Assembly: GCA_030167125.1 (NCBI GenBank)
Contig: CP126531.1
Coordinates: 620,001-684,000 of the forward strand
DNA length: 64,000 nt
Reading direction: 5' to 3'
DNA from: Rhodanobacteraceae bacterium
Lineage (GTDB): Bacteria; Pseudomonadota; Gammaproteobacteria; Xanthomonadales; Rhodanobacteraceae
A program made the translations under genes and the position numbers. The notes below the pieces were generated by a model. That model was not told where the DNA came from and searched no databases. It saw only the letters and a program-made list of their open reading frames with translations. Positions 1 through 64,000 of the stretch are shown here, piece after piece; position 1 is the stretch's first letter; every line of letters begins with the position of its first letter.

Positions 1-1088
1 TGAACCAGTTGCTGGTCGAGATGGACGGTTTCGAAGGCTCGGAAGGCGTGATCGTGATCGCCGCCACCAACCGCCCCGACGTGCTCGATCCCGCGCTGCT
101 GCGCCCGGGCCGTTTCGACCGCCAGGTCGTGGTGCCGCTGCCGGATTTGAAGGGCCGCGAGCAGATCCTGAAGGTGCACATGCGCAAGGTGCCGGTCTCG
201 GCCGACGTCGATCCGATGGTGATCGCGCGCGGCACGCCGGGTTTCTCGGGCGCTGATCTTGCCAACCTCGTGAACGAGGCCGCGCTGTTCGCGGCGCGCG
301 AGAACGCGCGCGACGTGCGCATGGATTTCTTCGAGCGCGCCAAGGACAAGATCATGATGGGCTCCGAACGGCGCTCCATGATCATGAGCGAGGACGAGAA
401 GAAGCTCACCGCGTACCACGAATCCGGCCACGCGATCGTCGGCCTGTCGGTGCCCGACCACGATCCGGTGCACAAGGTCACGATCATCCCGCGCGGCCGC
501 GCGCTGGGCGTCACGATGTTCCTGCCCGAGCAGGACCGCTACAGCCACAGCAAGCTGTCGCTGGAATCGAAATTGGCCAGCCTGTTCGGCGGCCGCGTCG
601 CCGAGGAGTTGATCTTCGGTGCGGAGAAGGTCACCACCGGCGCGTCCAACGACATCCAGCGTGCGACGCAACTCGCGCGCGACATGGTCACCAAGTACGG
701 TTTGTCGACCGCGCTCGGCCCGATGACGTATTCGGAAGAAGAGGACGAGGTGTTCCTCGGCCGTTCGGTCACGCAGCACAAGAACGTGTCGGACGAAACC
801 GCTCGCAAGATCGACGTGGCGGTGCGCGAGGTGATCGACGCCGCCTACAACAAGGCGCGCCAGATCCTCACCGACGACATCGAGAAGCTGCACGCGATGT
901 CCGCAGCGCTGCTGCAGTACGAAACCATCGACCGGGACCAGATCGCCGCGATCATGGAAGGCCGCGAACCCGGCCCACCGCGCGACTGGCATCCACGCGA
1001 CAGCAATACCGGCATGGGCGGAGGCAAGCCCGCGCCCGCGCCGGGCGTGGCGCCCGCGCCGTCGAGCCATCCGGCCGGTCAACATTAG
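1..1088 (+). CDS. ftsH: ATP-dependent zinc metalloprotease FtsH, 3' part (start is outside the window)
   Basis: This is the membrane-bound AAA+ protease that extracts and degrades unassembled membrane proteins and regulators such as LpxC. Only the C-terminal part is present, and the reading frame is open at base 1. It begins inside the AAA module, just before the second region of homology, which carries the arginine finger ([11 protein letters not shown]). The zinc-protease motif HESGH follows, and the third metal ligand region ([10 protein letters not shown]) lies further on. The tail is Pro/Ala-rich ([12 protein letters not shown]), as in many FtsH proteins. It ends in TAG and is followed by a GC-rich hairpin. 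FtsH upstream of folP and glmM is the classic gammaproteobacterial order, here interrupted by one extra gene. Confidence 0.97.
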
Positions 1089-1219
1089 TGTGCGATCGTC
1101 CCTGATCGCTGCATCGCCGAATGCCGCGGCGGCTGGAATGTTTCTCGGTCCCGGGACACCACCTCGGCCATCCATGGCCTGACTTTTCACAACAGCCGCT
1201 TCGGGTGTGAGTAATGCAG

Positions 1220-1243
1220 GGCCGCCACAAGGCGGCCTTCTCA
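1220..1243 (+). terminator. possible terminator downstream of ftsH
   Basis: A perfect 7-base stem, GGCCGCC and GGCGGCC, encloses the loop ACAA and is followed by TTCTCAT. It lies about 130 bases after the ftsH stop in the 222-base gap before the TPR gene. The tail is only weakly T-rich, so this may be a modest terminator. I see no gene in the rest of the gap. Confidence 0.45.
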
Positions 1244-1310
1244 TATCGGGCGCTCGCGCGTGTAGGATTCCGGCGAAGACGCGTGCAGGACGGAAGTGGA
1301 GCCGTCCACC

Positions 1311-2906
1311 ATGGGCGACTGGATCGGATCACTGAAGCAATCGTTCGCCGAATTCCGCCGCCGGCGCGTGTTCCGCGTGGTCGCGGTTTACGTGGTGACC
1401 GGCTGGATCCTGATCCAGCTCGGCAGCGCGGTGTTCGAACCGCTCGGGCTGCCATCGTGGTCGATGCGGCTGCTGCTGGTGCTGCTCGCGATCGGGTTCG
1501 TGCTGGCCTGCGTGCTCGCGTGGATTTACGACATCGGCGCGCACGGCATCGAGCGCACCGCGCCGTTGCCGCAGGCGCCGGCCGCAGCGGAACCGGCGCC
1601 GGACGCGTCGGTCGCGATCCTGCCGTTCGCCGATCTCAGCGAGGCGCATGACCAGGCATATTTCTGCGACGGTCTTGCCGAGGAAATCCTCAACGCGCTG
1701 GCGTCGATCCGCGGCCTGCGCGTGGCGTCGCGCACTTCGTCGTTCCGCTTTCGCGGGAACACGGCGGATGTGCGCGAAATCGGCCGCGCGTTGAATGTCG
1801 CCGCGATCATGGAAGGCAGCGTGCGCAAGGCCGGCGATCGCGTGCGCGTCACCGCGCAGTTGATCGATGCCGGCAACGGTTATCACCTGTGGTCGGAGAA
1901 CTTCGACCGCGAACTCGAGGACATCTTCGTCATCCAGGGCGAAATCGCGCGCAATGTCGCGCGCGCATTGCGTGTCTCGCTCAAGGGTGCCGCGAAGCTC
2001 GACCGGGATTGCAGCTGCCATGCGCCGCGCGACATGCGTGCCTACGAGTTCTATCTGCGCGGGCGGCAGATTCAGTCGCTGAAGAGCAGCGACAACTGGA
2101 CCAAGGCGCCGCAGATGTTCCGCCGTGCCATCGAACTCGATCCCGATTACGCGCAGGCGCACGCGGGTCTCGCCGACTCACTGGCGCAACTGCTGATCTG
2201 GCGCATCATCAAGCCCGAGGATGCGCTGGACGAAGCGCTCGCGGCCGCGAAGCGCGCGCTGGAGCTGGCGCCGGAACTCGCCGAGGCCCACGTCGCGCGC
2301 GCCAATACCTTGTCGCTGGCCGGAGACAATGAAGGCGCGGTTGCCGAGTTCCAGCGCGCGATCGACCTCGATCCCGAACTTTACGAAGCGCACTACTACT
2401 TCGGGCGGCACTGCTTCGCAACCGGGGACCATGCGCGCGCGATCGAGCAATTCGAGGCCGCGCATCGCGTGCGTCCCGATGAATTCCAGGCGCTCTCGCT
2501 GGCGGCCAATGCCGCCGATTCGCTGCACGATCCCGCGCGCGGCGATGCGCTGACCCGGCTTGCGTTGCCGTCGGCCCTGGTCGAGATCGCGGCTGATCCG
2601 GAAAACGGCCGCGCACTGTATCTTGCCGCGGGCATGCAGGTGCGGCTGGGCGATGTCGAGGGTGCGCGCCGCAATATCGAGGCCGCGCTGCGGCTGCAGC
2701 CGGACGATTTCGGCACGCTCTACAACGCCGCATGCACCTATACGCACATGGACGACAGCGAGCGGGCACTCGATCTGCTCGATCGCGCGGTCTCGGCCGG
2801 GCACGGCTTCCGCGACTGGATCGAACACGACCCCGATCTGGAAAGCCTGCGCGGCTTGCCGCGCTATCGTGAAATCATGAGCCGTCTTGAAGCCTCCGGA
2901 AACTGA
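1311..2906 (+). CDS. membrane-anchored FlgO/TolB-N-like domain and TPR repeat protein
   Basis: The exact role is unknown. Two hydrophobic segments near residues 25-45 and 55-75 anchor it in the inner membrane after a basic start (FRRRRVFR). A domain at about residues 95-215 (SVAILPFADLS, YFCDGLAEEILNAL, VASRTSSFRFRG) is typical of proteins that couple a FlgO/TolB-N-like module to tetratricopeptide repeats. The last 290 residues are TPR helices (repeated DPDYAQAHAGL-like units), so it probably scaffolds a protein complex. I chose ATG 1311 because GGAG at 1298-1301 sits nine bases upstream. A GTG at 1296 is an alternative and would add five residues. It separates ftsH from folP, which are adjacent in most relatives. 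The folP start follows nine bases after its stop. Confidence 0.85.
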   Translation: MGDWIGSLKQSFAEFRRRRVFRVVAVYVVTGWILIQLGSAVFEPLGLPSWSMRLLLVLLAIGFVLACVLAWIYDIGAHGIERTAPLPQAPAAAEPAPDASVAILPFADLSEAHDQAYFCDGLAEEILNALASIRGLRVASRTSSFRFRGNTADVREIGRALNVAAIMEGSVRKAGDRVRVTAQLIDAGNGYHLWSENFDRELEDIFVIQGEIARNVARALRVSLKGAAKLDRDCSCHAPRDMRAYEFYLRGRQIQSLKSSDNWTKAPQMFRRAIELDPDYAQAHAGLADSLAQLLIWRIIKPEDALDEALAAAKRALELAPELAEAHVARANTLSLAGDNEGAVAEFQRAIDLDPELYEAHYYFGRHCFATGDHARAIEQFEAAHRVRPDEFQALSLAANAADSLHDPARGDALTRLALPSALVEIAADPENGRALYLAAGMQVRLGDVEGARRNIEAALRLQPDDFGTLYNAACTYTHMDDSERALDLLDRAVSAGHGFRDWIEHDPDLESLRGLPRYREIMSRLEASGN

Positions 2907-2914
2907 AACAACCC

Positions 2915-3817
2915 ATGTTCGACACCGTTCCCACGCTGGATTGCAATGGCCGCGCGCTCAAGCTCGACCGCCCGCGCATCTGCGGCATCCTCAACCTCAC
3001 CGACGATTCGTTTTCAGGCGACGGCCTGCGCGGCGATGTCGAAGCTGCGGTCGCGCGGGGCGTGGCGATGGTGGAACAGGGCGCGGACATGCTGGACGTC
3101 GGTGCGGAATCCACGCGGCCGGGCGCCACCGCGGTCGAGGCCGCGACGGAAGCCGAGCGCGTGGCGCCGGTAATCGAGGCGCTGGCCAAGCGCGTCGAGG
3201 TGCCGATTTCCGTCGACACCTCCAAACCCGAAGTGATGCGCGCGGCGGTCGCAGCCGGCGCGGGCTTCATCAACGACGTGCATGCGCTGCGCCGCGAAGG
3301 CGCGCTGGACGCCGCCGCCGAACTGAAAACGCCGGTGTGCCTCATGCACATGCAGGGCGAGCCCGGCACGATGCAGGACGATCCGCGTTACGACGACGTG
3401 GTCGGCGAAGTGCACCGCTTCCTTGCGGAACGCGTGTTCGCTTGCGAGATGGCCGGCATCGACAAGCGCCGCGTGCTGGTCGATCCGGGTTTCGGCTTCG
3501 GCAAGACGCTGGAACACAATCTCGCGCTGCTGCGCGCGCTCGAGCGCTTCCGCGATCTTGCCGCGGGCGTGTTCGTGGGCGTTTCGCGCAAGGCCATGAT
3601 CGGCACGCTGACCGGCCGCAAGAACGGTGTCGATCGCGCGGCCGGCTCTGCTGCTGCCGCGCTGATCGCGGTGCAGCGCGGCGCGATGATCGTGCGGGTG
3701 CACGACGTCGCCGCGACGCGCGATGCGCTGGCCGTGTGGCAGGCGGTGCACGCGGGTGATGCGCTATCGAAAGCCGCGCCGAAACCCTTCGGTTCGCAAC
3801 GGTTTGGTGACGACTGA
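2915..3817 (+). CDS. folP: dihydropteroate synthase
   Basis: It condenses 6-hydroxymethyl-dihydropterin pyrophosphate with p-aminobenzoate to make dihydropteroate in cytoplasmic folate synthesis, and is the target of sulfonamides. The 300-residue protein shows the family landmarks: the N-terminal pterin-loop block GILNLTDDSFSGDG (residues 24-37), LDVGAESTRPG (60-70), DPGFGFGKT in the middle, and GVSRKAMIG with VRVHDV near the end. In the first block the usual Pro of TPDSFSDGG is replaced by Asp, a small variation. The start follows the TPR gene by nine bases and has no obvious ribosome-binding site, so translation may be partly coupled. A palindromic repeat follows, then glmM. Confidence 0.96.
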   Translation: MFDTVPTLDCNGRALKLDRPRICGILNLTDDSFSGDGLRGDVEAAVARGVAMVEQGADMLDVGAESTRPGATAVEAATEAERVAPVIEALAKRVEVPISVDTSKPEVMRAAVAAGAGFINDVHALRREGALDAAAELKTPVCLMHMQGEPGTMQDDPRYDDVVGEVHRFLAERVFACEMAGIDKRRVLVDPGFGFGKTLEHNLALLRALERFRDLAAGVFVGVSRKAMIGTLTGRKNGVDRAAGSAAAALIAVQRGAMIVRVHDVAATRDALAVWQAVHAGDALSKAAPKPFGSQRFGDD

Positions 3818-3826
3818 TAAGATTGC

Positions 3827-3935
3827 CGTCATTCCGGCGAAAGCCGGAATCCATTTTGCTTTTATCCAACAAAGCAAGATCAAAATGGATTCCGGGTTCC
3901 GTTCGCGGCATACCGCGAACGGCCCCGGAATGACG
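3827..3935. repeat. dispersed palindromic repeat, family A (copy 1)
   Basis: Outer inverted ends CGTCATTCC and GGAATGACG enclose two short hairpins (CCGG-CGAAAG-CCGG and GTTCGCGG-CATA-CCGCGAAC) and a central inverted pair AATCCATTTTG / CAAAATGGATT. The single strand could fold as a cloverleaf. Six more members lie at 19988, 23674, 25318, 48357, 54652 and 61242. It fills the folP-glmM gap. Confidence 0.9.
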
Positions 3936-3960
3936 GCCAGAACATCACGGTTGATCGTGC

Positions 3961-5343
3961 ATGCCCCAATCCCCAGTCCCTAGCCACCAATCCCGCAAAT
4001 ATTTCGGCACCGACGGCGTGCGCGGCGTGGTGGGGCAGTGGCCGATCACTGCGGAGTTCATGCTGAAGCTGGGCCGCGCGGCAGGCGTGGTGCTGGGCGA
4101 CGGCAAGCGGCCGCTGGTGCTGATCGGCAAGGACACGCGGGTGTCGGGCTACATGTTCGAAGCCGCGCTGGAAGCGGGTCTGGTCGCGGCGGGCGCGAAT
4201 GTCGGCCTGCTGGGTCCGCTGCCGACGCCGGGCGTCGCGCAACTGACGCGCGAACTGGGCGCCAGCGCCGGCATCGTGATCAGCGCTTCGCACAATCCGT
4301 ACCAGGACAACGGCATCAAGTTCTTCTCGGCCGAAGGCGAAAAACTCGACGACGCGCTGGAGTCCGAAATCGAACGCGAAATCGACGCGCCGTTCACCAC
4401 CGTCGCGCCGGAATCGCTGGGCAAGGCGCGCCGAATCGACGACGCGGTCGAGCGCTACGCGCGGTTCTGCCTCGGCACGCTGGCGACGCCGCCCGATTTG
4501 TCCGGCATGCACATCGTGCTGGATTGCGCGCACGGCGCCACCTACATGGTTGCGCCCAAGGTGTTCGCTTCGCTGGGTGCGCGCGTGACGAAGATCGGTT
4601 GCGAACCGGACGGCTTCAACATCAACCGCGAAATCGGATCGACCCATCCGGCCACCTTGCGCGGCGCGGTGATCGAGCAGCACGCAGACCTCGGCATCGC
4701 CTTCGACGGCGACGGCGATCGCGTGCAGATGATCGATCGCAACGGCGAACTGGTGGACGGCGACGACCTGTTGTACGTGCTGGCGCACGACTGGCTGGCC
4801 GCAGGCAACCTGCGCGGCCCGGTGGTCGGAACATTGATGAGCAATTTCGGATTGGAACGCGCGCTCACCGGCGCGGGCGTGCGTTTCCTGCGCGCGAACG
4901 TCGGCGACCGCTACGTGCTGCAGCAGTTGAAGGAACACGGCGGCGTGCTGGGAGGCGAAACCTCCGGGCACATCCTCTGCCTCGACCGCGCCAGCACCGG
5001 CGACGGCATCGTGTCGGCGCTCGCGGTGCTGGATGCGTTGGCGCGGGCCGGCAAGGATCTGTCCGAAGCGCGTTCCGGATTCACCAAGCTGCCGCAGATC
5101 ACGCGCAACGTGAAGGTGGCGGGCGCGAAGAATGCGATCACGACGCCCGATGTGCAGCAAACGCTGGCCGAAGTGCAGCAGGTGCTGCGCGGCCGCGGGC
5201 GCGTGGTGCTGCGACCGTCGGGCACCGAGCCGCTGGTGCGCGTCACCATCGAAGGCGAGGATGCGGACGAGGTGCAGGCGCTGGCCGCGCGCCTGGCCGA
5301 TGCGGTGATGGCCGCGTCCGTGGACAAACAGAACGCACGGTAA
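3961..5343 (+). CDS. glmM: phosphoglucosamine mutase
   Basis: It interconverts glucosamine-6-phosphate and glucosamine-1-phosphate, the step that commits hexosamine to UDP-GlcNAc for peptidoglycan and LPS. The 460-residue protein has the phosphoserine loop [10 protein letters not shown] (active Ser110), the metal loop FDGDGDR (Asp249, 251, 253), the sugar loop GGETSGH (331-337) and the phosphate loop [11 protein letters not shown] near residue 425. ATG 3961 is the first possible start after an in-frame TGA at 3952. No Shine-Dalgarno sequence is visible. The first 11 residues ([11 protein letters not shown]) are encoded by a decayed array of 7-base repeats, while the conserved protein begins at [11 protein letters not shown]. 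The protein is therefore somewhat longer at the N-terminus than usual. Confidence 0.97.
3964..3994. repeat. array of about four 7-base units at the 5' end of glmM
   Basis: The units read CCCCAAT, CCCCAGT, CCCTAGC, CACCAAT and a final CCC in strict 7-base register. It is a degraded member of the heptamer family also seen at 39159, 39515, 56078, 58301 and 63408, and it encodes the non-conserved N-terminus of GlmM. Confidence 0.7.
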
Positions 5344-5370
5344 AAACCGCGCCGCGAGCGGCGCGGTTTT
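5343..5370. terminator. bidirectional intrinsic terminator between glmM and sodB
   Basis: A perfect 11-base stem (AAAACCGCGCC / GGCGCGGTTTT) encloses the six-base loop GCGAGC. It starts within the glmM stop codon and ends ten bases before the convergent sodB stop. The A run on one side and the T run on the other let it work in both directions. Confidence 0.92.
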
Positions 5371-5380
5371 CGTGTGAAGC

Positions 5381-5959
5381 TTAGGCCATCTGGCTGGCCG
5401 CGAAATCCCAGTTCACGAGGTTCCAGTACGACTCGACGTACTTGGCGCGCGCGTTGCGGTAGTCGATGTAGTACGCGTGTTCCCACACGTCGCAGGTCAG
5501 CAGCGGACGATCGCTGCCGGTGATCGGCGTGCCCGCGTTGGACGTCGAGACCAGGCCGAGCGAACCGTCGGCGCGCTGCACCAGCCAGGCCCAGCCGGAA
5601 CCGAACGTGCCCATCGCGATCTTGCCGAATTCGGCCTTGAACTTGGCGACGTCGCCGAACGCCTTGCTGATCGCATCGGCCAGCTTGCCGGACGGATCGC
5701 CGCCGCCCTTGGGCGACATCGAGTTCCAGTAGAAGGTGTGGTTCCACGCCTGCGCGGCGTTGTTGAACATGCCGCCGGTGGCCTTCTTGACGATGTCCTC
5801 GAGATTCATGTCGGCGAAGTCGGTGCCCTCGATCTGCTTGTTGAGATTGTCGACATACGCCTTGTGGTGCTTGCCGTAGTGGTAGTCCAGGGTCTCCTCG
5901 GAGATGTGCGGCGCCAGCGCGCTGCGTTCGTAGGGAAGCGGGGGAAGTTCGATCGCCAT
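5381..5959 (-). CDS. sodB: superoxide dismutase, iron type
   Basis: This cytoplasmic enzyme dismutates superoxide to hydrogen peroxide and oxygen. The 192-residue length is normal for the family. The four metal ligands are His27 (DYHYGKHH), His74 (AWNHTFYW), Asp157 and His161 (DVWEHAYY). Gln70 just before AWNHTFYW, together with the absence of a Gln in the NAGTP stretch, points to the iron rather than the manganese subtype, by family knowledge. The start has a good ribosome-binding site, AAGGAG, about eight bases upstream. A longer in-frame opening runs further upstream but has no homology and is not used. It is divergent from grxD and converges on glmM over a shared terminator. Confidence 0.96.
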   Translation of the reverse strand: MAIELPPLPYERSALAPHISEETLDYHYGKHHKAYVDNLNKQIEGTDFADMNLEDIVKKATGGMFNNAAQAWNHTFYWNSMSPKGGGDPSGKLADAISKAFGDVAKFKAEFGKIAMGTFGSGWAWLVQRADGSLGLVSTSNAGTPITGSDRPLLTCDVWEHAYYIDYRNARAKYVESYWNLVNWDFAASQMA

Positions 5960-6025
5960 GGAGTGCTCCTTGGAGTTTGGGGAAACCGTGAAACCGGGGA
6001 ATGGCAGCATGCGTGGAGGGCGCGC

Positions 6026-6034
6026 TGGTACAAT
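6026..6034 (+). promoter_or_regulatory. extended -10 promoter of grxD
   Basis: TG-G-TACAAT forms a full extended -10 element about 46 bases before the grxD ATG, in the 121-base region divergent from sodB. No convincing -35 box accompanies it, which is acceptable for extended -10 promoters. Confidence 0.5.
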
Positions 6035-6080
6035 GCGCAGCTTCGGCACGACACCATCCTTCATTCTAGACCGATCTCCC

Positions 6081-6410
6081 ATGGACGTCATTGAACGCAT
6101 CAAGAACACGCTCGCCGAGCACCCCATCGTGCTGTACATGAAGGGAACGCCCGATTTCCCGATGTGCGGGTTTTCCATGCGCACTTCGCAGGCCCTCACC
6201 GCCACCGGCGCCGAGTATTTCTCGGTCAACGTGCTGGAAGACCCCGAGATCCGCGCCAACCTGCCGCGCTATTCCAACTGGCCGACCTTCCCGCAGCTCT
6301 ACATCAACGGTGAATTGATCGGCGGTTGCGACATCACGCTGGAGCTGTACGAATCCGGCGAACTGCAGCGCATGGTCGCGGAAGCCGCGAAGCAAGCGAC
6401 CGCGCAATGA
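6081..6410 (+). CDS. grxD: monothiol glutaredoxin, Grx4 type
   Basis: A small cytoplasmic protein (109 residues) that binds a [2Fe-2S] cluster with glutathione and delivers it to other proteins, often together with BolA-family partners. The CGFS active site lies at residues 29-32, preceded by the conserved YMKGTP. The glutathione-binding WPTFPQLY and the GGCDI stretch follow as expected. A BolA-like gene is present elsewhere in the window at 36082. The start codon follows CCGATCTCCC without a strong ribosome-binding site. The stop overlaps the next start by four bases (ATGA), so it is translationally coupled to the SDR gene. Confidence 0.95.
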   Translation: MDVIERIKNTLAEHPIVLYMKGTPDFPMCGFSMRTSQALTATGAEYFSVNVLEDPEIRANLPRYSNWPTFPQLYINGELIGGCDITLELYESGELQRMVAEAAKQATAQ

Positions 6411-7192
6411 GCCTGCCCGTCACGCATCTGCCGGCGGGTTGGACGCCCGCCGCGGATTCGCTGGCGGGACGGGTGGTTTTGATCACCGGCGCCGCCGGTG
6501 GCCTGGGCCGCGCGTCGGCCCTCGCATGTGCCGAGGCGGGCGCCACGGTGCTGCTGGCCGACCGCAAGGCGCGCGCGCTGGAACCCGTATACGACGAAAT
6601 CGCGGCGCTGCCGAATGTCGCGCCGCCGGTGCTGCAGCCGATGGACCTGCAGGGCGCGACGCCGCTGGAATACCAGACCTTCGCCGAATCGGTCGAGCGC
6701 CAACTCGGGCGGCTCGATGGCGTGGTGCACGCGGCGGTGAAATGCGAGGGGCTGACGCCGCTCGGCATGCTGTCGCCCGAGGAGTGGATCAGCACGCTGC
6801 ACGTCGACCTGTCCGCGCCGTTCCTGCTGACGCAGGCGTGCATGCCATTGCTGCTGAAGCGCGAGGACAGCGCCGTCGTATTCGTGCTGGACGATCCGCG
6901 CCGGATGGGCAGCGCGCATTGGGGCGCGTACGGCGTGGCCAAGGCCGGGCTGGAAGGGCTTGCCTCGATCCTGCACGAGGAAACCGACGAGACCCCATTG
7001 CGCGTGCACGCGCTGCTGCCGGCGCCGATGCGTACCGCGCTGCGCCGCACCGTGTGGGCCGGCGAGGATCCTTCCACGATCGCGACGCCCGATGCCGCCG
7101 CGCGGGCGATGCTGTACCTGTTGTCGCCACAGGCAAAACCGGCGCGCGGCAAACTGCTGGACCTTCGTGAGCCGGACAACGCCAAGGGTTGA
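6407..7192 (+). CDS. short-chain dehydrogenase/reductase, YciK-like, lacking the usual catalytic Ser
   Basis: The 261-residue Rossmann-fold protein resembles YciK-type SDRs of unknown substrate. The cofactor motif TGAAGGLG is at residues 27-34, and YGVAK supplies the Tyr175 and Lys179 pair. At the position of the catalytic Ser, 12-13 residues before the Tyr, the sequence reads VLDDPRR, with Asp162-Asp163 instead of Ser. NAD(P) binding therefore seems intact while ordinary SDR chemistry is doubtful. The start ATG 6407 overlaps the grxD stop (ATGA), and the marC-like gene begins three bases after its stop, so these form one operon. Confidence 0.88.
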   Translation: MSLPVTHLPAGWTPAADSLAGRVVLITGAAGGLGRASALACAEAGATVLLADRKARALEPVYDEIAALPNVAPPVLQPMDLQGATPLEYQTFAESVERQLGRLDGVVHAAVKCEGLTPLGMLSPEEWISTLHVDLSAPFLLTQACMPLLLKREDSAVVFVLDDPRRMGSAHWGAYGVAKAGLEGLASILHEETDETPLRVHALLPAPMRTALRRTVWAGEDPSTIATPDAAARAMLYLLSPQAKPARGKLLDLREPDNAKG

Positions 7193-7195
7193 GCC

Positions 7196-7801
7196 ATGCA
7201 CCAGCAGATGACCATCGTGTCGGCGTGCATCACCCTGTTCCTGGTGCTCGACGCGCCCGGCAATGTGCCGTTCTTCCTGGCGGTGCTGAAGGACGTGCCG
7301 CCCAGGCGCCGCCGCTGGGTGATGATCCGCGAACTGCTGATCGCGCTGGGCGTGCTGGTCGCGTTCCTGCTGGGCGGCCGCGAGCTGCTGTCGGTGATGC
7401 AGTTGCGCCAGGAAGCCATCAGCATCGGCGGCGGCGTGGTGCTGTTCCTGATCGCGATCAAGATGGTGTTTCCGCCGCGCGACGGCGGCATCTTCGGACC
7501 GGTCGGGCAGGGCGAACCCTTTATCGTGCCGTTGGCGATTCCCGGCGTTGCAGGTCCTTCCGCGATGGCGACGCTGCTGCTGATGACCAGCGCGCAGCCC
7601 GGCCGCGAAGTCGAATGGGGCGTGGCGCTGCTGATCGCGTGGCTGGCCACCGCGGCAATCCTGCTGGGCTCGACCTGGCTGTTCAAGCTGCTGGGCGAAA
7701 GCATGCTGGCGGCGCTGGAGCGCGTGATGGGCATGCTGCTGATCGCGCTGGCGGCGCAGATGATCCTGGGTGGCGTCGAAGCGTATTTGAAGGCAGGCTA
7801 G
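7196..7801 (+). CDS. MarC/YhgN family integral membrane protein
   Basis: A 201-residue inner-membrane protein with about six hydrophobic segments and the conserved start DAPGNVPFFL, followed by the mid-protein motif PLAIPGVAGPSAMATL that defines the MarC family. Its function is not established. It was once linked to antibiotic resistance because it lies near marRAB in E. coli, but that link did not hold. It follows the SDR gene by three bases and precedes ppnN by four. Confidence 0.9.
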   Translation: MHQQMTIVSACITLFLVLDAPGNVPFFLAVLKDVPPRRRRWVMIRELLIALGVLVAFLLGGRELLSVMQLRQEAISIGGGVVLFLIAIKMVFPPRDGGIFGPVGQGEPFIVPLAIPGVAGPSAMATLLLMTSAQPGREVEWGVALLIAWLATAAILLGSTWLFKLLGESMLAALERVMGMLLIALAAQMILGGVEAYLKAG

Positions 7802-7805
7802 TGCG

Positions 7806-9212
7806 ATGAATGATGTCAATCGCGCCACGCGACCCGCGACGGTCAACGCGCAGATCGTGCCGGCCGGCACGCTGGACGTGCTGTCGCGCGACGAGATCGC
7901 GCGCCTGCGCGATGCGTCGTCCGCAGGCCTGCACAACCTGCTGCGTTCCTGCGCGTTGGCGGTGCTGACTTCGGGTGCGGTGCAGGACAGCGCGCGCGCA
8001 ACGCTGGACCAGTATCCGGATTTCGACATCCAGGTGCTGCAGCAGGACCGCGGCGTGAAGCTGGATCTGAAGAATGCGCCGGCGCAGGCGTTCGTGGATG
8101 GCAAGATCATTCGCGGCACCAACGAACTGCTGTTCGCGGTGATGCGCGACATCGTGTACGAGTCGACCAAGCTGGAATCCGGCGAGTTCAACCTCCAGGA
8201 TTCCAGCGGCATCACCCACGCGGTGTTCGACATCCTGCGCAACGCGCGGGTGCTGCGCGCGCGTTTCGACCCCAACCTCGTGGTGTGCTGGGGCGGCCAT
8301 TCCATTTCGCGCGAGGAATACGACTACACCAAGTCCGTCGGCTACCAGCTCGGCCTGCGCGGCATGGACATCTGCACCGGCTGCGGGCCGGGCGCGATGA
8401 AGGGGCCGATGAAAGGCGCGACCATCGCGCACGCGAAGCAGCGGCATTACGAGAACCGCTACATCGGTTTGACCGAGCCCAGCATCATCGCCGCGGAATC
8501 GCCGAATCCGATCGTCAACAGCCTGGTGATCCTGCCCGACATCGAGAAGCGCCTCGAAGCTTTCGTGCGCATCGGCCACGGCTTCATCGTGTTTCCCGGT
8601 GGCGTCGGCACCTGCGAAGAAATCCTGTACCTGCTCGGCATCCTGTTGAACCCGGTCAACGCGAACGTGCCGTTCCCGCTGGTGTTCACGGGGCCCGCGG
8701 AATCGGCGCAGTATTTCGAGCAGATCGACAAGTTCCTGCGTCTGGTGCTGGGCGACGCCGCGGCGAAGCGCTACCAGATCATCGTCGAGGATCCGGTGGC
8801 GGTGGCGCACGCGATGCAGCAAGGCATCGAGGTGGTGCGCGACCATCGGGTCGAGCAGCACGACGCGTTCTTCTTCAACTGGGAATTGAACATCGACCTG
8901 CCGTTCCAGCAGCACTTCGAGCCGACCCACGCGGCGATGGCGGCGCTGGACCTGCATCGCGGCCGCGCGCCGCACGAGCTGGCCGCCGACATGCGCCGCG
9001 CGTTCTCCGGCATCGTCGCGGGCAACGTCAAGGAAGAGGGCATGCGGCAGATCGAAAAGGACGGTCCGTACGAAATCCACGGCGACCCGGAATTCATGCG
9101 CGCACTCGATACGCTGCTGCAGAGCTTCGTGGCGCAGCAGCGCATGAAACTGCCGGGCAGCAAGTACGTGCCGTGCTACAGGATCGTGAGCGGCAACGGC
9201 GCGAGCAAGTAA
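7806..9212 (+). CDS. ppnN: pyrimidine/purine nucleotide 5'-monophosphate nucleosidase (YgdH/PpnN)
   Basis: It hydrolyses nucleoside monophosphates to free base and ribose-5-phosphate. In E. coli it is controlled by (p)ppGpp and helps balance salvage during stress. The 468-residue length matches the long PpnN form rather than the short LOG-type proteins. The nucleotide-binding signature [10 protein letters not shown] sits in the middle, and [15 protein letters not shown] lies upstream of it. The N-terminal third ([23 protein letters not shown]) is specific to this family. It is separated from mutL by 11 bases and has no gap suggesting its own terminator. Confidence 0.94.
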
Positions 9213-9223
9213 GCTTGGGCGTC

Positions 9224-10996
9224 ATGCCGTCCATCCGCCCGCTCCCGCCGGAACTCGTCAACCAGATCGCCGCGGGCGAGGTCATCGAACGCCCTGCATC
9301 GGTGGTGAAGGAACTGGCCGAGAACAGCCTCGATGCGGGCGCGCATCGCATCGACATCGAAGTCGAGCAGGGCGGCATGCGCCTGATCCGCGTGCGCGAC
9401 GACGGCGCGGGCATCCCGGCCGACGAACTGCCGCTGGCGCTGGCGCCGCACGCGACCAGCAAGATCGCGACGTTCGATGACCTGACGCGCGTCGCCAGTA
9501 TGGGTTTTCGCGGCGAGGCACTGGCATCGATCGCGTCGGTATCGCGGATGACGATCACGTCGCGGCGCGCGGGCGACGATCGCGCCATGTGCATCGACGC
9601 GCAGGGCACGCGAGCGCCGCAACCCGCCGCGCATCCGGTCGGCACCACCATCGAGGTGCGCGACCTGTTCCACGCAGTCCCGGCGCGGCGCAAGTTCCTG
9701 CGCGCCGAGCGCACCGAGTTCGGCCACATCGACGAGCTGGTGCGTTCGCTGGCGCTGGCGCGTCCCGACGTCGAATTCCGGTTGATCCACGACGGCAGGC
9801 CGGTGCGCATGCTGAAACCCGCGACGGACGAATCCGCGCAACTGCAACGCGCGGGTGATTTGCTCGGCGAAACCTTCGCGCAAAACTGCCTGCGCATCGA
9901 ACACGCGGCGGCCGGTTTGTCGCTGCGCGGCTGGATCGGCTTGCCGACGGCGTCGCGCGCGCAGGCCGACCAGCAATACTTCCACGTCAATGGACGCCTG
10001 GTGCGCGACAAGAGCGTCGCGCACGCGGTGCGGCAGGCATACGAAGACGTGCTGTACCACGGCCGTCATCCGGCGTTCGTGCTGTTCCTGGAACTCGACC
10101 CCGCCGCGGTGGATGTCAACGTGCATCCGGCCAAGCGCGAAGTGCGGTTTCGCGACGCGCGCCTGGTCCACGATTTCATGTTCCATGCATTGCACGATGC
10201 GGTTGCGGGCACGCGCGCGGGCGAATCGCACGCTATTGCGGCAGATGCCATGCCCGCATACGCGGTGGGTGCAGCGTACAACGTTTACGCGCCACCGCGC
10301 CAATTCGGTCTCGGCGTGCGTGAAGCGCCGGCCGACCCTTACGCGGCGCTGCTGGGCGAACGTGCGCCGGCTGCCATCGCCGCTCCGTTGCCGGAAACCG
10401 AAGCCGGCGAAGCACCGCCGCTCGGCTACGCGCTGGCGCAGCTCGCGGGCATCTACATCCTTGCCGAAAACGCGCACGGGCTGGTGCTGGTCGATATGCA
10501 CGCCGCGCACGAGCGCGTTACCTATGAAAAGTTGAAGGCCGCGCGCGATGCCCGCGAGGTGCGCGCGCAACACCTGCTGGTGCCGGAAGCGATCGCGGTC
10601 AGCGAGCGTGAGGCCGCGGCGGCCGAGGAGTACGCCGAAACGCTGGCGGGTTACGGGCTGGAACTCGATCGAAGCGGCCCGCGCCAGGTGACGGTGCGCC
10701 GCATCCCCGCGATGCTAGATGGCGCCGACGCGGCGCAGCTCGCGCGCGACGTGCTGGGCGAACTCGCCGAGCACGGCAACTCGCGCAAGCTCGAAGAGTT
10801 GCAGAACGAGTTGCTGTCGACGATGGCCTGCCACGGTTCGGTGCGCGCGCACCGGCGCCTGACGATTCCCGAGATGAATGCGCTGCTGCGCGAAATGGAA
10901 GCGACCGAACGCTCCGGCCAATGCAACCACGGCCGGCCGACGTGGACGCAGCTTTCCATTCCGGAACTCGACAAATTGTTCTTGCGCGGAAGATGA
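9224..10996 (+). CDS. mutL: DNA mismatch repair protein MutL, endonuclease-type
   Basis: MutL couples mismatch recognition by MutS to strand removal. The 590-residue protein has the GHKL ATPase motifs ENSLDAG (33-39), DDGAGI (59-64), ATSK (77-80) and GFRGEAL (94-100). Near residue 424 is [12 protein letters not shown], which matches the metal-binding endonuclease motif DMHA-x2-E-x4-E. ACHGS (535-539) and CNHGRP (567-572) supply the remaining C-terminal metal-site blocks. Such MutLs nick DNA themselves and are found where MutH is absent, unlike E. coli. ATG 9224 is preferred over an in-frame TTG nine bases earlier. A long open stretch upstream in this frame is only the shadow of ppnN. Confidence 0.96.
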
Positions 10997-10999
10997 GCG

Positions 11000-11836
11000 A
11001 TGGATAAGGACGACACCTACGCGCAGGAAGTCGAACGCTGGCACAAGGCGCGCATCGCGCGGCTGACCGCGCCGGACGGCTGGCTGAGCTTGGTCGGCCT
11101 CGACTGGCTGCAGCCGGGTACGAACCGCCTCGGCAGCGCAGCGGACAACGACATCGTGTTGGCCAAGGCGCCGGCGCATCTCGGCACGATCACGTGGGCG
11201 GAAGACGGCACGCTTTCGATTTCGCTCGACCACGATTCCGGTGCAACGATCGACGGCAAGCCCGCAACGAACGCCGTGCTGCTGGACGACAGCCACGCCG
11301 CGCCGACCACGGTTGCGTTCGGCAGCGTCAACTTCATCGCCATCGACCGCGGCGGCCGCAAGGGCTTGCGCGTGCGCGACAGCGAAGCGGAGACGCGCAC
11401 GCAGTTCGCCGGCATCGAACGTTTTCCGGTCGGTCCCGCGTGGCGGATCGTCGCCGAATGGCAGCCGCTGGACCCGCCGTTCCAGTTGGCGACCGGCACC
11501 GTGATCGGCACCATCGAAAACTATCCCGCGCCCGGCAAGGCGGTGTTCGAACGGGAAGGCCAGCGTTTCGAGCTGTATCCGGTCATCGAGGTGCCCGGCG
11601 ACACGCAACTGTTCCTGATCTTCGCCGACGCCACCTCCGGCAAGGAAACCTACGGCGCGGCCCGGTTCCTGTACGCTGACATGCCGCGCGACGGCAGGAT
11701 CGTGCTGGACTTCAACAAGGCCTACAACCCGCCGTGCGCGTTCACGCCGTATGCGACCTGTCCCTTGGCGCCGCCGGAAAACCGGCTGGCGTTGCGGGTG
11801 GCGGCGGGGGAGCTGAAGTATCGTAAAAGCCCTTGA
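11000..11836 (+). CDS. DUF1684 family protein
   Basis: A 278-residue protein of unknown function. The hallmark of the family is the C-terminal block DFNKAYNPPCAFTPYATC followed by LAPPENRL. The N-terminus (VERWHKARIARLTAPDGWLS) is also typical, and the middle reads like a small forkhead-associated-like or beta-rich fold. No signal peptide or membrane segment is visible, so it is probably cytoplasmic. It begins three bases after the mutL stop and is likely cotranscribed with it. Confidence 0.85.
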   Translation: MDKDDTYAQEVERWHKARIARLTAPDGWLSLVGLDWLQPGTNRLGSAADNDIVLAKAPAHLGTITWAEDGTLSISLDHDSGATIDGKPATNAVLLDDSHAAPTTVAFGSVNFIAIDRGGRKGLRVRDSEAETRTQFAGIERFPVGPAWRIVAEWQPLDPPFQLATGTVIGTIENYPAPGKAVFEREGQRFELYPVIEVPGDTQLFLIFADATSGKETYGAARFLYADMPRDGRIVLDFNKAYNPPCAFTPYATCPLAPPENRLALRVAAGELKYRKSP

Positions 11837-11938
11837 AACAAGGGAACCTTTGCGGCCGGTGACGTTCAAAGTTGGCAATGCCTGCGGCGCCACGGAACGC
11901 CTTGGCATTCTTTGCAAAAAGCGGGATTCGGAACCGAC

Positions 11939-12652
11939 ATGAGCAGGATCGTCATCGTGCTGGTGCTTGCGGCGGGCGCGCTGTTGCCGGCCGGCGTGCT
12001 GCTGGCGCAACCGCCGAAAACCTCGGCCGCGTCCGCCACCGACCGGGCCGAGCTTTCGTATGCGCTCGGCTACGCGGCGGGCCGCGACCTGCAACAGCGC
12101 CAGCCCGACGTCGATCTCGGGACGGTCATGCGCGGCGTGCAGGACGGCTATTCGCGCAGGAAACCCGAATATCCGCCGCAGACCATGCAGCGCGTGTTGC
12201 AGGACATGGAGGCCAGGATGATCGCCCAGGCGCGCGCGGCCTACCAGAAGCTCGCCACCGACAACTTGCAGAAGGCGCGCGCGTTCTTCGCCGAGAACGG
12301 CAAGAAGCAGGGCGTGATCACCTTGCCGTCCGGCGTGCAGTACAAGGTGCTCGATGGCGGCAAGGATGACAAGAGTCCGACCGTCGACAGCGAAGTGACG
12401 CTGCAATACCGCGGGCAATTCCTCGACGGCACCGTGTTCGCCGACACCGCGGACAACGGCAAGCCGGCGGTATTCCCGGTCAACCGCATGATTCCCGGCT
12501 GGCGCCAAATCATCACCCGCATGCACGTGGGCGACCATTGGCAGGTGTTCGTGCCACCCGACCAGGCCTACGGCATCCGCGGCGACCTGCCGCGCATCGG
12601 ACCCAACGAGGCGTTGGTGTTCGACATCCGCTTGCTCGCCGTGCAGCCTTGA
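11939..12652 (+). CDS. FKBP-type peptidyl-prolyl cis-trans isomerase, exported
   Basis: A Mip/FkpA-like periplasmic folding helper. Residues 1-23 form a signal peptide ending near LLAQPP. A helical FKBP N-terminal dimerisation domain follows (ELSYALGYAAGRDLQQ, about residues 40-130), and the C-terminal FKBP catalytic domain begins near VQYKVLDGG and includes VTLQYRGQFLDGTVF and IPGWRQIITRM. The total is 237 residues, close to other FkpA-type proteins. I chose ATG 11939, which places the signal peptide at the very start; a TTG nine codons upstream is less likely. The 102-base gap before it shows no other feature that I recognise. Confidence 0.9.
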   Translation: MSRIVIVLVLAAGALLPAGVLLAQPPKTSAASATDRAELSYALGYAAGRDLQQRQPDVDLGTVMRGVQDGYSRRKPEYPPQTMQRVLQDMEARMIAQARAAYQKLATDNLQKARAFFAENGKKQGVITLPSGVQYKVLDGGKDDKSPTVDSEVTLQYRGQFLDGTVFADTADNGKPAVFPVNRMIPGWRQIITRMHVGDHWQVFVPPDQAYGIRGDLPRIGPNEALVFDIRLLAVQP

Positions 12653-12704
12653 GGCCTCGCGCAACAGGCGCATCGATTCACCTGCGTTGCGTTACGCTTG
12701 GCGG

Positions 12705-12902
12705 ATGCGGATCGAACCCGCCAGCCTCGACGAAACCCCGGTCAGCCCGTGCATCGGCGTGTGCCGCATGGACGCCGATGGCCTGTGCATCGGTTGCCGC
12801 CGCACGCTGGCGGAAATCGCGCGCTGGGGCACGATGAGCAACGACGACCGCAAACGCTGGATGCGCGAGCAGCAACCGTTGCGTCCGCCGCCGCGGCCAT
12901 GA
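12705..12902 (+). CDS. DUF1289 family small cysteine-rich protein
   Basis: A 65-residue protein with the pattern PCIGVCRMDADGLCIGCRRT, four cysteines that probably hold a metal or an Fe-S cluster, followed by EIARW as in the DUF1289 family. Function is unknown. ATG 12705 is chosen with GGCGG just upstream; an in-frame TTG at 12687 would add six residues. Its stop overlaps the start of the Nudix gene (ATGA), the usual partnership for this family in many proteobacteria. Confidence 0.85.
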   Translation: MRIEPASLDETPVSPCIGVCRMDADGLCIGCRRTLAEIARWGTMSNDDRKRWMREQQPLRPPPRP

Positions 12903-13504
12903 CGCACGGGTTCGATGCCATCACGCGCGCGTTGCATCCGCTCGAGTCGCCGCCCGCGCCGCCTGCATGGAACCACGATCACCTGCTCGACCTGATCGGC
13001 GAAGGACCGCGCGCGGATGCCGCGGTGCTGATGGCGATCCGCGACGTGCCGGAACCGCGCATGGTTTTCACGCTGCGCCGCGAGGACCTCGCGCACCACG
13101 CGGGCCAGGTGAGTTTTCCCGGCGGACGCACCGACCACGGCGACGCCGGCGCGATCGAAACCGCGCTGCGCGAAAGCCGCGAGGAAATCGCGCTGGATCC
13201 GAATGCCGTCGAGCCGCTGGGGTTCATCGATTGCCTGGAAACCGTCAGCGGTTTCTGCGTGACGCCGGTTGTCGCACGTTTGGCCGGCGACGCCGTGCTG
13301 GTGCCGCAACCGGACGAAGTGGCGAAGCTGTTCGAAGTGCCGCTCGATTTCCTGCTGGATTCCGCCAACCTGCGCCGATTCGATTTCCGCGCACGCGGCG
13401 AGCCGCGCAAGGTGTACGAGTACGTCGGCGTCGAACCGCGCATCTGGGGCGCGACGGCGGCGATGCTGGTGAACCTGATGCAAAGAATGGGTCTGATGAA
13501 ATGA
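12899..13504 (+). CDS. Nudix hydrolase, CoA pyrophosphatase (NudL-like)
   Basis: A 201-residue Nudix protein predicted to cleave the pyrophosphate of coenzyme A and related molecules. The segment QVSFPGGRTD leads into the Nudix helix TALRESREEIAL, which carries the metal-binding REEIA core. The same arrangement, FPGG followed by ALREA-EE, is typical of NudL. The tail VWGATAAMLVNLM-like region (IWGATAAMLVNL) is another family landmark. Start and stop overlap both neighbours by four bases, so DUF1289, this gene and the sulfurtransferase are translationally coupled. Confidence 0.9.
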   Translation: MTHGFDAITRALHPLESPPAPPAWNHDHLLDLIGEGPRADAAVLMAIRDVPEPRMVFTLRREDLAHHAGQVSFPGGRTDHGDAGAIETALRESREEIALDPNAVEPLGFIDCLETVSGFCVTPVVARLAGDAVLVPQPDEVAKLFEVPLDFLLDSANLRRFDFRARGEPRKVYEYVGVEPRIWGATAAMLVNLMQRMGLMK

Positions 13505-14352
13505 AAGCGAGCGACGTGTTGATGGATGCGAAAACGCTGGCGGCGCTGACGCCGGGATCGGTGCTGATCGTCGATTGCCGGTTTGCGCTGGCCGATCCCG
13601 CGAAGGGCGAACGCGATTTCCTGCAAGCGCACATTCCGGGTGCGGTGTACGCGAGTCTCGACCACGATCTTTCCGATCTTTCGAAAAAAGGTTTGGGCCG
13701 GCACCCCTTGCCGGACGTGGCGGCATTCGCGCGCACGCTTTCGCGCTGGGGCTGGCGCAAGGGGCAATGGATCGTGGCCTACGACGACGCGGGCGGCGCG
13801 CTGGCCGCGGCGCGGTTGTGGTGGATGCTGCGGCTTGCCGACATCGATGCCTGCGTGCTGGATGGCGGCTGGCAGGCGTGGCTTGCGGCGTCGCTGCCTG
13901 TCGAGCGCGGTGCGGCGGCGCCGCGCGAAGTGACGGTGGTCGACTTGCCTGCCGATCCGACGGCGGTGGTTTATTTCGAGGAACTGGAAGCGTTGCGCGG
14001 CAAGCCGTCGACGCTGTTGCTGGACGCGCGTGCGGCGCCGCGCTTTCGCGGTGAATCGGAACCCATCGATCGCGCCGCGGGCCACGTGCCCGGTGCGCGC
14101 AACCGTCCGTTCTCGCAGAACCTGGCTGGCGACGGACGCTTCAAGCCCGCGGAAACCCTGCGTGCGGAATTCTCGACCTTGCTGGGCGATCGCGCACCGC
14201 GCGACGTCGTGCACATGTGCGGTTCCGGCGTCACGGCCTGCCACAACCTGCTGGCGATGGAAGCCGCGGGATTGCACGGCTCGCGCGTGTTCGCGCCGTC
14301 GTGGAGCGGTTGGGTGGGTGATCCCTCGCGCGCCGTCGCCACCGGCGACTAG
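13501..14352 (+). CDS. sseA: 3-mercaptopyruvate sulfurtransferase, two rhodanese domains
   Basis: It transfers sulfur from mercaptopyruvate or a similar donor to thiol acceptors. The 283-residue protein has an inactive N-terminal rhodanese domain (LIVDCRFALADP, HIPGAVYASL) and a catalytic C-terminal domain with HMCGSGVTA, whose Cys240 carries the persulfide. The CGSGVTA loop is the mercaptopyruvate type rather than the thiosulfate type (CRxGx[RT]). ATG 13501 overlaps the Nudix stop. Its own stop TAG overlaps by two bases the stop of the convergent PagL-like gene, leaving no room for a terminator. Confidence 0.92.
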   Translation: MKASDVLMDAKTLAALTPGSVLIVDCRFALADPAKGERDFLQAHIPGAVYASLDHDLSDLSKKGLGRHPLPDVAAFARTLSRWGWRKGQWIVAYDDAGGALAAARLWWMLRLADIDACVLDGGWQAWLAASLPVERGAAAPREVTVVDLPADPTAVVYFEELEALRGKPSTLLLDARAAPRFRGESEPIDRAAGHVPGARNRPFSQNLAGDGRFKPAETLRAEFSTLLGDRAPRDVVHMCGSGVTACHNLLAMEAAGLHGSRVFAPSWSGWVGDPSRAVATGD

Positions 14353-14834
14353 AACTTCACGCCGCCCAGCAACATCGTTTCACCCAGGTTCTTGCCGCCG
14401 CCGATCAGGTGCGCGTTGGAGATGTGCCGCAGCATCACGGTGAAGTGGCCGCCCTGCCAGCCGGCGCTGGTCATGAATTCGAAGCGGCTGGAGAGCGCGT
14501 CGGTGCGGGTGCTGGTCGCGGCCAGTTGCTCGCTGACGAACCAGTGATGGTCCGCCGACAGCACGCGCACGCCGCCGCCGGCCACGAATACCTCGTGGTG
14601 CAGGTCATCGTTGCGGGTATCGCGCGAATCGATCCAGCCGAGCGTGCCGATCGGTTCGAAATGGACGTGGTTGTCTTCGGGCCGCTCGCCGAACACGCTG
14701 GCGAAGACGGCGGCGGTGGTGCGTTCCCCCGACGTGACGCTGGGGCCGGCAGTCACGTCGAAACCCGCGGCCAGCGCGGGCGCGCACATCAACAGGCAGG
14801 CCGAGGCGGCCAATCCACGCGGGATGTTCCTCAT
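14349..14834 (-). CDS. PagL-like lipid A deacylase / acyloxyacyl hydrolase family outer-membrane protein
   Basis: Predicted outer-membrane beta-barrel that removes the 3-O-acyl chain of lipid A. The 161-residue precursor has a signal peptide (cleavage near ALAAG, residue 23) and ends in Phe, as barrel proteins do. The C-terminal block has His137, Ser139, Asn140 and Glu152 in RHISNAHLIGGGKNLGE, matching the PagL His-Ser-Glu triad order with one extra residue between Ser and Glu. Family assignment rests on this motif and the size, so it is likely but not certain. It is divergent from the marR efflux operon and shares its operator region, which suggests joint control of efflux and lipid A modification. 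Confidence 0.72.
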   Translation of the reverse strand: MRNIPRGLAASACLLMCAPALAAGFDVTAGPSVTSGERTTAAVFASVFGERPEDNHVHFEPIGTLGWIDSRDTRNDDLHHEVFVAGGGVRVLSADHHWFVSEQLAATSTRTDALSSRFEFMTSAGWQGGHFTVMLRHISNAHLIGGGKNLGETMLLGGVKF

Positions 14835-14909
14835 TGCGGTGCTCCTTGGGTGCTTCTCGTTGTCGTCCTGGCAAACGCGGTGCAGGGCGCGAGTTGTATG
14901 GTTGCCGTA

Positions 14910-14949
14910 AATATAATTGCCTTGACAATTAAAGCCAAGACAGTATCAT
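14910..14949. promoter_or_regulatory. divergent promoters with overlapping MarR-type palindrome
   Basis: On the plus strand TTGACA (14922-14927) and TATCAT (14944-14949) with a 16-base spacer form a strong sigma-70 promoter for marR. On the minus strand TTGGCT (complement of 14933-14938) and TATATT (complement of 14910-14915) with 17 bases between could drive the PagL-like gene. The perfect inverted repeat TAATTG-CCTTGA-CAATTA (14914-14931) covers the plus -35 and the minus -10, the expected place for MarR autorepression. Confidence 0.7.
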
Positions 14950-14956
14950 CCTCGGC

Positions 14957-15430
14957 ATGAATCGTGCTGAAACCCCGTCCGATCGTTCCTTCCAGCTGTG
15001 CCGGCTGATCGGGCGGCTGCGCGCGGAATTCGTGACCGGGGTCGAGCAGGAGATGACGCGGCAGGGGGTGGACCTGAACTTCACTCAGTTCCTCGCGCTG
15101 AAGCTGCTCGGCCACGAGGAGCCGCTGACGCCGGTCGAACTCGCGCGCGCGCTGCACTACAACCCGGGCGCGCTGACGCGCTTGCTGGACAAACTGGAAC
15201 AACGTGGCTATCTCAAGCGGGTTCCTGATCCGGTCGACCGGCGCGCGCTGCGGCTCGAACTGACCGCGCAAGGCAGGAGCCTGCGCAAGCGCGTGATCGG
15301 CTATTGCGATGCCGTCGCGGAACGCACCTTTGCATGCACCACGTCGCGCGAGCGTGAGACCTTGCACGGCGTATTGACGCGCGTACTGGAAGACGTCCGC
15401 ACGCGGCGCGAAGCGCACGAACGGGGTTGA
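14957..15430 (+). CDS. MarR-family transcriptional regulator of the efflux operon
   Basis: A 157-residue winged-helix repressor resembling EmrR/MprA-type regulators. Helical dimer segments flank a DNA-binding core at about residues 45-110: LTPVELARALHYNPGALTRLL is the helix-turn-helix (quoted in two halves, LTPVELARAL and NPGALTRLL), and DPVDRRALRL is the wing. It heads an operon with an outer-membrane factor, emrA and two emrB genes. The strong promoter ends only seven bases before the ATG, so its mRNA should be leaderless or nearly so, and no ribosome-binding site is present. It probably represses its own operon from the palindrome at 14914-14931. Confidence 0.93.
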   Translation: MNRAETPSDRSFQLCRLIGRLRAEFVTGVEQEMTRQGVDLNFTQFLALKLLGHEEPLTPVELARALHYNPGALTRLLDKLEQRGYLKRVPDPVDRRALRLELTAQGRSLRKRVIGYCDAVAERTFACTTSRERETLHGVLTRVLEDVRTRREAHERG

Positions 15431-15477
15431 TTCGCGGCACTCCGCCCCAAGCTCAATCGACTTTTCCGGCCATCATC

Positions 15478-16986
15478 ATGACCCTTCAGGTTTCCAGACA
15501 TCGTCTCGGCCTTGCCGTTGCGTTCACGGCCAGCATCCTCGCCGGTTGCGCCAGCACCGGAGGGCTGCGTTCGACCGCGACGCCGATGCAAGCGGGTGAC
15601 CTGCACGCCGAACGAAGCCTCGCCGGCGTCCAGCTCGACGCCGCCGCATGGCCGCAGAAAGGCTGGTGGAAGGCCATAGGTGACGCGCAGCTCGACACGT
15701 TGGTGGATGAGGCGCTCGCCGACAATCCCGACATGGCGCTGGTCGATGCGCGCGTGCGCGCGGCGCTCGCCGCCGCCGGCGCCGCCGACGCCGCGCGCAA
15801 GCCGACGCTGAATGGCGGCGCCAGCGCGGCGGGCGCGCGCGTGCCGCCGCTGCTGCCGCCGATCGCCTCGGGCCATTTCGGCGTGATCCGCTACGGCTAT
15901 CTCAGCTTCAAGTGGGACATCGACCTGGGGGGCGGCAAGCGCGCCGCGTGGCAAGCCGCCGTCGGCAACGCGCGCGCGGCGGAAGTCGATGCGCAGGCCG
16001 CGCGCCTGAAACTTTCGGCCGACGTGGTGCAGGCGTATTTCGGCCTTGCCGGCGCGTACGCGCAACGCGACCTCGCCAACGAGGAATTGCAGCGCGCGCA
16101 GGATTTCCTGAACCTCACCAACAAGCGCGTCGCCAACGGCATCGACAGCAAGTTTTCGCTGGCGCGAATCCAGGGCGAAGCGGCAAGCGATCGCGCGCAC
16201 CTCGAAGCCGCCGACAACGAAGTGCACGCCGGCGGCCTGGTGCTCGCGGCGCTGCTCGGCAAGGGCCCGGACCGTGCGCTGTCGATCACGCGTCCAGCCT
16301 TGCCAGCGATTCCTGCGCTGGCGCTGCCGAGCGATTTGCCCGCCGACCTGCTGGGTCGTCGCCCCGACGTGGTGGCCGCGCGCTGGCGTGTGGAAGCCGC
16401 GGGCAAGGACATCAAGGCGGCCAAGGCCAAGTTCCTGCCGAACATCAGCATCAGTTCGCTGGCGGGCCTGATCGCGCCGTCCACGCTCGATCTGTTTTCG
16501 CTGACCAATCGCTTCTACACGATCCAGCCGGCGCTGAGCCTGCCGATCTTCGAAGGCGGCGCGCTGCGCGCCAACCTCGCCGGCAAGGACGCGGCGCGCG
16601 ACATCGCGGTCGCGCAGTACAACCAGACGCTGGTGCACGCGATCAACCAGGTCGCGACGCAGGTCGACGACGTGCGTTCGCTGGATGCGCAGGTGGCCGA
16701 CGCCGAAAACGCGCGCGGCAGCGCCGCGGATGCGTACAAGCTCGCGATGCAGCGCTACCGCGCCGGCGTCGGCAATTACCTGGAAGCCCTCAGCGTGCGC
16801 CAGGAACTGATCGCGGCCGAACAGCAACTGTCATCGCTGCAGACCCGGCGCAGCACCGCGTGGGCTGCATTGAATGAAGCGCTCGGCGGCGGCTTCACGC
16901 CTGCGAAAGACGCGCCTGCGCTCGCCACCATGACTTCCACCCCGCCGACTTCCCCTTCGACATCCGCGGACAAGGCCAGACAATGA
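15478..16986 (+). CDS. outer-membrane factor of a tripartite efflux pump (NodT/OprM family lipoprotein)
   Basis: Forms the trimeric outer-membrane exit duct for the EmrAB pump encoded next. The 502-residue precursor has a lipoprotein signal with lipobox LAGC (Cys24). It then carries two outer-membrane efflux repeats rich in coiled-coil helices, with DLGGGKRAAWQAA and LGRRPDVVAARWRVE as recognisable family blocks. The C-terminal tail is Thr/Ser/Pro-rich. ATG 15478 is chosen because the signal peptide begins there; the gap after marR is 47 bases. Its stop overlaps the emrA start (ATGA). Confidence 0.92.
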   Translation: MTLQVSRHRLGLAVAFTASILAGCASTGGLRSTATPMQAGDLHAERSLAGVQLDAAAWPQKGWWKAIGDAQLDTLVDEALADNPDMALVDARVRAALAAAGAADAARKPTLNGGASAAGARVPPLLPPIASGHFGVIRYGYLSFKWDIDLGGGKRAAWQAAVGNARAAEVDAQAARLKLSADVVQAYFGLAGAYAQRDLANEELQRAQDFLNLTNKRVANGIDSKFSLARIQGEAASDRAHLEAADNEVHAGGLVLAALLGKGPDRALSITRPALPAIPALALPSDLPADLLGRRPDVVAARWRVEAAGKDIKAAKAKFLPNISISSLAGLIAPSTLDLFSLTNRFYTIQPALSLPIFEGGALRANLAGKDAARDIAVAQYNQTLVHAINQVATQVDDVRSLDAQVADAENARGSAADAYKLAMQRYRAGVGNYLEALSVRQELIAAEQQLSSLQTRRSTAWAALNEALGGGFTPAKDAPALATMTSTPPTSPSTSADKARQ

Positions 16987-18215
16987 CTTCGCCCATCAAT
17001 CCCAACCCCGTTACCGACGACGAACGCGCCGACCAGCTCAAGGCCAGGCGCCTGAACAGGCGCCGCTGGCTGCTGCGCGGGCTCGTCGCGGTGATCGTGA
17101 TCGTCGCGATCATCTGGGCGCTGTACCACTTCATGGTCGGCCGCTGGTACGAGGGCACCGACGACGCGTACGTCAACGGCAACGTGGTGCAGATCACGCC
17201 GCAGGTGCCGGGCACCGTCATCAGCATCGGCGCCGACGACAACGACTACGTGCGCGAAGGCCAGGTACTGGTGAAGATGGACCCGTCCGACGCCGACGTT
17301 GCGCTGGCGCAGGCCGAAGCCACGCTGGCGCAGACCGTGCGCAAGGTGCGCGGCCTGTACAGCACCGTGCACACGTCGAAGGCCGACGTCGCCGCGCGCG
17401 AGGCCGTGGTGAAGCAGGCGCAGGCCGACTTCCAGCGCCGCAAGGGGTTGGCGGCATCGGGCGCGATTTCCGCCGAGGAACTCTCGCACGCACGCGATGC
17501 ATTGACCACCGCCGAGAGCGCGCTGACCGCGGCGCAGGCGCAGCTCGCAACGTCCAGCGCGCTGGTTTCCGATACGCAGATCGCGACGCATCCCGACGTG
17601 AAGGCGGCGGCCGCGCAAGTGCGCGCCGCGTGGTTGAACGACCAGCGCATGACGTTGATCGCGCCGGTTTCGGGTTACGTCGCCAAGCGCACTGTGCAGG
17701 TCGGCCAGCGCGTGCAACCGGGCACGCCGCTGATGGCGGTGGTGCCGCTGCACCAGCTCTGGGTCGATGCGAACTTCAAGGAAACCCAGTTGACCGACAT
17801 GCGCATCGGCCAGCCGGTGACGCTGACGTCCGACATCTACGGCGGCTCGGTGAAGTACCACGGCAAGGTGGTGGGCCTCGGCATCGGCACCGGCAGCGCG
17901 TTCTCGCTGCTGCCCGCGCAGAACGCGTCGGGCAACTGGATCAAGATCGTGCAGCGCTTGCCGGTGCGCATTTCCATCGACCCCAAGGATCTCGACAAGC
18001 ATCCGCTGCGCGTCGGCCTGTCGATGGACGTGTCGGTGAACCTGCACGACCAGTCCGGTCCGATGCTTTCGCAGCAGCCGGTGGAACATCCGGTGTTCAG
18101 CACCGACGTGTACGCGCGCAGCAAGGCCGAAGCGGATGAGTTGATCGACAAGATCATCCACGAGAACAGCGGGCCGGTGACGAGCGCGCCGAGCACCGCG
18201 GCCGCGGCGCAGTGA
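16983..18215 (+). CDS. emrA: EmrA-type membrane fusion protein (HlyD family)
   Basis: Periplasmic adaptor that links the EmrB transporter to the outer-membrane duct. The 410-residue protein has one N-terminal membrane anchor at about residues 32-52. The start of the lipoyl/barrel module is YEGTDDAYVNGNVVQITPQV, the EmrA signature. A long alpha-helical hairpin (repeated AQAEA, TTAESALTAAQAQL) and a second barrel half beginning LIAPVSGYVAKRTVQVG follow. It overlaps the outer-membrane factor by four bases. A family-B repeat then separates it from emrB by 189 bases. Confidence 0.94.
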   Translation: MTSPINPNPVTDDERADQLKARRLNRRRWLLRGLVAVIVIVAIIWALYHFMVGRWYEGTDDAYVNGNVVQITPQVPGTVISIGADDNDYVREGQVLVKMDPSDADVALAQAEATLAQTVRKVRGLYSTVHTSKADVAAREAVVKQAQADFQRRKGLAASGAISAEELSHARDALTTAESALTAAQAQLATSSALVSDTQIATHPDVKAAAAQVRAAWLNDQRMTLIAPVSGYVAKRTVQVGQRVQPGTPLMAVVPLHQLWVDANFKETQLTDMRIGQPVTLTSDIYGGSVKYHGKVVGLGIGTGSAFSLLPAQNASGNWIKIVQRLPVRISIDPKDLDKHPLRVGLSMDVSVNLHDQSGPMLSQQPVEHPVFSTDVYARSKAEADELIDKIIHENSGPVTSAPSTAAAAQ

Positions 18216-18232
18216 CGCGAGGTTCACGCGGA

Positions 18233-18369
18233 GTTCGTCCGTTCGCGCTGAGCGTTGCTTGCGATAGCAAGCAAAGTCGAAGCGCCTCCGCACCGTCCTT
18301 CGACTTCGGCCCCATCCAGATGGGGCCAGCGCTCAGAGCCTGCCCCGGACGTGATCCGGGGACGAACGG
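18233..18369. repeat. dispersed repeat, family B (copy 1)
   Basis: Starts GTTCGTCCGTTCG and ends GGACGAACGG, so the ends are inverted. Inside are hairpins such as TTGCTTGCGATAGCAAGCAA and GGCCCCATCCAGATGGGGCC, plus the blocks GTCGAAG and CCGTCCTTCGACTTCG. The blocks CGTTCGCGCTGAGCG and CTTCGACTTCG recur in the copy at 44264-44356. It occupies most of the emrA-emrB gap. Confidence 0.8.
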
Positions 18370-18404
18370 AAGATCAGCCGAGTTTCCATCAGGCAAAAAG
18401 ACCC

Positions 18405-19964
18405 ATGGCCTCGAACGCTGCCGCAGCCAATCAGTCCTTCGGTGAATTCCGTCCTGCCAGCCTGCCGCTGGCGACGATCGGGTTGTCGCTCGGCACCTTC
18501 ATGCAGGTGCTGGACCTCACCATTGCGAACGTGTCGCTGCCGACCATCGCCGGCAACCTTGGCGCGAGCCAGGACCAGTCGGTCTGGGTCATCACCTCGT
18601 TCACCGTGGCCAATGCGATTGCATTGCCGCTGACCGGATTCCTCTCGCGGCGTTTCGGCGAGGTGAAGACGTTCGTGTGGGCGACCGCGCTGTTCTCGAT
18701 CGCCTCGTTGTGCTGCGGCCTCGCGACCAGCCTCACGATGCTGGTGTTGTTCCGCGCGATCCAGGGCGCGGTGGCGGGGCCGATGTATCCGCTGACGCAA
18801 AGCCTGCTGGTTTCCATCTATCCGAATGAAAAACGCGGGATGGCGCTGGCGATCCTGGCGATGGTGACGGTGGTGGCGCCGATCGCGGGCCCGGTGCTGG
18901 GCGGCTACATCACCGACAACTATTCGTGGGAATGGATCTTCTTCATCAACGTTCCGATCGGGCTTGCGGTCAGTGCGATCATCGCCGCGCAACTGGGCGG
19001 ACGCCGCGACCCGATCGAGCGGCCGCGCATGGATTACGTGGGCCTGATCACGCTGATCCTCGGCGTGGGATCGCTGCAGGTGCTGCTCGACAAGGGCAAT
19101 GATCTCGACTGGTTCCAGTCGAATTTCATCGTCGTGCTCGCGGTCATCGCCGTGATCGCGCTGAGCGTGTTCCTGATCTGGGAGTTGACCGACCGCGAAC
19201 CGATCGTGAACCTGCGCTTGTTCCGGCATCGAAATTTCGCCGCGGGCACGCTGGCCATGGTGCTGGCCTACGCGGTGTTTTTCGCGATCGGATTATTGGT
19301 GCCCCTGTGGCTGCAGGAAACGCTGGGCTACACGCCGATCTGGTCGGGTCTGGCGACGGCGCCGATCGGCGTTGCGCCGGTGCTGCTGACGTTCTTCGTG
19401 GGCAAGTACGGCACCAAATTCGACCTGCGCTGGCTGGCCTCGTTCGCGTTCGTGGTAATGGGCGTGACGTGTTTCATCCGCGCCGACTTCAACACCGATG
19501 TCGATTTCTACCACGTGGCGATGGCGCAATTCCTCCAGGGCATCGGCGTGGCGTTCTTCTTCATGCCGATCCTGACGATCGCGTTGTCGGATCTTTCGGG
19601 CAGGGAAGTGGCCGCGGGTTCAGGCCTGATGACCTTCGTGCGTTCGGTGGGCGGCAGTTTCTCGGCGTCGATCACCACGTACTTCTGGGAACGCGGCGGC
19701 GTCACCAACCACGCGAACCTCGCTGCGCACATCAATGCCTATGACCCGCAGGTGCGACAGGCTGCGGCGGCCGGCGGCGGCACCCTGCAACGTTTCGCCG
19801 CGATGATCAACGGCGAAATCTCACGCCAGGCCGTGCAGATTTCCTTCAACAATTTGTTCTACATCTTCGGCTGGATCATCATCGCCCTCGTCGCGGTTGT
19901 CTGGCTGGCCAAACCGCCGTTCATCAAATCGGGTGGACCGGCTACGGCGGGCGGCGGACACTAG
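18405..19964 (+). CDS. emrB: EmrB-type MFS multidrug transporter (DHA2 family), first copy
   Basis: A 14-transmembrane-segment proton-driven exporter of hydrophobic drugs in the inner membrane, 519 residues. The first segment carries LGTFMQVLDLTIANVSLP, with the conserved Asp of the family, and SVWVITSFTVANAIALPLTG and LSRRFGEVKTF follow as in EmrB. ATG 18405 is chosen because homology starts just after it; the longer open frame upstream runs through the family-B repeat and is not conserved. A second, closely related emrB follows 146 bases downstream across a family-A repeat. Confidence 0.93.
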   Translation: MASNAAAANQSFGEFRPASLPLATIGLSLGTFMQVLDLTIANVSLPTIAGNLGASQDQSVWVITSFTVANAIALPLTGFLSRRFGEVKTFVWATALFSIASLCCGLATSLTMLVLFRAIQGAVAGPMYPLTQSLLVSIYPNEKRGMALAILAMVTVVAPIAGPVLGGYITDNYSWEWIFFINVPIGLAVSAIIAAQLGGRRDPIERPRMDYVGLITLILGVGSLQVLLDKGNDLDWFQSNFIVVLAVIAVIALSVFLIWELTDREPIVNLRLFRHRNFAAGTLAMVLAYAVFFAIGLLVPLWLQETLGYTPIWSGLATAPIGVAPVLLTFFVGKYGTKFDLRWLASFAFVVMGVTCFIRADFNTDVDFYHVAMAQFLQGIGVAFFFMPILTIALSDLSGREVAAGSGLMTFVRSVGGSFSASITTYFWERGGVTNHANLAAHINAYDPQVRQAAAAGGGTLQRFAAMINGEISRQAVQISFNNLFYIFGWIIIALVAVVWLAKPPFIKSGGPATAGGGH

Positions 19965-19987
19965 CGAATTCCAATCTATCCATTCGT

Positions 19988-20083
19988 CGTCATTCCCGCG
20001 AAGGCGGGAATCCATTTTTCTGTTGCGAAAAGACAATCAAGATGGATTCCGGGTTCTGCGCTTCGCGCAGCCCCGGAATGACG
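19988..20083. repeat. dispersed palindromic repeat, family A (copy 2)
   Basis: Ends CGTCATTCCCGCG and GGAATGACG. Internal hairpins are CCCGCGAAGGCGGG and CTGCGCTTCGCGCAG, and a central pair AATCCAT / ATGGATT is again present. It fills the gap between the two emrB genes. Confidence 0.88.
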
Positions 20084-20110
20084 TCAAACTTTTTCGATTA
20101 CCTGTGAGTC

Positions 20111-21664
20111 ATGGCTTCAAACGCCGCCACCGCATCCCAGTCCCTCGGCGAATTCCGGCCCGCCAGCCTGTCGCTGGCGACGATCGGCCTGTCGCTCGGC
20201 ACCTTCATGCAGGTGCTGGACATGACCATCGCCAACGTGTCGTTGCCGACCATCGCCGGCAACCTCGGCGCGAGCCAGGACCAATCGACGTGGGTGATCA
20301 CCTCGTTCACCGTGGCGCAGGCGATCACGCTGCCGATGACTGGATTCCTCTCGCGCCGCTTCGGCGAGGTGAAGGTGTTCGTGTGGGCGGTGCTGCTGTT
20401 CTCGCTGTTCTCGCTGTGCTGCGGCCTCGCCACCAGCCTGTCGATGCTGGTGCTGTTCCGCGCGCTGCAGGGCGCGGTGTGCGGGCCGATGTACCCGATC
20501 ACGCAAAGCCTGATGGTGTCGATCTATCCGCGCGAGAAACGCGGCATGGCGCTGGCGATCATCGCGATGATCACGGTGGTGGCGCCGATCGTGGGCCCGG
20601 TGGCGGGCGGCTGGATCACCGATTCGTATTCGTGGCGCTGGATCTTCTTCATCAACATCCCGATCGGCATCTTCGCCGGCGGCGTAGTCGCGATGCAGAT
20701 GGGCAAGCGGATCGAACAGCTGCGCCGCGCACGCATCGACTGGGTGGGACTGATCACGCTGATCCTCGGTGTCGGCTCGCTGCAGATCCTGCTGGACAAG
20801 GGCAACGAACTCGACTGGTTCCATTCCACCACCATCATCACGCTGGCGATCGTCGCGACGATCGCGCTTGCGGTGTGGGTGATCTGGGAGTTGACCGACA
20901 ACGAACCGCTGGTCGACCTGCGCCTGTTCCGGCATCGCAACTTCGCCGCGGGCACGCTGGCGCTGGTGCTGGCGTATGCGTTGTTTTTCTCGATCGCGCT
21001 GTTGCTGCCGCTGTGGCTGCAGAACGTGATCGGATACACGGCGCTGTGGTCGGGCCTCGCCGCCGCGCCCGTGGGCGTGATCCCGGTGCTGTTGACGTTC
21101 TGGGTTGGCCGCTACGCGCACAAGTTCGACATGCGCTGGCTGACGGCATTCTCGTTCGCCGTGATGGGATTGGTGTGCCTCCGCTTCGGCAGTTTCAACA
21201 CCGATGTCGATTTCTGGTCGGTGGCGTTGACCGAATTGATGCTGGGCTTGGGCATCGCGCTGTTCTTCATGCCGATCCTGACGATCCTGCTGTCGGACCT
21301 TGAAGGCCAGGAAATCGCGGAAGGCTCGGGTTCGGCGACCTTCCTGCGCACGGTCGGCGCCAGTTTCGCCGTGTCCATCGTCACCTACCTGTGGACACGC
21401 GGCGGCGTGGTCAGCCACGCCAACCTTGCCGCGCACATCAACGCGTTCAATGCCGAAGTGCGCCAGAACGTCACCGCCATGGGCGGGCAGTTGCAGCACT
21501 ACGCGGCGGGCATCAACGGCGTCATCACCCAGCAGGGCATGCAGATTTCATTCAACCAGATCATGGACGGACTGGCGATCGGTTTCTTCCTGCTGATCGC
21601 CGTGGTGTGGCTGGCCAAGCCGCCGTTCGTCGCGCGCGGTGGTGGGGCGACGGGTGGACATTAA
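20111..21664 (+). CDS. EmrB-type MFS multidrug transporter, tandem paralogue
   Basis: The 517-residue protein is colinear with the preceding EmrB along its full length and identical in long stretches, for example SLATIGLSLGTFMQVLD and LPTIAGNLGASQDQS, with differences concentrated in the C-terminal half (DFWSVALTELMLGLG against DFYHVAMAQFLQGIG). This is a tandem duplication with divergence, perhaps giving two substrate ranges served by one EmrA and one duct. All family landmarks are intact, so it is not a pseudogene. The stop is followed by a marked drop in G+C content. Confidence 0.92.
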   Translation: MASNAATASQSLGEFRPASLSLATIGLSLGTFMQVLDMTIANVSLPTIAGNLGASQDQSTWVITSFTVAQAITLPMTGFLSRRFGEVKVFVWAVLLFSLFSLCCGLATSLSMLVLFRALQGAVCGPMYPITQSLMVSIYPREKRGMALAIIAMITVVAPIVGPVAGGWITDSYSWRWIFFINIPIGIFAGGVVAMQMGKRIEQLRRARIDWVGLITLILGVGSLQILLDKGNELDWFHSTTIITLAIVATIALAVWVIWELTDNEPLVDLRLFRHRNFAAGTLALVLAYALFFSIALLLPLWLQNVIGYTALWSGLAAAPVGVIPVLLTFWVGRYAHKFDMRWLTAFSFAVMGLVCLRFGSFNTDVDFWSVALTELMLGLGIALFFMPILTILLSDLEGQEIAEGSGSATFLRTVGASFAVSIVTYLWTRGGVVSHANLAAHINAFNAEVRQNVTAMGGQLQHYAAGINGVITQQGMQISFNQIMDGLAIGFFLLIAVVWLAKPPFVARGGGATGGH

Positions 21665-21881
21665 GATCTTAGGAAAAAGCCAACGGTTGAGTCAAGTGTG
21701 GCCAGTTCGAAAGCGCAAGCAGAATAAATTGCATGACTGTCTAGCCAACGGACTCGCCATAAAATCGCCGAGTATTTCATGGAGGGACTCGGCAGAACAG
21801 TATCTATTCAATCCCGTCTTGCTAAGCGCTAGAATCAAAAACTAAACTGTAGAACAGCTTCGTTAGGCCGAATTGGCCAAG
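21665..21881. other. AT-richer gap after emrB2 with two hairpins at the nuclease gene's 3' end
   Basis: No convincing gene is seen in these 217 bases, which are visibly poorer in G+C than the flanks. At the right end, GGCCGAATTGGCC (21866-21878) is a short hairpin. It is followed by AAGCTAG-TAGCTGC-CTAGCTT (21879-21899), a perfect 7-base stem overlapping the stop codon of the minus-strand gene. The second could end its transcript, although no T run follows. Confidence 0.5.
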
Positions 21882-22856
21882 CTAGTAGCTGCCTAGCTTT
21901 GCCTTGATGCGCCGCAACTTACTACGGTAGTGCTTAGACAGCTCCGCTATGTAGCGCGGAAGGTGGCTCGCATTAACAACATCGCACCACCAGCTCATGC
22001 TACCCGTGTATGTATGTGCTCCGAATCTGGCAAAGCTACATTCCGTCGGCCCTGAACTGTCCGAAAGCCATAGCTGCGCATCCGTAACAACAATGGGATG
22101 AACTATATCCAGAATACTGACTCTCTCACGAGTCCACCACAGCATCGACTCCGGCCAACTTGTACTGTTCGCCTCAAATTCTGCCGCATCGCGCAGATTG
22201 ATCAAATGCGTCTCATGTATATCTTGGCAGATTGCCTTGAAAGCCGACCTCAAGCCCTGACTGGCTCGCCAGAACACTGAGACTTCTAGTTCTTTCTCGG
22301 ACCCCATGTTGGTTTCACGGAACGACGTGAACACCGGCGCCGCATTTGGCCGAATCATCATTGGCCGCATGCGTGCTGTTTCTCGGGGATACGCATATCT
22401 ATGCAGTTTGCGCACAAGTGCGCTAATTTTACTTTCTTCGACGTCCAAAGCGCGCAACATTTCGGCAATTTCGAGGTATTTGCCACTACCGTCGCCAAGC
22501 CAGCGAATATGCTCATAGAAATTTTGATTGGTTGCTGGGTGCTTAGAAAGAAGAAGGTGGAAACCAATCATCGATTTAACTTCAATAATTAGTGTTATAC
22601 GGCATAGCTGAGTTACATCATGCTGACTGCGCTGCCATATCTGGCGCGCTACAACATCTAACTCTCTTTGCTTCTTCGTATCCGTGTCTTCATAGTAAAG
22701 CCCATGTGTCGCCTTCCAGCCCGAGTGTTCGAGTAGATCAGATACATCCCGTTCTGCTCGAAAAGTCTTGTAAGGCAAGCTGGTTAAAAGCTTTTTCTTT
22801 ACTGAATCCAAGGCTGCCTCCGACCGACCAATTGAAATCGATTTCAGGTAGAGCAT
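21882..22856 (-). CDS. uncharacterised PD-(D/E)XK nuclease-like protein in an AT-richer patch
   Basis: A 324-residue protein that I cannot name. Its N-terminal third has DVSDLLEHSGWKATHGLYYE, then RELDVVARQIW, then about 20 residues later LIIEVKSM. The order (helix, Glu, Asp, beta-strand with E-V-K) is the core of restriction-endonuclease-like folds, so a metal-dependent nuclease is inferred. The C-terminal two-thirds, rich in Trp and charged residues (SMLWWTRERVSI, MSWWCDVV), look like no domain I know. Base composition is near half G+C, far below the neighbours, and codons such as ATA, AGA and TTA are used, suggesting recent transfer. It starts 27 bases after the enoyl-CoA hydratase stop on the same strand. 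No methylase or toxin partner is adjacent. Confidence 0.7.
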   Translation of the reverse strand: MLYLKSISIGRSEAALDSVKKKLLTSLPYKTFRAERDVSDLLEHSGWKATHGLYYEDTDTKKQRELDVVARQIWQRSQHDVTQLCRITLIIEVKSMIGFHLLLSKHPATNQNFYEHIRWLGDGSGKYLEIAEMLRALDVEESKISALVRKLHRYAYPRETARMRPMMIRPNAAPVFTSFRETNMGSEKELEVSVFWRASQGLRSAFKAICQDIHETHLINLRDAAEFEANSTSWPESMLWWTRERVSILDIVHPIVVTDAQLWLSDSSGPTECSFARFGAHTYTGSMSWWCDVVNASHLPRYIAELSKHYRSKLRRIKAKLGSY

Positions 22857-22883
22857 GGCGCAATGATAGATACTTAATCCGCT

Positions 22884-23654
22884 TCAACTTTTTGCAGACC
22901 CCTTGCCGCGCAATCGTTCGACCAGCGCGTGCAACGTCGTTTGCGCTTCGGGCGCGAACCAGCCATCGAGGAATGCTTCGAGATCCAGGGATTCGGGATC
23001 GTCGAACAGGTGCACGAGGTCGGCGCGTGCCAGTGCACGGGTTGCGAGCATCGCGTGGCGCGGTAGCTGCAGCAGCGGTTCCAGCCACGCGAGCGTGCGC
23101 GTGACGACGTGGTCGACGTCGGTCAGTTCGTCGACCATGCCCGCGGCGAGCGCGGCGTCGGCGTCCAGCATCGCGCCGGCCACGAGCAGGCGCTCGGCGC
23201 GATATGGGCCGACCAGCCGGCGCAGCGCGGCCTGGATGCAGTCCGGCACGGTCAGTCCGACTTGCACTTCGTTGAGGCCGATCCTGAATTCGCCGCGCGC
23301 CATCACGCGGTAATCGCAGAAGATCGCGAGCACCGCACCGCCCGCGTGACTATGCCCGGTCACGGCCGCGGCGACGGGCACCGGCGAACGCGCCAGCGCC
23401 GCGCACAATCCGAAGAAGTCGCGCCAGAACACGCGCATCGCATCGCGGTCGAGTTGCAGCAGGGCAGGGATGTCGAGTCCCGCCGAGAACAAGCCCTGTG
23501 ATCCGGACAGGATCAACGCCGTGGCGCCGTTGGTGGGCGCGCGTTCCACCGCCTGCTTCAGCGTGGCGATCAGCGCGGGATTGAGCGCGTTGACGGGCGG
23601 ACGCGCGAGCCGGAATTCGCGGATGCCGTGGTCGTGTTCGATGATGTCGAGCAT
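22884..23654 (-). CDS. enoyl-CoA hydratase/isomerase family protein
   Basis: A 256-residue crotonase-fold protein acting on an acyl-CoA thioester, probably in fatty-acid or side-chain breakdown. The substrate loop is LFSAGLDIPALLQ, and the oxyanion-hole region GHSHAGGAVLAIFCDYRVM is the family hallmark. GEFRIGLNEVQVGL supplies one of the two usual acidic positions (Glu in NEVQVG). The exact substrate cannot be told from sequence. It stands alone between a family-A repeat upstream and the nuclease-like gene downstream. Confidence 0.88.
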   Translation of the reverse strand: MLDIIEHDHGIREFRLARPPVNALNPALIATLKQAVERAPTNGATALILSGSQGLFSAGLDIPALLQLDRDAMRVFWRDFFGLCAALARSPVPVAAAVTGHSHAGGAVLAIFCDYRVMARGEFRIGLNEVQVGLTVPDCIQAALRRLVGPYRAERLLVAGAMLDADAALAAGMVDELTDVDHVVTRTLAWLEPLLQLPRHAMLATRALARADLVHLFDDPESLDLEAFLDGWFAPEAQTTLHALVERLRGKGSAKS

Positions 23655-23673
23655 GGATGCTCCGTTTTTTTGT

Positions 23674-23781
23674 CGTCATTCCGGCGAAAGCCGGAATCCG
23701 TTGAGGTTTTTGTTTCTGAAAGAATCAAAATGGATTCCGGGTTCCATTCCCGATGAGACCGGGAATGGCCCCGGAATGACG
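23674..23781. repeat. dispersed palindromic repeat, family A (copy 3)
   Basis: Ends CGTCATTCCGGCG and CCGGAATGACG, with inner hairpins CCGGCGAAAGCCGG and CCATTCCCGATGAGACCGGGAATGG. It lies between the DUF4139 stop and the enoyl-CoA hydratase start and ends eight bases from the former. Confidence 0.88.
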
Positions 23782-23788
23782 GCGTTAT

Positions 23789-25240
23789 TTATAAATCCTG
23801 TGCGGTCCAGGTGTAGCGCACGGTCCAGGTGAGCGTCGCGCTGCCGTTCGCGGGCACCGGCACCTTGAATTCCAGCAACTGCGGCGTCTGTTTCGAAGGC
23901 TTGATGCTGGACGATGCCAGGCTCCACTCGCGCCAGCGGTTCGGATGTTCGCGCACCATCACCGTGTGCGCGGCATCGCCGCCGTTGCTGAGCGTGACCT
24001 TGTACGCCTCGGTCATCGTGTGCGCGCTGGCATCGACATGGAACGTGGTGCGCTCGCGGGTGGCGCGAAGGTCGAAGCTCTCGCCGAGCTGCACCGACAC
24101 GCGCTGGCCCTTGGGCGTGTCGGCGACATTGCCTTCGCCCAGCAACGCGGGCGCGCCATTGCGGTCCGCGATCCACGCGCGCAGGGTGCCGGCGGGCAGC
24201 GCATCGGGTGCGTTGAACGCGAGTGTGCTGGCGATGGGACGGTCTTGGTAATCCTGCGCGCCATAGTCGTTGGTGTTCGGTTTCGGCGGAAAGTATGCGT
24301 TGCCGTCGTCGATGACGTATTCGCGCGCGCAGTCGAGCGCCTGTGCCGGATACAGCGGCGTCAGCGTGACCGTGCCGTTCGGCAGGCTCACCGAACCCGC
24401 GAGCTTGAAGCTGCGGTAATCGCCTAGCGATGCCTGCTGCGGCATCGCAGCTTCGGCAGCCATTGGTGGCGCGGGCGGCCTGACCGCCATGCTGTACATG
24501 CGCATGCCGCGGTTGCCGAGATTGGGTTGGCCCGCGACAAGCTGGATGTCGGCGCCGTCGTAATCGCGGCCGCTGCGGTTGGCGATGCTGGCTTGCGGCT
24601 TGAACTGCATGCGGCAGGCGCTGCCGCCTTCCAGCGTGGCCGTGTACGCGGCGCGCCAGCCGAGTCCCGACGTGGTGTAAGTCAACAGCGCGTCGCGCTG
24701 GCCAGCCGACTTCGCATCGACGTCGAGCAACACGCTGCTGCCGCCGGAAACCGCGTCTGCCGGCAGCGTGACCGAAGCGTAGTCGTGCACCAGATGCACC
24801 TTGCCGTCGGCCGTGCGGATCAACACGCCGTTGTCCGACGCGCCCAGCAGTTCACCGGTGAAGCCGCCGCCGCTCGATTGCACTTCGACCTGGCTGCCGA
24901 TCGCGCCGTCCAGCGCGCCGTTCGCGCTGGCATTGGCCAGCACGACGCGCTGGCCGAGCACGTTCACCGTGGAACCCGCGCCGAAGCCCACGGCAACGGC
25001 TTCGGGATCGAGCGTCGCGGACAAGCCGCCGATGCGGATTTCATGATTGCCAGCTGCGATGCCGAGTGCGCGTTGTTCGTGCACCAGTGCGTGTCCCGCG
25101 TCCAGCGTGCCCTGGCTGCTGCCGGAAAACAGCGCGTCGTTGTCAGCGGAGTAAATCGTCAGGCGGACGTGGCCGGCGGCGAGCGCGGCCGGTGTCGTCA
25201 GCAATGCGGCGATGGCCGCGCAAAGCAATCGGCGAGGCAT
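23789..25240 (-). CDS. DUF4139 domain protein, exported
   Basis: A 483-residue secreted protein of unknown function. Residues 1-21 form a signal peptide (LLTTPAALAAG). The C-terminal half matches the DUF4139 family, with LTYTTSGLGWRAAYTATL, SIANRSGRDYDGADIQLVAG, TLRAWIADRNG and YKVTLSNGGDAAHTVMVRE. The overall layout, an N-terminal beta segment and a conserved C-terminal domain with an Ig-like end (LTWTVRYTW), suggests a periplasmic or surface protein. The start is set at the signal peptide; an open frame continues upstream through a repeat but is not coding. The stop lies eight bases from a family-A repeat. Confidence 0.85.
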   Translation of the reverse strand: MPRRLLCAAIAALLTTPAALAAGHVRLTIYSADNDALFSGSSQGTLDAGHALVHEQRALGIAAGNHEIRIGGLSATLDPEAVAVGFGAGSTVNVLGQRVVLANASANGALDGAIGSQVEVQSSGGGFTGELLGASDNGVLIRTADGKVHLVHDYASVTLPADAVSGGSSVLLDVDAKSAGQRDALLTYTTSGLGWRAAYTATLEGGSACRMQFKPQASIANRSGRDYDGADIQLVAGQPNLGNRGMRMYSMAVRPPAPPMAAEAAMPQQASLGDYRSFKLAGSVSLPNGTVTLTPLYPAQALDCAREYVIDDGNAYFPPKPNTNDYGAQDYQDRPIASTLAFNAPDALPAGTLRAWIADRNGAPALLGEGNVADTPKGQRVSVQLGESFDLRATRERTTFHVDASAHTMTEAYKVTLSNGGDAAHTVMVREHPNRWREWSLASSSIKPSKQTPQLLEFKVPVPANGSATLTWTVRYTWTAQDL

Positions 25241-25317
25241 GGAGCGTCTCCGTGGTGTCGATCGTGCGCCGATGATAAACGCGATGGCTGAACGAGGCGC
25301 GGAAACATATAACCACT

Positions 25318-25485
25318 CGTCATTCCGGACGCCGCGAAGCGGCGATCCGACTGCGCTTGCAGGATTGCAAGCGCGAACGCCGAAGGCGGCCCGAAAGGGC
25401 GAGCGCCAAGGAAGGCGCGAGTCAACCCAGTGACTTTGCTCTTCAATCAAAAAGACGCTGGATTCCGGCCTGCGCCGGAATGACG
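25318..25485. repeat. composite palindromic repeat, family A (copy 4)
   Basis: It has the family-A ends (CGTCATTCCGG and CCGGAATGACG) but the interior is about 70 bases longer. That interior holds several GC-rich hairpins (CGCCGCGAAGCGGCG, TGCGCTTGCAGGATTGCAAGCGC, GGCGGCCCGAAAGGGCGAGCGCC in part). It looks like one repeat inserted into another. The surrounding 263-base gap between ptsI and the DUF4139 gene holds nothing else that I recognise. Confidence 0.75.
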
Positions 25486-25503
25486 AGCAAAAAAAGAGCG
25501 CGT

Positions 25504-27240
25504 TCAAGTCGGTGTCTGCGCGCTGTCCAGCAGCGCCGCGACTTCGCTGCGGTCGCGCGCACGCAGCAGGCGCGGCGCCAGCGCGCGCAGCGCCTTGCGA
25601 TCGCAGCGCGACAATGCGTCGCGCTGGGCGAGGATGCGGTCGGGCAGCATGCTGAAGTCTTCGAGTCCGAGCGCGATCAGCGCGCACGCGAACGCCGGAT
25701 CGCCCGCGATTTCACCGCACAGGCAAACCGGTTTGCGCGCCATGCGCGCGCGGCCGATCACGTGCGCCAGCGTGCGCAGCACGGCAGGGTGCGCGGGCTG
25801 ATACAGCTTGCCGAGCTGGTCGTTGTTGCGGTCGGCGGCGAGCACGTACTGGGTGAGGTCGTTGCTGCCGATGGCGAGGAAATCCGAGACTTCCAGCAGC
25901 GCGCGCACGTTGAGCGCAGCGGCCGGCACTTCGACCATTGCGCCGAGTTCGAACTGGTCAGGAATCTCGTGGCCGGAAGTGCGCAGGTCGCGCGCGCACT
26001 CATGCAGCAGGCGGCGCACTTGGGCCAGTTCCGAAGCTTCGGTGACCATCGGCACCAGAATGCGCAGCGGACCGTAGCAACTCGCGCGCAGGATCGCGCG
26101 CAACTGCGGCAAGAGCACGTCCGGCTGGCGCAACGACAAGCGCACGCCGCGCACGCCCAGCGCGGGATTGGGTTCCGCCGTCATCACCAGGCCGGCGGCG
26201 TCGGCCTTGTCGGCGCCGAGATCGAGCGTGCGGATGGTGACCGGCAGGCCGCCCGCGCTCAGCACTGCGTCGCGGTACGCGTGGAATTGTTCGTCCTCGG
26301 TCGGCAAGCCGTCGTGGGCGAGGAACAGGAATTCGGTGCGGTACAGGCCGATGCCGGCGACGCCGAGATTGCGCGCACGTTCGATGTCTTCGGGGCGCTC
26401 GGCGTTGGCGAACAGGCGCAGCTTGCGGCCGTCGCGCGTGCGGGTTTCCGCGCCCGCGAGTTGCGCGAGCCGCTGGCCTTCGCGCAGCGCTTCGCGCTGC
26501 CAGTTGCGGTATTGCGCGAGATCCTGCGCGGCCGGATGCACGATGACTTCGCCGCGCACCGCGTCGACCAGCACCAGGTCGCCGTCGCGCAAGTCCTCCA
26601 GCACGCCGTCGGTGTTGACCAGCATCGGCAGGTGCAGGCTGCGCGCCAGGATCGCGCTGTGCGAATACTGGCTGCCGGAACCGGCGACCACCGCGAGGAT
26701 GCCGTGGCTGGCCATGTGCGCGAGTTCGCCGGGCGCCACGCTTTCGGTGACGAGGATTTCGCCGACGCGCGTCGCGAGTTTCTTTTCCTCGCTGCTGGCC
26801 TGTCGCGCCAGCGCGCTCTGCACGCGCGCGATCACGTGGTCGACGTCTTCGCCGCGGCTGCGCAGGTACGGATCGTCCATGTTGTCGAATACCGCGACCA
26901 GCCGATCGCGCTGCGCTTTCAGTGCCGCAGCCGCGCGGTAGTGGCCCTTGCGGATCATCGCGCGCAGCCCTTCGATCAGGTCCGGATCGTCGAGCAGCTG
27001 CGCGTGCGCATCGATGAATTCGCCGACTTCGCGTGCGAGGGCGCCGTGCAGCTTGCGGCGCAGTTCGGCCATGTCCTCGCGCGCCACCGCGAAAGCGCGT
27101 TCGAGGCGCGCGACTTCGTTTTCGACTTCGGAATCGGGCAGCGGCGTGTTGTCGATGCTGAAGCGGGCGGGCTGCTCCAGCCGCACGCGTCCCAGCGCCA
27201 TCCCGGGCGCGGCCGCGTAGCCGGGGAAGACGCGCCTCAT
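25504..27240 (-). CDS. ptsI: PTS enzyme I (phosphoenolpyruvate-protein phosphotransferase)
   Basis: It takes phosphate from phosphoenolpyruvate and passes it to HPr. The 578-residue length is standard. The phosphorylated His194 sits in SGSQYSHSAILARSL, slightly different from the common GGRTSHTAI but with His in place. The PEP-binding domain has LYRTEFLFL (299-307), EVPAAALN and the active Cys508 in CLCGEIAGDP. It is the last gene of a minus-strand cluster, and its ATG overlaps the HPr stop by four bases. No sugar permease (EIIB or EIIC) is nearby, so the phosphate chain is probably regulatory. Confidence 0.96.
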   Translation of the reverse strand: MRRVFPGYAAAPGMALGRVRLEQPARFSIDNTPLPDSEVENEVARLERAFAVAREDMAELRRKLHGALAREVGEFIDAHAQLLDDPDLIEGLRAMIRKGHYRAAAALKAQRDRLVAVFDNMDDPYLRSRGEDVDHVIARVQSALARQASSEEKKLATRVGEILVTESVAPGELAHMASHGILAVVAGSGSQYSHSAILARSLHLPMLVNTDGVLEDLRDGDLVLVDAVRGEVIVHPAAQDLAQYRNWQREALREGQRLAQLAGAETRTRDGRKLRLFANAERPEDIERARNLGVAGIGLYRTEFLFLAHDGLPTEDEQFHAYRDAVLSAGGLPVTIRTLDLGADKADAAGLVMTAEPNPALGVRGVRLSLRQPDVLLPQLRAILRASCYGPLRILVPMVTEASELAQVRRLLHECARDLRTSGHEIPDQFELGAMVEVPAAALNVRALLEVSDFLAIGSNDLTQYVLAADRNNDQLGKLYQPAHPAVLRTLAHVIGRARMARKPVCLCGEIAGDPAFACALIALGLEDFSMLPDRILAQRDALSRCDRKALRALAPRLLRARDRSEVAALLDSAQTPT

Positions 27241-27506
27241 GCGCCCTCGTCGAATTTGCGGTCGAACAGCGCGGCCACGGCGTCCAGCGCCTGCGCTTCG
27301 TCGGGGCCTTCCGCGCGCAACACCAGCGGCGTGCCGATGCCGGCCGCCAGCATCATCACGCCCATGATGCTTTTCGCGTTGACCGCGCGGCCGCCGCTCA
27401 CCAGCCAGACCGTGGCCTTGAAGCCCTGGACCAGCTGCACCAGCTTGGCCGAGGCGCGCGCGTGCAGGCCCAGCTTGTTGCTGACCACGATTTCCTTTTC
27501 GACCAT
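27237..27506 (-). CDS. ptsH: phosphocarrier protein HPr
   Basis: An 89-residue phosphocarrier of the PTS. The catalytic His15 (KLGLHARAS) accepts phosphate from enzyme I, and Ser46 (NAKSIMGVMML) is the site that HPr kinase modifies. Both residues fall at the canonical numbers. With hprK about 1.5 kb away in the same cluster, Ser46 control is likely functional. The stop overlaps the ptsI start. A family-C repeat fills the gap to the upstream EIIA gene, so HPr may use a separate promoter or be read through. Confidence 0.96.
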   Translation of the reverse strand: MVEKEIVVSNKLGLHARASAKLVQLVQGFKATVWLVSGGRAVNAKSIMGVMMLAAGIGTPLVLRAEGPDEAQALDAVAALFDRKFDEGA

Positions 27507-27557
27507 CGGGACGTTCCGGAGGGCGGCATTCGTTACGTTACCAGAAGCTCCGGGCAC

Positions 27558-27668
27558 CGCTTCCCTCTTCGCTTGCGAAGGGGGATTGAGGGGGATGGCT
27601 TCTCGTTTGACGCAACATCCCCCCGCCGCTGCGCGGCGACCCCCTTCGTGCCGAAGGGGGTGAGAAGG
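27558..27668. repeat. dispersed repeat, family C (copy 1)
   Basis: Blocks CTTCGCTTGCGAAGGGGG, ATTGAGGGGGATGGCTT, CCCCGCCGCTGCGCGGCG and CCCCCTTCGTGCCGAAGGGGG form a chain of hairpins. The same blocks recur, in the other orientation, at 43487 and 53948. It ends two bases before the stop codon of the EIIA gene. The remaining 50 bases up to ptsH show nothing else. Confidence 0.85.
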
Positions 27669-27669
27669 G

Positions 27670-28101
27670 TCACACCTTGTCGATGCAGATCCCGCCGCGC
27701 CCGCCACTGGCGGCGACTTCTGCCAGCTCATCCAGCGGCTTGTCGGAATAGTTGAGCACGCGCAGCAGCATCGGCAGGTTGAGGCCCGACACGCAGCGCG
27801 CGCGCACGCCCAGGCCGGCGAGCTTGTTGGCGATGTTGCACGGCGTCGAGCCGTACAGGTCGGACAGCACCAGTACGCCGCCGCCGTGGTCGAGCGCGCG
27901 CGCGGCGCGCGCCGCGGCCGGCAGCACGGTGGACGGATCATCGTTGGCGCCCACTTCCAGCGTGTCGAGCTGGCAGGGCAGGCGCGGCATCACGTGCTTG
28001 GCCGCGGCGATCAGCGCGTGGCCGATTTCCTCGTGGGTCAGCAGCAGGATGCCCGCCGCAGGCGCGGGGCCGGTATGTTGGAGGGCGGTAGCCGTGGTCA
28101 T
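27670..28101 (-). CDS. PTS EIIA component, mannose/fructose-sorbose family
   Basis: A single-domain 143-residue EIIA-Man protein. His23 in ILLLTHEEIGHAL is the predicted phosphorylation site, and LVLSDLYGSTPCNIANKL matches the D-x-x-G-x-[ST]-P-x-N-x-A motif of this family. Such lone EIIA proteins next to HPr, EI and HprK occur in many proteobacteria and act as regulatory phosphate acceptors rather than sugar transport parts. ATG 28101 is used. A longer open frame to 28137 is possible but starts in the tail of the upstream gap. Confidence 0.93.
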   Translation of the reverse strand: MTTATALQHTGPAPAAGILLLTHEEIGHALIAAAKHVMPRLPCQLDTLEVGANDDPSTVLPAAARAARALDHGGGVLVLSDLYGSTPCNIANKLAGLGVRARCVSGLNLPMLLRVLNYSDKPLDELAEVAASGGRGGICIDKV

Positions 28102-28158
28102 GGCGGGATGGGCGAAGGGATAGCCGCAGGCCTGCAAGATTCGGTCCAGGCGGCGGCG

Positions 28159-29034
28159 TTATTCCAGTTCGCGGTGGAAAGTGAGTACTTGTTCACGGCT
28201 GGCGCGATAGTGTTCGGCAAGGCGTTCGGCAAGGTAAACCGAGCGGTGCCTGCCGCCGGTACAGCCGATCGCGACGGTCAGGTAACCCTTGTCCTCGCTT
28301 TCGAATCGCGGCAGCCATGCGTCGAGGAAACGCTGGATGTCAGCCAGATATTGTACTACGAGACCTTGCCCGTCGAGGAACTCGCGGACCGGCGCGTCCT
28401 TGCCCGAAAACGGCCGCAAACGCGGGTCCCAGTGCGGGTTGGGCAGGCAGCGCGCATCGAACACGAAGTCGCAGTCGGGCGGCAGGCCGCGGCCGTAGGC
28501 GAAGGATTCGAACATCAGCGTCAAGTCGCCCGAGGTCGCGCCGAAGTCGGTGGCGATGCGGCGCCGCAACTGGTGCACGTTGCTGTCGCTGGTGTCGATC
28601 GAACGGCTGGCGATCGCAAGCAGCGGGCGCAGGCGGCGGCGTTCCTCGGCGATCGCGTCGACCAGCGAGCGGCCGCGTTCCGAAAGCGGATGCCGGCGGC
28701 GGCTGCTGGCGTAGCGCTTCAGCAACACGTCGTCGCTGGATTCCAGGAACACCAGTTCGGCGTCCGCGCCCGCCTCGGCGAGGCGCGACAGCGCTTCGGG
28801 AAGGCGCTCGAGATCGCCGCGGTTGCGCACGTCCACGCCGACGGCCAAACCGCTCGGCGCTTCGCGGCCGCCATCGATCAGCGCGCGGTACAGCGAGGGC
28901 AGCAGCGCCGTCGGCAGGTTGTCGACGCAATAGAAGCCGAGGTCCTCGAAGGCGCGCAGGGCAACGGTCTTGCCTGCGCCGGAAAGCCCCGTCAGTACCA
29001 CCACGCGAATGCCGGATTTGCCTTCGGTTGCCAT
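28159..29034 (-). CDS. rapZ: RNase adapter protein RapZ
   Basis: In E. coli RapZ senses glucosamine-6-phosphate and guides RNase E to the small RNA GlmZ, thereby tuning GlmS. The 291-residue protein has an N-terminal Walker A motif (GLSGAGKTVAL), followed by DLGFYCVDNLP. The C-terminal sensor and RNA-binding domain holds the conserved FAYGRGLPPDCDFVFD, LPNPHW, and IGCTGGRHRSV. Whether a GlmZ-like RNA exists here cannot be judged from this window. It follows hprK by six bases. Confidence 0.95.
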   Translation of the reverse strand: MATEGKSGIRVVVLTGLSGAGKTVALRAFEDLGFYCVDNLPTALLPSLYRALIDGGREAPSGLAVGVDVRNRGDLERLPEALSRLAEAGADAELVFLESSDDVLLKRYASSRRRHPLSERGRSLVDAIAEERRRLRPLLAIASRSIDTSDSNVHQLRRRIATDFGATSGDLTLMFESFAYGRGLPPDCDFVFDARCLPNPHWDPRLRPFSGKDAPVREFLDGQGLVVQYLADIQRFLDAWLPRFESEDKGYLTVAIGCTGGRHRSVYLAERLAEHYRASREQVLTFHRELE

Positions 29035-29040
29035 GGCGTA

Positions 29041-29997
29041 TCACCCCGGATGGCGTTGCAGGCGCGCGGCCTGCCGGTCCATGAAGATGCGGGCCTGGTC
29101 GATACCCTGCGATTTCAGCATGTGGCTGCGCACCGCGGCCTCGACCAGCACCGCGAGGTTGCGTCCGGGCGCGACCGGAATCGTGATCTGCGGGATCTTC
29201 ACCTCCAGCACCTCGTGCACGCCGACGTCGCCGGTCAGGCGCACCATCGCGTCCTCGGGTTCATTGCCGGCCGGGCGCAGGTGCACGATCAGACGCAGGT
29301 ACTTGGAACGCTTCACCGCGGTGTGGCCGAACATCTCGCGCACGTTGAGCACGCCGAGGCCGCGCACTTCCAGAAGGTCGCGCAGCAGTTCGGGACAGGT
29401 GCCGTCGAGCACGTCGGGCGCGATCAGGGTGAATTCGGGCGCGTCGTCGGCGACCAGGCGGTGCCCGCGCGTGATCAGTTCCAGCGCCAGCTCGCTCTTG
29501 CCGCTGCCGGGCGTGCCGGTGATCAGCACCCCGATGGAATGCACTTCCATGAACACGCCGTGCAGCGTCATCTGCGGCGCGAGCGCACGTGCAAGCTTGT
29601 ATTGCAGGTACGTCAGCAGGTCATGCCCGCGGCGCGCGCTGACCCACAGCGGCGTGCTGGTTTCCTCGGCCGCTTCGCGCAGGTCGGCGGGTACGGCCTG
29701 GTCCTTGGTGATGATCAGCGCGACCGGTTGCTGGCCGAAGATCTTCTGCACCGTTTCCCAGCGCTGCCGTGAATCGAGGCCGTCGAGGTAATTCAATTCC
29801 TCGCCGCCGACGATCTGCAGCTTGTTGGGATAGATGATGTTGAGGTAGCCGATCTCCGACGGACGCCGCTGGCCCGCGCCGCCGGCCTGCAGCGCACGAC
29901 CCGCGCCGGACTGGCCCGCGACCCAGCGCAGGGCCATGCGTTCCTTGATGTCCTCGAAAAGTTCGCGCGCGGTAAGTCGGTTCACGTCATTCCCCAC
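29041..29997 (-). CDS. hprK: HPr kinase/phosphorylase
   Basis: It phosphorylates and dephosphorylates Ser46 of HPr. The C-terminal kinase domain has the P-loop GTPGSGKS (161-168), followed by VADDAPEF and the family signature [13 protein letters not shown]. The protein has about 318 residues. The start is uncertain: GTG 29997 (used here) has no clear ribosome-binding site, while GTG 29985 ([10 protein letters not shown]) has GGTGGGGAATGAC directly upstream and better matches the usual N-terminus, so the real protein may be four residues shorter. In most relatives ptsN lies between hpf and hprK, but here there is none. Confidence 0.95.
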
Positions 29998-30200
29998 CCG
30001 TCACGGCGACGGGCGGGGGACATTCTGCCAGCGTTGATGAGCGACTGCTCTTGAAGGTCAACCGCCGGATTGGCTACGAAGCGGCTTTTGGTGAGAAGTC
30101 AGGGCAGGGATGCCCGTGGTGGTGCATGTGAACCCTCGAGCACGACGGCTGCGACGAGGTTTGCTGGAGCAGCGTTCATGGATGAACGCACAAATAAACC
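29998..30200. other. gap between hprK and hpf with no ptsN
   Basis: These 203 bases hold no open frame resembling EIIA-Ntr (PtsN), which often sits here. A small inverted repeat, CCCGTC-ACGGC-GACGGG, lies at the hprK end. I recognise nothing else. Confidence 0.5.
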
Positions 30201-30521
30201 CTACGCCATGTTGCGAATGTCGTCGCGGTCGTGCGTCGCCTTCTTGTCCTTGTGCTTGCGCACCTGCGCGTCGAGCTTGTCGAACAGCGCATCGATTGCG
30301 GCGTACATGTCCTGGTCCACGGCATCGGCGTGCAGCACGGTGCCGGCGGCGGCGAGCGTGCCTTCGGCGCGGTTGGCCAGGCGATTCTTCTCCACTTCCA
30401 GCACCACGTTGAGCGAAGTCAGGTGGTCGAATCGGCGCACGAGGCGTTCACGGCGGGCGTCGACGTAATCGCGCAAGGCCGGAGTGATTTCGATCTGGTG
30501 ACCGCTGACCTGTGTTTGCAT
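30201..30521 (-). CDS. hpf: ribosome hibernation-promoting factor (HPF/YfiA family, short form)
   Basis: A 106-residue protein that binds the 30S decoding region and silences ribosomes in stationary phase. The start MQTQVSGHQIEITPALRDYV and the block HLTSLNVVLEVEKNRL are typical, with TVLHADAVDQDMYAAIDAL in the middle and a Lys-rich end. Its length shows the short form without the dimerisation domain. A strong ribosome-binding site, AGGAG, lies six bases upstream of the ATG. It follows rpoN, the usual order, so it is probably partly transcribed with it. Confidence 0.95.
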   Translation of the reverse strand: MQTQVSGHQIEITPALRDYVDARRERLVRRFDHLTSLNVVLEVEKNRLANRAEGTLAAAGTVLHADAVDQDMYAAIDALFDKLDAQVRKHKDKKATHDRDDIRNMA

Positions 30522-30652
30522 GATGGACTCCTGTGTAGCGTGGTGGAAGCGCGGGGATGGCCCCGGACGGATGCCTTGTCCGGCATCCTCGTGAAGTTTT
30601 TCGTCTGTACTCCTTGTGATCGTGATCGGGATGGAAAGTTGCACGCTCTTGT

Positions 30653-30684
30653 GAAAGTCCGGCACCGACGCCGGGGACTTTTCT
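30653..30684. terminator. possible terminator or attenuator between rpoN and hpf
   Basis: A stem AAAGTCC-GGC / GCC-GG-GGACTTT with a short loop is followed on the plus strand by TTTTC and on the minus strand by ACTTTCAC. It could end part of the rpoN transcript. A second hairpin, GGATGCC-TTGTCC-GGCATCC (30569-30588), sits closer to hpf. The rest of the 267-base gap has no gene. Confidence 0.4.
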
Positions 30685-30788
30685 TCGCGGATGACCGCAC
30701 GAGCAACGTTGCATCCAGCGTGCCAAACGCGGCGTGAACTTTCTGTTTCAGGCAGCCCATCCACTTGCGTTCGCGCTGAAAGATTTCG

Positions 30789-32219
30789 TCAGCGTGCGCG
30801 CAGGCGTTCGCTGGAACTGGGGATGCGCATTTGTTCGCGGTATTTCGCGATGGTGCGGCGCGCCACCTGGATGCCGCGCCGGTTCAGTTCCGCGGTCAGG
30901 GTCTGGTCGGAAAGCGGACGCGCGGCATCTTCTTCGTCCACCAGCTTGCGGATCATCGCCTGGATCGCGGTAGCCGACGCGCTGCCGCCATCTTCGGTGG
31001 CGACGCTCGACGAAAAGAAATGCTTGAACTCGAAGGTGCCGCGCGGCGTGTGCAGGTATTTGCGGGTGGTGACGCGCGAAATCGTGGACTCGTGCATGCC
31101 GAGTTCTTCAGCCAGTTCGCGCATCACCAGCGGCCTCATCGCCTCCGGACCGTAGTCGAGGAACGCGCTCTGCGTGCGCACGATGGCCTGCGCGACCTTG
31201 AGCAGCGTGTCGGCGCGCGCTTCCAGGCTTTTCATCAGCCAGCGGGCTTCCTGCAATTGCCCGCGCAGCCACGCGGCGTCGCTGCGCTGCGCGCGCGCGA
31301 TCAGGCCGCAGTAGTGCTGGTTGATCGCCAGCCGCGGCTGGCAATCGGGCGACAGCGACACGCGCCAGCGTCCGCCGACCTTCAGCGCGTACGCGTCGGG
31401 CGTCACGTATTCGGCCTGCACGGGTTCGAAGCGGGAACCCGGCCGCGGGTCGAGCGCGCGCACCAGCGTGATCGCCGCGATGACTTCGTCTTCCGGCGCG
31501 CCGAAACGGCTGGCGAGCCGGGCCACGTCGCGCCGCGCCAGCAGGTCGAGTTCGCTGGCGACGATCGCGCGCGCGAGTTCGCGGCCTTCGACATTGGGCG
31601 CGAGTTGCTCGATCTGCGCGTCGAGGCAATCGCCGAGGTCGAAGCTGGCGACGCCGACGGGTTCGAAATGCTGGATGCGCTTGCGCACTGCTTCGGCTTC
31701 TTCGCGCGTGACCGCGGGGCTGAGCGTCTGCAGCGCGGCCAGCACGGGCTCCAGGCCCTCGCGCAGGTAACCGTCATCGTCGAGCGCATCGATGATCGCG
31801 GCGGCGATGTTGGCTTCGCGCCCGGAAAAACCGCTGAGGTTGGCCTGCCACTGCAGGTGGTCGCGCAGGCCCTCGGGCGCCGCGTCCTGCGGATCGAGCG
31901 TGTCGTCGTCGTCGAAGCCGCGGCTGGATTGCGCCCATTCCATGACCTGCGGCGAGTTTTCGTCCCAATACTCGCTGTCGTCGGCTTCGGCGGACGCGCT
32001 CTCGGCCGGGCTGTCGGAGTTGTCGGAAGAAGATGCTTCGGCCGGCGCGTCGTCATCCGATGATTCGCCGTCGAGTTCGATCAGCGGGTTGGCTTCCGCC
32101 AATTCACGCAGTTCGGTCTGCAATTCGATCTGCGACAACTGCAACAGCCGGATCGCCTGCTGCAACTGCGGCGTCAGGGACAACTGCTGCGACTGGCGAA
32201 GCTGGATACCGGGTTTCAT
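30789..32219 (-). CDS. rpoN: RNA polymerase sigma-54 factor
   Basis: Directs RNA polymerase to -24/-12 promoters, which need an ATP-driven activator to open. The 476-residue protein has the Gln-rich activator-interaction region I at the start (QLRQSQQLSLTPQLQQAIRLL), an acidic region II rich in Asp, Ser and Glu (about residues 52-110), and the DNA-binding C-terminus. The RpoN box reads ARRTIAKYREQM, with Ile for the more usual Val. HESTISRVTTRKYLHTPRG is the preceding helix-turn-helix block. It follows lptB after about 100 bases, the standard order for gammaproteobacteria. Confidence 0.97.
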   Translation of the reverse strand: MKPGIQLRQSQQLSLTPQLQQAIRLLQLSQIELQTELRELAEANPLIELDGESSDDDAPAEASSSDNSDSPAESASAEADDSEYWDENSPQVMEWAQSSRGFDDDDTLDPQDAAPEGLRDHLQWQANLSGFSGREANIAAAIIDALDDDGYLREGLEPVLAALQTLSPAVTREEAEAVRKRIQHFEPVGVASFDLGDCLDAQIEQLAPNVEGRELARAIVASELDLLARRDVARLASRFGAPEDEVIAAITLVRALDPRPGSRFEPVQAEYVTPDAYALKVGGRWRVSLSPDCQPRLAINQHYCGLIARAQRSDAAWLRGQLQEARWLMKSLEARADTLLKVAQAIVRTQSAFLDYGPEAMRPLVMRELAEELGMHESTISRVTTRKYLHTPRGTFEFKHFFSSSVATEDGGSASATAIQAMIRKLVDEEDAARPLSDQTLTAELNRRGIQVARRTIAKYREQMRIPSSSERLRAR

Positions 32220-32317
32220 GGCAACGCTGCTGGTCAGGCGTCAGCATCGTATACCACGGCTACGCGCGTGGATAGTGTATGGGCACGGTTTATGCTTATC
32301 GCCACGCGGCGCCGAAA

Positions 32318-33037
32318 CTACATCCGAAACTCATGGCCGAGGTACACCTCGCGCACCTGCTTGTGCGCCAGGATCTCGGCCGGCGTGCCGCGCGCCAGCA
32401 CCTTGCCTTCGTTCAGGATGTAGGCGTGCTCGCAGATGCCGAGCGCCTCGCGAACGTTGTGGTCGGTGACCAGCACGCCGATGCCGCGGTCGCGCAGGTG
32501 CCGGACGATGCGCTGGATTTCGCCCACCGAAATCGGATCGACGCCTGCGAACGGTTCGTCCAGCAGCATGAAGCGCGGATTGGCTGCCAGCGCGCGCGCG
32601 ATTTCCACGCGCCGCCGCTCGCCGCCGGAAAGACTGATGCCTTTCTGCGTGGCGATGTGCATGATCTTCAGCTCGTCCAGCAACGCGTCCAGTTCGCGCT
32701 GGCGCGCGTCGGCCGCGAGATCGGTGCGCAGTTCCAGCACGGCCATGATGTTGTCGGCGACCGACAGCCGCCGGAACACCGACGCTTCCTGCGGCAAATA
32801 GCCGATGCCCTTGCGCGCGCGCTGGTGCATCGGCAGCCCGGTGATGTCCTCGCCGTCCAGCGTGATGCGGCCGCCGTCGGGTTCGATCAGCCCGACCACC
32901 ATGTAGAAACACGTCGTCTTGCCGGCGCCGTTGGGCCCAAGCAGGCCCACCACTTCACCTTGGCGGATTTCGAATCCGAAATCCTGCACCACCTGGCGCG
33001 AACGAAAACTTTTTTGCAGCCCCTGCGCGGACAACAT
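32318..33037 (-). CDS. lptB: LPS export ABC transporter ATP-binding protein LptB
   Basis: The cytoplasmic ATPase that powers extraction of LPS from the inner membrane together with LptF, LptG and LptC. The 239-residue protein shows Walker [12 protein letters not shown], the signature [15 protein letters not shown] and Walker [15 protein letters not shown], followed by the switch His in VLVTDHNV. It starts within the lptA stop (TGATG), so it is coupled. Upstream, an open frame continues across lptA but is not part of LptB. Confidence 0.96.
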
Positions 33038-33711
33038 CAATGCATACCGGAGGTCGAAGCAGGCGCAGGCGCAGATGCCGGTGCGGAAGCGGGCGCGTTG
33101 GATGAAGCTGCGGACGCGGGTGTGCTGGCCGGCGCCGCCGCCTTGTTTGCAGAGGGCTTCGCCGCCTTGGGCTTCGGCACCAGGGTCATGTGCACCTGGC
33201 CGCCGGGACCGCCAATTCCGTTGATCGATCCGGTGTCGGTGTTGTAGGTCAGCTTGGCGCCATGGAAATCGCCCTGGCCTTCGTGCACGACCACGGCGTC
33301 GCCGGTCAGGATCACGGTGTTTTCCGACACCTGGTAATCGATGTTGCTGGCCGAGCCATGCACGAGGCTGTTGTCGTCCAGGGTCTGGTGGAAGTGCGCC
33401 GGATTGCCGGTGACCACCGCGCGCTGGATCTGGTTGTCCTGGTCGAAATAGCCGACCGCCTTGTCGCCTTCGACGTGCATGGTGCCCTGGTCGAGGTTCA
33501 CGTGCCCCGTCAGCGTGGCGATGCCCTTGTCCTGGTCCATCACCGAATTGTCGGCCTTCACCAGCACCGGCTGGCTGCTGTCCGTCTGCTTGGCCTGGGC
33601 GGAAAGCGTCGCTGCCAAACCTGCGAGTGCGCACGCTAGCGCGATGGCCCGCACTGATTCAGTGCGGCGATTTCGGCTGCTGCGACTTGGGTGCGAAAGT
33701 GCCGTGGACAT
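33037..33711 (-). CDS. lptA: periplasmic LPS-bridge protein LptA
   Basis: It forms the periplasmic bridge that carries LPS to the outer membrane. The 224-residue precursor has a long n-region and then a signal peptide ([13 protein letters not shown]). An OstA-type beta-jellyroll domain follows, with repeated strands such as [19 protein letters not shown] and [12 protein letters not shown]. The last 45 residues are a low-complexity Ala/Pro/Ser/Lys tail not needed by the fold. ATG 33711 has GGAG about ten bases upstream. It overlaps lptC by 53 bases; a GTG at 33654 directly after the lptC stop is an alternative start. Confidence 0.93.
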
Positions 33712-34249
33712 CGGAGATCAACTCCAGGTAATGGGTATCGAAATCGGCCTTCATGCCGACGCCGCGCAGTATAGAGCCGGGCTCTTGAATGATGCTGGGC
33801 GCGGCGGAAGCCATGCGCTTGTCCTGCGTCCACACGGTGGCATCGGAGGTGTGGACTTCGGCTTCGGAGACTTTCGCCGTGGGCGGCCGGCGCATGTCCA
33901 CCTTGCCGATCAGCTTGACGAGGTTGTTGTCGGAACTGATCCACGCGTACTGCGAGGTGCCATCCCAGGTCGAGCCGTCGCTGGCGACGAAGAAATATTT
34001 CGGTGCGTTGACATACAGCGAATCGTTGCCCTCGCGGCGCTCGAGGTGCGGCGAGGTCATCGTGAAGGCGAGCTTGCCGTCCTGCGCGAACGCGTGCAGG
34101 GTGAAATTGTCCAGCACGTAACTGGAACGCGGCGGCCCCACGATCGCGACGGGCTTGGGCGGCGGCCGCAGCCACATCACCAGCAGTTGCGTGATGCCGG
34201 CGGCGATCGCGAGCACGATCAGCCAGAACAGCGTGCGGCGGTCCCTCAT
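33659..34249 (-). CDS. lptC: LPS export protein LptC
   Basis: A bitopic inner-membrane protein that receives LPS from LptBFG and passes it to LptA. The 196-residue protein has one N-terminal membrane helix (LFWLIVLAIAAGITQLLVMWL, split here as LFWLIVLAIAAG and ITQLLVMWL) and a periplasmic jellyroll domain with FTLHAFAQDGKLAFTMTSPH and the terminal block [16 protein letters not shown]. Its ATG overlaps the kdsC stop (ATGA) and its end overlaps lptA, so kdsC-lptC-lptA-lptB is one coupled operon. Confidence 0.93.
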   Translation of the reverse strand: MRDRRTLFWLIVLAIAAGITQLLVMWLRPPPKPVAIVGPPRSSYVLDNFTLHAFAQDGKLAFTMTSPHLERREGNDSLYVNAPKYFFVASDGSTWDGTSQYAWISSDNNLVKLIGKVDMRRPPTAKVSEAEVHTSDATVWTQDKRMASAAPSIIQEPGSILRGVGMKADFDTHYLELISDVHGTFAPKSQQPKSPH

Positions 34250-34761
34250 GGAGCCTGCGCCGCCAGGATGAAGTCGCACACTTCACGCGCGGCGCCCTGG
34301 CCGCCTTTCGCGCGGGTGTGCCAGTGCGTCGCCTCCAGCACTTCCGGTCGCGCGTCGGCGACCGCGACCGCAAATCCGCACGCGGACATCGGCGCGAGAT
34401 CGGGCAAATCGTCGCCCACGTAGCAGGCTTGTTCCGGCGCCAAACCCGAGGCGCGCAGAAGATCCTGCAGGCATGCGAGCTTGTCGTCCTTGCCCTGGTA
34501 GACGTGGTCGATGCCCAGTTGCTCGGCGCGCAGTTCGACCGCGTGGCTGATGCGCGAACTGATCAGCGCGACTTCGATGCCGTGTGCGCGCAGGCGCTTG
34601 ATGCCGAGGCCGTCATGCACATGGAACGCCTTGATCTCGCGGCCGTCCTCGGTCATCCACAAGCGGCCATCGGTGAGCGTGCCGTCCACGTCGAACGCGA
34701 CCAGCCTGATTTTCGCGGCGCGGGCGCGAAGGTCGGCGGGGATGGGCGAGGGATGGGGCAC
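34246..34761 (-). CDS. kdsC: 3-deoxy-D-manno-octulosonate 8-phosphate phosphatase
   Basis: A cytoplasmic HAD-family enzyme that removes phosphate from Kdo-8-phosphate for LPS core synthesis. The 171-residue protein has the HAD motif VAFDVDGTLTDG, then ISSRISHAVELRAEQLGI and the final YVGDDLPDLAPM loop. The start is a GTG. The codons just after it (PHPSPIPA) are encoded by a decayed 7-base repeat array, so the first ten residues are probably of recent origin, with the conserved protein beginning near KIRLVAFD. No clear ribosome-binding site is seen. It is coupled to lptC downstream and separated from kdsD by a paired repeat. Confidence 0.93.
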   Translation of the reverse strand: MPHPSPIPADLRARAAKIRLVAFDVDGTLTDGRLWMTEDGREIKAFHVHDGLGIKRLRAHGIEVALISSRISHAVELRAEQLGIDHVYQGKDDKLACLQDLLRASGLAPEQACYVGDDLPDLAPMSACGFAVAVADARPEVLEATHWHTRAKGGQGAAREVCDFILAAQAP

Positions 34762-34797
34762 GGCGTTTTGTCTCTGGCGCAATCGCGAATTGTAAAA

Positions 34798-34927
34798 GGG
34801 GATGAGGGGCGGGTAGTGGGGGCGCAAGCACGAAGCAGCGCTGCGCGTGCAGCGCCAACAAGGCTTCCGCATGCCATGGATTGCGACGCGGCGGCTATCG
34901 CGCCCCCGCAACCCATCTCCAGCCCCC
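34798..34927. repeat. inverted pair of four-heptamer arrays, subtype 2 (kdsD-kdsC gap)
   Basis: Left arm 34798-34825 reads GGGGATG, AGGGGCG, GGTAGTG, GGGGCGC. Right arm 34900-34927 reads GCGCCCC, CGCAACC, CATCTCC, AGCCCCC, which is the reverse complement with changes. The spacer has 74 bases. The same plan is seen at 37584-37722, with the same third and fourth units (GGTAGCG, GGGGTGC). A further decayed copy (GGGGATG, GGCGAGG, GATGGGG) covers the kdsC start at 34738-34758. Confidence 0.7.
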
Positions 34928-34932
34928 GCTTT

Positions 34933-35949
34933 TCAGACCACGCGCGCGCGCAAAAGGTCATGGATGTTCAACGCGCCGACCACGTGGCGCTCGGCGTCGA
35001 CCACCAGCAGCGCGTGGATCTTGAACTCTTCCATCAGTTGCGCGGCTTCGGCGGCCAGCTTGTCGGGGCCGATCACCTTGGGATGGCGGCTCATCGCGCT
35101 ACTCACGGACGTTGCGCGCATGTCGACGGCGTGGTCGTCGAGGCTGCGGCGCAGGTCGCCGTCGGTGAACACGCCCTGCAGGATGCCCGCGTCGTCGACG
35201 ATGGCGGTCATGCCGAGGCCCTTGCGCGACATTTCCATCAGCGCTTCGGTAAGCGTGGCATCCGCGCGCACCGAAGGGATCGCGGCGCCGGTGTGCATCA
35301 CGTCGGAAATCTTCAGCAGGCGCCGGCCCAGCGCACCGGCCGGATGCGAACGCGCGAAATCGTCGGCGGTGAAGCCGCGCGCTTCCAGCAGCGCGATCGC
35401 CAGCGCATCGCCCAATACGAGCGCGGCGGTGGTGCTGGCGGTGGGCGCGAGACCCAGCGGGCAGGCTTCGGTGGAGACGCTGGCGTCGAGGTGCGCATCG
35501 GCATCGCGCGCCAGCGTGGATTTCGGATTGCCGGTCATCGCGATCAGCGCGTTGCCCTGGCGCTTGAGGAAGGGCAGGATCGTCAGCACTTCCTCGGTCT
35601 CGCCCGAATTCGAAAGCAGCAACACCACGTCGTCCGGGGTGATCATGCCGATGTCGCCGTGGCTCGCTTCGCCGGGGTGCACGAAGAACGACGGCGTGCC
35701 CGTTGACGCGAGCGTCGCGGCGGTCTTGCGCGCGATGTGGCCGGACTTGCCCATGCCGGAAACCACCACGCGGCCGGGGCAGGCGAGGATCAGCCGGCAG
35801 GCCTTGCTGAAATCGCCGTCGATGCGTTGCGCGAGTTCTTCGATGCCGCGGGCTTCGATGCCGATGACCTTGCGCGCACTGGCCACCAGGGCCGCGCGAT
35901 CGTGGCCAGGCAGCGTTGCGTCGGCAGGTTGAGCGGTGCGCGCATTCAA
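34933..35949 (-). CDS. kdsD: arabinose-5-phosphate isomerase
   Basis: Converts ribulose-5-phosphate to arabinose-5-phosphate, the first step of Kdo synthesis. The 338-residue protein has an N-terminal SIS sugar-isomerase domain (VVVSGMGKSGHIARKTAATL, then LLLSNSGETEEVL) and two C-terminal CBS domains (VMHTGAAIPSVRADATL and MSRHPKVIGPDKLA). KARSHPAGALGRRLL-like FARSHPAGALGRRL is the family hinge. It lies upstream of kdsC in the same direction, across a paired repeat, and is divergent from ibaG-murA over a 132-base region. Confidence 0.95.
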   Translation of the reverse strand: MNARTAQPADATLPGHDRAALVASARKVIGIEARGIEELAQRIDGDFSKACRLILACPGRVVVSGMGKSGHIARKTAATLASTGTPSFFVHPGEASHGDIGMITPDDVVLLLSNSGETEEVLTILPFLKRQGNALIAMTGNPKSTLARDADAHLDASVSTEACPLGLAPTASTTAALVLGDALAIALLEARGFTADDFARSHPAGALGRRLLKISDVMHTGAAIPSVRADATLTEALMEMSRKGLGMTAIVDDAGILQGVFTDGDLRRSLDDHAVDMRATSVSSAMSRHPKVIGPDKLAAEAAQLMEEFKIHALLVVDAERHVVGALNIHDLLRARVV

Positions 35950-36071
35950 GGTTGCGTACTCCTGTACACGCGATTTCCAGTAACATCGCCGATCGCCATT
36001 CTACAGGCCACGGACCGCGCTTTCGCGCCTTCCCGCGTGTGCGAGCGGTCACGTTGCGGCCCCTTTGTTAG

Positions 36072-37577
<1,506 letters not shown>

Positions 37578-37583
37578 TTGAAA

Positions 37584-37722
37584 GGGGCTTGGGGGTGGGT
37601 AGCGGGGGTGCTCCGCCCAGGTGTTCTCGCGAGCCGAAGGATTTGCCGATTGCGTTGTCGGAGATTAGCAGTCCCGCAGGACGGCCCGGTTCTTGCGCCC
37701 CCACCACCCGTCCCTATCTCCT
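37584..37722. repeat. inverted pair of four-heptamer arrays, subtype 2 (murA-DUF3108 gap)
   Basis: Left arm 37584-37611 reads GGGGCTT, GGGGGTG, GGTAGCG, GGGGTGC. The right arm (37695-37722) is GCGCCCC, CACCACC, CGTCCCT, ATCTCCT in reverse orientation. The spacer has about 83 bases. It fills the whole space between the murA stop and the stop of the convergent DUF3108 gene and may act as a transcription barrier. Confidence 0.7.
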
Positions 37723-37724
37723 CT

Positions 37725-38435
37725 TCACCGCTTCGACCAGCTTTCCAGTTCCAGCGAAAACGCATTCTTGCCGCGCTGGTCGATCTTGACCGGCGCAGGC
37801 ACTTTCGCAGGCGCGAACCAGGCCTCGAAATCATCGCCGCCGTCGGTGCGGCCGATGCGGGTGGCGTCGAAGGTGCCGGCGGGCACGCTCACGCTCTGCT
37901 TGCCTTGCGCGGCGTAGTGCTGCGTTTCGACGCGGTCGCGCACGGCCACGGGCAGCGTGAAGCTGCTCTTGCCGGCCGCGAGTCCCGCCGCAAGCGCGAG
38001 CGGAATGGTGTGGCGTTCCACCGCGCCGGGCTGGCTGGCGAAATGGAACTGGCCGTTGTCGTCCACGTCGACGGTGTGGCTGGCCCAATCGAAATGCACG
38101 CTGCGGTGTTTCTGCTTGAGCGCGGAGTTCATCGTGTAGTCGTAGCTGATGCCTTGCGGCAGATCGCCCACCCACTTGAAGGTGGAAACTTCCCTGGTGC
38201 TGGCGGCGAGCAGGGAAGCGACGCCGGCGGTGCCCTTGCTTTCCGTCGTGAACGTCCATGTGCCGTTCGCGCCGGGTGCGAGCGCGAGGGTAGCCTCGCC
38301 GATCGGCGAGCCGTTCTGCAGCACGCGGTAGTGCGCGGTGAACGCGGGCACGGGAGGCGCGGCGATCGCGGCCGTGCAAAACACGGTCAGCGCGGCGGCG
38401 GCGATGAGGGCGGCAAAAGCGCGAAAAGAATGCAT
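37725..38435 (-). CDS. DUF3108 domain protein, exported
   Basis: A 236-residue predicted periplasmic protein of unknown role. It has a signal peptide (AALTVFCTAAIAAPP, cleavage near residue 26). The conserved body has FTAHYRVLQNGSPIGEATL at the start, and DRVETQHYAAQGKQSVSVPAG then FEAWFAPAKVPAPVKI near the end, the DUF3108 pattern. Members of this family are usually small beta-barrel-like lipid or envelope proteins, but no function is proven. It is often found next to purN, as it is here. Confidence 0.85.
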   Translation of the reverse strand: MHSFRAFAALIAAAALTVFCTAAIAAPPVPAFTAHYRVLQNGSPIGEATLALAPGANGTWTFTTESKGTAGVASLLAASTREVSTFKWVGDLPQGISYDYTMNSALKQKHRSVHFDWASHTVDVDDNGQFHFASQPGAVERHTIPLALAAGLAAGKSSFTLPVAVRDRVETQHYAAQGKQSVSVPAGTFDATRIGRTDGGDDFEAWFAPAKVPAPVKIDQRGKNAFSLELESWSKR

Positions 38436-38494
38436 GGCGTTGGATGGGTCGAGGCAAGGCGCGCAGCCTGCCGCGCCACGGCTGAACGCCGACC

Positions 38495-39199
38495 TCACGC
38501 GGCGATCAGGTTTCCGCCATCGCCGAGCCGCAGCGGAGCTGCGAGCGCCTGATCGCGGAACAGGACCTTTCCCTCGCGTTCGCGTACTTCGCCGCGGGCG
38601 ATCGCGCCGACGCACGCGACCAGCAGGCGGTGTTCCTGCGACAGCAGGCGCGCAGCGAGCGCATCTTCGGTATCGCCGGGATGGATGTCGATGTGCGCCT
38701 GCGCGATCACCGGGCCGCCATCCAGTTCGGCGCTGACGAAATGCACGCTGGCGCCGTGTTCGAGGTCGCCGGCTTTCAGCACGCGGCGGTGGGTGTGCAG
38801 GCCGCGGTACTTCGGCAACAGCGAGGGATGGATGTTGATCATCCGCCCTTGCCACTGCGCCGTGACCGCGGCATCGAGGATACGCATGTAGCCGGCCAGC
38901 ACCACCAGTTGCGCGCCGCTGGCGGCGACGTTGGCGAACAGCGCTTCGTCGAATTCTCGGCGCGAAGCGAACGTCTTCGGATCGAGCGCGAAGGTCGGGA
39001 AGCCGTGCGCCTCGGCGTTGCGCAGCGCAGGCGCGTCGGCCTTGTCGCTCGCGACCAGCACGATGTCGATCGGAAGCTTGCCGGCTTCGCGCGCGTCGAT
39101 CAGCGCCGCGAGATTGCTGCCGCGGCCGGAGGCGAGGACGGCGATGGGGAAAGGCCGGGACTGGGGACTGGAGACTCGGGACTCGGAAGAGCGGCTCAT
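38495..39199 (-). CDS. purN: phosphoribosylglycinamide formyltransferase
   Basis: Transfers a formyl group from 10-formyl-tetrahydrofolate to GAR in purine synthesis. The 234-residue protein carries the catalytic Asn-His pair in [16 protein letters not shown] and the catalytic Asp in HPGDTEDAL. The first 15 residues ([15 protein letters not shown]) are not conserved and are encoded by four 7-base repeats at 39159-39186, while the conserved protein begins at [13 protein letters not shown]. The ATG overlaps the purM stop (ATGA), so purM-purN is an operon. Confidence 0.95.
39159..39186. repeat. four-heptamer array inside the 5' end of purN
   Basis: The four units read GACTGGG, GACTGGA, GACTCGG, GACTCGG on the plus strand, in perfect 7-base register. 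It lies within codons 5-14 of purN, upstream of the conserved domain. Confidence 0.85.
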
Positions 39200-40257
39200 G
39201 CGATATGTACGCGCCGCTCGCCACTTGCCGCGACAACCTCGCCGATGGACCAACTCGCAAGACCGGCTTGCGCGAGTGCCGCCTGCACGCTGGCCACGTC
39301 GGCGGCTGCAAGAATCACGGTAAAGCCGATGCCGCAGTTGAACGTGCGCCACATTTCCTCGCGCGGCACCTTGCCTTCGCGCTGCAGCCACTTGAATACC
39401 GGCGGCAGTTTCCAACTCGACGAGTCGATTACAAGGCCGAGCCCCTCCGGCACCACGCGGATGATGTTTTCCTTGAGGCCGCCGCCGGTGATGTGGGCCA
39501 TGCCGTGGATGAGCGGGACTGGGGACTGGGGACTGGGGACTCGCAGAAGCTCCAGGATCGGCTTCACGTAGATGGTGGTCGGTTTCATCAAGGCATCGGC
39601 CAGCGTCTGACCATCATCGAGTTTCAGGTCGAACGGCGAACCCGCGCGCTCGACGATCTTGCGGATCAGCGAGAATCCGTTGGAATGCGGCCCGCTGGAT
39701 GCGACACCGAGGATCACGTCGCCTGCGCGGATCGCGCTGCCGTCGATGATTTCCGATTTTTCCACCGCGCCGACGTTGAAACCCGCGAGGTCGTATTCGC
39801 CGGGCGGATACATGTCCGGCATCTCGGCGGTTTCGCCACCGATCAGCGCGCAGCCCGCGAGTTCGCAACCCTTGGCGATGCCGCCGACCACCGCGACGGT
39901 GGTGTCGACGTCGAGCTTGCCGGTTGCGAAGTAGTCGAGGAAGAACAGCGGCTCGGCGCCCTGCACCAGCACGTCGTTGACGCACATGCCGACCAAGTCG
40001 ATGCCGATGGTGTCGTGGCGGTTCAACTGCTGCGCAAGTTTCAGCTTGGTGCCGACGCCGTCGGTGCCGGATACCAGCACCGGTTCGCGGTATTTCTTCG
40101 AGAGGTCGAACAGCGCGCCGAAACCGCCGAGGCCGCCCATCACTTCCGGACGAAAGGTTTTTCCGACCAGCGGCCTGATGCGTTCGACCACCGCGTTGCC
40201 GGCGTCGATGTCCACGCCCGTGGCGCGGTAGGAGAGGGCTTCGTCGTTGGAGGTCAC
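39196..40257 (-). CDS. purM: phosphoribosylformylglycinamidine cyclo-ligase
   Basis: Closes the imidazole ring to give AIR in purine synthesis. The 353-residue protein has the family blocks [43 protein letters not shown] and [13 protein letters not shown]. The start is a GTG without a clear ribosome-binding site. Between ILELLR and [10 protein letters not shown] the protein carries [10 protein letters not shown], about seven residues more than usual, encoded by a four-heptamer array at 39515-39541. This is a plausible in-frame insertion in a surface loop. Gene order purM-purN with overlapping ends is standard. Confidence 0.95.
39515..39541. repeat. four-heptamer array inside purM
   Basis: Reads GGGACT (one base short) then GGGGACT three times on the plus strand, with no mismatch. 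It lies in the middle of purM. Three added units are 21 bases, seven codons, which keeps the frame and matches the extra residues seen in the protein. Confidence 0.9.
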
Positions 40258-40346
40258 GGCATTCGTGCGGCGGGGCGGGATCGGCAATGATAGACGCTGG
40301 CGCCGTGATTGGGCAGACTTGCGAACGAGCGATCGGAGGTGCGGCC

Positions 40347-41033
40347 ATGATGCGGATTTCGTTGTTCCTGGTGGGCCTGCTGGCCATCGGCGGCGCGTGG
40401 GCGCAGGCGGCGCCACCGCCGGCCGCGCCGGCTGCGGCGCCGGCCAGTCCCTATTCGGCCACGGTGCCGGTGGCGGGCACCAGCGACGCCCAGCGCAGCG
40501 CGGCGATCGCCGCTGCGCTGACGCAAGTGTTGCAGCAGGTTTCGCCCGGTTTCGCGCCCAGTCCGGACATGCTCACGAACGCCTCGGGCTACGTGCGCGA
40601 TTACCACTACCGGCGCGCGGCGTCCGGCACCGGCCTCGAGTTGCAGGTGGATTTCGACCAGGGCGCGGTCGGGCGCCTGGTTGCGCAAGGCGGCGGCACG
40701 GGCGCGCCGGCAACGGCCGGTGCAGCTGCGCCGGCGGGCGCTTCGTCGTCGTCCGCGCCTGCGGGTGCGGCCGCCAGCGGTACCGGCACGTTGTGGGTGG
40801 GCGGCCTCGACAGCACGCACGCGTTCGCCGCGCTGATGTCGCTGCTGCGCAACGACGACCAGTTGCACGACGTGGTGCCGATCGGCGCGAACGATGACGG
40901 CGTGCTGTTGCAGGTCGGCTACAGCGCGCCGCTGGCGACGGTGATCACGGCGCTGGAAGCGCCCAATGGTCACCTGGCGCAGGCCGCGCAGGCGCATCCG
41001 GGTGCGGATGCATCGTTGCAGTGGACCCCATGA
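40347..41033 (+). CDS. DUF2066 domain protein, exported
   Basis: A 228-residue protein with a signal peptide ([17 protein letters not shown]) and the DUF2066 pattern ([23 protein letters not shown], quoted in halves [12 protein letters not shown] and [12 protein letters not shown]). The middle is a low-complexity Ala/Gly/Pro/Ser linker, followed by [20 protein letters not shown]. Function is unknown. ATG 40347 has an excellent site, GGAGG, seven bases upstream. The gene commonly sits upstream of a phosphatidyltransferase, a PerM-like protein and hda, as here, which suggests a link to the membrane or to replication control. Confidence 0.85.
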
Positions 41034-41046
41034 GTGTGTCGATCGC

Positions 41047-41646
41047 GTGAGCGGGCGACCCCGGCCAGCGGGCGATGCGGCCGCCACGCCGTGGCGGCAC
41101 CTGCCCAACGTGATCTCCCTGCTGCGCATCGCGCTGGTGGCGCCGTTGCTGGTGACGATCCTGCTGGAACGCTACGAATTCGCGCTGGTGATCACGGCGG
41201 TCGCGGGCATCTCGGACGGCGTGGACGGTTGGCTGGCGCGGCGGTTCCGCTGGCAAAGCAAGCTGGGCTCGATGCTCGATCCCGCGGCCGACAAGCTGAT
41301 GTTGGTGGGCTGCATGGTCGCGCTGGGATGGCTGGATGAAGTGCCGCGCTGGCTGGTGATCCTGGTGGTCGCGCGCGACGCGGTGATCGCGCTGGGCGTG
41401 CTGGCGTGGCATCGCGTGCTGCGCAACTTCGAGGCGCATCCGAGCTGGTTGTCGAAAACCACCACGCTGGCGCAGATCCTGTTCGTGCTGTACGTGCTGG
41501 CCGATCGCGCGTTCGGCTGGAACGCGGCGATGACGATTCCGGTGTGGATCGTCGCGGTGCTCACCGCCGCCAGCGGGGCGGATTACGTGGTGCGCTGGGG
41601 CCGCCTGGCGCGGCGCGAACTGAAGGGGCGGAGCGCAGTGCCATGA
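41047..41646 (+). CDS. CDP-alcohol phosphatidyltransferase family protein (PgsA-like)
   Basis: Inner-membrane enzyme that joins an alcohol to CDP-diacylglycerol, probably glycerol-3-phosphate or a similar acceptor in phosphatidylglycerol synthesis. The family motif is complete: DGWLARRFRWQSKLGSMLDP followed by AADKL, matching D-G-x2-A-R-x8-G-x3-D-x3-D. Four or more membrane helices follow. The start is uncertain. GTG 41047 gives 199 residues and begins before the conserved HLPNVISLLRIAL. The stop overlaps the next start by four bases. Cardiolipin synthase of the eukaryotic type is an alternative reading. Confidence 0.85.
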   Translation: MSGRPRPAGDAAATPWRHLPNVISLLRIALVAPLLVTILLERYEFALVITAVAGISDGVDGWLARRFRWQSKLGSMLDPAADKLMLVGCMVALGWLDEVPRWLVILVVARDAVIALGVLAWHRVLRNFEAHPSWLSKTTTLAQILFVLYVLADRAFGWNAAMTIPVWIVAVLTAASGADYVVRWGRLARRELKGRSAVP

Positions 41647-42785
41647 CCCACGTGCAACGCTGGCAATGGCTGGTCATCGCGGGTATCACCGGATGGCTGG
41701 TGTGGCTGCTGTCGCCGATTCTGATGCCGTTCGTGCTGGCGGCCGTGTTCGCGTATCTCGGCGATCCGCTGGTGGATCGGCTGGAGCGGCTGCGCATCGG
41801 GCGCGGGCTGGCGGCCAGCATCGTGTTCCTGGTGATGCTGTTGCTGGTCGCGCTGGCGCTGCTGTTGCTGGTGCCGTTGATCCAGCGCCAGGTCGCGCGC
41901 TTCATCGCCGCGCTGCCGGGCTACGTCGCGTGGCTCACGCACACGGCCGTGCCCTGGCTGGAACACAAACTCGATATTCCCGCCAGCGAGTTCGATGCGT
42001 CCACGCTGATCGCGCGGGTGCGCGAACACCTCGGCACCGTCGGCGGCATCGCCGCGACGGTGCTCGGCTACGCGACGCGTTCCGGCCTCGCGCTGATCGG
42101 CTTCGGCGTCGCCGTCGTGCTGGTGCCGGTGGTGACGTTCTACCTGCTGCGCGACTGGGACAAGCTGGTCGCGCACATCGACGCGCTGCTGCCGCGCGAA
42201 GCGCAGCCCACGATCCGCCGCCTCGCGCGCGAAACCGACAGCGTGCTGGGCGCGTTCGTGCGCGGCCAGTTGCTGGTGATGCTGGGCCTCGCGATCTACT
42301 ACGCGGTCGCGCTGAAGCTGGTCGGGTTGGATGTCGGCCCGCTGATCGGCATGATCGCGGGCCTGGTCAGTTTCGTGCCGTATCTCGGCTTCATCATCGG
42401 CATCGTCGCCAGCGTCATCGCGGCGCTGGTGCAGTTCCACGATGCGTTCCATCTGGTGCTGGTGCTGGTGGTGTTCGGCGTCGGCAGCCTGCTGGAGAGC
42501 TACATCCTGGTGCCGAAGCTGGTGGGCGATCGCATCGGGCTGCATCCGGTCGCGGTGATTTTCGCGGTGCTGGCGTTCGGCGAACTGTTCGGTTTCATCG
42601 GCGTGCTGCTGGCATTGCCGATGGCGTCGATCGCGATGGTGCTGTTGCGTTTCCTGCGTGACCGTTACGAGGCGAGTTCACTGTTTGCCGGACGCGAGGC
42701 GCCGAAGACCGTGTTGCCGAACGAGCCGGCGCAAGAAATCGAACCCCCGCCGCCGGAAGTCCGGGAAGCGCCTTCCGAACCATGA
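41643..42785 (+). CDS. AI-2E transporter family / PerM-like permease
   Basis: A 380-residue inner-membrane protein with seven or eight membrane helices. The start QWLVIAGITGWLVWLLSPIL and the C-terminal block LLESYILVPKLVGDRIGLHP with VIFAVLAFGELFGFIGVLLA are hallmarks of the TqsA/PerM family, whose substrates are not firmly known. Pro/Glu-rich C-terminal residues extend into the cytoplasm. It overlaps both neighbours by four bases. The same arrangement with hda directly downstream is conserved in gammaproteobacteria. Confidence 0.9.
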   Translation: MTHVQRWQWLVIAGITGWLVWLLSPILMPFVLAAVFAYLGDPLVDRLERLRIGRGLAASIVFLVMLLLVALALLLLVPLIQRQVARFIAALPGYVAWLTHTAVPWLEHKLDIPASEFDASTLIARVREHLGTVGGIAATVLGYATRSGLALIGFGVAVVLVPVVTFYLLRDWDKLVAHIDALLPREAQPTIRRLARETDSVLGAFVRGQLLVMLGLAIYYAVALKLVGLDVGPLIGMIAGLVSFVPYLGFIIGIVASVIAALVQFHDAFHLVLVLVVFGVGSLLESYILVPKLVGDRIGLHPVAVIFAVLAFGELFGFIGVLLALPMASIAMVLLRFLRDRYEASSLFAGREAPKTVLPNEPAQEIEPPPPEVREAPSEP

Positions 42786-43480
42786 TCCGGCAATTTCCGC
42801 TCGACCTGCGCTGGCCGCCGCACCAGCGGCTCGATGCATTCTGGCCCGGCGCCAACGTGCCCGCCTTGCAGGGCGTCAGCGATGCCGCGCAGGGCGCGGG
42901 CGCCTGGCTTTACCTGCACGGCGCGTCCGGAACCGGCAAGAGCCATTTGCTGATCGCTGCCTGCCGTGCCGCGCTGGAAGCGAACCGCGCCGCGCGCTAC
43001 GTGTCGCTGGCGCAACTGGCTGCGCCACGCGGGGATGCGATCGCCGGCATCGAGCCCGGCGGCCTGCTCGCCATCGACGACGTGCAGGCGATCGCGGGCG
43101 ACCACGATGCCGAGCGCGCGCTGTTCGACCTCTACAACCGCGCGAAAACGACGCGGGCAGCGGTGCTGTTTGCGGCGAGCGCTTCGCCGGGGGAAATCGG
43201 CCTCACGCTTCCCGATCTGGTTTCGCGCCTGTCGATGTGCACGCAATACGCGTTGCGGCCGCTGGACGATGCCGGCCGCCGCGCGATGCTGCGCGTGCTG
43301 GCGGGCCGCCTCGGCTTGCGGCTCGACGACGAAGTGCTGGATTGGTGGTTCGCGCGCCAGCCGCGCGATCCCGCGTCGCTGGTCGCGCTGCTGCAGCGCG
43401 TGGACCGCGCATCGCTGGCGGCGCAGCGGCGCATCACGATTCCGTTCTTGCGGGAGTTGCTCAACGAAACAGGCGCATAG
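42782..43480 (+). CDS. hda: DnaA regulatory inactivator Hda
   Basis: With the beta clamp, Hda stimulates ATP hydrolysis by DnaA and prevents re-initiation. The 232-residue protein has a clamp-binding motif at the very start (QFPLDLRW, near QLxLP), a Walker A motif LHGASGTGKSHL and Walker B LLAIDDVQAI. TLPDLVSRLSMCTQYAL is the DnaA-type sensor region. It overlaps the permease gene by four bases. The stop is followed after six bases by a repeat, beyond which the convergent murU ends. Confidence 0.93.
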   Translation: MIRQFPLDLRWPPHQRLDAFWPGANVPALQGVSDAAQGAGAWLYLHGASGTGKSHLLIAACRAALEANRAARYVSLAQLAAPRGDAIAGIEPGGLLAIDDVQAIAGDHDAERALFDLYNRAKTTRAAVLFAASASPGEIGLTLPDLVSRLSMCTQYALRPLDDAGRRAMLRVLAGRLGLRLDDEVLDWWFARQPRDPASLVALLQRVDRASLAAQRRITIPFLRELLNETGA

Positions 43481-43486
43481 CGTCTT

Positions 43487-43590
43487 TACCCCTTCGGTAC
43501 GAAGGGGTCGCGCCGAAGGCGCGGGGATGAGCGCTCTCGGCAAAAAGCCATCCCCCTCAATCCCCCTTCGCAAGCGAAGGGGGAAGTGGT
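43487..43590. repeat. dispersed repeat, family C (copy 2)
   Basis: ACCCCTTCGGTACGAAGGGGT, then AAAGCCATCCCCCTCAATCCC, then CCCTTCGCAAGCGAAGGGGG, each a hairpin, matching the copies at 27558 and 53948. The last 34 bases are translated as the C-terminus of MurU. Confidence 0.85.
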
Positions 43591-44252
43591 GAGCGCAGCC
43601 GTGCGTCGAGTTCGGCCAATTGCCCAGGCGTGCCGATGTTGCACCAGAACCCGTCGTAGCGCTCCCCGCTCAGTTGGCCCGCGCGCATCGCGCGCTCGTA
43701 GATGGGCCGCAGCTTGAAACAATGATCGGGTTCGCCGGCGACGAGTTCGGGGCGATACACGCCGATGTTGCCGAAGGTAAGGCGCTCGCCACGGCCGTCT
43801 TGGTTGAGCCGCGAGCCGTCGAGCGAGAAGTCGCCGCGCGGATGGAAGTCGGGATTCGGCACCATCACCAAATGTGCGAGTCCGTCCGGTTCGCGCGGCA
43901 GGCACGCATAGTCGTAGTCGCTGACGATGTCGGCGCTCACCGCGATGAAAGGCGCGTCGCCCAGCAGTGGCAGTGCGTGCCGCATGCCGCCGCCGGTTTC
44001 CAGCGGACGCTCGCTCTCGTAGCTGTAGCGGATGCACAGGCCCCAGCGCGTGCCATCGCCCAGCGCCGCGGGAAACTGGTCGTGCAGGTGCGAGGTGTTG
44101 ATCACCACCTCTTCGACGCCGATCGCTGCGAGTTTTTCCAGGTGATGTTCGATCAGCATCCGCCCGCCGATCCGCAGCAACGGCTTGGGCGTCGCATCAG
44201 TGAGCGGGCGCATGCGCTCGCCGCGGCCGGCGGCGAAGATCAACGCTTTCAT
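43557..44252 (-). CDS. murU: N-acetylmuramate alpha-1-phosphate uridylyltransferase
   Basis: Makes UDP-MurNAc from recycled MurNAc-1-phosphate, bypassing MurA and its inhibitor fosfomycin. The 231-residue nucleotidyltransferase starts MKALIFAAGRGERMRPLT and continues PKPLLRIGGRMLIEH. ADIVSDYDYACLP and GNIGVYRPEL are further landmarks. The final residues, SLAKGD, are encoded by the family-C repeat, which also provides the stop codon, so the natural end has probably been replaced. amgK lies upstream across a family-B repeat; the pair forms the recycling route known from Pseudomonas. Confidence 0.93.
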   Translation of the reverse strand: MKALIFAAGRGERMRPLTDATPKPLLRIGGRMLIEHHLEKLAAIGVEEVVINTSHLHDQFPAALGDGTRWGLCIRYSYESERPLETGGGMRHALPLLGDAPFIAVSADIVSDYDYACLPREPDGLAHLVMVPNPDFHPRGDFSLDGSRLNQDGRGERLTFGNIGVYRPELVAGEPDHCFKLRPIYERAMRAGQLSGERYDGFWCNIGTPGQLAELDARLRSPLPPSLAKGD

Positions 44253-44263
44253 GGCACCCATTT

Positions 44264-44356
44264 CCGTTCGTCCTGAGCGTAGCCCCGCAGGGGCGAAGTC
44301 GAAGGACGGTGCGCTTCGACTTCGCGGCCTTCGGCCGCTACGCTCAGCGCGAACGG
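44264..44356. repeat. dispersed repeat, family B (copy 2)
   Basis: Ends CCGTTCGTCCTGAGCG and CGCTCAGCGCGAACGG form a long inverted pair. Inside are GCCCCGCAGGGGC, TCGAAGGACGGTGCGCTTCGA and GCGGCCTTCGGCCGC. It shares the blocks GTCGAAGGACGG and CGCTCAGCGCGAACGG with the copy at 18233. It separates murU from amgK. Confidence 0.85.
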
Positions 44357-44382
44357 TTCAGGCAAATTCATGGCGTTCGGAA

Positions 44383-45411
44383 TCATGCGACCGGTTCCGT
44401 CAGGTCGCGATCACCGACCCAGCGTTCCAGCAGCGCAAGGAAATCGCGCAGTTCGGGATAACGCGATGCCACGCTGCGCACGTACCGCCACACGCGCGGC
44501 AGATCGGCGAGGTAGCCGCGCTTGCCGTCGCGATACCACAGGCGGCAGAAGATGCCGAGCACCTTCAGGTGCCGCTGCAGGCCGGTGAGGTCGAACCAGC
44601 GTTGCCAGCGCGCGGCGTCGATGCGTGGATCGAGCGCGCCGGCGTCGAGCAGACGCAGGCGGTGCGACTCGGCCCAGCCGCGCACGCGCGCGTCGTCCCA
44701 CGCGATGTAGCAGTCGCGCAGCAGCGAAGCCACGTCGTAGGTGATCGGCCCCAGCACCGCGTCCTGGAAATCCACGATGCCGGGGTTGTGTTGCGGCACG
44801 CGCAAGAGGTTGCGGCTGTGGTAGTCGCGGTGCATGAAGACCTGCGGCTGGCGCCGCGCGTTGTCGACCAGCAGGCGGAACGCCACTTCGATGACGTCCC
44901 ACTCGTCGCATTCGATCGAGATGCCGAGGTGCTTTTGCAGGAACCACGTCGGCAGCAATTCCAGTTCGCGCACCACGAACGGTTCGTCGAAAGGCGGCAG
45001 GCCGTGCGGATCGATGCGCGTCTGCATCGTCAGCAGCGCGTCCAGCGCGTCGGCGTACAGCGCGTCGGCGGAGGCGTCGTCCAGTTCGGCGAGGTATGCA
45101 CGCGTACCGAGATCGGAAATCAGCAGGAAGCCTTGCGCGCGATCCTCGGCCAGCACTTCCGGCGCGTTGAGGCCGGCGCCGCGCAGGCGGGCATCCACGT
45201 CCAGCCAGGCTCCGAGGTCGCCCGAACCGGGCGGCGCATCCATCACGATCGCGCTGCCGTGCTTGCCATGCACGCGCCAGTAGCTGCGCGCGCTGGCGTC
45301 CGCGGACGCCACGTCGATGGTGGCCTGCGCGTCGCCGCGCGCCGCGCGCGCGAAGGCCAGCCGCGCGTCGGCGCGGGGATCGGTCGGGCAGCGTGAATCG
45401 ATGGCAGACAT
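44383..45411 (-). CDS. amgK: N-acetylmuramate/N-acetylglucosamine kinase
   Basis: Phosphorylates recycled MurNAc (and GlcNAc) at the anomeric position to feed MurU. The 342-residue protein is an aminoglycoside-phosphotransferase-fold kinase with the catalytic loop FMHRDYHSRNLL and the metal motif IVDFQDAVLGPITYD. DASARSYWRV, the start of the ATP-binding lobe, is intact. It is paired with murU, separated by a family-B repeat of about 90 bases. Divergent from cysD, with about 126 bases between, in which no clear promoter is seen. Confidence 0.93.
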   Translation of the reverse strand: MSAIDSRCPTDPRADARLAFARAARGDAQATIDVASADASARSYWRVHGKHGSAIVMDAPPGSGDLGAWLDVDARLRGAGLNAPEVLAEDRAQGFLLISDLGTRAYLAELDDASADALYADALDALLTMQTRIDPHGLPPFDEPFVVRELELLPTWFLQKHLGISIECDEWDVIEVAFRLLVDNARRQPQVFMHRDYHSRNLLRVPQHNPGIVDFQDAVLGPITYDVASLLRDCYIAWDDARVRGWAESHRLRLLDAGALDPRIDAARWQRWFDLTGLQRHLKVLGIFCRLWYRDGKRGYLADLPRVWRYVRSVASRYPELRDFLALLERWVGDRDLTEPVA

Positions 45412-45537
45412 GGCGCGGCAGTATAAAAGCGGCGCATGGGCTGATCGCGGCGGCGCATCTCCGTTTGCGGCCGATTACGCTATCCTTCATGCCCTCGCGT
45501 TACATTGCCTGAGTTTGCCTCCGCGGATCATGAGCGC

Positions 45538-46443
45538 ATGAACGTCGCCCGCCTGCACACCCACCTCGACCGGCTCGAGGCCGAATCCATCCGCATCATG
45601 CGCGAGACGGTGGCGGAGTGCCGCAAGCCCGTGCTGCTGTATTCGATCGGCAAGGATTCCTCGGTGCTGCTGCACCTGCTGCTGAAGGCGTTTTATCCCG
45701 CCAAGCCGCCGCTGCCGATGCTGCACGTCAACACGACGTGGAAGTTCCGCGAGATGATCGAGTTCCGCGACCGCATCGCGCGCGAGAAGAACGTCGACCT
45801 GATCGAACACATCAACCAGGAAGGCGTGGGCCAGACCGATCCGGTCAACGCGGCTTCCAGGCACACCTATGTGATGAAGACGCTGGCGCTGCGGCAGGCG
45901 CTCAGCGCACACGGTTTCGATGCCGCGATCGGCGGCGCGCGCCGCGACGAGGATCCCGCGCGCGCCAAGGAGCGCGTGTTCTCGCTGCGCGGCGCGGGCC
46001 AGAGCTGGGAGCCGCGCAAGCAGCGGCCGGAACCGTGGGGCCTTTTCAACACGCGGCTCGACAACGACGAAACGCTGCGCGTGTTTCCGCTTTCCGACTG
46101 GACCGAACTGGACGTGTGGTTGTACATCCGCCGCGAAGGCATCGAAGTGGTGCCGCTGTATTTCGCGAAGGAGCGCGCGACCTTCGTGCGCAACGGCGCG
46201 CTGCTGGTGCGCGACGACGAGCGCGTGCCGCTGGAACCGGGCGAGAAGCTGGTTCCGAAGCTGGTGCGTTTCCGCACGCTGGGCTGCTGGCCGCTGACGG
46301 CGGCGGTCGAATCCGATGCCGCCGACCTCGACGGCATCATCGGCGAGATGCTGGACACGCGGCAGTCCGAACGCGCGGGCCGCATCATCGACCTCGATCC
46401 AACCGATTCCATGGAGCGCAAGAAGCGTGAAGGCTACTTCTGA
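45538..46443 (+). CDS. cysD: sulfate adenylyltransferase subunit 2
   Basis: The catalytic small subunit of ATP sulfurylase, which forms APS from sulfate and ATP with the GTPase CysN. The 301-residue protein has the PP-loop [13 protein letters not shown], then [34 protein letters not shown] and [13 protein letters not shown] 45538 is chosen; an in-frame TTG at 45505 is less likely. It overlaps the next gene by 17 bases, so CysD and CysNC are made together. Confidence 0.96.
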
Positions 46444-48325
46444 CGAACTCGCGGTGGCCGAGGCGTCGCCTGCGTTGGCGGCGCGGCTGTCGATGCTGGA
46501 AAACCGCGACACCCTGCGCCTGGCGATGTGCGGCAGCGTGGACGACGGCAAGAGCACGCTGCTCGGGCGCCTGCTCGCCGAAGCCGGCATGGTTCCGGAA
46601 GATCGTCTCGCGCAGATGATCCGCGACAGCAAGACACACGGCACGCAGGGCGGCAAGCCCGATTATTCATTGCTGCTCGATGGACTGGAAGCCGAGCGCG
46701 AGCAGGGCATCACCATCGATGTCGCGTGGCGTTATTTCGGCACCGACAAGCGCGCCTTCATCGTCGCCGATTGCCCCGGCCACGCGCAGTACACCCGCAA
46801 CATGGCCAGCGGCGCGTCGATGGCGGAATTGGGCATCGTGCTGGTCGACGCGCGTGCCGGCGTGCAGACGCAGACCCGCCGCCACACCGCGATCCTCGCG
46901 ATGTTCGGCGTGCAGCGCGTGCTGTTCGCGGTCAACAAGCTGGACCTGATCGACTACAACCACGCGCGCTACCACGCGATCGAGCAGGAGTGCGTGAAGC
47001 TCGCGCACGACCTCGGCATCGCGAATGCGGACGCAATCCCGGTGTCCGCGATCAATGCCGACAACCTCGTGGTGCCGTCGCCGAACACGCCGTGGTACAC
47101 GGGCAAGCCGTTGCTCGAATACCTCGAAACCGTGCAGGTGGAGCGCAGGGAAGATGCGGCATTCGCGCTGCCGGTGCAGTGGGTCAACCGGCCCGACCAC
47201 GATTTCCGCGGTTATGCCGGCACCGTCGCGGGCGGCCGCATCGCGCCCGGCGGCGAAGTCGTGGTGCTGCCATCGGGACGGCTGTCGAGCGTGGCGCGCG
47301 TGGTCGGCGGCGATGCCGACCTCGACGTTGCCGAAGCCGGACAGGCCATCACGCTGACGCTCACCGATCAGATCGACGTGGCGCGCGGCGACGTGATCGC
47401 CGACCCGTCGCTGCCGCCCGATGTCGCCGCGCAGTTCGCCTGCCATCTCTTGTGGCTGGACGATGCGCCGTTGCTGTCCGGCCGCCGCTATCTGCTGAAG
47501 CTCGCCACGCGCGTGGTCGGCGCGCAGGTCACCGAGATCAGGCACCGCATCGATCCTGACACGCAGGCGCATCTGGCGGCGACGCGGCTGACCGCCAACG
47601 AGATCGGTTATTGCAACCTGTCGCTGGATGCCGAGATCGCCTACCGCCCGTTCAAGGAAGACCGCCGGCTCGGCGGTTTCATCCTGATCGACCGCGAAAC
47701 CAACGCGACGGTCGGTTGCGGCACGCTGGATTTCGGGCTGCGCCGCGACCGCAACGTGCATTGGCAGCAGCTCGACGTCGACCGCGCGGCGCGCGCGCGC
47801 ATCAAGGGCCAGACGCCGCGCTGCCTGTGGTTCACCGGGTTGTCCGGCGCCGGCAAGTCGACCATCGCCAACCTGGTCGAGCGGCGCCTGCTGGCCGACG
47901 GCTTCCACACCATCCTGCTGGACGGCGACAACGTGCGCCATGGCCTGAACCGCGACCTCGGCTTCACCGACGCCGACCGCGTCGAGAACATCCGGCGCGT
48001 GGCCGAAGTCGCCAAGCTGATGATGGACGCGGGTCTGATCGTGCTGGTGTCCTTCATCAGCCCGTTCCGCGCCGAGCGCCAGATGGCGCGCGACCTGATC
48101 GGCGAGGGCGGCTTCATGGAAGTGTTCGTGGACGCGCCGCTGGCCGTGTGCGAAGGCCGCGACGTGAAAGGTCTCTACGCCAAGGCGCGCGCCGGCAAGA
48201 TCGAAAACTTCACCGGCATCGGTTCGCCCTACGAAGCGCCCGAGTCGCCGGAAATCCACCTGCGTTCCGACCGGGAAACGGCCGCGGATTCCGCTTCGCG
48301 GGTGGTGAAGCTGCTCACCAGCTGA
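46427..48325 (+). CDS. cysNC: bifunctional sulfate adenylyltransferase subunit 1 / adenylylsulfate kinase
   Basis: A fusion of the regulatory GTPase CysN and the kinase CysC, which phosphorylates APS to PAPS. In the N-terminal half, [32 protein letters not shown] and NKLDLID are the G1, G3 and G4 motifs. The C-terminal 185 residues are CysC, with P-loop [13 protein letters not shown] and [15 protein letters not shown]. In total 632 residues. The start is GTG 46427 with GGAG ten bases upstream. The fusion is common in Xanthomonadales and pseudomonads. No sulfate reductase genes follow in the window. Confidence 0.96.
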
Positions 48326-48356
48326 TTCGTGTCCGCGCTTGAATTGCTTTTTTTGT

Positions 48357-48423
48357 CGTCATTCCCGCGAAAGCGGGAATCCAGTGTCTTTTGCAATGGA
48401 TGCCCGCTTGCGCGGGCATGACG
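48357..48423. repeat. dispersed palindromic repeat, family A (copy 5, short form)
   Basis: Begins CGTCATTCCCGCG and ends GCGGGCATGACG. Hairpins are CCCGCGAAAGCGGG and GCCCGCTTGCGCGGGC. This short variant lacks one arm and ends 26 bases before the stop of the convergent SDR gene. Confidence 0.85.
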
Positions 48424-48448
48424 TCAAGAAAAAGTTCGGGGCTGCGTT

Positions 48449-49318
48449 TCAATCGCGCACGCGAAAATGTTTCGCGCGCCGCGCGACCAGCGCGAGCGCC
48501 AGCCGGTCCGGCAACACGTCCATCAAGACCTTGATCGCGCGGTTCACGCGGCCGGGCACGCACACCACGCGGCCGCGCTCGACGGCGTCGAGTCCCTGTC
48601 CCACCACGTCTCCCGCGTCGCTCCACATCCAACCCGGCATTCTGGAAACCAGCCCACGCGCCTGGCTGACGTCATGGAACTCGGAATACGTGAAGCCCGG
48701 ACACAGCGCGCAGACGTTGATGCCATGCGCGCGGTTTTCCATCGCGAGCGCCTGCGACACGCGCATCAGGAAGGCTTTGGCCGGTCCGTACAAGGTGTTG
48801 CCCGGCGTGGCGGGAACCAATCCCGCGAGCGAAGCGACGTTGACGATGCGTCCGTATCCGCGCGCGCGCATCGCCGGCAGCAGCAGGTGGCAGAGCTGCA
48901 GCGGCGCCGTCACCAGCACCTGCATGAACTGCGCGTGCGTCGCCCAATCGACCTTGTCGTAACGGCCCGGCACGCCATAGCCCGCGTTGTTGATCAGGAT
49001 GTCGATGGCGCCTCCGTCGCGCATCGCCGACGCAACGATGCGATCCGGCGCCGCCGCGTCGGCCAGATCATCGGCCACCACCTGCACGTCGACGCCGTGT
49101 CGTGCGTGCAGTTCGACAGCGAGTGCCCGCAAGCGATCCTCGCGCCGCGCGGTCAGCACCAGGTCGCAGCCGCGCGCGGCGAGCTGCCGCGCGAATTCGG
49201 CGCCGATGCCGGCGGAGGCGCCGGTGACCAGCGCGCGACGACGAACGCTTTTCTCCCTCTCCGCCGAACGTGTTCGGGGGAGAGGGTTGGGGTGAGGGGG
49301 AATTTCTTTTCCGGTCAT
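48449..49318 (-). CDS. short-chain dehydrogenase/reductase
   Basis: A 289-residue NAD(P)-dependent oxidoreductase of unknown substrate. It has TGASAGIGAEF for the cofactor, NNAGYGVPG, and a complete catalytic set: Ser in NVASLAGLV, Tyr and Lys in LYGPAKAF. The first 24 residues (beginning MTGKEIPPHPNPLPRT) are encoded by a known kind of palindromic repeat whose translation gives the PHPNPLP peptide. The conserved protein starts only at RALVTGAS. No alternative start codon lies closer, so the repeat seems to have supplied a new start. Confidence 0.88.
   Translation of the reverse strand: MTGKEIPPHPNPLPRTRSAEREKSVRRRALVTGASAGIGAEFARQLAARGCDLVLTARREDRLRALAVELHARHGVDVQVVADDLADAAAPDRIVASAMRDGGAIDILINNAGYGVPGRYDKVDWATHAQFMQVLVTAPLQLCHLLLPAMRARGYGRIVNVASLAGLVPATPGNTLYGPAKAFLMRVSQALAMENRAHGINVCALCPGFTYSEFHDVSQARGLVSRMPGWMWSDAGDVVGQGLDAVERGRVVCVPGRVNRAIKVLMDVLPDRLALALVARRAKHFRVRD
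49252..49303. repeat. dispersed palindromic repeat with PHPNPLP-type translation
   Basis: CCCTCTCCGCCGAAC and GTTCGGGGGAGAGGG form a near-perfect stem, followed by TTGGGGTGAGGGGG. Translations of such repeats (PHPNPLP...) are commonly annotated by error as protein ends. Here it lies within the N-terminus of the minus-strand SDR gene. Confidence 0.85.
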
Positions 49319-49345
49319 GGGCGCGTTGATGAAAAAAAGCGGAGT

Positions 49346-49375
49346 TTGCGCGCGTCGCACCCAGTTGGCTATCCT
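49346..49375 (+). promoter_or_regulatory. possible sigma-70 promoter of tpiA
   Basis: TTGCGC (49346-49351) and TATCCT (49370-49375) with an 18-base spacer, about 30 bases before the ATG. The match is moderate. TATCCT also occurs 52 bases before cysD but without a matching -35 box. Confidence 0.35.
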
Positions 49376-49404
49376 CGCTGCCCCGGATGAAGATGGAGCG
49401 CGCC

Positions 49405-50151
49405 ATGCGCCGCAAGTGGGTGGGTGGCAACTGGAAGATGCACGGCTCGCGCGCGATGGCGTCGTCGCTGCTCGGCGCGATCATCGAAGCGAAAACCGAC
49501 GCCGTCGACGTCGCGGTGTTTCCGCCGTTCCCGTACCTGCGCGAAGCCTGTGCGGCCTGCGCGGGGTCGCGCATCGCGGTCGGCGGGCAGGACCTGAGCG
49601 AACACGAATCCGGGGCCTACACCGGCGAGGTGTCGGCGGCAATGTTGCGCGACACCGGTTGCAGCGCCGTGCTGGCCGGCCATTCCGAGCGTCGCCAGTA
49701 CCACCATGAATCGGACGCGCAGGTCGCGGCCAAGCTCGCGCAGGCGCTCGCGCACAACCTCACGCCCGTGCTGTGCGTGGGCGAAACCCTCGACGAACGC
49801 GAAGCCCACCGTACCGCCGCCGTCGTCGCGCGCCAGCTGGACGCCGTGATCGCGCATTGCGGCATCGCCGCGTTCGAGCGCATCGTGGTCGCCTACGAAC
49901 CGGTCTGGGCCATCGGCACCGGCCGCACCGCCAGCCCCGCGCAGGCGCAGGAGGTCCATGCGCTCCTGCGTAGCCAGCTCGCCAGGGACGATGCTAGAAT
50001 TGCCGGTTCGACCCGCATCGTTTACGGCGGCAGCGTCAAACCCGGCAACGCCGCCGAGTTGTTCGCGCAAGCCGACATCGATGGCGGCCTGATCGGTGGC
50101 GCGGCATTGCAGGCCACCGATTTTCTTTCGATTTGTGCGGCGGCGGGCTGA
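49405..50151 (+). CDS. tpiA: triosephosphate isomerase
   Basis: Interconverts dihydroxyacetone phosphate and glyceraldehyde-3-phosphate in glycolysis. The 248-residue protein has the classic start RRKWVGGNWKMHGS (substrate Asn and Lys), the catalytic His in LAGHSERR, the catalytic Glu in VVAYEPVWAIGTG and IVYGGSVKPGNA near the end. ATG 49405 has GGAG six bases upstream, better than an ATG at 49387. The secG gene follows after 26 bases, the standard order. Confidence 0.97.
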   Translation: MRRKWVGGNWKMHGSRAMASSLLGAIIEAKTDAVDVAVFPPFPYLREACAACAGSRIAVGGQDLSEHESGAYTGEVSAAMLRDTGCSAVLAGHSERRQYHHESDAQVAAKLAQALAHNLTPVLCVGETLDEREAHRTAAVVARQLDAVIAHCGIAAFERIVVAYEPVWAIGTGRTASPAQAQEVHALLRSQLARDDARIAGSTRIVYGGSVKPGNAAELFAQADIDGGLIGGAALQATDFLSICAAAG

Positions 50152-50177
50152 CGCTTGGCTGAGCACGGGAACCACAC

Positions 50178-50657
50178 ATGCTGTTCACGATTTTCAGCGT
50201 CTTCTACGTGCTCGTCGCGGCGGCGATGATCGTGCTGATCCTGATGCAGCGCGGCGACGGCGCCAACGCGGGCGCGAGTTTCGGCGGCGGTGCATCCGGC
50301 ACGGTGTTCGGCGCGCGCGGCGCGGCCAGCTTCCTCACCCGCACCACTGCGGCGCTGGCCACGATCTTCTTCCTGCTCAGCCTCGGCATGGGCATTTACC
50401 TGAGCCACAACGGCGTCAAGCCGAACGTCCAGCAGACGCTCGGCGTGATGGCAGGCGCCGGCAGTTCGGCACCCGCGGGTTCCGCGCCCGCGGCAAGCGC
50501 ACCTGCCGCCAGCGCACCCGCGTCGCCGGTGCCCGCGCAGCAATCGGAAGTGCCGGCCGCTCCGGGTTCGGCGCAGTCGGAAGTTCCTGCGGCGCCCAAG
50601 GCGTCCGCGCCTGCGTCGTCCGCTCCGGCCAGCAGCGGTCCAGCCGGTTCGCATTGA
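50178..50657 (+). CDS. secG: protein-export membrane protein SecG
   Basis: A small subunit of the SecYEG translocon. Two membrane helices, IFSVFYVLVAAAMIVLILM and TTAALATIFFLLSLGMGIYL, flank the conserved LMQRGDGANAGASFGGGAS and FLTRTTA segments. The protein has 159 residues, longer than typical SecG (about 110) because of a roughly 65-residue Ala/Ser/Pro-rich tail with repeated SAPAA units. Low-complexity tails are common in SecG of this group. It lies between tpiA and tRNA-Leu. Confidence 0.95.
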   Translation: MLFTIFSVFYVLVAAAMIVLILMQRGDGANAGASFGGGASGTVFGARGAASFLTRTTAALATIFFLLSLGMGIYLSHNGVKPNVQQTLGVMAGAGSSAPAGSAPAASAPAASAPASPVPAQQSEVPAAPGSAQSEVPAAPKASAPASSAPASSGPAGSH

Positions 50658-50755
50658 TGTCTCTTTGAATGATCCGGCACAATTGTGGGCCGGGTGTTTT
50701 TCACGGACGAGTTTGAACAAAAGCGGCGCACCGAATGTGCGCAGCCTTTCTCCTT

Positions 50756-50840
50756 GCCCAGGTGGCGGAATTGGTAGACGCACTACCTTGAGGTGGTAGC
50801 GGGTAACTCCGTGGGGGTTCGAGTCCCCCCTTGGGCACCA
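50756..50840 (+). tRNA. tRNA-Leu (anticodon GAG)
   Basis: An 85-base cloverleaf with encoded CCA. The acceptor stem GCCCAGG pairs with CTTGGGC, the D arm is GCGGAATTGGTAGACGC, and the anticodon stem CTACC / GGTAG holds the loop TTGAGGT, giving anticodon GAG (reads CUC and CUU). A long variable arm (CGGGTAACTCCGT) marks a class II tRNA, and the T arm is GGGGGTTCGAGTCCCCC. Confidence 0.97.
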
Positions 50841-50848
50841 CTCTGAAG

Positions 50849-50886
50849 ACGCGCGGTTGCGATGCATTCGCACCGCGCGTTTTTTT
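50849..50886 (+). terminator. intrinsic terminator after tRNA-Leu
   Basis: A long stem, ACGCGCGGTTGCGA and TCGCACCGCGCGT, with one bulged base and a short loop is followed by seven T residues. It separates the secG/tRNA unit from the nuo operon. Confidence 0.93.
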
Positions 50887-50989
50887 GTGCGGCTTGCGTG
50901 CACGTGAAGTCTCCGTGACAGTTGCGCGCCGCGATTGCGGCCCACGCCAGCGCGTGCGAAAATCTCACGGATAACGCTGGACGATCCTC

Positions 50990-51346
50990 ATGCTCGAGAA
51001 CTACTGGCCCATCCTGCTGTTCCTGTGTGTCGCCGGCGGCATCGGCGTCGCGCTGATCGTCATCGGCTGGATCGCCGGGCCGCGCCGCCCCAGCGCCGAG
51101 AAATATTCGCCGTACGAGTGCGGCTTCGAGGCCTTCGAAGGCACGCGCATGCAGTTCGACGTGCGCTACTACCTGATCGCGATCCTGTTCATCCTGTTCG
51201 ACCTGGAAATCGCGTTCCTGTTTCCGTGGGCGACGGTGTTTTCGAGGATCGGCATCACGGCGCTGGTGGAGATGTTCACGTTCCTGCTGCTGCTGGTGGT
51301 GGGCTACATCTACGTGTGGAAGAAGGGTGCGCTCGAATGGGATTGA
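50990..51346 (+). CDS. nuoA: NADH-quinone oxidoreductase subunit A
   Basis: Small membrane subunit of complex I (118 residues). Three hydrophobic helices are visible, and [20 protein letters not shown] between the first and second holds the conserved Cys loop near the quinone site. [12 protein letters not shown] is also conserved. First gene of the nuo operon. No clear promoter is seen in the 100 bases before it. It overlaps nuoB by ten bases. Confidence 0.97.
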
Positions 51347-51891
51347 TCCAGGCCATCGACAAGACGATGCACAACCCGGTGCCGATCGGCAAGGTCGACG
51401 ACATCCTGCGCCCGGAAGCCGACAACCCAATCATGCAGCGCGGCTTCGGCGTCACCACGGTTGATGCGCTGTTCAACTGGGCGCGCACCGGTTCGATGTG
51501 GCCGATGACGTTCGGCCTTGCGTGCTGCGCGGTGGAAATGATGCACGCGGGTGCGTCGCGCCTCGACCTCGACCGCTACGGCGTGATCTTCCGTCCGTCG
51601 CCACGCCAATCCGACGTGATGATCGTGGCCGGCACGCTGGTCAACAAGATGGCGCCAGCGCTGCGCAAGGTGTACGACCAGATGCCGGACCCGAAGTGGG
51701 TGATCTCGATGGGCTCTTGCGCGAACGGCGGCGGCTACTACCACTATTCGTATTCGGTGGTGCGCGGCTGCGATCGCATCGTGCCGGTCGACGTATACGT
51801 GCCGGGGTGCCCGCCGACGGCCGAGGCGCTGGTTTACGGGATTCTGCAATTGCAGAAGAAGATCCGCCGCACCAATACCATCGCGCGCTGA
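51337..51891 (+). CDS. nuoB: NADH-quinone oxidoreductase subunit B
   Basis: Carries the last Fe-S cluster (N2) that hands electrons to quinone. The 184-residue protein has the adjacent cysteines LACCAVEMM and the others in [14 protein letters not shown] and [12 protein letters not shown], completing the four-Cys set. It overlaps nuoA by ten bases and precedes nuoC by seven. Confidence 0.97.
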
Positions 51892-51898
51892 GTCAACG

Positions 51899-52639
51899 AT
51901 GAGCCAGACCACACCCGAACAACTGGCTGATCGCCTGCGTGCGCACTTCGGCGACCGGATCGACAACGTCGCGGTCGCGCTTGCGCAGGCGACGATCGAA
52001 GTCACGCCGGCGCACCTGATCGAAGTATGTACGGCGTTGCGCGACGAAGCGGAGTTCCGCTTCGCGCAGTTGACCGACTTGTGCGGCGTGGATTTCCTCA
52101 CCTTCGGCGAAGGCGAGTGGGAAACCTCGCAGGTCGCGACCAGGGAAGGCTTCAGCCGCGGCGTGCAGGGCGACAACGTGCAGGGCCGCTTCGGCTGGGA
52201 AGACCGGCCGCGCCATCCGCAGTTCCTGCGCCGCTTCGCTTCGGTGGTGCATCTGATTTCCTACGAACACAACATCCGCTTGCGCGTGCGCTGCTTCGCG
52301 CCGGAAGACGCGCTGCCGGTCATTCCGTCGCTGACGGGTGTGTGGCCGGTCGCCAACTGGTACGAGCGCGAGGCGTTCGACCTGTACGGCATCGTCTACG
52401 AAGGCCATCCGGATTTGCGCCGCATCCTCAGCGACTACGGTTTCGTCGGGCATCCGTTCCGCAAGGACTTCCCGCTGATCGGCAACGTCGAAGTGCGCTA
52501 CGACCCGGAAGCACGGCGCGTGGTGTACGAGCCCGTCACCTCGGTGACGCCGCGCGTGACCGTGGCGCGCGTGGTGCGTGAAGACTCGCGCTGGCCGACC
52601 TCGCGCGAGGAAGCCGCCGACGACTGGAAGGACAACTGA
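51899..52639 (+). CDS. nuoC: NADH-quinone oxidoreductase subunit C
   Basis: Peripheral arm subunit (246 residues) that stabilises the connection to the membrane. Conserved blocks are [11 protein letters not shown], the signature [20 protein letters not shown] and [20 protein letters not shown]. It is separate from nuoD here, unlike the fused form in E. coli. The nuoD start follows one base after its stop. Confidence 0.97.
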
Positions 52640-52640
52640 G

Positions 52641-53927
52641 ATGGCCGCGAACCTTTCCACGACCCAGTCCGACACCGGCGAAATCCGCAGCTACACGATG
52701 AACTTCGGCCCGCAGCATCCGGCCGCGCACGGCGTGTTGCGCCTGGTGATGGAGATGGAAGGCGAGACCATCCTGCGCATCGATCCGCACATCGGTCTCT
52801 TGCATCGCGCCACCGAGAAGCTGGCCGAATCGAAGCCCTACAACCATTCGATCGGCTACATGGATCGCCTCGACTACGTGTCGATGATGTGCAACGAGCA
52901 CGCCTACGTGCGCGCGATCGAGCAGCTGATGGGCATCACGCCGCCCGAGCGCGCGCTGTGGATCCGCACGATGTTCGACGAGGTCACCCGCATCCTCAAT
53001 CACCTGATGTGGGTGGGCTCGAACGCGCTCGATCTCGGCGCGATGGCGGTGTTCCTGTACGCGTTCCGCGAACGCGAGGAACTGATGGATTGCTACGAGG
53101 CGGTGTCGGGCACGCGCATGCACGCCACGTACTACCGCCCCGGCGGCGTGTACCGCGACCTGCCCGGCAAGATGATCCAGTACAAGGAATCGCCGTGGCA
53201 CAAGGGCAAGGACCTGAAGCGCATGAATGCGTGGCGCGAGGGTTCGCTGCTGGATTTCCTCGATGCGTTCAGCGCCGATTTCCAGCACAAGGTCGATGAG
53301 TACGAGGAACTCCTTACCGACAACCGCATCTGGAAGCAGCGCACGGTCGACATCGGCATCGTCAGTCCCGAGCAGGCGTACGCGCTCGGCATGACCGGTC
53401 CGATGCTGCGCGCGTCCGGCATCGAGTGGGACCTGCGCAAGAAGCAGCCGTACGCGAAATACGCGGAAGTCGATTTCGAAATCCCGGTCGGCACCCACGG
53501 CGATTGCTACGACCGCTATCTCGTGCGCATTGCCGAAATGCGGCAGTCGGCGCTGATCATCCGCCAGTGCGTGGATTGGCTGAAGAAGAACCCCGGCCCG
53601 GTGATGATCGAGAACTACAAGGTCGCGCCGCCCAAGCGCGAGGACATGAAGGAATCGATGGAAGCGCTGATCCATTGGTTCAAGCTGTTCACGGAAGGCT
53701 ACAGCGTGCCGGCCGGCGAAACCTATGCCGCGGTCGAGGCGCCCAAGGGCGAGTTCGGCTGCTACATGATTTCCGACGGCGCCAACAAACCGTTCCGCGT
53801 GCACCTGCGCGCGCCAGGCTTCGCGCACCTGTCGTCGATCGACGAGATCACCCGCGGGCACATGCTGCCCGACGTGGTGGCGATGATCGGTACCTACGAC
53901 TTGGTGTTCGGGGAGGTGGATCGATGA
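52641..53927 (+). CDS. nuoD: NADH-quinone oxidoreductase subunit D
   Basis: The 49-kDa-type subunit (428 residues) that forms the quinone pocket with NuoB. Landmarks are [43 protein letters not shown] and the last block [20 protein letters not shown]. The start is the ATG directly after the nuoC stop. A repeat of about 160 bases follows before nuoE. Confidence 0.97.
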
Positions 53928-53947
53928 CCATGTGTGCGCGCCACGTT

Positions 53948-54110
53948 GCGAACACCCCCTTCGGAACGAAGGGCGGAGCGAATGCGAACGCGCGCGCAGC
54001 GCGGGATGCGAAGCATCGGGGGTATGCTCCTGTGCGAAGCAAAAGCCATCCCCCTCGATCCCCCTTCCTGCGGAAGGGGGAAGAAAGCGTTCCCTGCGAA
54101 ACGAGGGGGG
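53948..54110. repeat. dispersed repeat, family C (copy 3, nuoD-nuoE gap)
   Basis: CACCCCCTTCGGAACGAAGGG, then GCGCGCAGCGCGGGATGCGAAG, AAAGCCATCCCCCTCGATCC, CCCTTCCTGCGGAAGGGGG and a final GAGGGGGG. It fills the gap between nuoD and nuoE, and its last bases provide the only ribosome-binding site candidate for nuoE, seven bases before the ATG. Confidence 0.85.
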
Positions 54111-54117
54111 ATCACGC

Positions 54118-54645
54118 ATGAAAGCCAGCGGCAATTTCGACAAGGTGAAGGACGTCGACCCGATGCAGGTGCTGACGGCTGAAACACGCGCGCACATCGA
54201 CCATTGGGCCGCGAAGTTTCCGCCGGATCGCAAGCGCTCGGCGCTGATTCAGGGCCTGATGGCGGCGCAGGAACAGAACGGTGGGCACCTTACCGACGAG
54301 TTGATGGCGGCGACCGCGAAGTACCTCGGCCAGCCGCCGCTGTACGCCTACGAAGTCGCGACGTTCTATTCGATGTTCCAGACCGAGCCGGTCGGGCGCC
54401 ACAACGTTGCGGTGTGCACCAACATTTCGTGCTGGCTCAACGGCGCCGACGGCATCGTGCAGCACTGCGAGAATAAGCTGGGCGTGAAGCTGGGCGAGAG
54501 CACCGCTGACGGACGCATCTACCTCAAGAAGGAAGAGGAATGCCTCGCGGCGTGCTGCGGCGCGCCGATGATGGTGGTCGATGGCCACTATCACGAAAAC
54601 CTGACGCCCGAGAAGGTCGATGAAATTCTGGATGGGTTGAAATAA
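54118..54645 (+). CDS. nuoE: NADH-quinone oxidoreductase subunit E
   Basis: Holds the [2Fe-2S] cluster N1a next to the flavin subunit NuoF. The 175-residue thioredoxin-fold protein has its four cysteines in CTNISC and [23 protein letters not shown] and [13 protein letters not shown] are family blocks. ATG 54118 follows GAGGGGGG from the repeat by seven bases. An open frame upstream is only the repeat. Confidence 0.96.
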
Positions 54646-54651
54646 AAGGCT

Positions 54652-54733
54652 GTCGTTCCCGCGAAGGCGGGAACCCAGCGACTTTGATTTTCCGAACAAG
54701 AGACACTGGATTCCCGCTTGCGCGGGAGTGACG
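54652..54733. repeat. dispersed palindromic repeat, family A (copy 6, nuoE-nuoF gap)
   Basis: Begins GTCGTTCCCGCG and ends GCGGGAGTGACG, with hairpins CCCGCGAAGGCGGG and CCCGCTTGCGCGGG. It starts seven bases after the nuoE stop and ends 15 bases before the nuoF start. Confidence 0.85.
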
Positions 54734-54748
54734 TCAATAAACGGTCTG

Positions 54749-56068
54749 ATGCACATGCCCTACGGTCCCGAACCCGCTGAACACCAGGTCGTCTACACCA
54801 CGCTGCATTTCGACAAGCCGTGGTCGATCGACAGCTACCGCCAGACCGGCGGCTGGCAGGCGTGGGAAAAAATCCTGGCCGAGAAGACAGACCCGGCCGC
54901 GATCGTGGACGAACTCAAGAAAAGTTCGCTGCGCGGGCGCGGCGGCGCGGGCTTTCCGACCGGCATGAAGTGGTCATTCATGCCGCGCAGCGCGCCGGGC
55001 CAGAAATACATCCTGTGCAATTCGGACGAATCCGAGCCCGGCACCTGCAAGGATCGTGACATCCTGCGCTTCAATCCGCACGCGGTGCTGGAAGGCATGG
55101 CGATCGCCTGCTACGCGACGGGTTCGACGGTCGCCTACAACTATCTGCGCGGCGAGTTCCACCACGAACCGTTCGAGCACATGGAGCAGGCGCTGCATGA
55201 AGCGGAAGCTGCCGGGCTGCTCGGCAAGAACATCAAGGGCACCGGCATCGACGTGACGATCCACAACGCACTCGGCGCGGGCGCGTACATCTGCGGCGAA
55301 GAAACCGCGCTGATGGAATCGCTGGAAGGCAAGAAGGGCTGGCCGCGCTACAAGCCGCCGTTCCCGGCCAATTTCGGTTTGTATGGACGGCCCAGCACGA
55401 TCAACAACACCGAAACCTATGCGTCGGTGCCGGCAATCCTGCGCAAGGGCGCCGACTGGTTCCTGAATCTCGGCAAGCCCAACAACGGCGGCCCCAAGAT
55501 CTTTTCGGTGTCGGGGCACGTCAACAAGCCTGGCAATTACGAAATCCGCCTCGGCACGCCGTTCCCGGAATTGCTGGAAATGGCCGGCGGCGTGCGCAAC
55601 GGCCACAAGTTGAAAGCGGTGATCCCGGGCGGCTCGTCGATGAAGGTGCTGAAGGCCGACAAGATGATGGCCTGCACGATGGATTACGACTCGATCCGCG
55701 ACGCGGGTTCGGGCCTGGGTTCGGGCGCGGTGATCGTGATGGACGAGACGACGTGCATGGTGCGCGCCTGCGAGCGCATCGCGCGCTTCTACCACATGGA
55801 ATCCTGTGGCCAGTGCACGCCGTGCCGCGAAGGCACCGGCTGGATGCATCGCGTGCTGTCGCGCATCGTCGCGGGCGGCGGCACGCCGGAAGACCTGCAT
55901 CGCCTGAAAGCCATCGCGGGCCAGATCGAGGGCCACACCATCTGCGCGTTCGGCGAAGCCGCCGCGTGGCCGGTGCAGGCGTTCCTCGCGAATTTCTGGG
56001 ACGAGTTCGAGTACTACTGCATCAACGGGCGTTCGATGCTCGACGATGCGCAGAAGGTGGCGGCATGA
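54749..56068 (+). CDS. nuoF: NADH-quinone oxidoreductase subunit F
   Basis: Binds NADH, FMN and cluster N3, and is the entry point of electrons (about 439 residues). [16 protein letters not shown] and [17 protein letters not shown] are the NADH and FMN sites, and [12 protein letters not shown] holds three of the four N3 cysteines, with the fourth in [13 protein letters not shown] 54749 or 54755 is the start. Neither has a clear ribosome-binding site, the nearest upstream sequence being the repeat end. A paired heptamer element follows before nuoG. Confidence 0.95.
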
Positions 56069-56077
56069 AGAACATCA

Positions 56078-56246
56078 GGGACCAGGGACGAGGGACCGGG
56101 GACCGGAGCTTCGCTGTGGCTCGTTGGCACGTGTCGATCCGTCAAGAGATGGGGCAGGGCGTCCGCTGCACGACATGCTTTGCCTGTCCCCGGTCCCCGG
56201 TCCCCGGTCCCGCTTTCATCTGCTACCCGGTACCCGGTCCCGGAGC
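56078..56246. repeat. inverted pair of four-heptamer arrays, subtype 1 (nuoF-nuoG gap)
   Basis: Left array 56078-56105: GGGACCA, GGGACGA, GGGACCG, GGGACCG. Right array 56184-56211: CTGTCCC, CGGTCCC three times. The spacer has 78 bases. A further short piece, CCCGGTA, CCCGGTC, CCGGAGC (56226-56246), supplies GGAG seven bases before the nuoG start. The whole gap between the genes is made of this element. Confidence 0.85.
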
Positions 56247-56252
56247 TTTCGC

Positions 56253-58664
56253 ATGAGCGCGCAACCCAAAGACACCGCGCCGCCGGTCGAGATGGTGGAG
56301 TTCGAGGTCGACGGCCATCCGGTCAAGGCGCCCAAGGGCTCGACGATCATCCAGGCCACCGACGCCGCGCAGATTCCGGTGCCGCGTTTCTGCTATCACG
56401 ACAAGCTGCCGATTGCGGCGAGCTGCCGCCAGTGCATGGTGGAAGTGGAGATGGGCGGCAAGATGGTTCCCAAGCCGCAGCCCGCGTGCGCGACGCCGGT
56501 CGCGGCGGGCATGAAGGTGTTCACGCGCTCGCCCAATGCGTTGAAGTGGCAGCGCAACACGATGGAATTCCTGCTGATCAACCACCCGCTGGATTGCCCG
56601 ATCTGCGACCAGGGCGGCGAGTGCGAGCTGCAGGACGTGTCGATGGGCTACGGCCGATCGGTGTCGCGTTTCACCGAGCGCAAGCGCACCGTCGCGGACG
56701 AAAACGTCGGGCCGCTGGTCGCGACCGAGATGACGCGCTGCATCCACTGCACGCGCTGCGTGCGTTTCGTGGGCGAGATCGCGGGCACCTACGATCTGGG
56801 CGACATGAGCCGCGGCGACAGCCACGTGATCGGCACCTACATCGGTCGCACCCTCGAATCCGAATTGTCCGGCAACGTGATCGACGTGTGCCCGGTCGGC
56901 GCGCTCACCGACAAGGTGTTCCAGTTCAAGGCGCGCGCGTGGGAACTGATCGCCAAGCCGTCGATCGGCTACCACGACGCGCTCGGCTCCAACCTGTGGC
57001 TGCACACCAGGCGCGGCCAGGTGCTGCGCGCGGTGCCGCGCGACAATGAAGCGATCAACGAATGCTGGCTGTCCGACCGCGACCGCTACAGCCACCAGGG
57101 CTTGTACGCGGAAGACCGCGCCGAAAAACCGCTCATCCGCAAGGGCGGCGAGCTGGTCGCGGTCGAGTGGGACGAAGCGATCGCGTTCGTCGCCGACGGC
57201 TTGAGGAAAGCCGGCAACGACGTGGGCGCGCTGCTCGCGCCGCTGACCTCGTGCGAGGAAGGCGCGCTGCTGGCGCAGCTGTTGCGCGGCTTGGGCAGCG
57301 AGCGCATCGACCACCGCCTGCGCGTGCAGGATTTCTCGGACGGCGGCCCATCCGGTGCGACGTTCGAACTGCCGGTCGACGAGATCGGCAACGTCTCGGC
57401 GGCATTGATCGTCGGCAGCAATCCACGCCACGAAATGCCGCTGCTCGGCCATCGCCTGCGCCACGCCAGCCGGCACGATGCCTCGAAGCATCCGGCATCA
57501 AATCCGGCGCACTACGATATTTCCGAAGTGCGCGGCGGGAAGATCTACGCGATCAATCCGGTGCACTTCGCCAGCAACATCGATCTCGCCGGCGAAAAGC
57601 TGTTCGCGCCGCAGGACTTTGTCGATGCGCTGCTGTGCACCGCGAAAGCCGCGGGCGTGCAGAGCGGCGACCGCGCATTGGCGGATGCGATTGCCGCGGC
57701 TGACGATCACGAAGATGCGCATGCGTGGACCTCTGCGCTGCGCGATGCGGCGTCCTCGGTGGTGATCCTGGGCGATGCGGCCACGCAGCATCCGCAGGCC
57801 GCGTGGTTGCGCGCGCTGGCGCGCGGCATCGCCAAGGCGACCAACAGCGCGTACAACGAATTGCCGTCGGGCGCGAACGCCGTCGGCCTTGCACGCGTCG
57901 GTGCGCAGTCGGCCGGTGGCGCGAAGGCAATCCTCGACCAAGCGCCGAAGGCACTGATCACTTGGCAGGCCGGGTCGCAGGACACGTTCGCGCCCGCAGC
58001 CTACGACAAGGCGCGCGAAGGCGCCGACTTCTACGTGTATGCCGGCGCGTATGCCTGCGAAGGCGTGAAGCGCACGGCCGACGCGGTGCTGCCGCTGGGC
58101 CTGCCGCCGGAAATCGATGGCACCTACGTGAATGCGGACGGCATCGTGCAGCAGATCGCGGCGGGTTCGGTGTTGCCGGGCGACGCGCGGCCGGGCTGGA
58201 AGGTGCTGCGTGCACTCGGTGCGGCGTTGGGCGTCGCCGGTTTCGATTTTGTCGAATTGGGTGACGTGCACGCGCGGATTGCGCCGGACTTGTCGGAATC
58301 CGGTCCCCGGTCCCCGGTCCCCGGTCCCGAACAAAAACTGTCGGCGCGTACATCCATTCCGGACGGAATGATCACGCGTGTCGCCACGGTCGGCATCTAC
58401 CGCACCGACCCGGTGGTACGCCGCGCCAAGGCGTTGCAGGCGCATCCTCTGAATCGCGCGCCGGCCGTGCGCATCAATGCCGATGTTGCGCGCACGCTCG
58501 GTGTCATCACCGGCGCGAAGGCGGACGTCAATGGAACCGTGTTGCCGGTCGTCGTGGATTCCGCGGTGCCGAATGGATGCGCCTGGATCGAGGCGGGCCA
58601 TGCCGCGACCGCATCGCTGCCGCCGCATGGCGCCGAACTCACCATCAAGACGGTGACCGCATGA
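56253..58664 (+). CDS. nuoG: NADH-quinone oxidoreductase subunit G
   Basis: The large iron-sulfur subunit of complex I (803 residues). The N-terminal ferredoxin domain has [20 protein letters not shown], and the His/Cys clusters and 4Fe-4S sets lie in [18 protein letters not shown] and [15 protein letters not shown], with the molybdopterin-like fold after residue 220. The C-terminal region near residue 683 carries [12 protein letters not shown], encoded by four perfect CGGTCCC units; it is not a conserved part of NuoG. Start ATG 56253 has GGAG seven bases upstream within a repeat. Confidence 0.95.
58301..58328. repeat. four-heptamer array inside nuoG
   Basis: CGGTCCC is repeated four times without mismatch (28 bases) inside the nuoG coding sequence. 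It adds a short Pro/Ser-rich stretch between two domains. The same four-unit array is found at 63526-63553 in the same orientation. Confidence 0.95.
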
Positions 58665-59689
58665 GCTTTTCCTCCGACCCGATGATCTTCCTGTGGACGC
58701 TGGTGAAGATCCTCATCATCGCGGTGCCGCTGATCATCTGCGTGGCGATGTACGTGTGGTGGGAACGCAAGGTGATCGGCTGGATGCACGTGCGCATCGG
58801 ACCGAACAAGATCGGTCCGTTCGGCCTGCTGCAGGCGTTCGCCGACGTGGTGAAGCTCCTGCTCAAGGAGATCATCATCCCGACCAACTCCAACCGGTTC
58901 CTGTATTTCACCGCGCCGCTGCTGTCGGTGATCCCGGCGCTGGCGGTGTGGGCGGTGGTGCCGTTCGACAACGGCGTGGTGCTTTCCAACGCCAACGCGG
59001 GCGTGCTGTACGTGCTGGCGATGAGTTCGCTGGGCGTGTACGGCATCATCCTGGCCGGCTGGGCGTCGAACTCGCGCTACGCGTTGCTCGGCTCGATGCG
59101 ATCGGCCGCGCAGATGATCTCCTACGAAATCTGCATCGGCATGGCGCTGGTGTGCGTGCTGATCCTGGCCGGCAGCCTCAACTTCACCGCGATCGTCAAC
59201 GCGCAGGCGGGTGGAAAGGGCTTGTTCGACTGGTTCTGGCTGCCGCTGCTGCCGATGTTCCTGGTGTTCTACATCTCCGGCGTGGCCGAAACCAACCGCC
59301 TGCCGTTCGACGTGGCCGAAGGCGAATCGGAAATCGTCGCTGGCTTCCACGTGGAATATTCGGGTTCGGTTTTCGCGCTGTTCTTCCTCGCCGAATACGC
59401 CAACATGATCCTGATGTCGTTCCTGGTGTCGGTGCTGTTCATGGGCGGCTGGCTCAGCCCGTTCCAGGGCTGGCACCTCGGCTGGTTCTCGCAAGCCGGC
59501 TGGTGGTGGCTGATCCTGAAGTTCTTCGTGTTCGCCACGTCGCTGATCTGGCTGCGCGCGACCTTCCCGCGCTACCGCTACGACCAGATCATGCGGCTCG
59601 GCTGGAAGGTATTCATTCCAATCTCGATCGTGTGGATTTTCGTGGCAGGCATTTTCAAATACTTCAACGTGGTGACGATAGGGCATTGA
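58661..59689 (+). CDS. nuoH: NADH-quinone oxidoreductase subunit H
   Basis: Membrane subunit next to the quinone channel (342 residues, eight or nine helices). The first cytoplasmic loop, [20 protein letters not shown], and the block [20 protein letters not shown] with the conserved acidic residues are intact. It overlaps nuoG by four bases (ATGA), and nuoI starts one base after its stop. Confidence 0.97.
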
Positions 59690-59690
59690 G

Positions 59691-60182
59691 ATGAAAAGGA
59701 TCATCGACTATCTCAAGAGCCTGCTGCTGCTGGAACTCGCCGGCGGACTGTGGCTGACGCTGAAATACATGTTCAAGCCGAAGTTCACCATGTACTTCCC
59801 GATGGAAACCATCCCGCGCTCGGTGCGTTTCCGCGGGCTGCACGCGCTGCGCCGTTATCCGAACGGCGAGGAGCGCTGCATCGCCTGCAAGCTGTGCGAG
59901 GCGGTGTGCCCGGCGCTGGCGATCACCATCGATTCCGCGCCGCGCGCGTCGGACGGCCAGCGCCGCACCACGCGCTACGACATCGACCTGTTCAAGTGCA
60001 TCTACTGCGGCTTCTGCGAGGAAAGCTGCCCGGTCGATTCGATCGTGCTGACCGACATCCTGGAATACCACATGGAACGCCGCGGCGAGAACGTCATCAC
60101 CAAGCCGCAGTTGCTGGCGATGGGCGACCGCTTCGAGCAATCCATCGCGGCCAATCGCGCGGTCGACGCGGCTTATCGGTGA
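59691..60182 (+). CDS. nuoI: NADH-quinone oxidoreductase subunit I
   Basis: Carries two [4Fe-4S] clusters, N6a and N6b (163 residues). The cysteine motifs are [17 protein letters not shown] and [17 protein letters not shown]. An amphipathic N-terminal helix ([18 protein letters not shown]) lies on the membrane. Its stop overlaps the nuoJ start (TGATG). Confidence 0.97.
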
Positions 60183-60832
60183 TGCCCATGAACCATGCGA
60201 TCTTCCAGATGGTCTGCTTCATCGCCTTCGCCGTGGTCGCGGTGGGCGCCGCGCTGGCGGTGGTGTCCGTGAAGAACACCGTTCACGGCGTGCTGGCGCT
60301 GGTGCTGACGTTCTTCTCGACCGCGTGCCTGTGGGTTCTGGCCGAAGCCGAGTTCCTGGGGCTGGCGCTGGTGGTGGTGTACGTCGGCGCGGTGATGGTG
60401 CTGTTCCTGTTCGTGGTGATGATGCTGGACATCGACCTCGAACCGCTGCGCGAAGGCTTCACAAAATATCTGCCGGTCGGCATCGGCGCCGCCGTGATCA
60501 TGCTGATCGAGATGCTGGGCATCATCGGCGTGCGCGCGTTCAACGTACAGCCGGGCCCGAATCCCGCCGGAACCTCGAACGTCGAATGGCTGGGCACCGC
60601 GCTGTTCACGCATTTCCTGCTGCCGTTCGAAATCGCCGCGCTGATCCTGACGGTCGGCCTGGTCGCGGCGGTGGTGCTGGCGCTGCGTGTGCGCACCTTC
60701 TCCAAGCACCAGAACCCGGCCGCGCAGTCGGCGGTGCGCGCCGCCGGCCGCGTGCGCATGGTGAAGATGGCCGCGGTCGTGCCGTCCGCACCGCCGTCCG
60801 TGCCCGATCCTGCCGAGGAGCCGCACGCATGA
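60182..60832 (+). CDS. nuoJ: NADH-quinone oxidoreductase subunit J
   Basis: Membrane subunit with five helices (216 residues). [18 protein letters not shown] and the pi-bulge helix [20 protein letters not shown] are the hallmarks. The protein is lengthened by a hydrophilic tail of about 40 residues. Two starts, 60182 and 60188, are possible; the first overlaps the nuoI stop and is used here. Confidence 0.95.
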
Positions 60833-61137
60833 GCATTCCTCTTTCCTGGTACATCGTGTTCGCGACGGTGCTGTTCTGCATCTCGATCGCGGGCATCTTC
60901 ATCAATCGCAAGAACGTGATCGTGCTGCTGATGTGCATCGAGCTGATGCTGCTGGCCGTCAACACCAACTTCGTCGCGTTCTCGCGCTTCCTCGGCAATC
61001 CGTCGGGACAGGTGTTCGTGTTCTTCATCCTGACGGTGGCGGCCGCCGAGTCGGCCATTGGCCTTGCCATCGTCGTATTGATGTTCCGCAACCGCCGCAC
61101 GATCAACGTCGGCGAGATCGATTCGCTGCGCTACTAG
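60829..61137 (+). CDS. nuoK: NADH-quinone oxidoreductase subunit K
   Basis: Three-helix membrane subunit (102 residues), related to MrpC antiporter proteins. The two buried glutamates of the proton path are in [18 protein letters not shown] and [13 protein letters not shown]. It overlaps nuoJ by four bases. A 205-base gap with a family-A repeat separates it from nuoL. Confidence 0.97.
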
Positions 61138-61241
61138 GGAGAGGCCACATGCGAGACCGTTGCATGCGACGCCGCGCTTCCCTCGACGCGGCCAACCGGA
61201 AAAATGATGTCATTGGCGACGCCGTGAAAACAGCTTTTGCT

Positions 61242-61325
61242 CGTCATTCCCGCGTAGGCGGGAATCCAGTGCCGTGCGATTTTGACAAGACAAGTCACTG
61301 GATCCCCGCTTTCGCGGGGATGACG
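61242..61325. repeat. dispersed palindromic repeat, family A (copy 7, nuoK-nuoL gap)
   Basis: Begins CGTCATTCCCGCG, ends GGGGATGACG, with hairpins CCCGCGTAGGCGGG and CCCCGCTTTCGCGGGG. It ends 17 bases before the nuoL start, and GAGG just after it forms the nuoL ribosome-binding site. The 100 bases between nuoK and this repeat show nothing else. Confidence 0.87.
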
Positions 61326-61342
61326 AATAGTGAGGTGCAAGC

Positions 61343-63394
<2,052 letters not shown>

Positions 63395-63407
63395 GGATCG
63401 TGGAGAG

Positions 63408-63553
63408 CGGGACCGGGGACCGGGGACCGGGGACCAAGAGCGTGCTCGACGTGCATTCTTCGTCCTGCCTGCTTCCGGTCCGTGTCGCATTCCCGCCCAT
63501 TGATGCAGCTACGGTTGCCGTTGCCCGGTCCCCGGTCCCCGGTCCCCGGTCCC
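63408..63553. repeat. inverted pair of four-heptamer arrays, subtype 1 (nuoL-nuoM gap)
   Basis: Left array 63408-63435: GGGACCG three times, then GGGACCA. Right array 63526-63553: CGGTCCC four times. The spacer has 90 bases. The two arrays are near-perfect reverse complements and could form a long stem in the nuo transcript. The spacer shows no similarity that I can see to that at 56106. Confidence 0.9.
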
Positions 63554-63569
63554 GCAACAAGGAACCCGC

Positions 63570-64000
63570 ATGAGCAACTGGCCCATCCTGAGCGTGCTGA
63601 TCTGGTTTCCGTGCCTCGGCGCGATCATCGTGCTGCTGGCGGGCAGCGCGCGCCCGCATCTTGCGCGCTGGCTGACGCTGGCATTCAGCGTCATCACGTT
63701 CGCGCTCAGCCTGGTGATGCTGACGCAGTACCAGATCGGCGACGGCGGCTTCCAGTTGCAGGAAAACCTGCGCTGGATTCCCGGCATCAACACCAGTTAC
63801 CACCTGGGCGTGGACGGCATCGCGGTCGCGTTGATCGTGCTGACCACGTTCACCTCGATCCTGGTGATCGGCGGCGCGTGGCAGGTGATCAAGGACAAGG
63901 TGCACCAGTACATGGCGGCGATGCTGGTACTGGAAGGCCTGCTGATCGGGGTGTTCTGCGCGATGGACGCGCTGCTGTTCTACCTGTTCTTCGAAGCCAT
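63570..64000 (+). CDS. nuoM: NADH-quinone oxidoreductase subunit M, 5' part (runs past the window)
   Basis: Antiporter-like proton pump subunit of complex I; only the first 143 residues are present. The start MSNWPILSVLIWFPCLGAII is a membrane helix. QENLRWIPGINTSYHLGVDG and IAVALIVLTTF follow, as expected for NuoM, and the frame is open at the window edge. AAGGA lies about six bases before the ATG, just behind a heptamer array. Confidence 0.95.
   Translation, partial: MSNWPILSVLIWFPCLGAIIVLLAGSARPHLARWLTLAFSVITFALSLVMLTQYQIGDGGFQLQENLRWIPGINTSYHLGVDGIAVALIVLTTFTSILVIGGAWQVIKDKVHQYMAAMLVLEGLLIGVFCAMDALLFYLFFEA

Follow-up and report, generated by a model that had tools for sequence, protein, structure and literature searches.

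A predicted leaderless marR start and a conserved candidate MarR operator at an emrRCAB-type operon linked to a PagL-type deacylase gene in Rhodanobacteraceae

Introduction

Does a single regulator-binding site control both a drug efflux operon and a gene for a putative lipid A deacylase, and is the mRNA of the regulator leaderless? These questions are raised by a locus in the genome of a Rhodanobacteraceae bacterium, of which a stretch of 64,000 nucleotides (hereafter the window) was analysed. Within it, a marR gene and a pagL-like gene are located back to back. An earlier note on this DNA had proposed that transcription of marR begins at or next to its start codon, that one palindrome covers the -35 region of marR and the -10 region of a divergent pagL promoter, and that one regulator may in this way control both sides. 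We followed these proposals through relatives from two families. The first family sample (f1), which we take to be Rhodanobacteraceae, comprised 117 genomes, 94 of which gave a marR match at E ≤ 1e-20. The second family (f2), which may be Xanthomonadaceae, accounted for 26 of 58 order-wide marR matches in 200 genomes, and 20 of its loci were fetched.

Results

The operon behind marR

The genes of the operon lie on the plus strand in the order marR-emrC-emrA-emrB-emrB. Based on its open reading frame and Pfam domain, marR (14957–15430) encodes an EmrR-like repressor of 157 aa, the MarR winged-helix domain of which was recognised by PF01047 with 60.7 bits against a cut-off of 24.6. With the NCBIfam equivalog NF008122 for MprA/EmrR of the E. 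coli type, the protein scored 46.4 bits, which is under the cut-off of 157 bits; we therefore call it EmrR-like by its position in the operon and do not file it as MprA. The next genes encode an emrC-like outer-membrane efflux protein of the NodT family (15478–16986; TIGR01845, 404 bits, cut-off 210.05), an emrA-like periplasmic adaptor (16983–18215; TIGR00998, 401 bits, cut-off 390.8) and, in tandem, two emrB-like DHA2 transporters (18402–19964 and 20111–21664; TIGR00711, 490.5 and 457.3 bits, respectively, cut-off 230.2) that are 70% identical. Two emrB copies were found in six of the 94 fetched stretches, including the window, and five of these six belong to the window's genus. The spacers in front of the two copies (18216–18401 and 19965–20110) are rich in inverted repeats and resemble what are presumably dispersed intergenic repeats. 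In 88 of the 94 stretches, marR, emrC, emrA and emrB were present in this order on one strand, and five of the six misses were short stretches. With its regulator followed by an outer-membrane factor, an adaptor and a DHA2 transporter, the operon belongs to the emrRCAB type, and the region reads as a putatively autoregulated member with a leaderless start.

A near-invariant palindrome over the marR promoter

The marR-emr promoter consists of a -35 hexamer TTGACA (14922–14927) and a -10 hexamer TATCAT (14944–14949), both on the plus strand, found by direct reading and by a promoter scan. The -35 hexamer, which is kept in relatives, lies entirely within the predicted MarR operator, an 18-bp palindrome TAATTG-N6-CAATTA (14914–14931; in full TAATTG-CCTTGA-CAATTA) with the conserved core TTGCCTTGACAA at 14917–14928. 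Such a position fits repression of the operon by a bound regulator. The exact palindrome occurs once in the whole genome of 3,281,789 bases. When up to two mismatches were allowed, the genome had ten matches and the window a single one, where shuffled sequences averaged 0.21 and a match occurred in 18 of 100 of them. A search of the window's own genome for a wider MarR regulon gave only the one exact site, the other nine places all having two mismatches.

In relatives the operator proved to be near-invariant. The core 12-mer with at most one mismatch was located upstream of marR in 89 of the 94 f1 genomes (83 exact), the five misses being four genomes of genus g25 and one locus cut off by the end of its contig. 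Across all 117 f1 genomes the exact 12-mer was present at 89 places in 84 genomes, 83 of these places being at marR, while the reversed 12-mer, serving as a control, occurred 14 times. Since the sites in so many genomes are mostly found at marR, the regulator looks like a single-site, local and dedicated repressor.

Additional support for an operator came from the second family, where the arms of the palindrome have changed jointly. Among the 20 f2 loci the arms read TTC-N6-GAA in eight, TTG-N6-CAA in eight and a broken TTT-N6-CAT in four. In 109 sequences the innermost arm pair was G/C in 96 and C/G in eight (complementary in 104, against a shuffled mean of 89.6), and the fourth pair was T/A in 58 and A/T in nine (complementary in 69, against 54.5). 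None of 1000 shuffles reached as high for either pair, a count that is not a probability, given the non-independence of related sequences. When f1 was taken by itself, the shuffles were exceeded by the fourth pair (57 against 43.4) and not clearly by the others. This co-variation supports a two-fold symmetric binding site.

Two further features of the region were observed. A third half-site, GGCAA, adjoins the -10 hexamer in 60 of the 89 f1 genomes, 22–23 bp further downstream than the point where the operator core begins, and none was found in the eight genomes of the window's genus. Four f2 genomes have TATTTTC and GAAAATA instead, wider apart.

The divergent gene probably encodes a PagL-type deacylase

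The gene on the minus strand next to marR (14349–14834) encodes a protein of 161 aa with an N-terminal signal-like helix, which the earlier note had regarded as a lipid A deacylase-like protein. By its open reading frame, alignment and structure model, we assign it as a pagL-like lipid A 3-O-deacylase gene. In terms of sequence the protein is distant: it scored 15.6 bits with Pfam PF09411 (PagL), under the gathering score of 23; a search of its own genome with this profile gave no match; and neither the protein nor the profiles matched PagL by sequence in the PDB. Eleven of 19 alignment members matched PF09411 at E ≤ 0.01, the window protein not being among them.

Nevertheless, structure supported a PagL-type protein. 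The model (pLDDT 87) has an eight-stranded barrel behind the signal-like helix, as expected for an outer-membrane barrel of the PagL fold, and of 1000 re-aligned chains PagL itself (PDB 2erv) ranked first with a Z-score of 17.0 and an rmsd of 1.9 Å over 128 residues, at 15% identity in the structural alignment; the next barrel had a Z-score of 14.8 at 3.1 Å. In Foldseek, the E-values of which did not separate PagL from other small barrels, 2erv was fifth by E-value with no match at E ≤ 0.001, and it had the highest TM-scores among the 50 matches listed. An alignment of 68 proteins, consisting of the window protein and those of 67 of 80 fetched loci, had R136, H137, S139, N149, G151 and E152 invariant. 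H137, S139 and E152 may correspond to the catalytic His, Ser and Glu of PagL. Although the protein remains under the Pfam cut-off, the invariant residues and the best structural match support its being a PagL-type lipid A deacylase of putative activity.

Named records retrieved with the pagL profile belong, among others, to Rhodanobacter, Dyella, Frateuria, Fulvimonas, Oleiagrimonas and uncultured Rhodanobacteraceae. Three loci (L168, L170 and L171) hold pagL paralogues that have no emr operon nearby and are nested in the clade of the window's genus. L170 and L171 retain the invariant His and Ser and fail a pattern that requires Asn or Asp after the Ser.

Shared control of pagL is plausible in the window's lineage

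A candidate promoter for pagL was identified on the minus strand at 14910–14938, with TTGGCT at 14938–14933, a spacer of 17 nt and TATATT at 14915–14910, which amounts to 9 of 12 consensus matches. The proposal that the palindrome covers both promoters was borne out in full for the -35 of marR, but the -10 of pagL is covered at only two of its six bases (14914–14915); otherwise the palindrome is located in the spacer of the candidate pagL promoter. Because pagL lies back to back with marR in this genus, the dimer that covers the marR promoter would at the same time occupy this spacer.

Conceivably, MarR might control only itself and the pump, with pagL abutting the operator under a promoter and a regulator of its own. 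This idea was weighed against the relatives. In all eight sampled genomes of the window's genus (g1), the window included, pagL is divergent from marR, and the operator core is exact in six and has one mismatch in two. We also compared 11 genus-type loci, these being the window plus ten others with names, of which six correspond to g1 genomes and four (L160, L162, L163 and L173) were placed by similarity. The operator core, or a form of it with one mismatch (as in L164), was kept between pagL and marR in the window, in all ten of the other loci and in the g1 genome G024, which speaks against separate control. The same is true of the promoter geometry in the window, L160 and L167, where the operator is located inside the best-scoring pagL promoter and a bound dimer should interfere. 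In L160, the most similar locus, the pagL promoter of this register scores better than in the window (TTGGCT-N17-TATAAT), and L167 has TTGGCA-N17-TATCAT, likewise in the register of the window.

However, these three are the only ones of the 11 genus-type loci in which a pagL promoter with at least 9 of 12 matches has the window's register. L163 and L169 have sites with 9 of 12 matches in another register, the -35 of which would be the TTGTCA of the operator itself, and L164 has a site with 10 of 12 matches in another register, before the operator. The distance from the operator to the pagL start, as chosen by our script, ranged from 29 to 186 bp and was 164–186 bp in three genus-type loci, a separation that favours independent control of pagL.

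Independent control is also favoured by the 59 genomes in which pagL is located downstream of marR. None of the 59 had the MarR 12-mer with at most one mismatch within 220 bp upstream of pagL; the best matches had two mismatches in one case, three in four cases and more in the others, distributed as in shuffles. The idea of a MarR site ahead of the downstream-lying pagL was therefore rejected, since these matches were no better than those in shuffled sequences. What 49 of the 59 did carry was an [AG]AAC-N6-GTnCA-like element (shuffled mean 5.6, largest 10), a loose pattern that was selected after viewing the data. Ahead of downstream pagL genes, for example in L079 and L075, the element has forms such as GTAAACT-N4-AGTTTAC or GAAC-N6-GTTC.

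As pagL can do without a MarR site when it lies downstream, co-control by MarR is not a general need. Two g25 genomes (G097 and G108) also have the shared operator between the two genes. In four g25 genomes (L130, L132, L139 and L141) pagL is divergent from marR without the operator core. The earlier suggestion of one regulator for both sides thus stood as far as the geometry in the window goes, and it was not borne out by the promoter register of most other genus-type loci or by the downstream pagL genes. If real, co-control appears plausible but local, limited to the window's lineage and the two g25 genomes. Control of the pump alone is a reading that we would take seriously, while thinking that it probably does not describe the window's genus.

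pagL is linked to the emr operon beyond the window's genus

The association of pagL with the emr operon is a broader finding than their joint control. A pagL match at E ≤ 1e-10 was obtained in 86 of the 117 f1 genomes, 84 of which also had a marR match, and in 73 of these 84 pagL was found within 11 kb of marR. Of the 11 other genomes, two (G087 and G090) give no verdict on linkage, as their marR is at the end of a contig; in G035 (through the last 37 profile positions only) and G089 a pagL near marR was detected by profile, and these are outside the 73. The linked layouts comprised 14 divergent ones (all eight g1 genomes and six g25 genomes) and 59 with pagL downstream of marR, of which 58 had pagL on the opposite strand, convergent with the operon, and one on the same strand. 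For 59 operons with a convergent pagL the gap from emrB to pagL had a median of 117 bp, and it was at most 300 bp in 43. In f2, a pagL match was found in five sampled genomes, two of which (G207 and G231) also had marR, on a different contig.

Such linkage might reflect no more than shared ancestry of the gene order, with pagL and the pump functionally unrelated, and two observations are in line with this: most linked genomes share one layout (the 58 of 73 that are convergent), and a single origin of the divergent layout is compatible with the data. Two independent origins had been considered, as a first test seemed to rule out a single clade overwhelmingly. When the unlinked paralogues L168, L170 and L171 were omitted, however, one origin was compatible (AU test; p = 0.27, or 0.13 when the test was restricted to linked rows), and since these paralogues sit inside the genus clade the claim of two origins was dropped. 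Mere inheritance of gene order is at odds with the variation around the pair. The commonest family of genes immediately upstream of marR made up only 17 of 88 rows in a comparison based on crude picking of open reading frames, and yet pagL and the operon stay together in 20 genera. As the flanking genes vary, pagL seems tied to the operon and not to the region. Moreover, pagL is found close to the operon at either of its ends. Inheritance alone is thus an account that we consider unlikely, though far from negligible.

The marR mRNA is predicted to be leaderless

The -35 and -10 hexamers of marR are separated by 16 nt, and the -10 hexamer is followed by a gap of 7 nt (14950–14956) before the ATG at 14957–14959. 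Direct reading of the sequence thus confirmed that TTGACA-N16-TATCAT ends seven bases ahead of the start codon. Transcription usually starts 6–7 nt from the -10 hexamer, and the start of marR transcription is therefore predicted at 14956 or 14957. The promoter scan gave 11 of 12 consensus matches for this promoter and two promoter-like sites in 1.2 kb, compared to 0.1 in shuffled sequences. A terminator-like hairpin on the minus strand (14942–14918) was at chance level, one being found where 0.8 were expected.

Among the 89 f1 genomes with the operator, the -10 hexamer ends 6–10 nt ahead of an in-frame ATG or GTG in 87, with no Shine-Dalgarno-like motif between the -10 and the start codon in any of the 89. 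The -35/-10 spacer was 16 nt in 84 and 17 nt in five, one of the latter, G024, having a false -10; these figures were obtained with a script biased towards consensus-like -10 hexamers. Both exceptions to the spacing could be traced. In G106 the script chose an earlier GTG, and an ATG is located 8 nt past the -10. In G024, of genus g1, 15 bp have been lost compared to G042, which abolishes the normal -35/-10 spacing and left the script with its false -10. The 15-bp difference between the corresponding loci, L065 and L064, is situated between two GCCTTGACA direct repeats. In f2, the best -10 ends 7–8 nt ahead of the ATG in all 20 loci and matches TATAAT at no fewer than four of six positions in 19. 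For comparison, 400 other start codons from 49 open reading frames of the window included none with a promoter of at least 9 of 12 matches 5–10 nt upstream; this baseline is crude, as picking the longest frames displaced marR itself and retained spurious frames.

It would be compatible with an upstream start of a marR mRNA that is not leaderless, the hexamers being conserved as operator only, that the leaderless status is read from spacing and that in many relatives an additional ATG or TTG lies upstream in the marR frame, in some only 9 nt away; yet the -10 is outside the palindrome and its distance to the start codon is kept in both families, and with nothing comparable at the other start codons we regard such a start as very improbable. 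Together these findings strongly support a leaderless marR mRNA, as predicted from the position of the -10 and as the earlier note had claimed. No usable paper on transcription starts in relatives was found among the literature matches listed.

Discussion

The type of operon and its mode of control are already known. In Stenotrophomonas maltophilia, the emrRCABsm system (Huang et al. 2013, as cited in PMC4485184 and PMC4557615) is a four-gene operon repressed by the MarR protein emrRsm; regulator mutants overexpress the pump and show reduced susceptibility to nalidixic acid and CCCP (PMC4485184). As far as these citing papers describe it, that operon shares with the window co-directional genes for a MarR-type repressor and three pump parts; the window differs by its second emrB, and the parts of the papers at hand mention neither a pagL neighbour nor a leaderless start. 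EmrR of Chromobacterium violaceum, also of the MarR family, is described as directly repressing itself and emrCAB, with relief by salicylate (PMC6249546). According to the same account it represses a few dozen genes, whereas the exact site of the window occurs once in its genome. CrtR of Corynebacterium glutamicum sets a precedent for a MarR protein that has a single site, a divergent target and a leaderless mRNA: it is described as having one binding site between divergent genes and as repressing both its own gene and the operon opposite, and its mRNA is reported to be leaderless (PMC5401885). From that account CrtR differs in that it controls carotenoid genes and in that the crtR promoter motifs are not clear, unlike those of the window.

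In the light of these systems, we consider it reasonably probable that a MarR dimer at the palindrome represses leaderless marR and the pump and, in this genus, probably pagL too. Bound to the 18-bp palindrome, which includes the -35, the dimer would block RNA polymerase, so repressing its own leaderless mRNA along with the pump genes behind it, and a ligand would release it from the operator. Since the 5′ end of the transcript is predicted to be the start codon or no more than a base away, synthesis of the repressor would need no Shine-Dalgarno sequence. Located in the pagL spacer, the same dimer would probably repress pagL as well. Sequence elements and their conservation, gene linkage, the predicted PagL fold and the invariant active-site-like residues were observed; binding of the palindrome by MarR, repression and a response of pagL are what we infer from them.

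New among the open-access matches listed, and as far as our searches reach, are the conserved leaderless single-site design, the linkage of pagL and emr, and the lineage-specific shared operator. For the linkage, no prior description was found among these open-access matches, the scope of which leaves subscription papers aside.

For an emrR-type repressor, the findings provide a predicted operator that is testable and is conserved in two families, together with a repressor with leaderless spacing kept over many genera, and a multidrug pump linked with a lipid A deacylase gene. If both sides answer to one ligand, efflux would be tied to remodelling of the outer membrane via a single DNA site, and the joint response to membrane-active compounds suggested earlier may be its outcome. 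A more far-reaching idea, which we offer tentatively and hold to be doubtful, is that in Rhodanobacteraceae the Emr pump and the PagL-type deacylase work as one functional module, served in the window's lineage by one bidirectional MarR operator and a leaderless repressor. Were this so, an amphiphilic signal would switch drug export and remodelling of the outer leaflet together, and the pump might even deal with the hydroxy fatty acids released by PagL.
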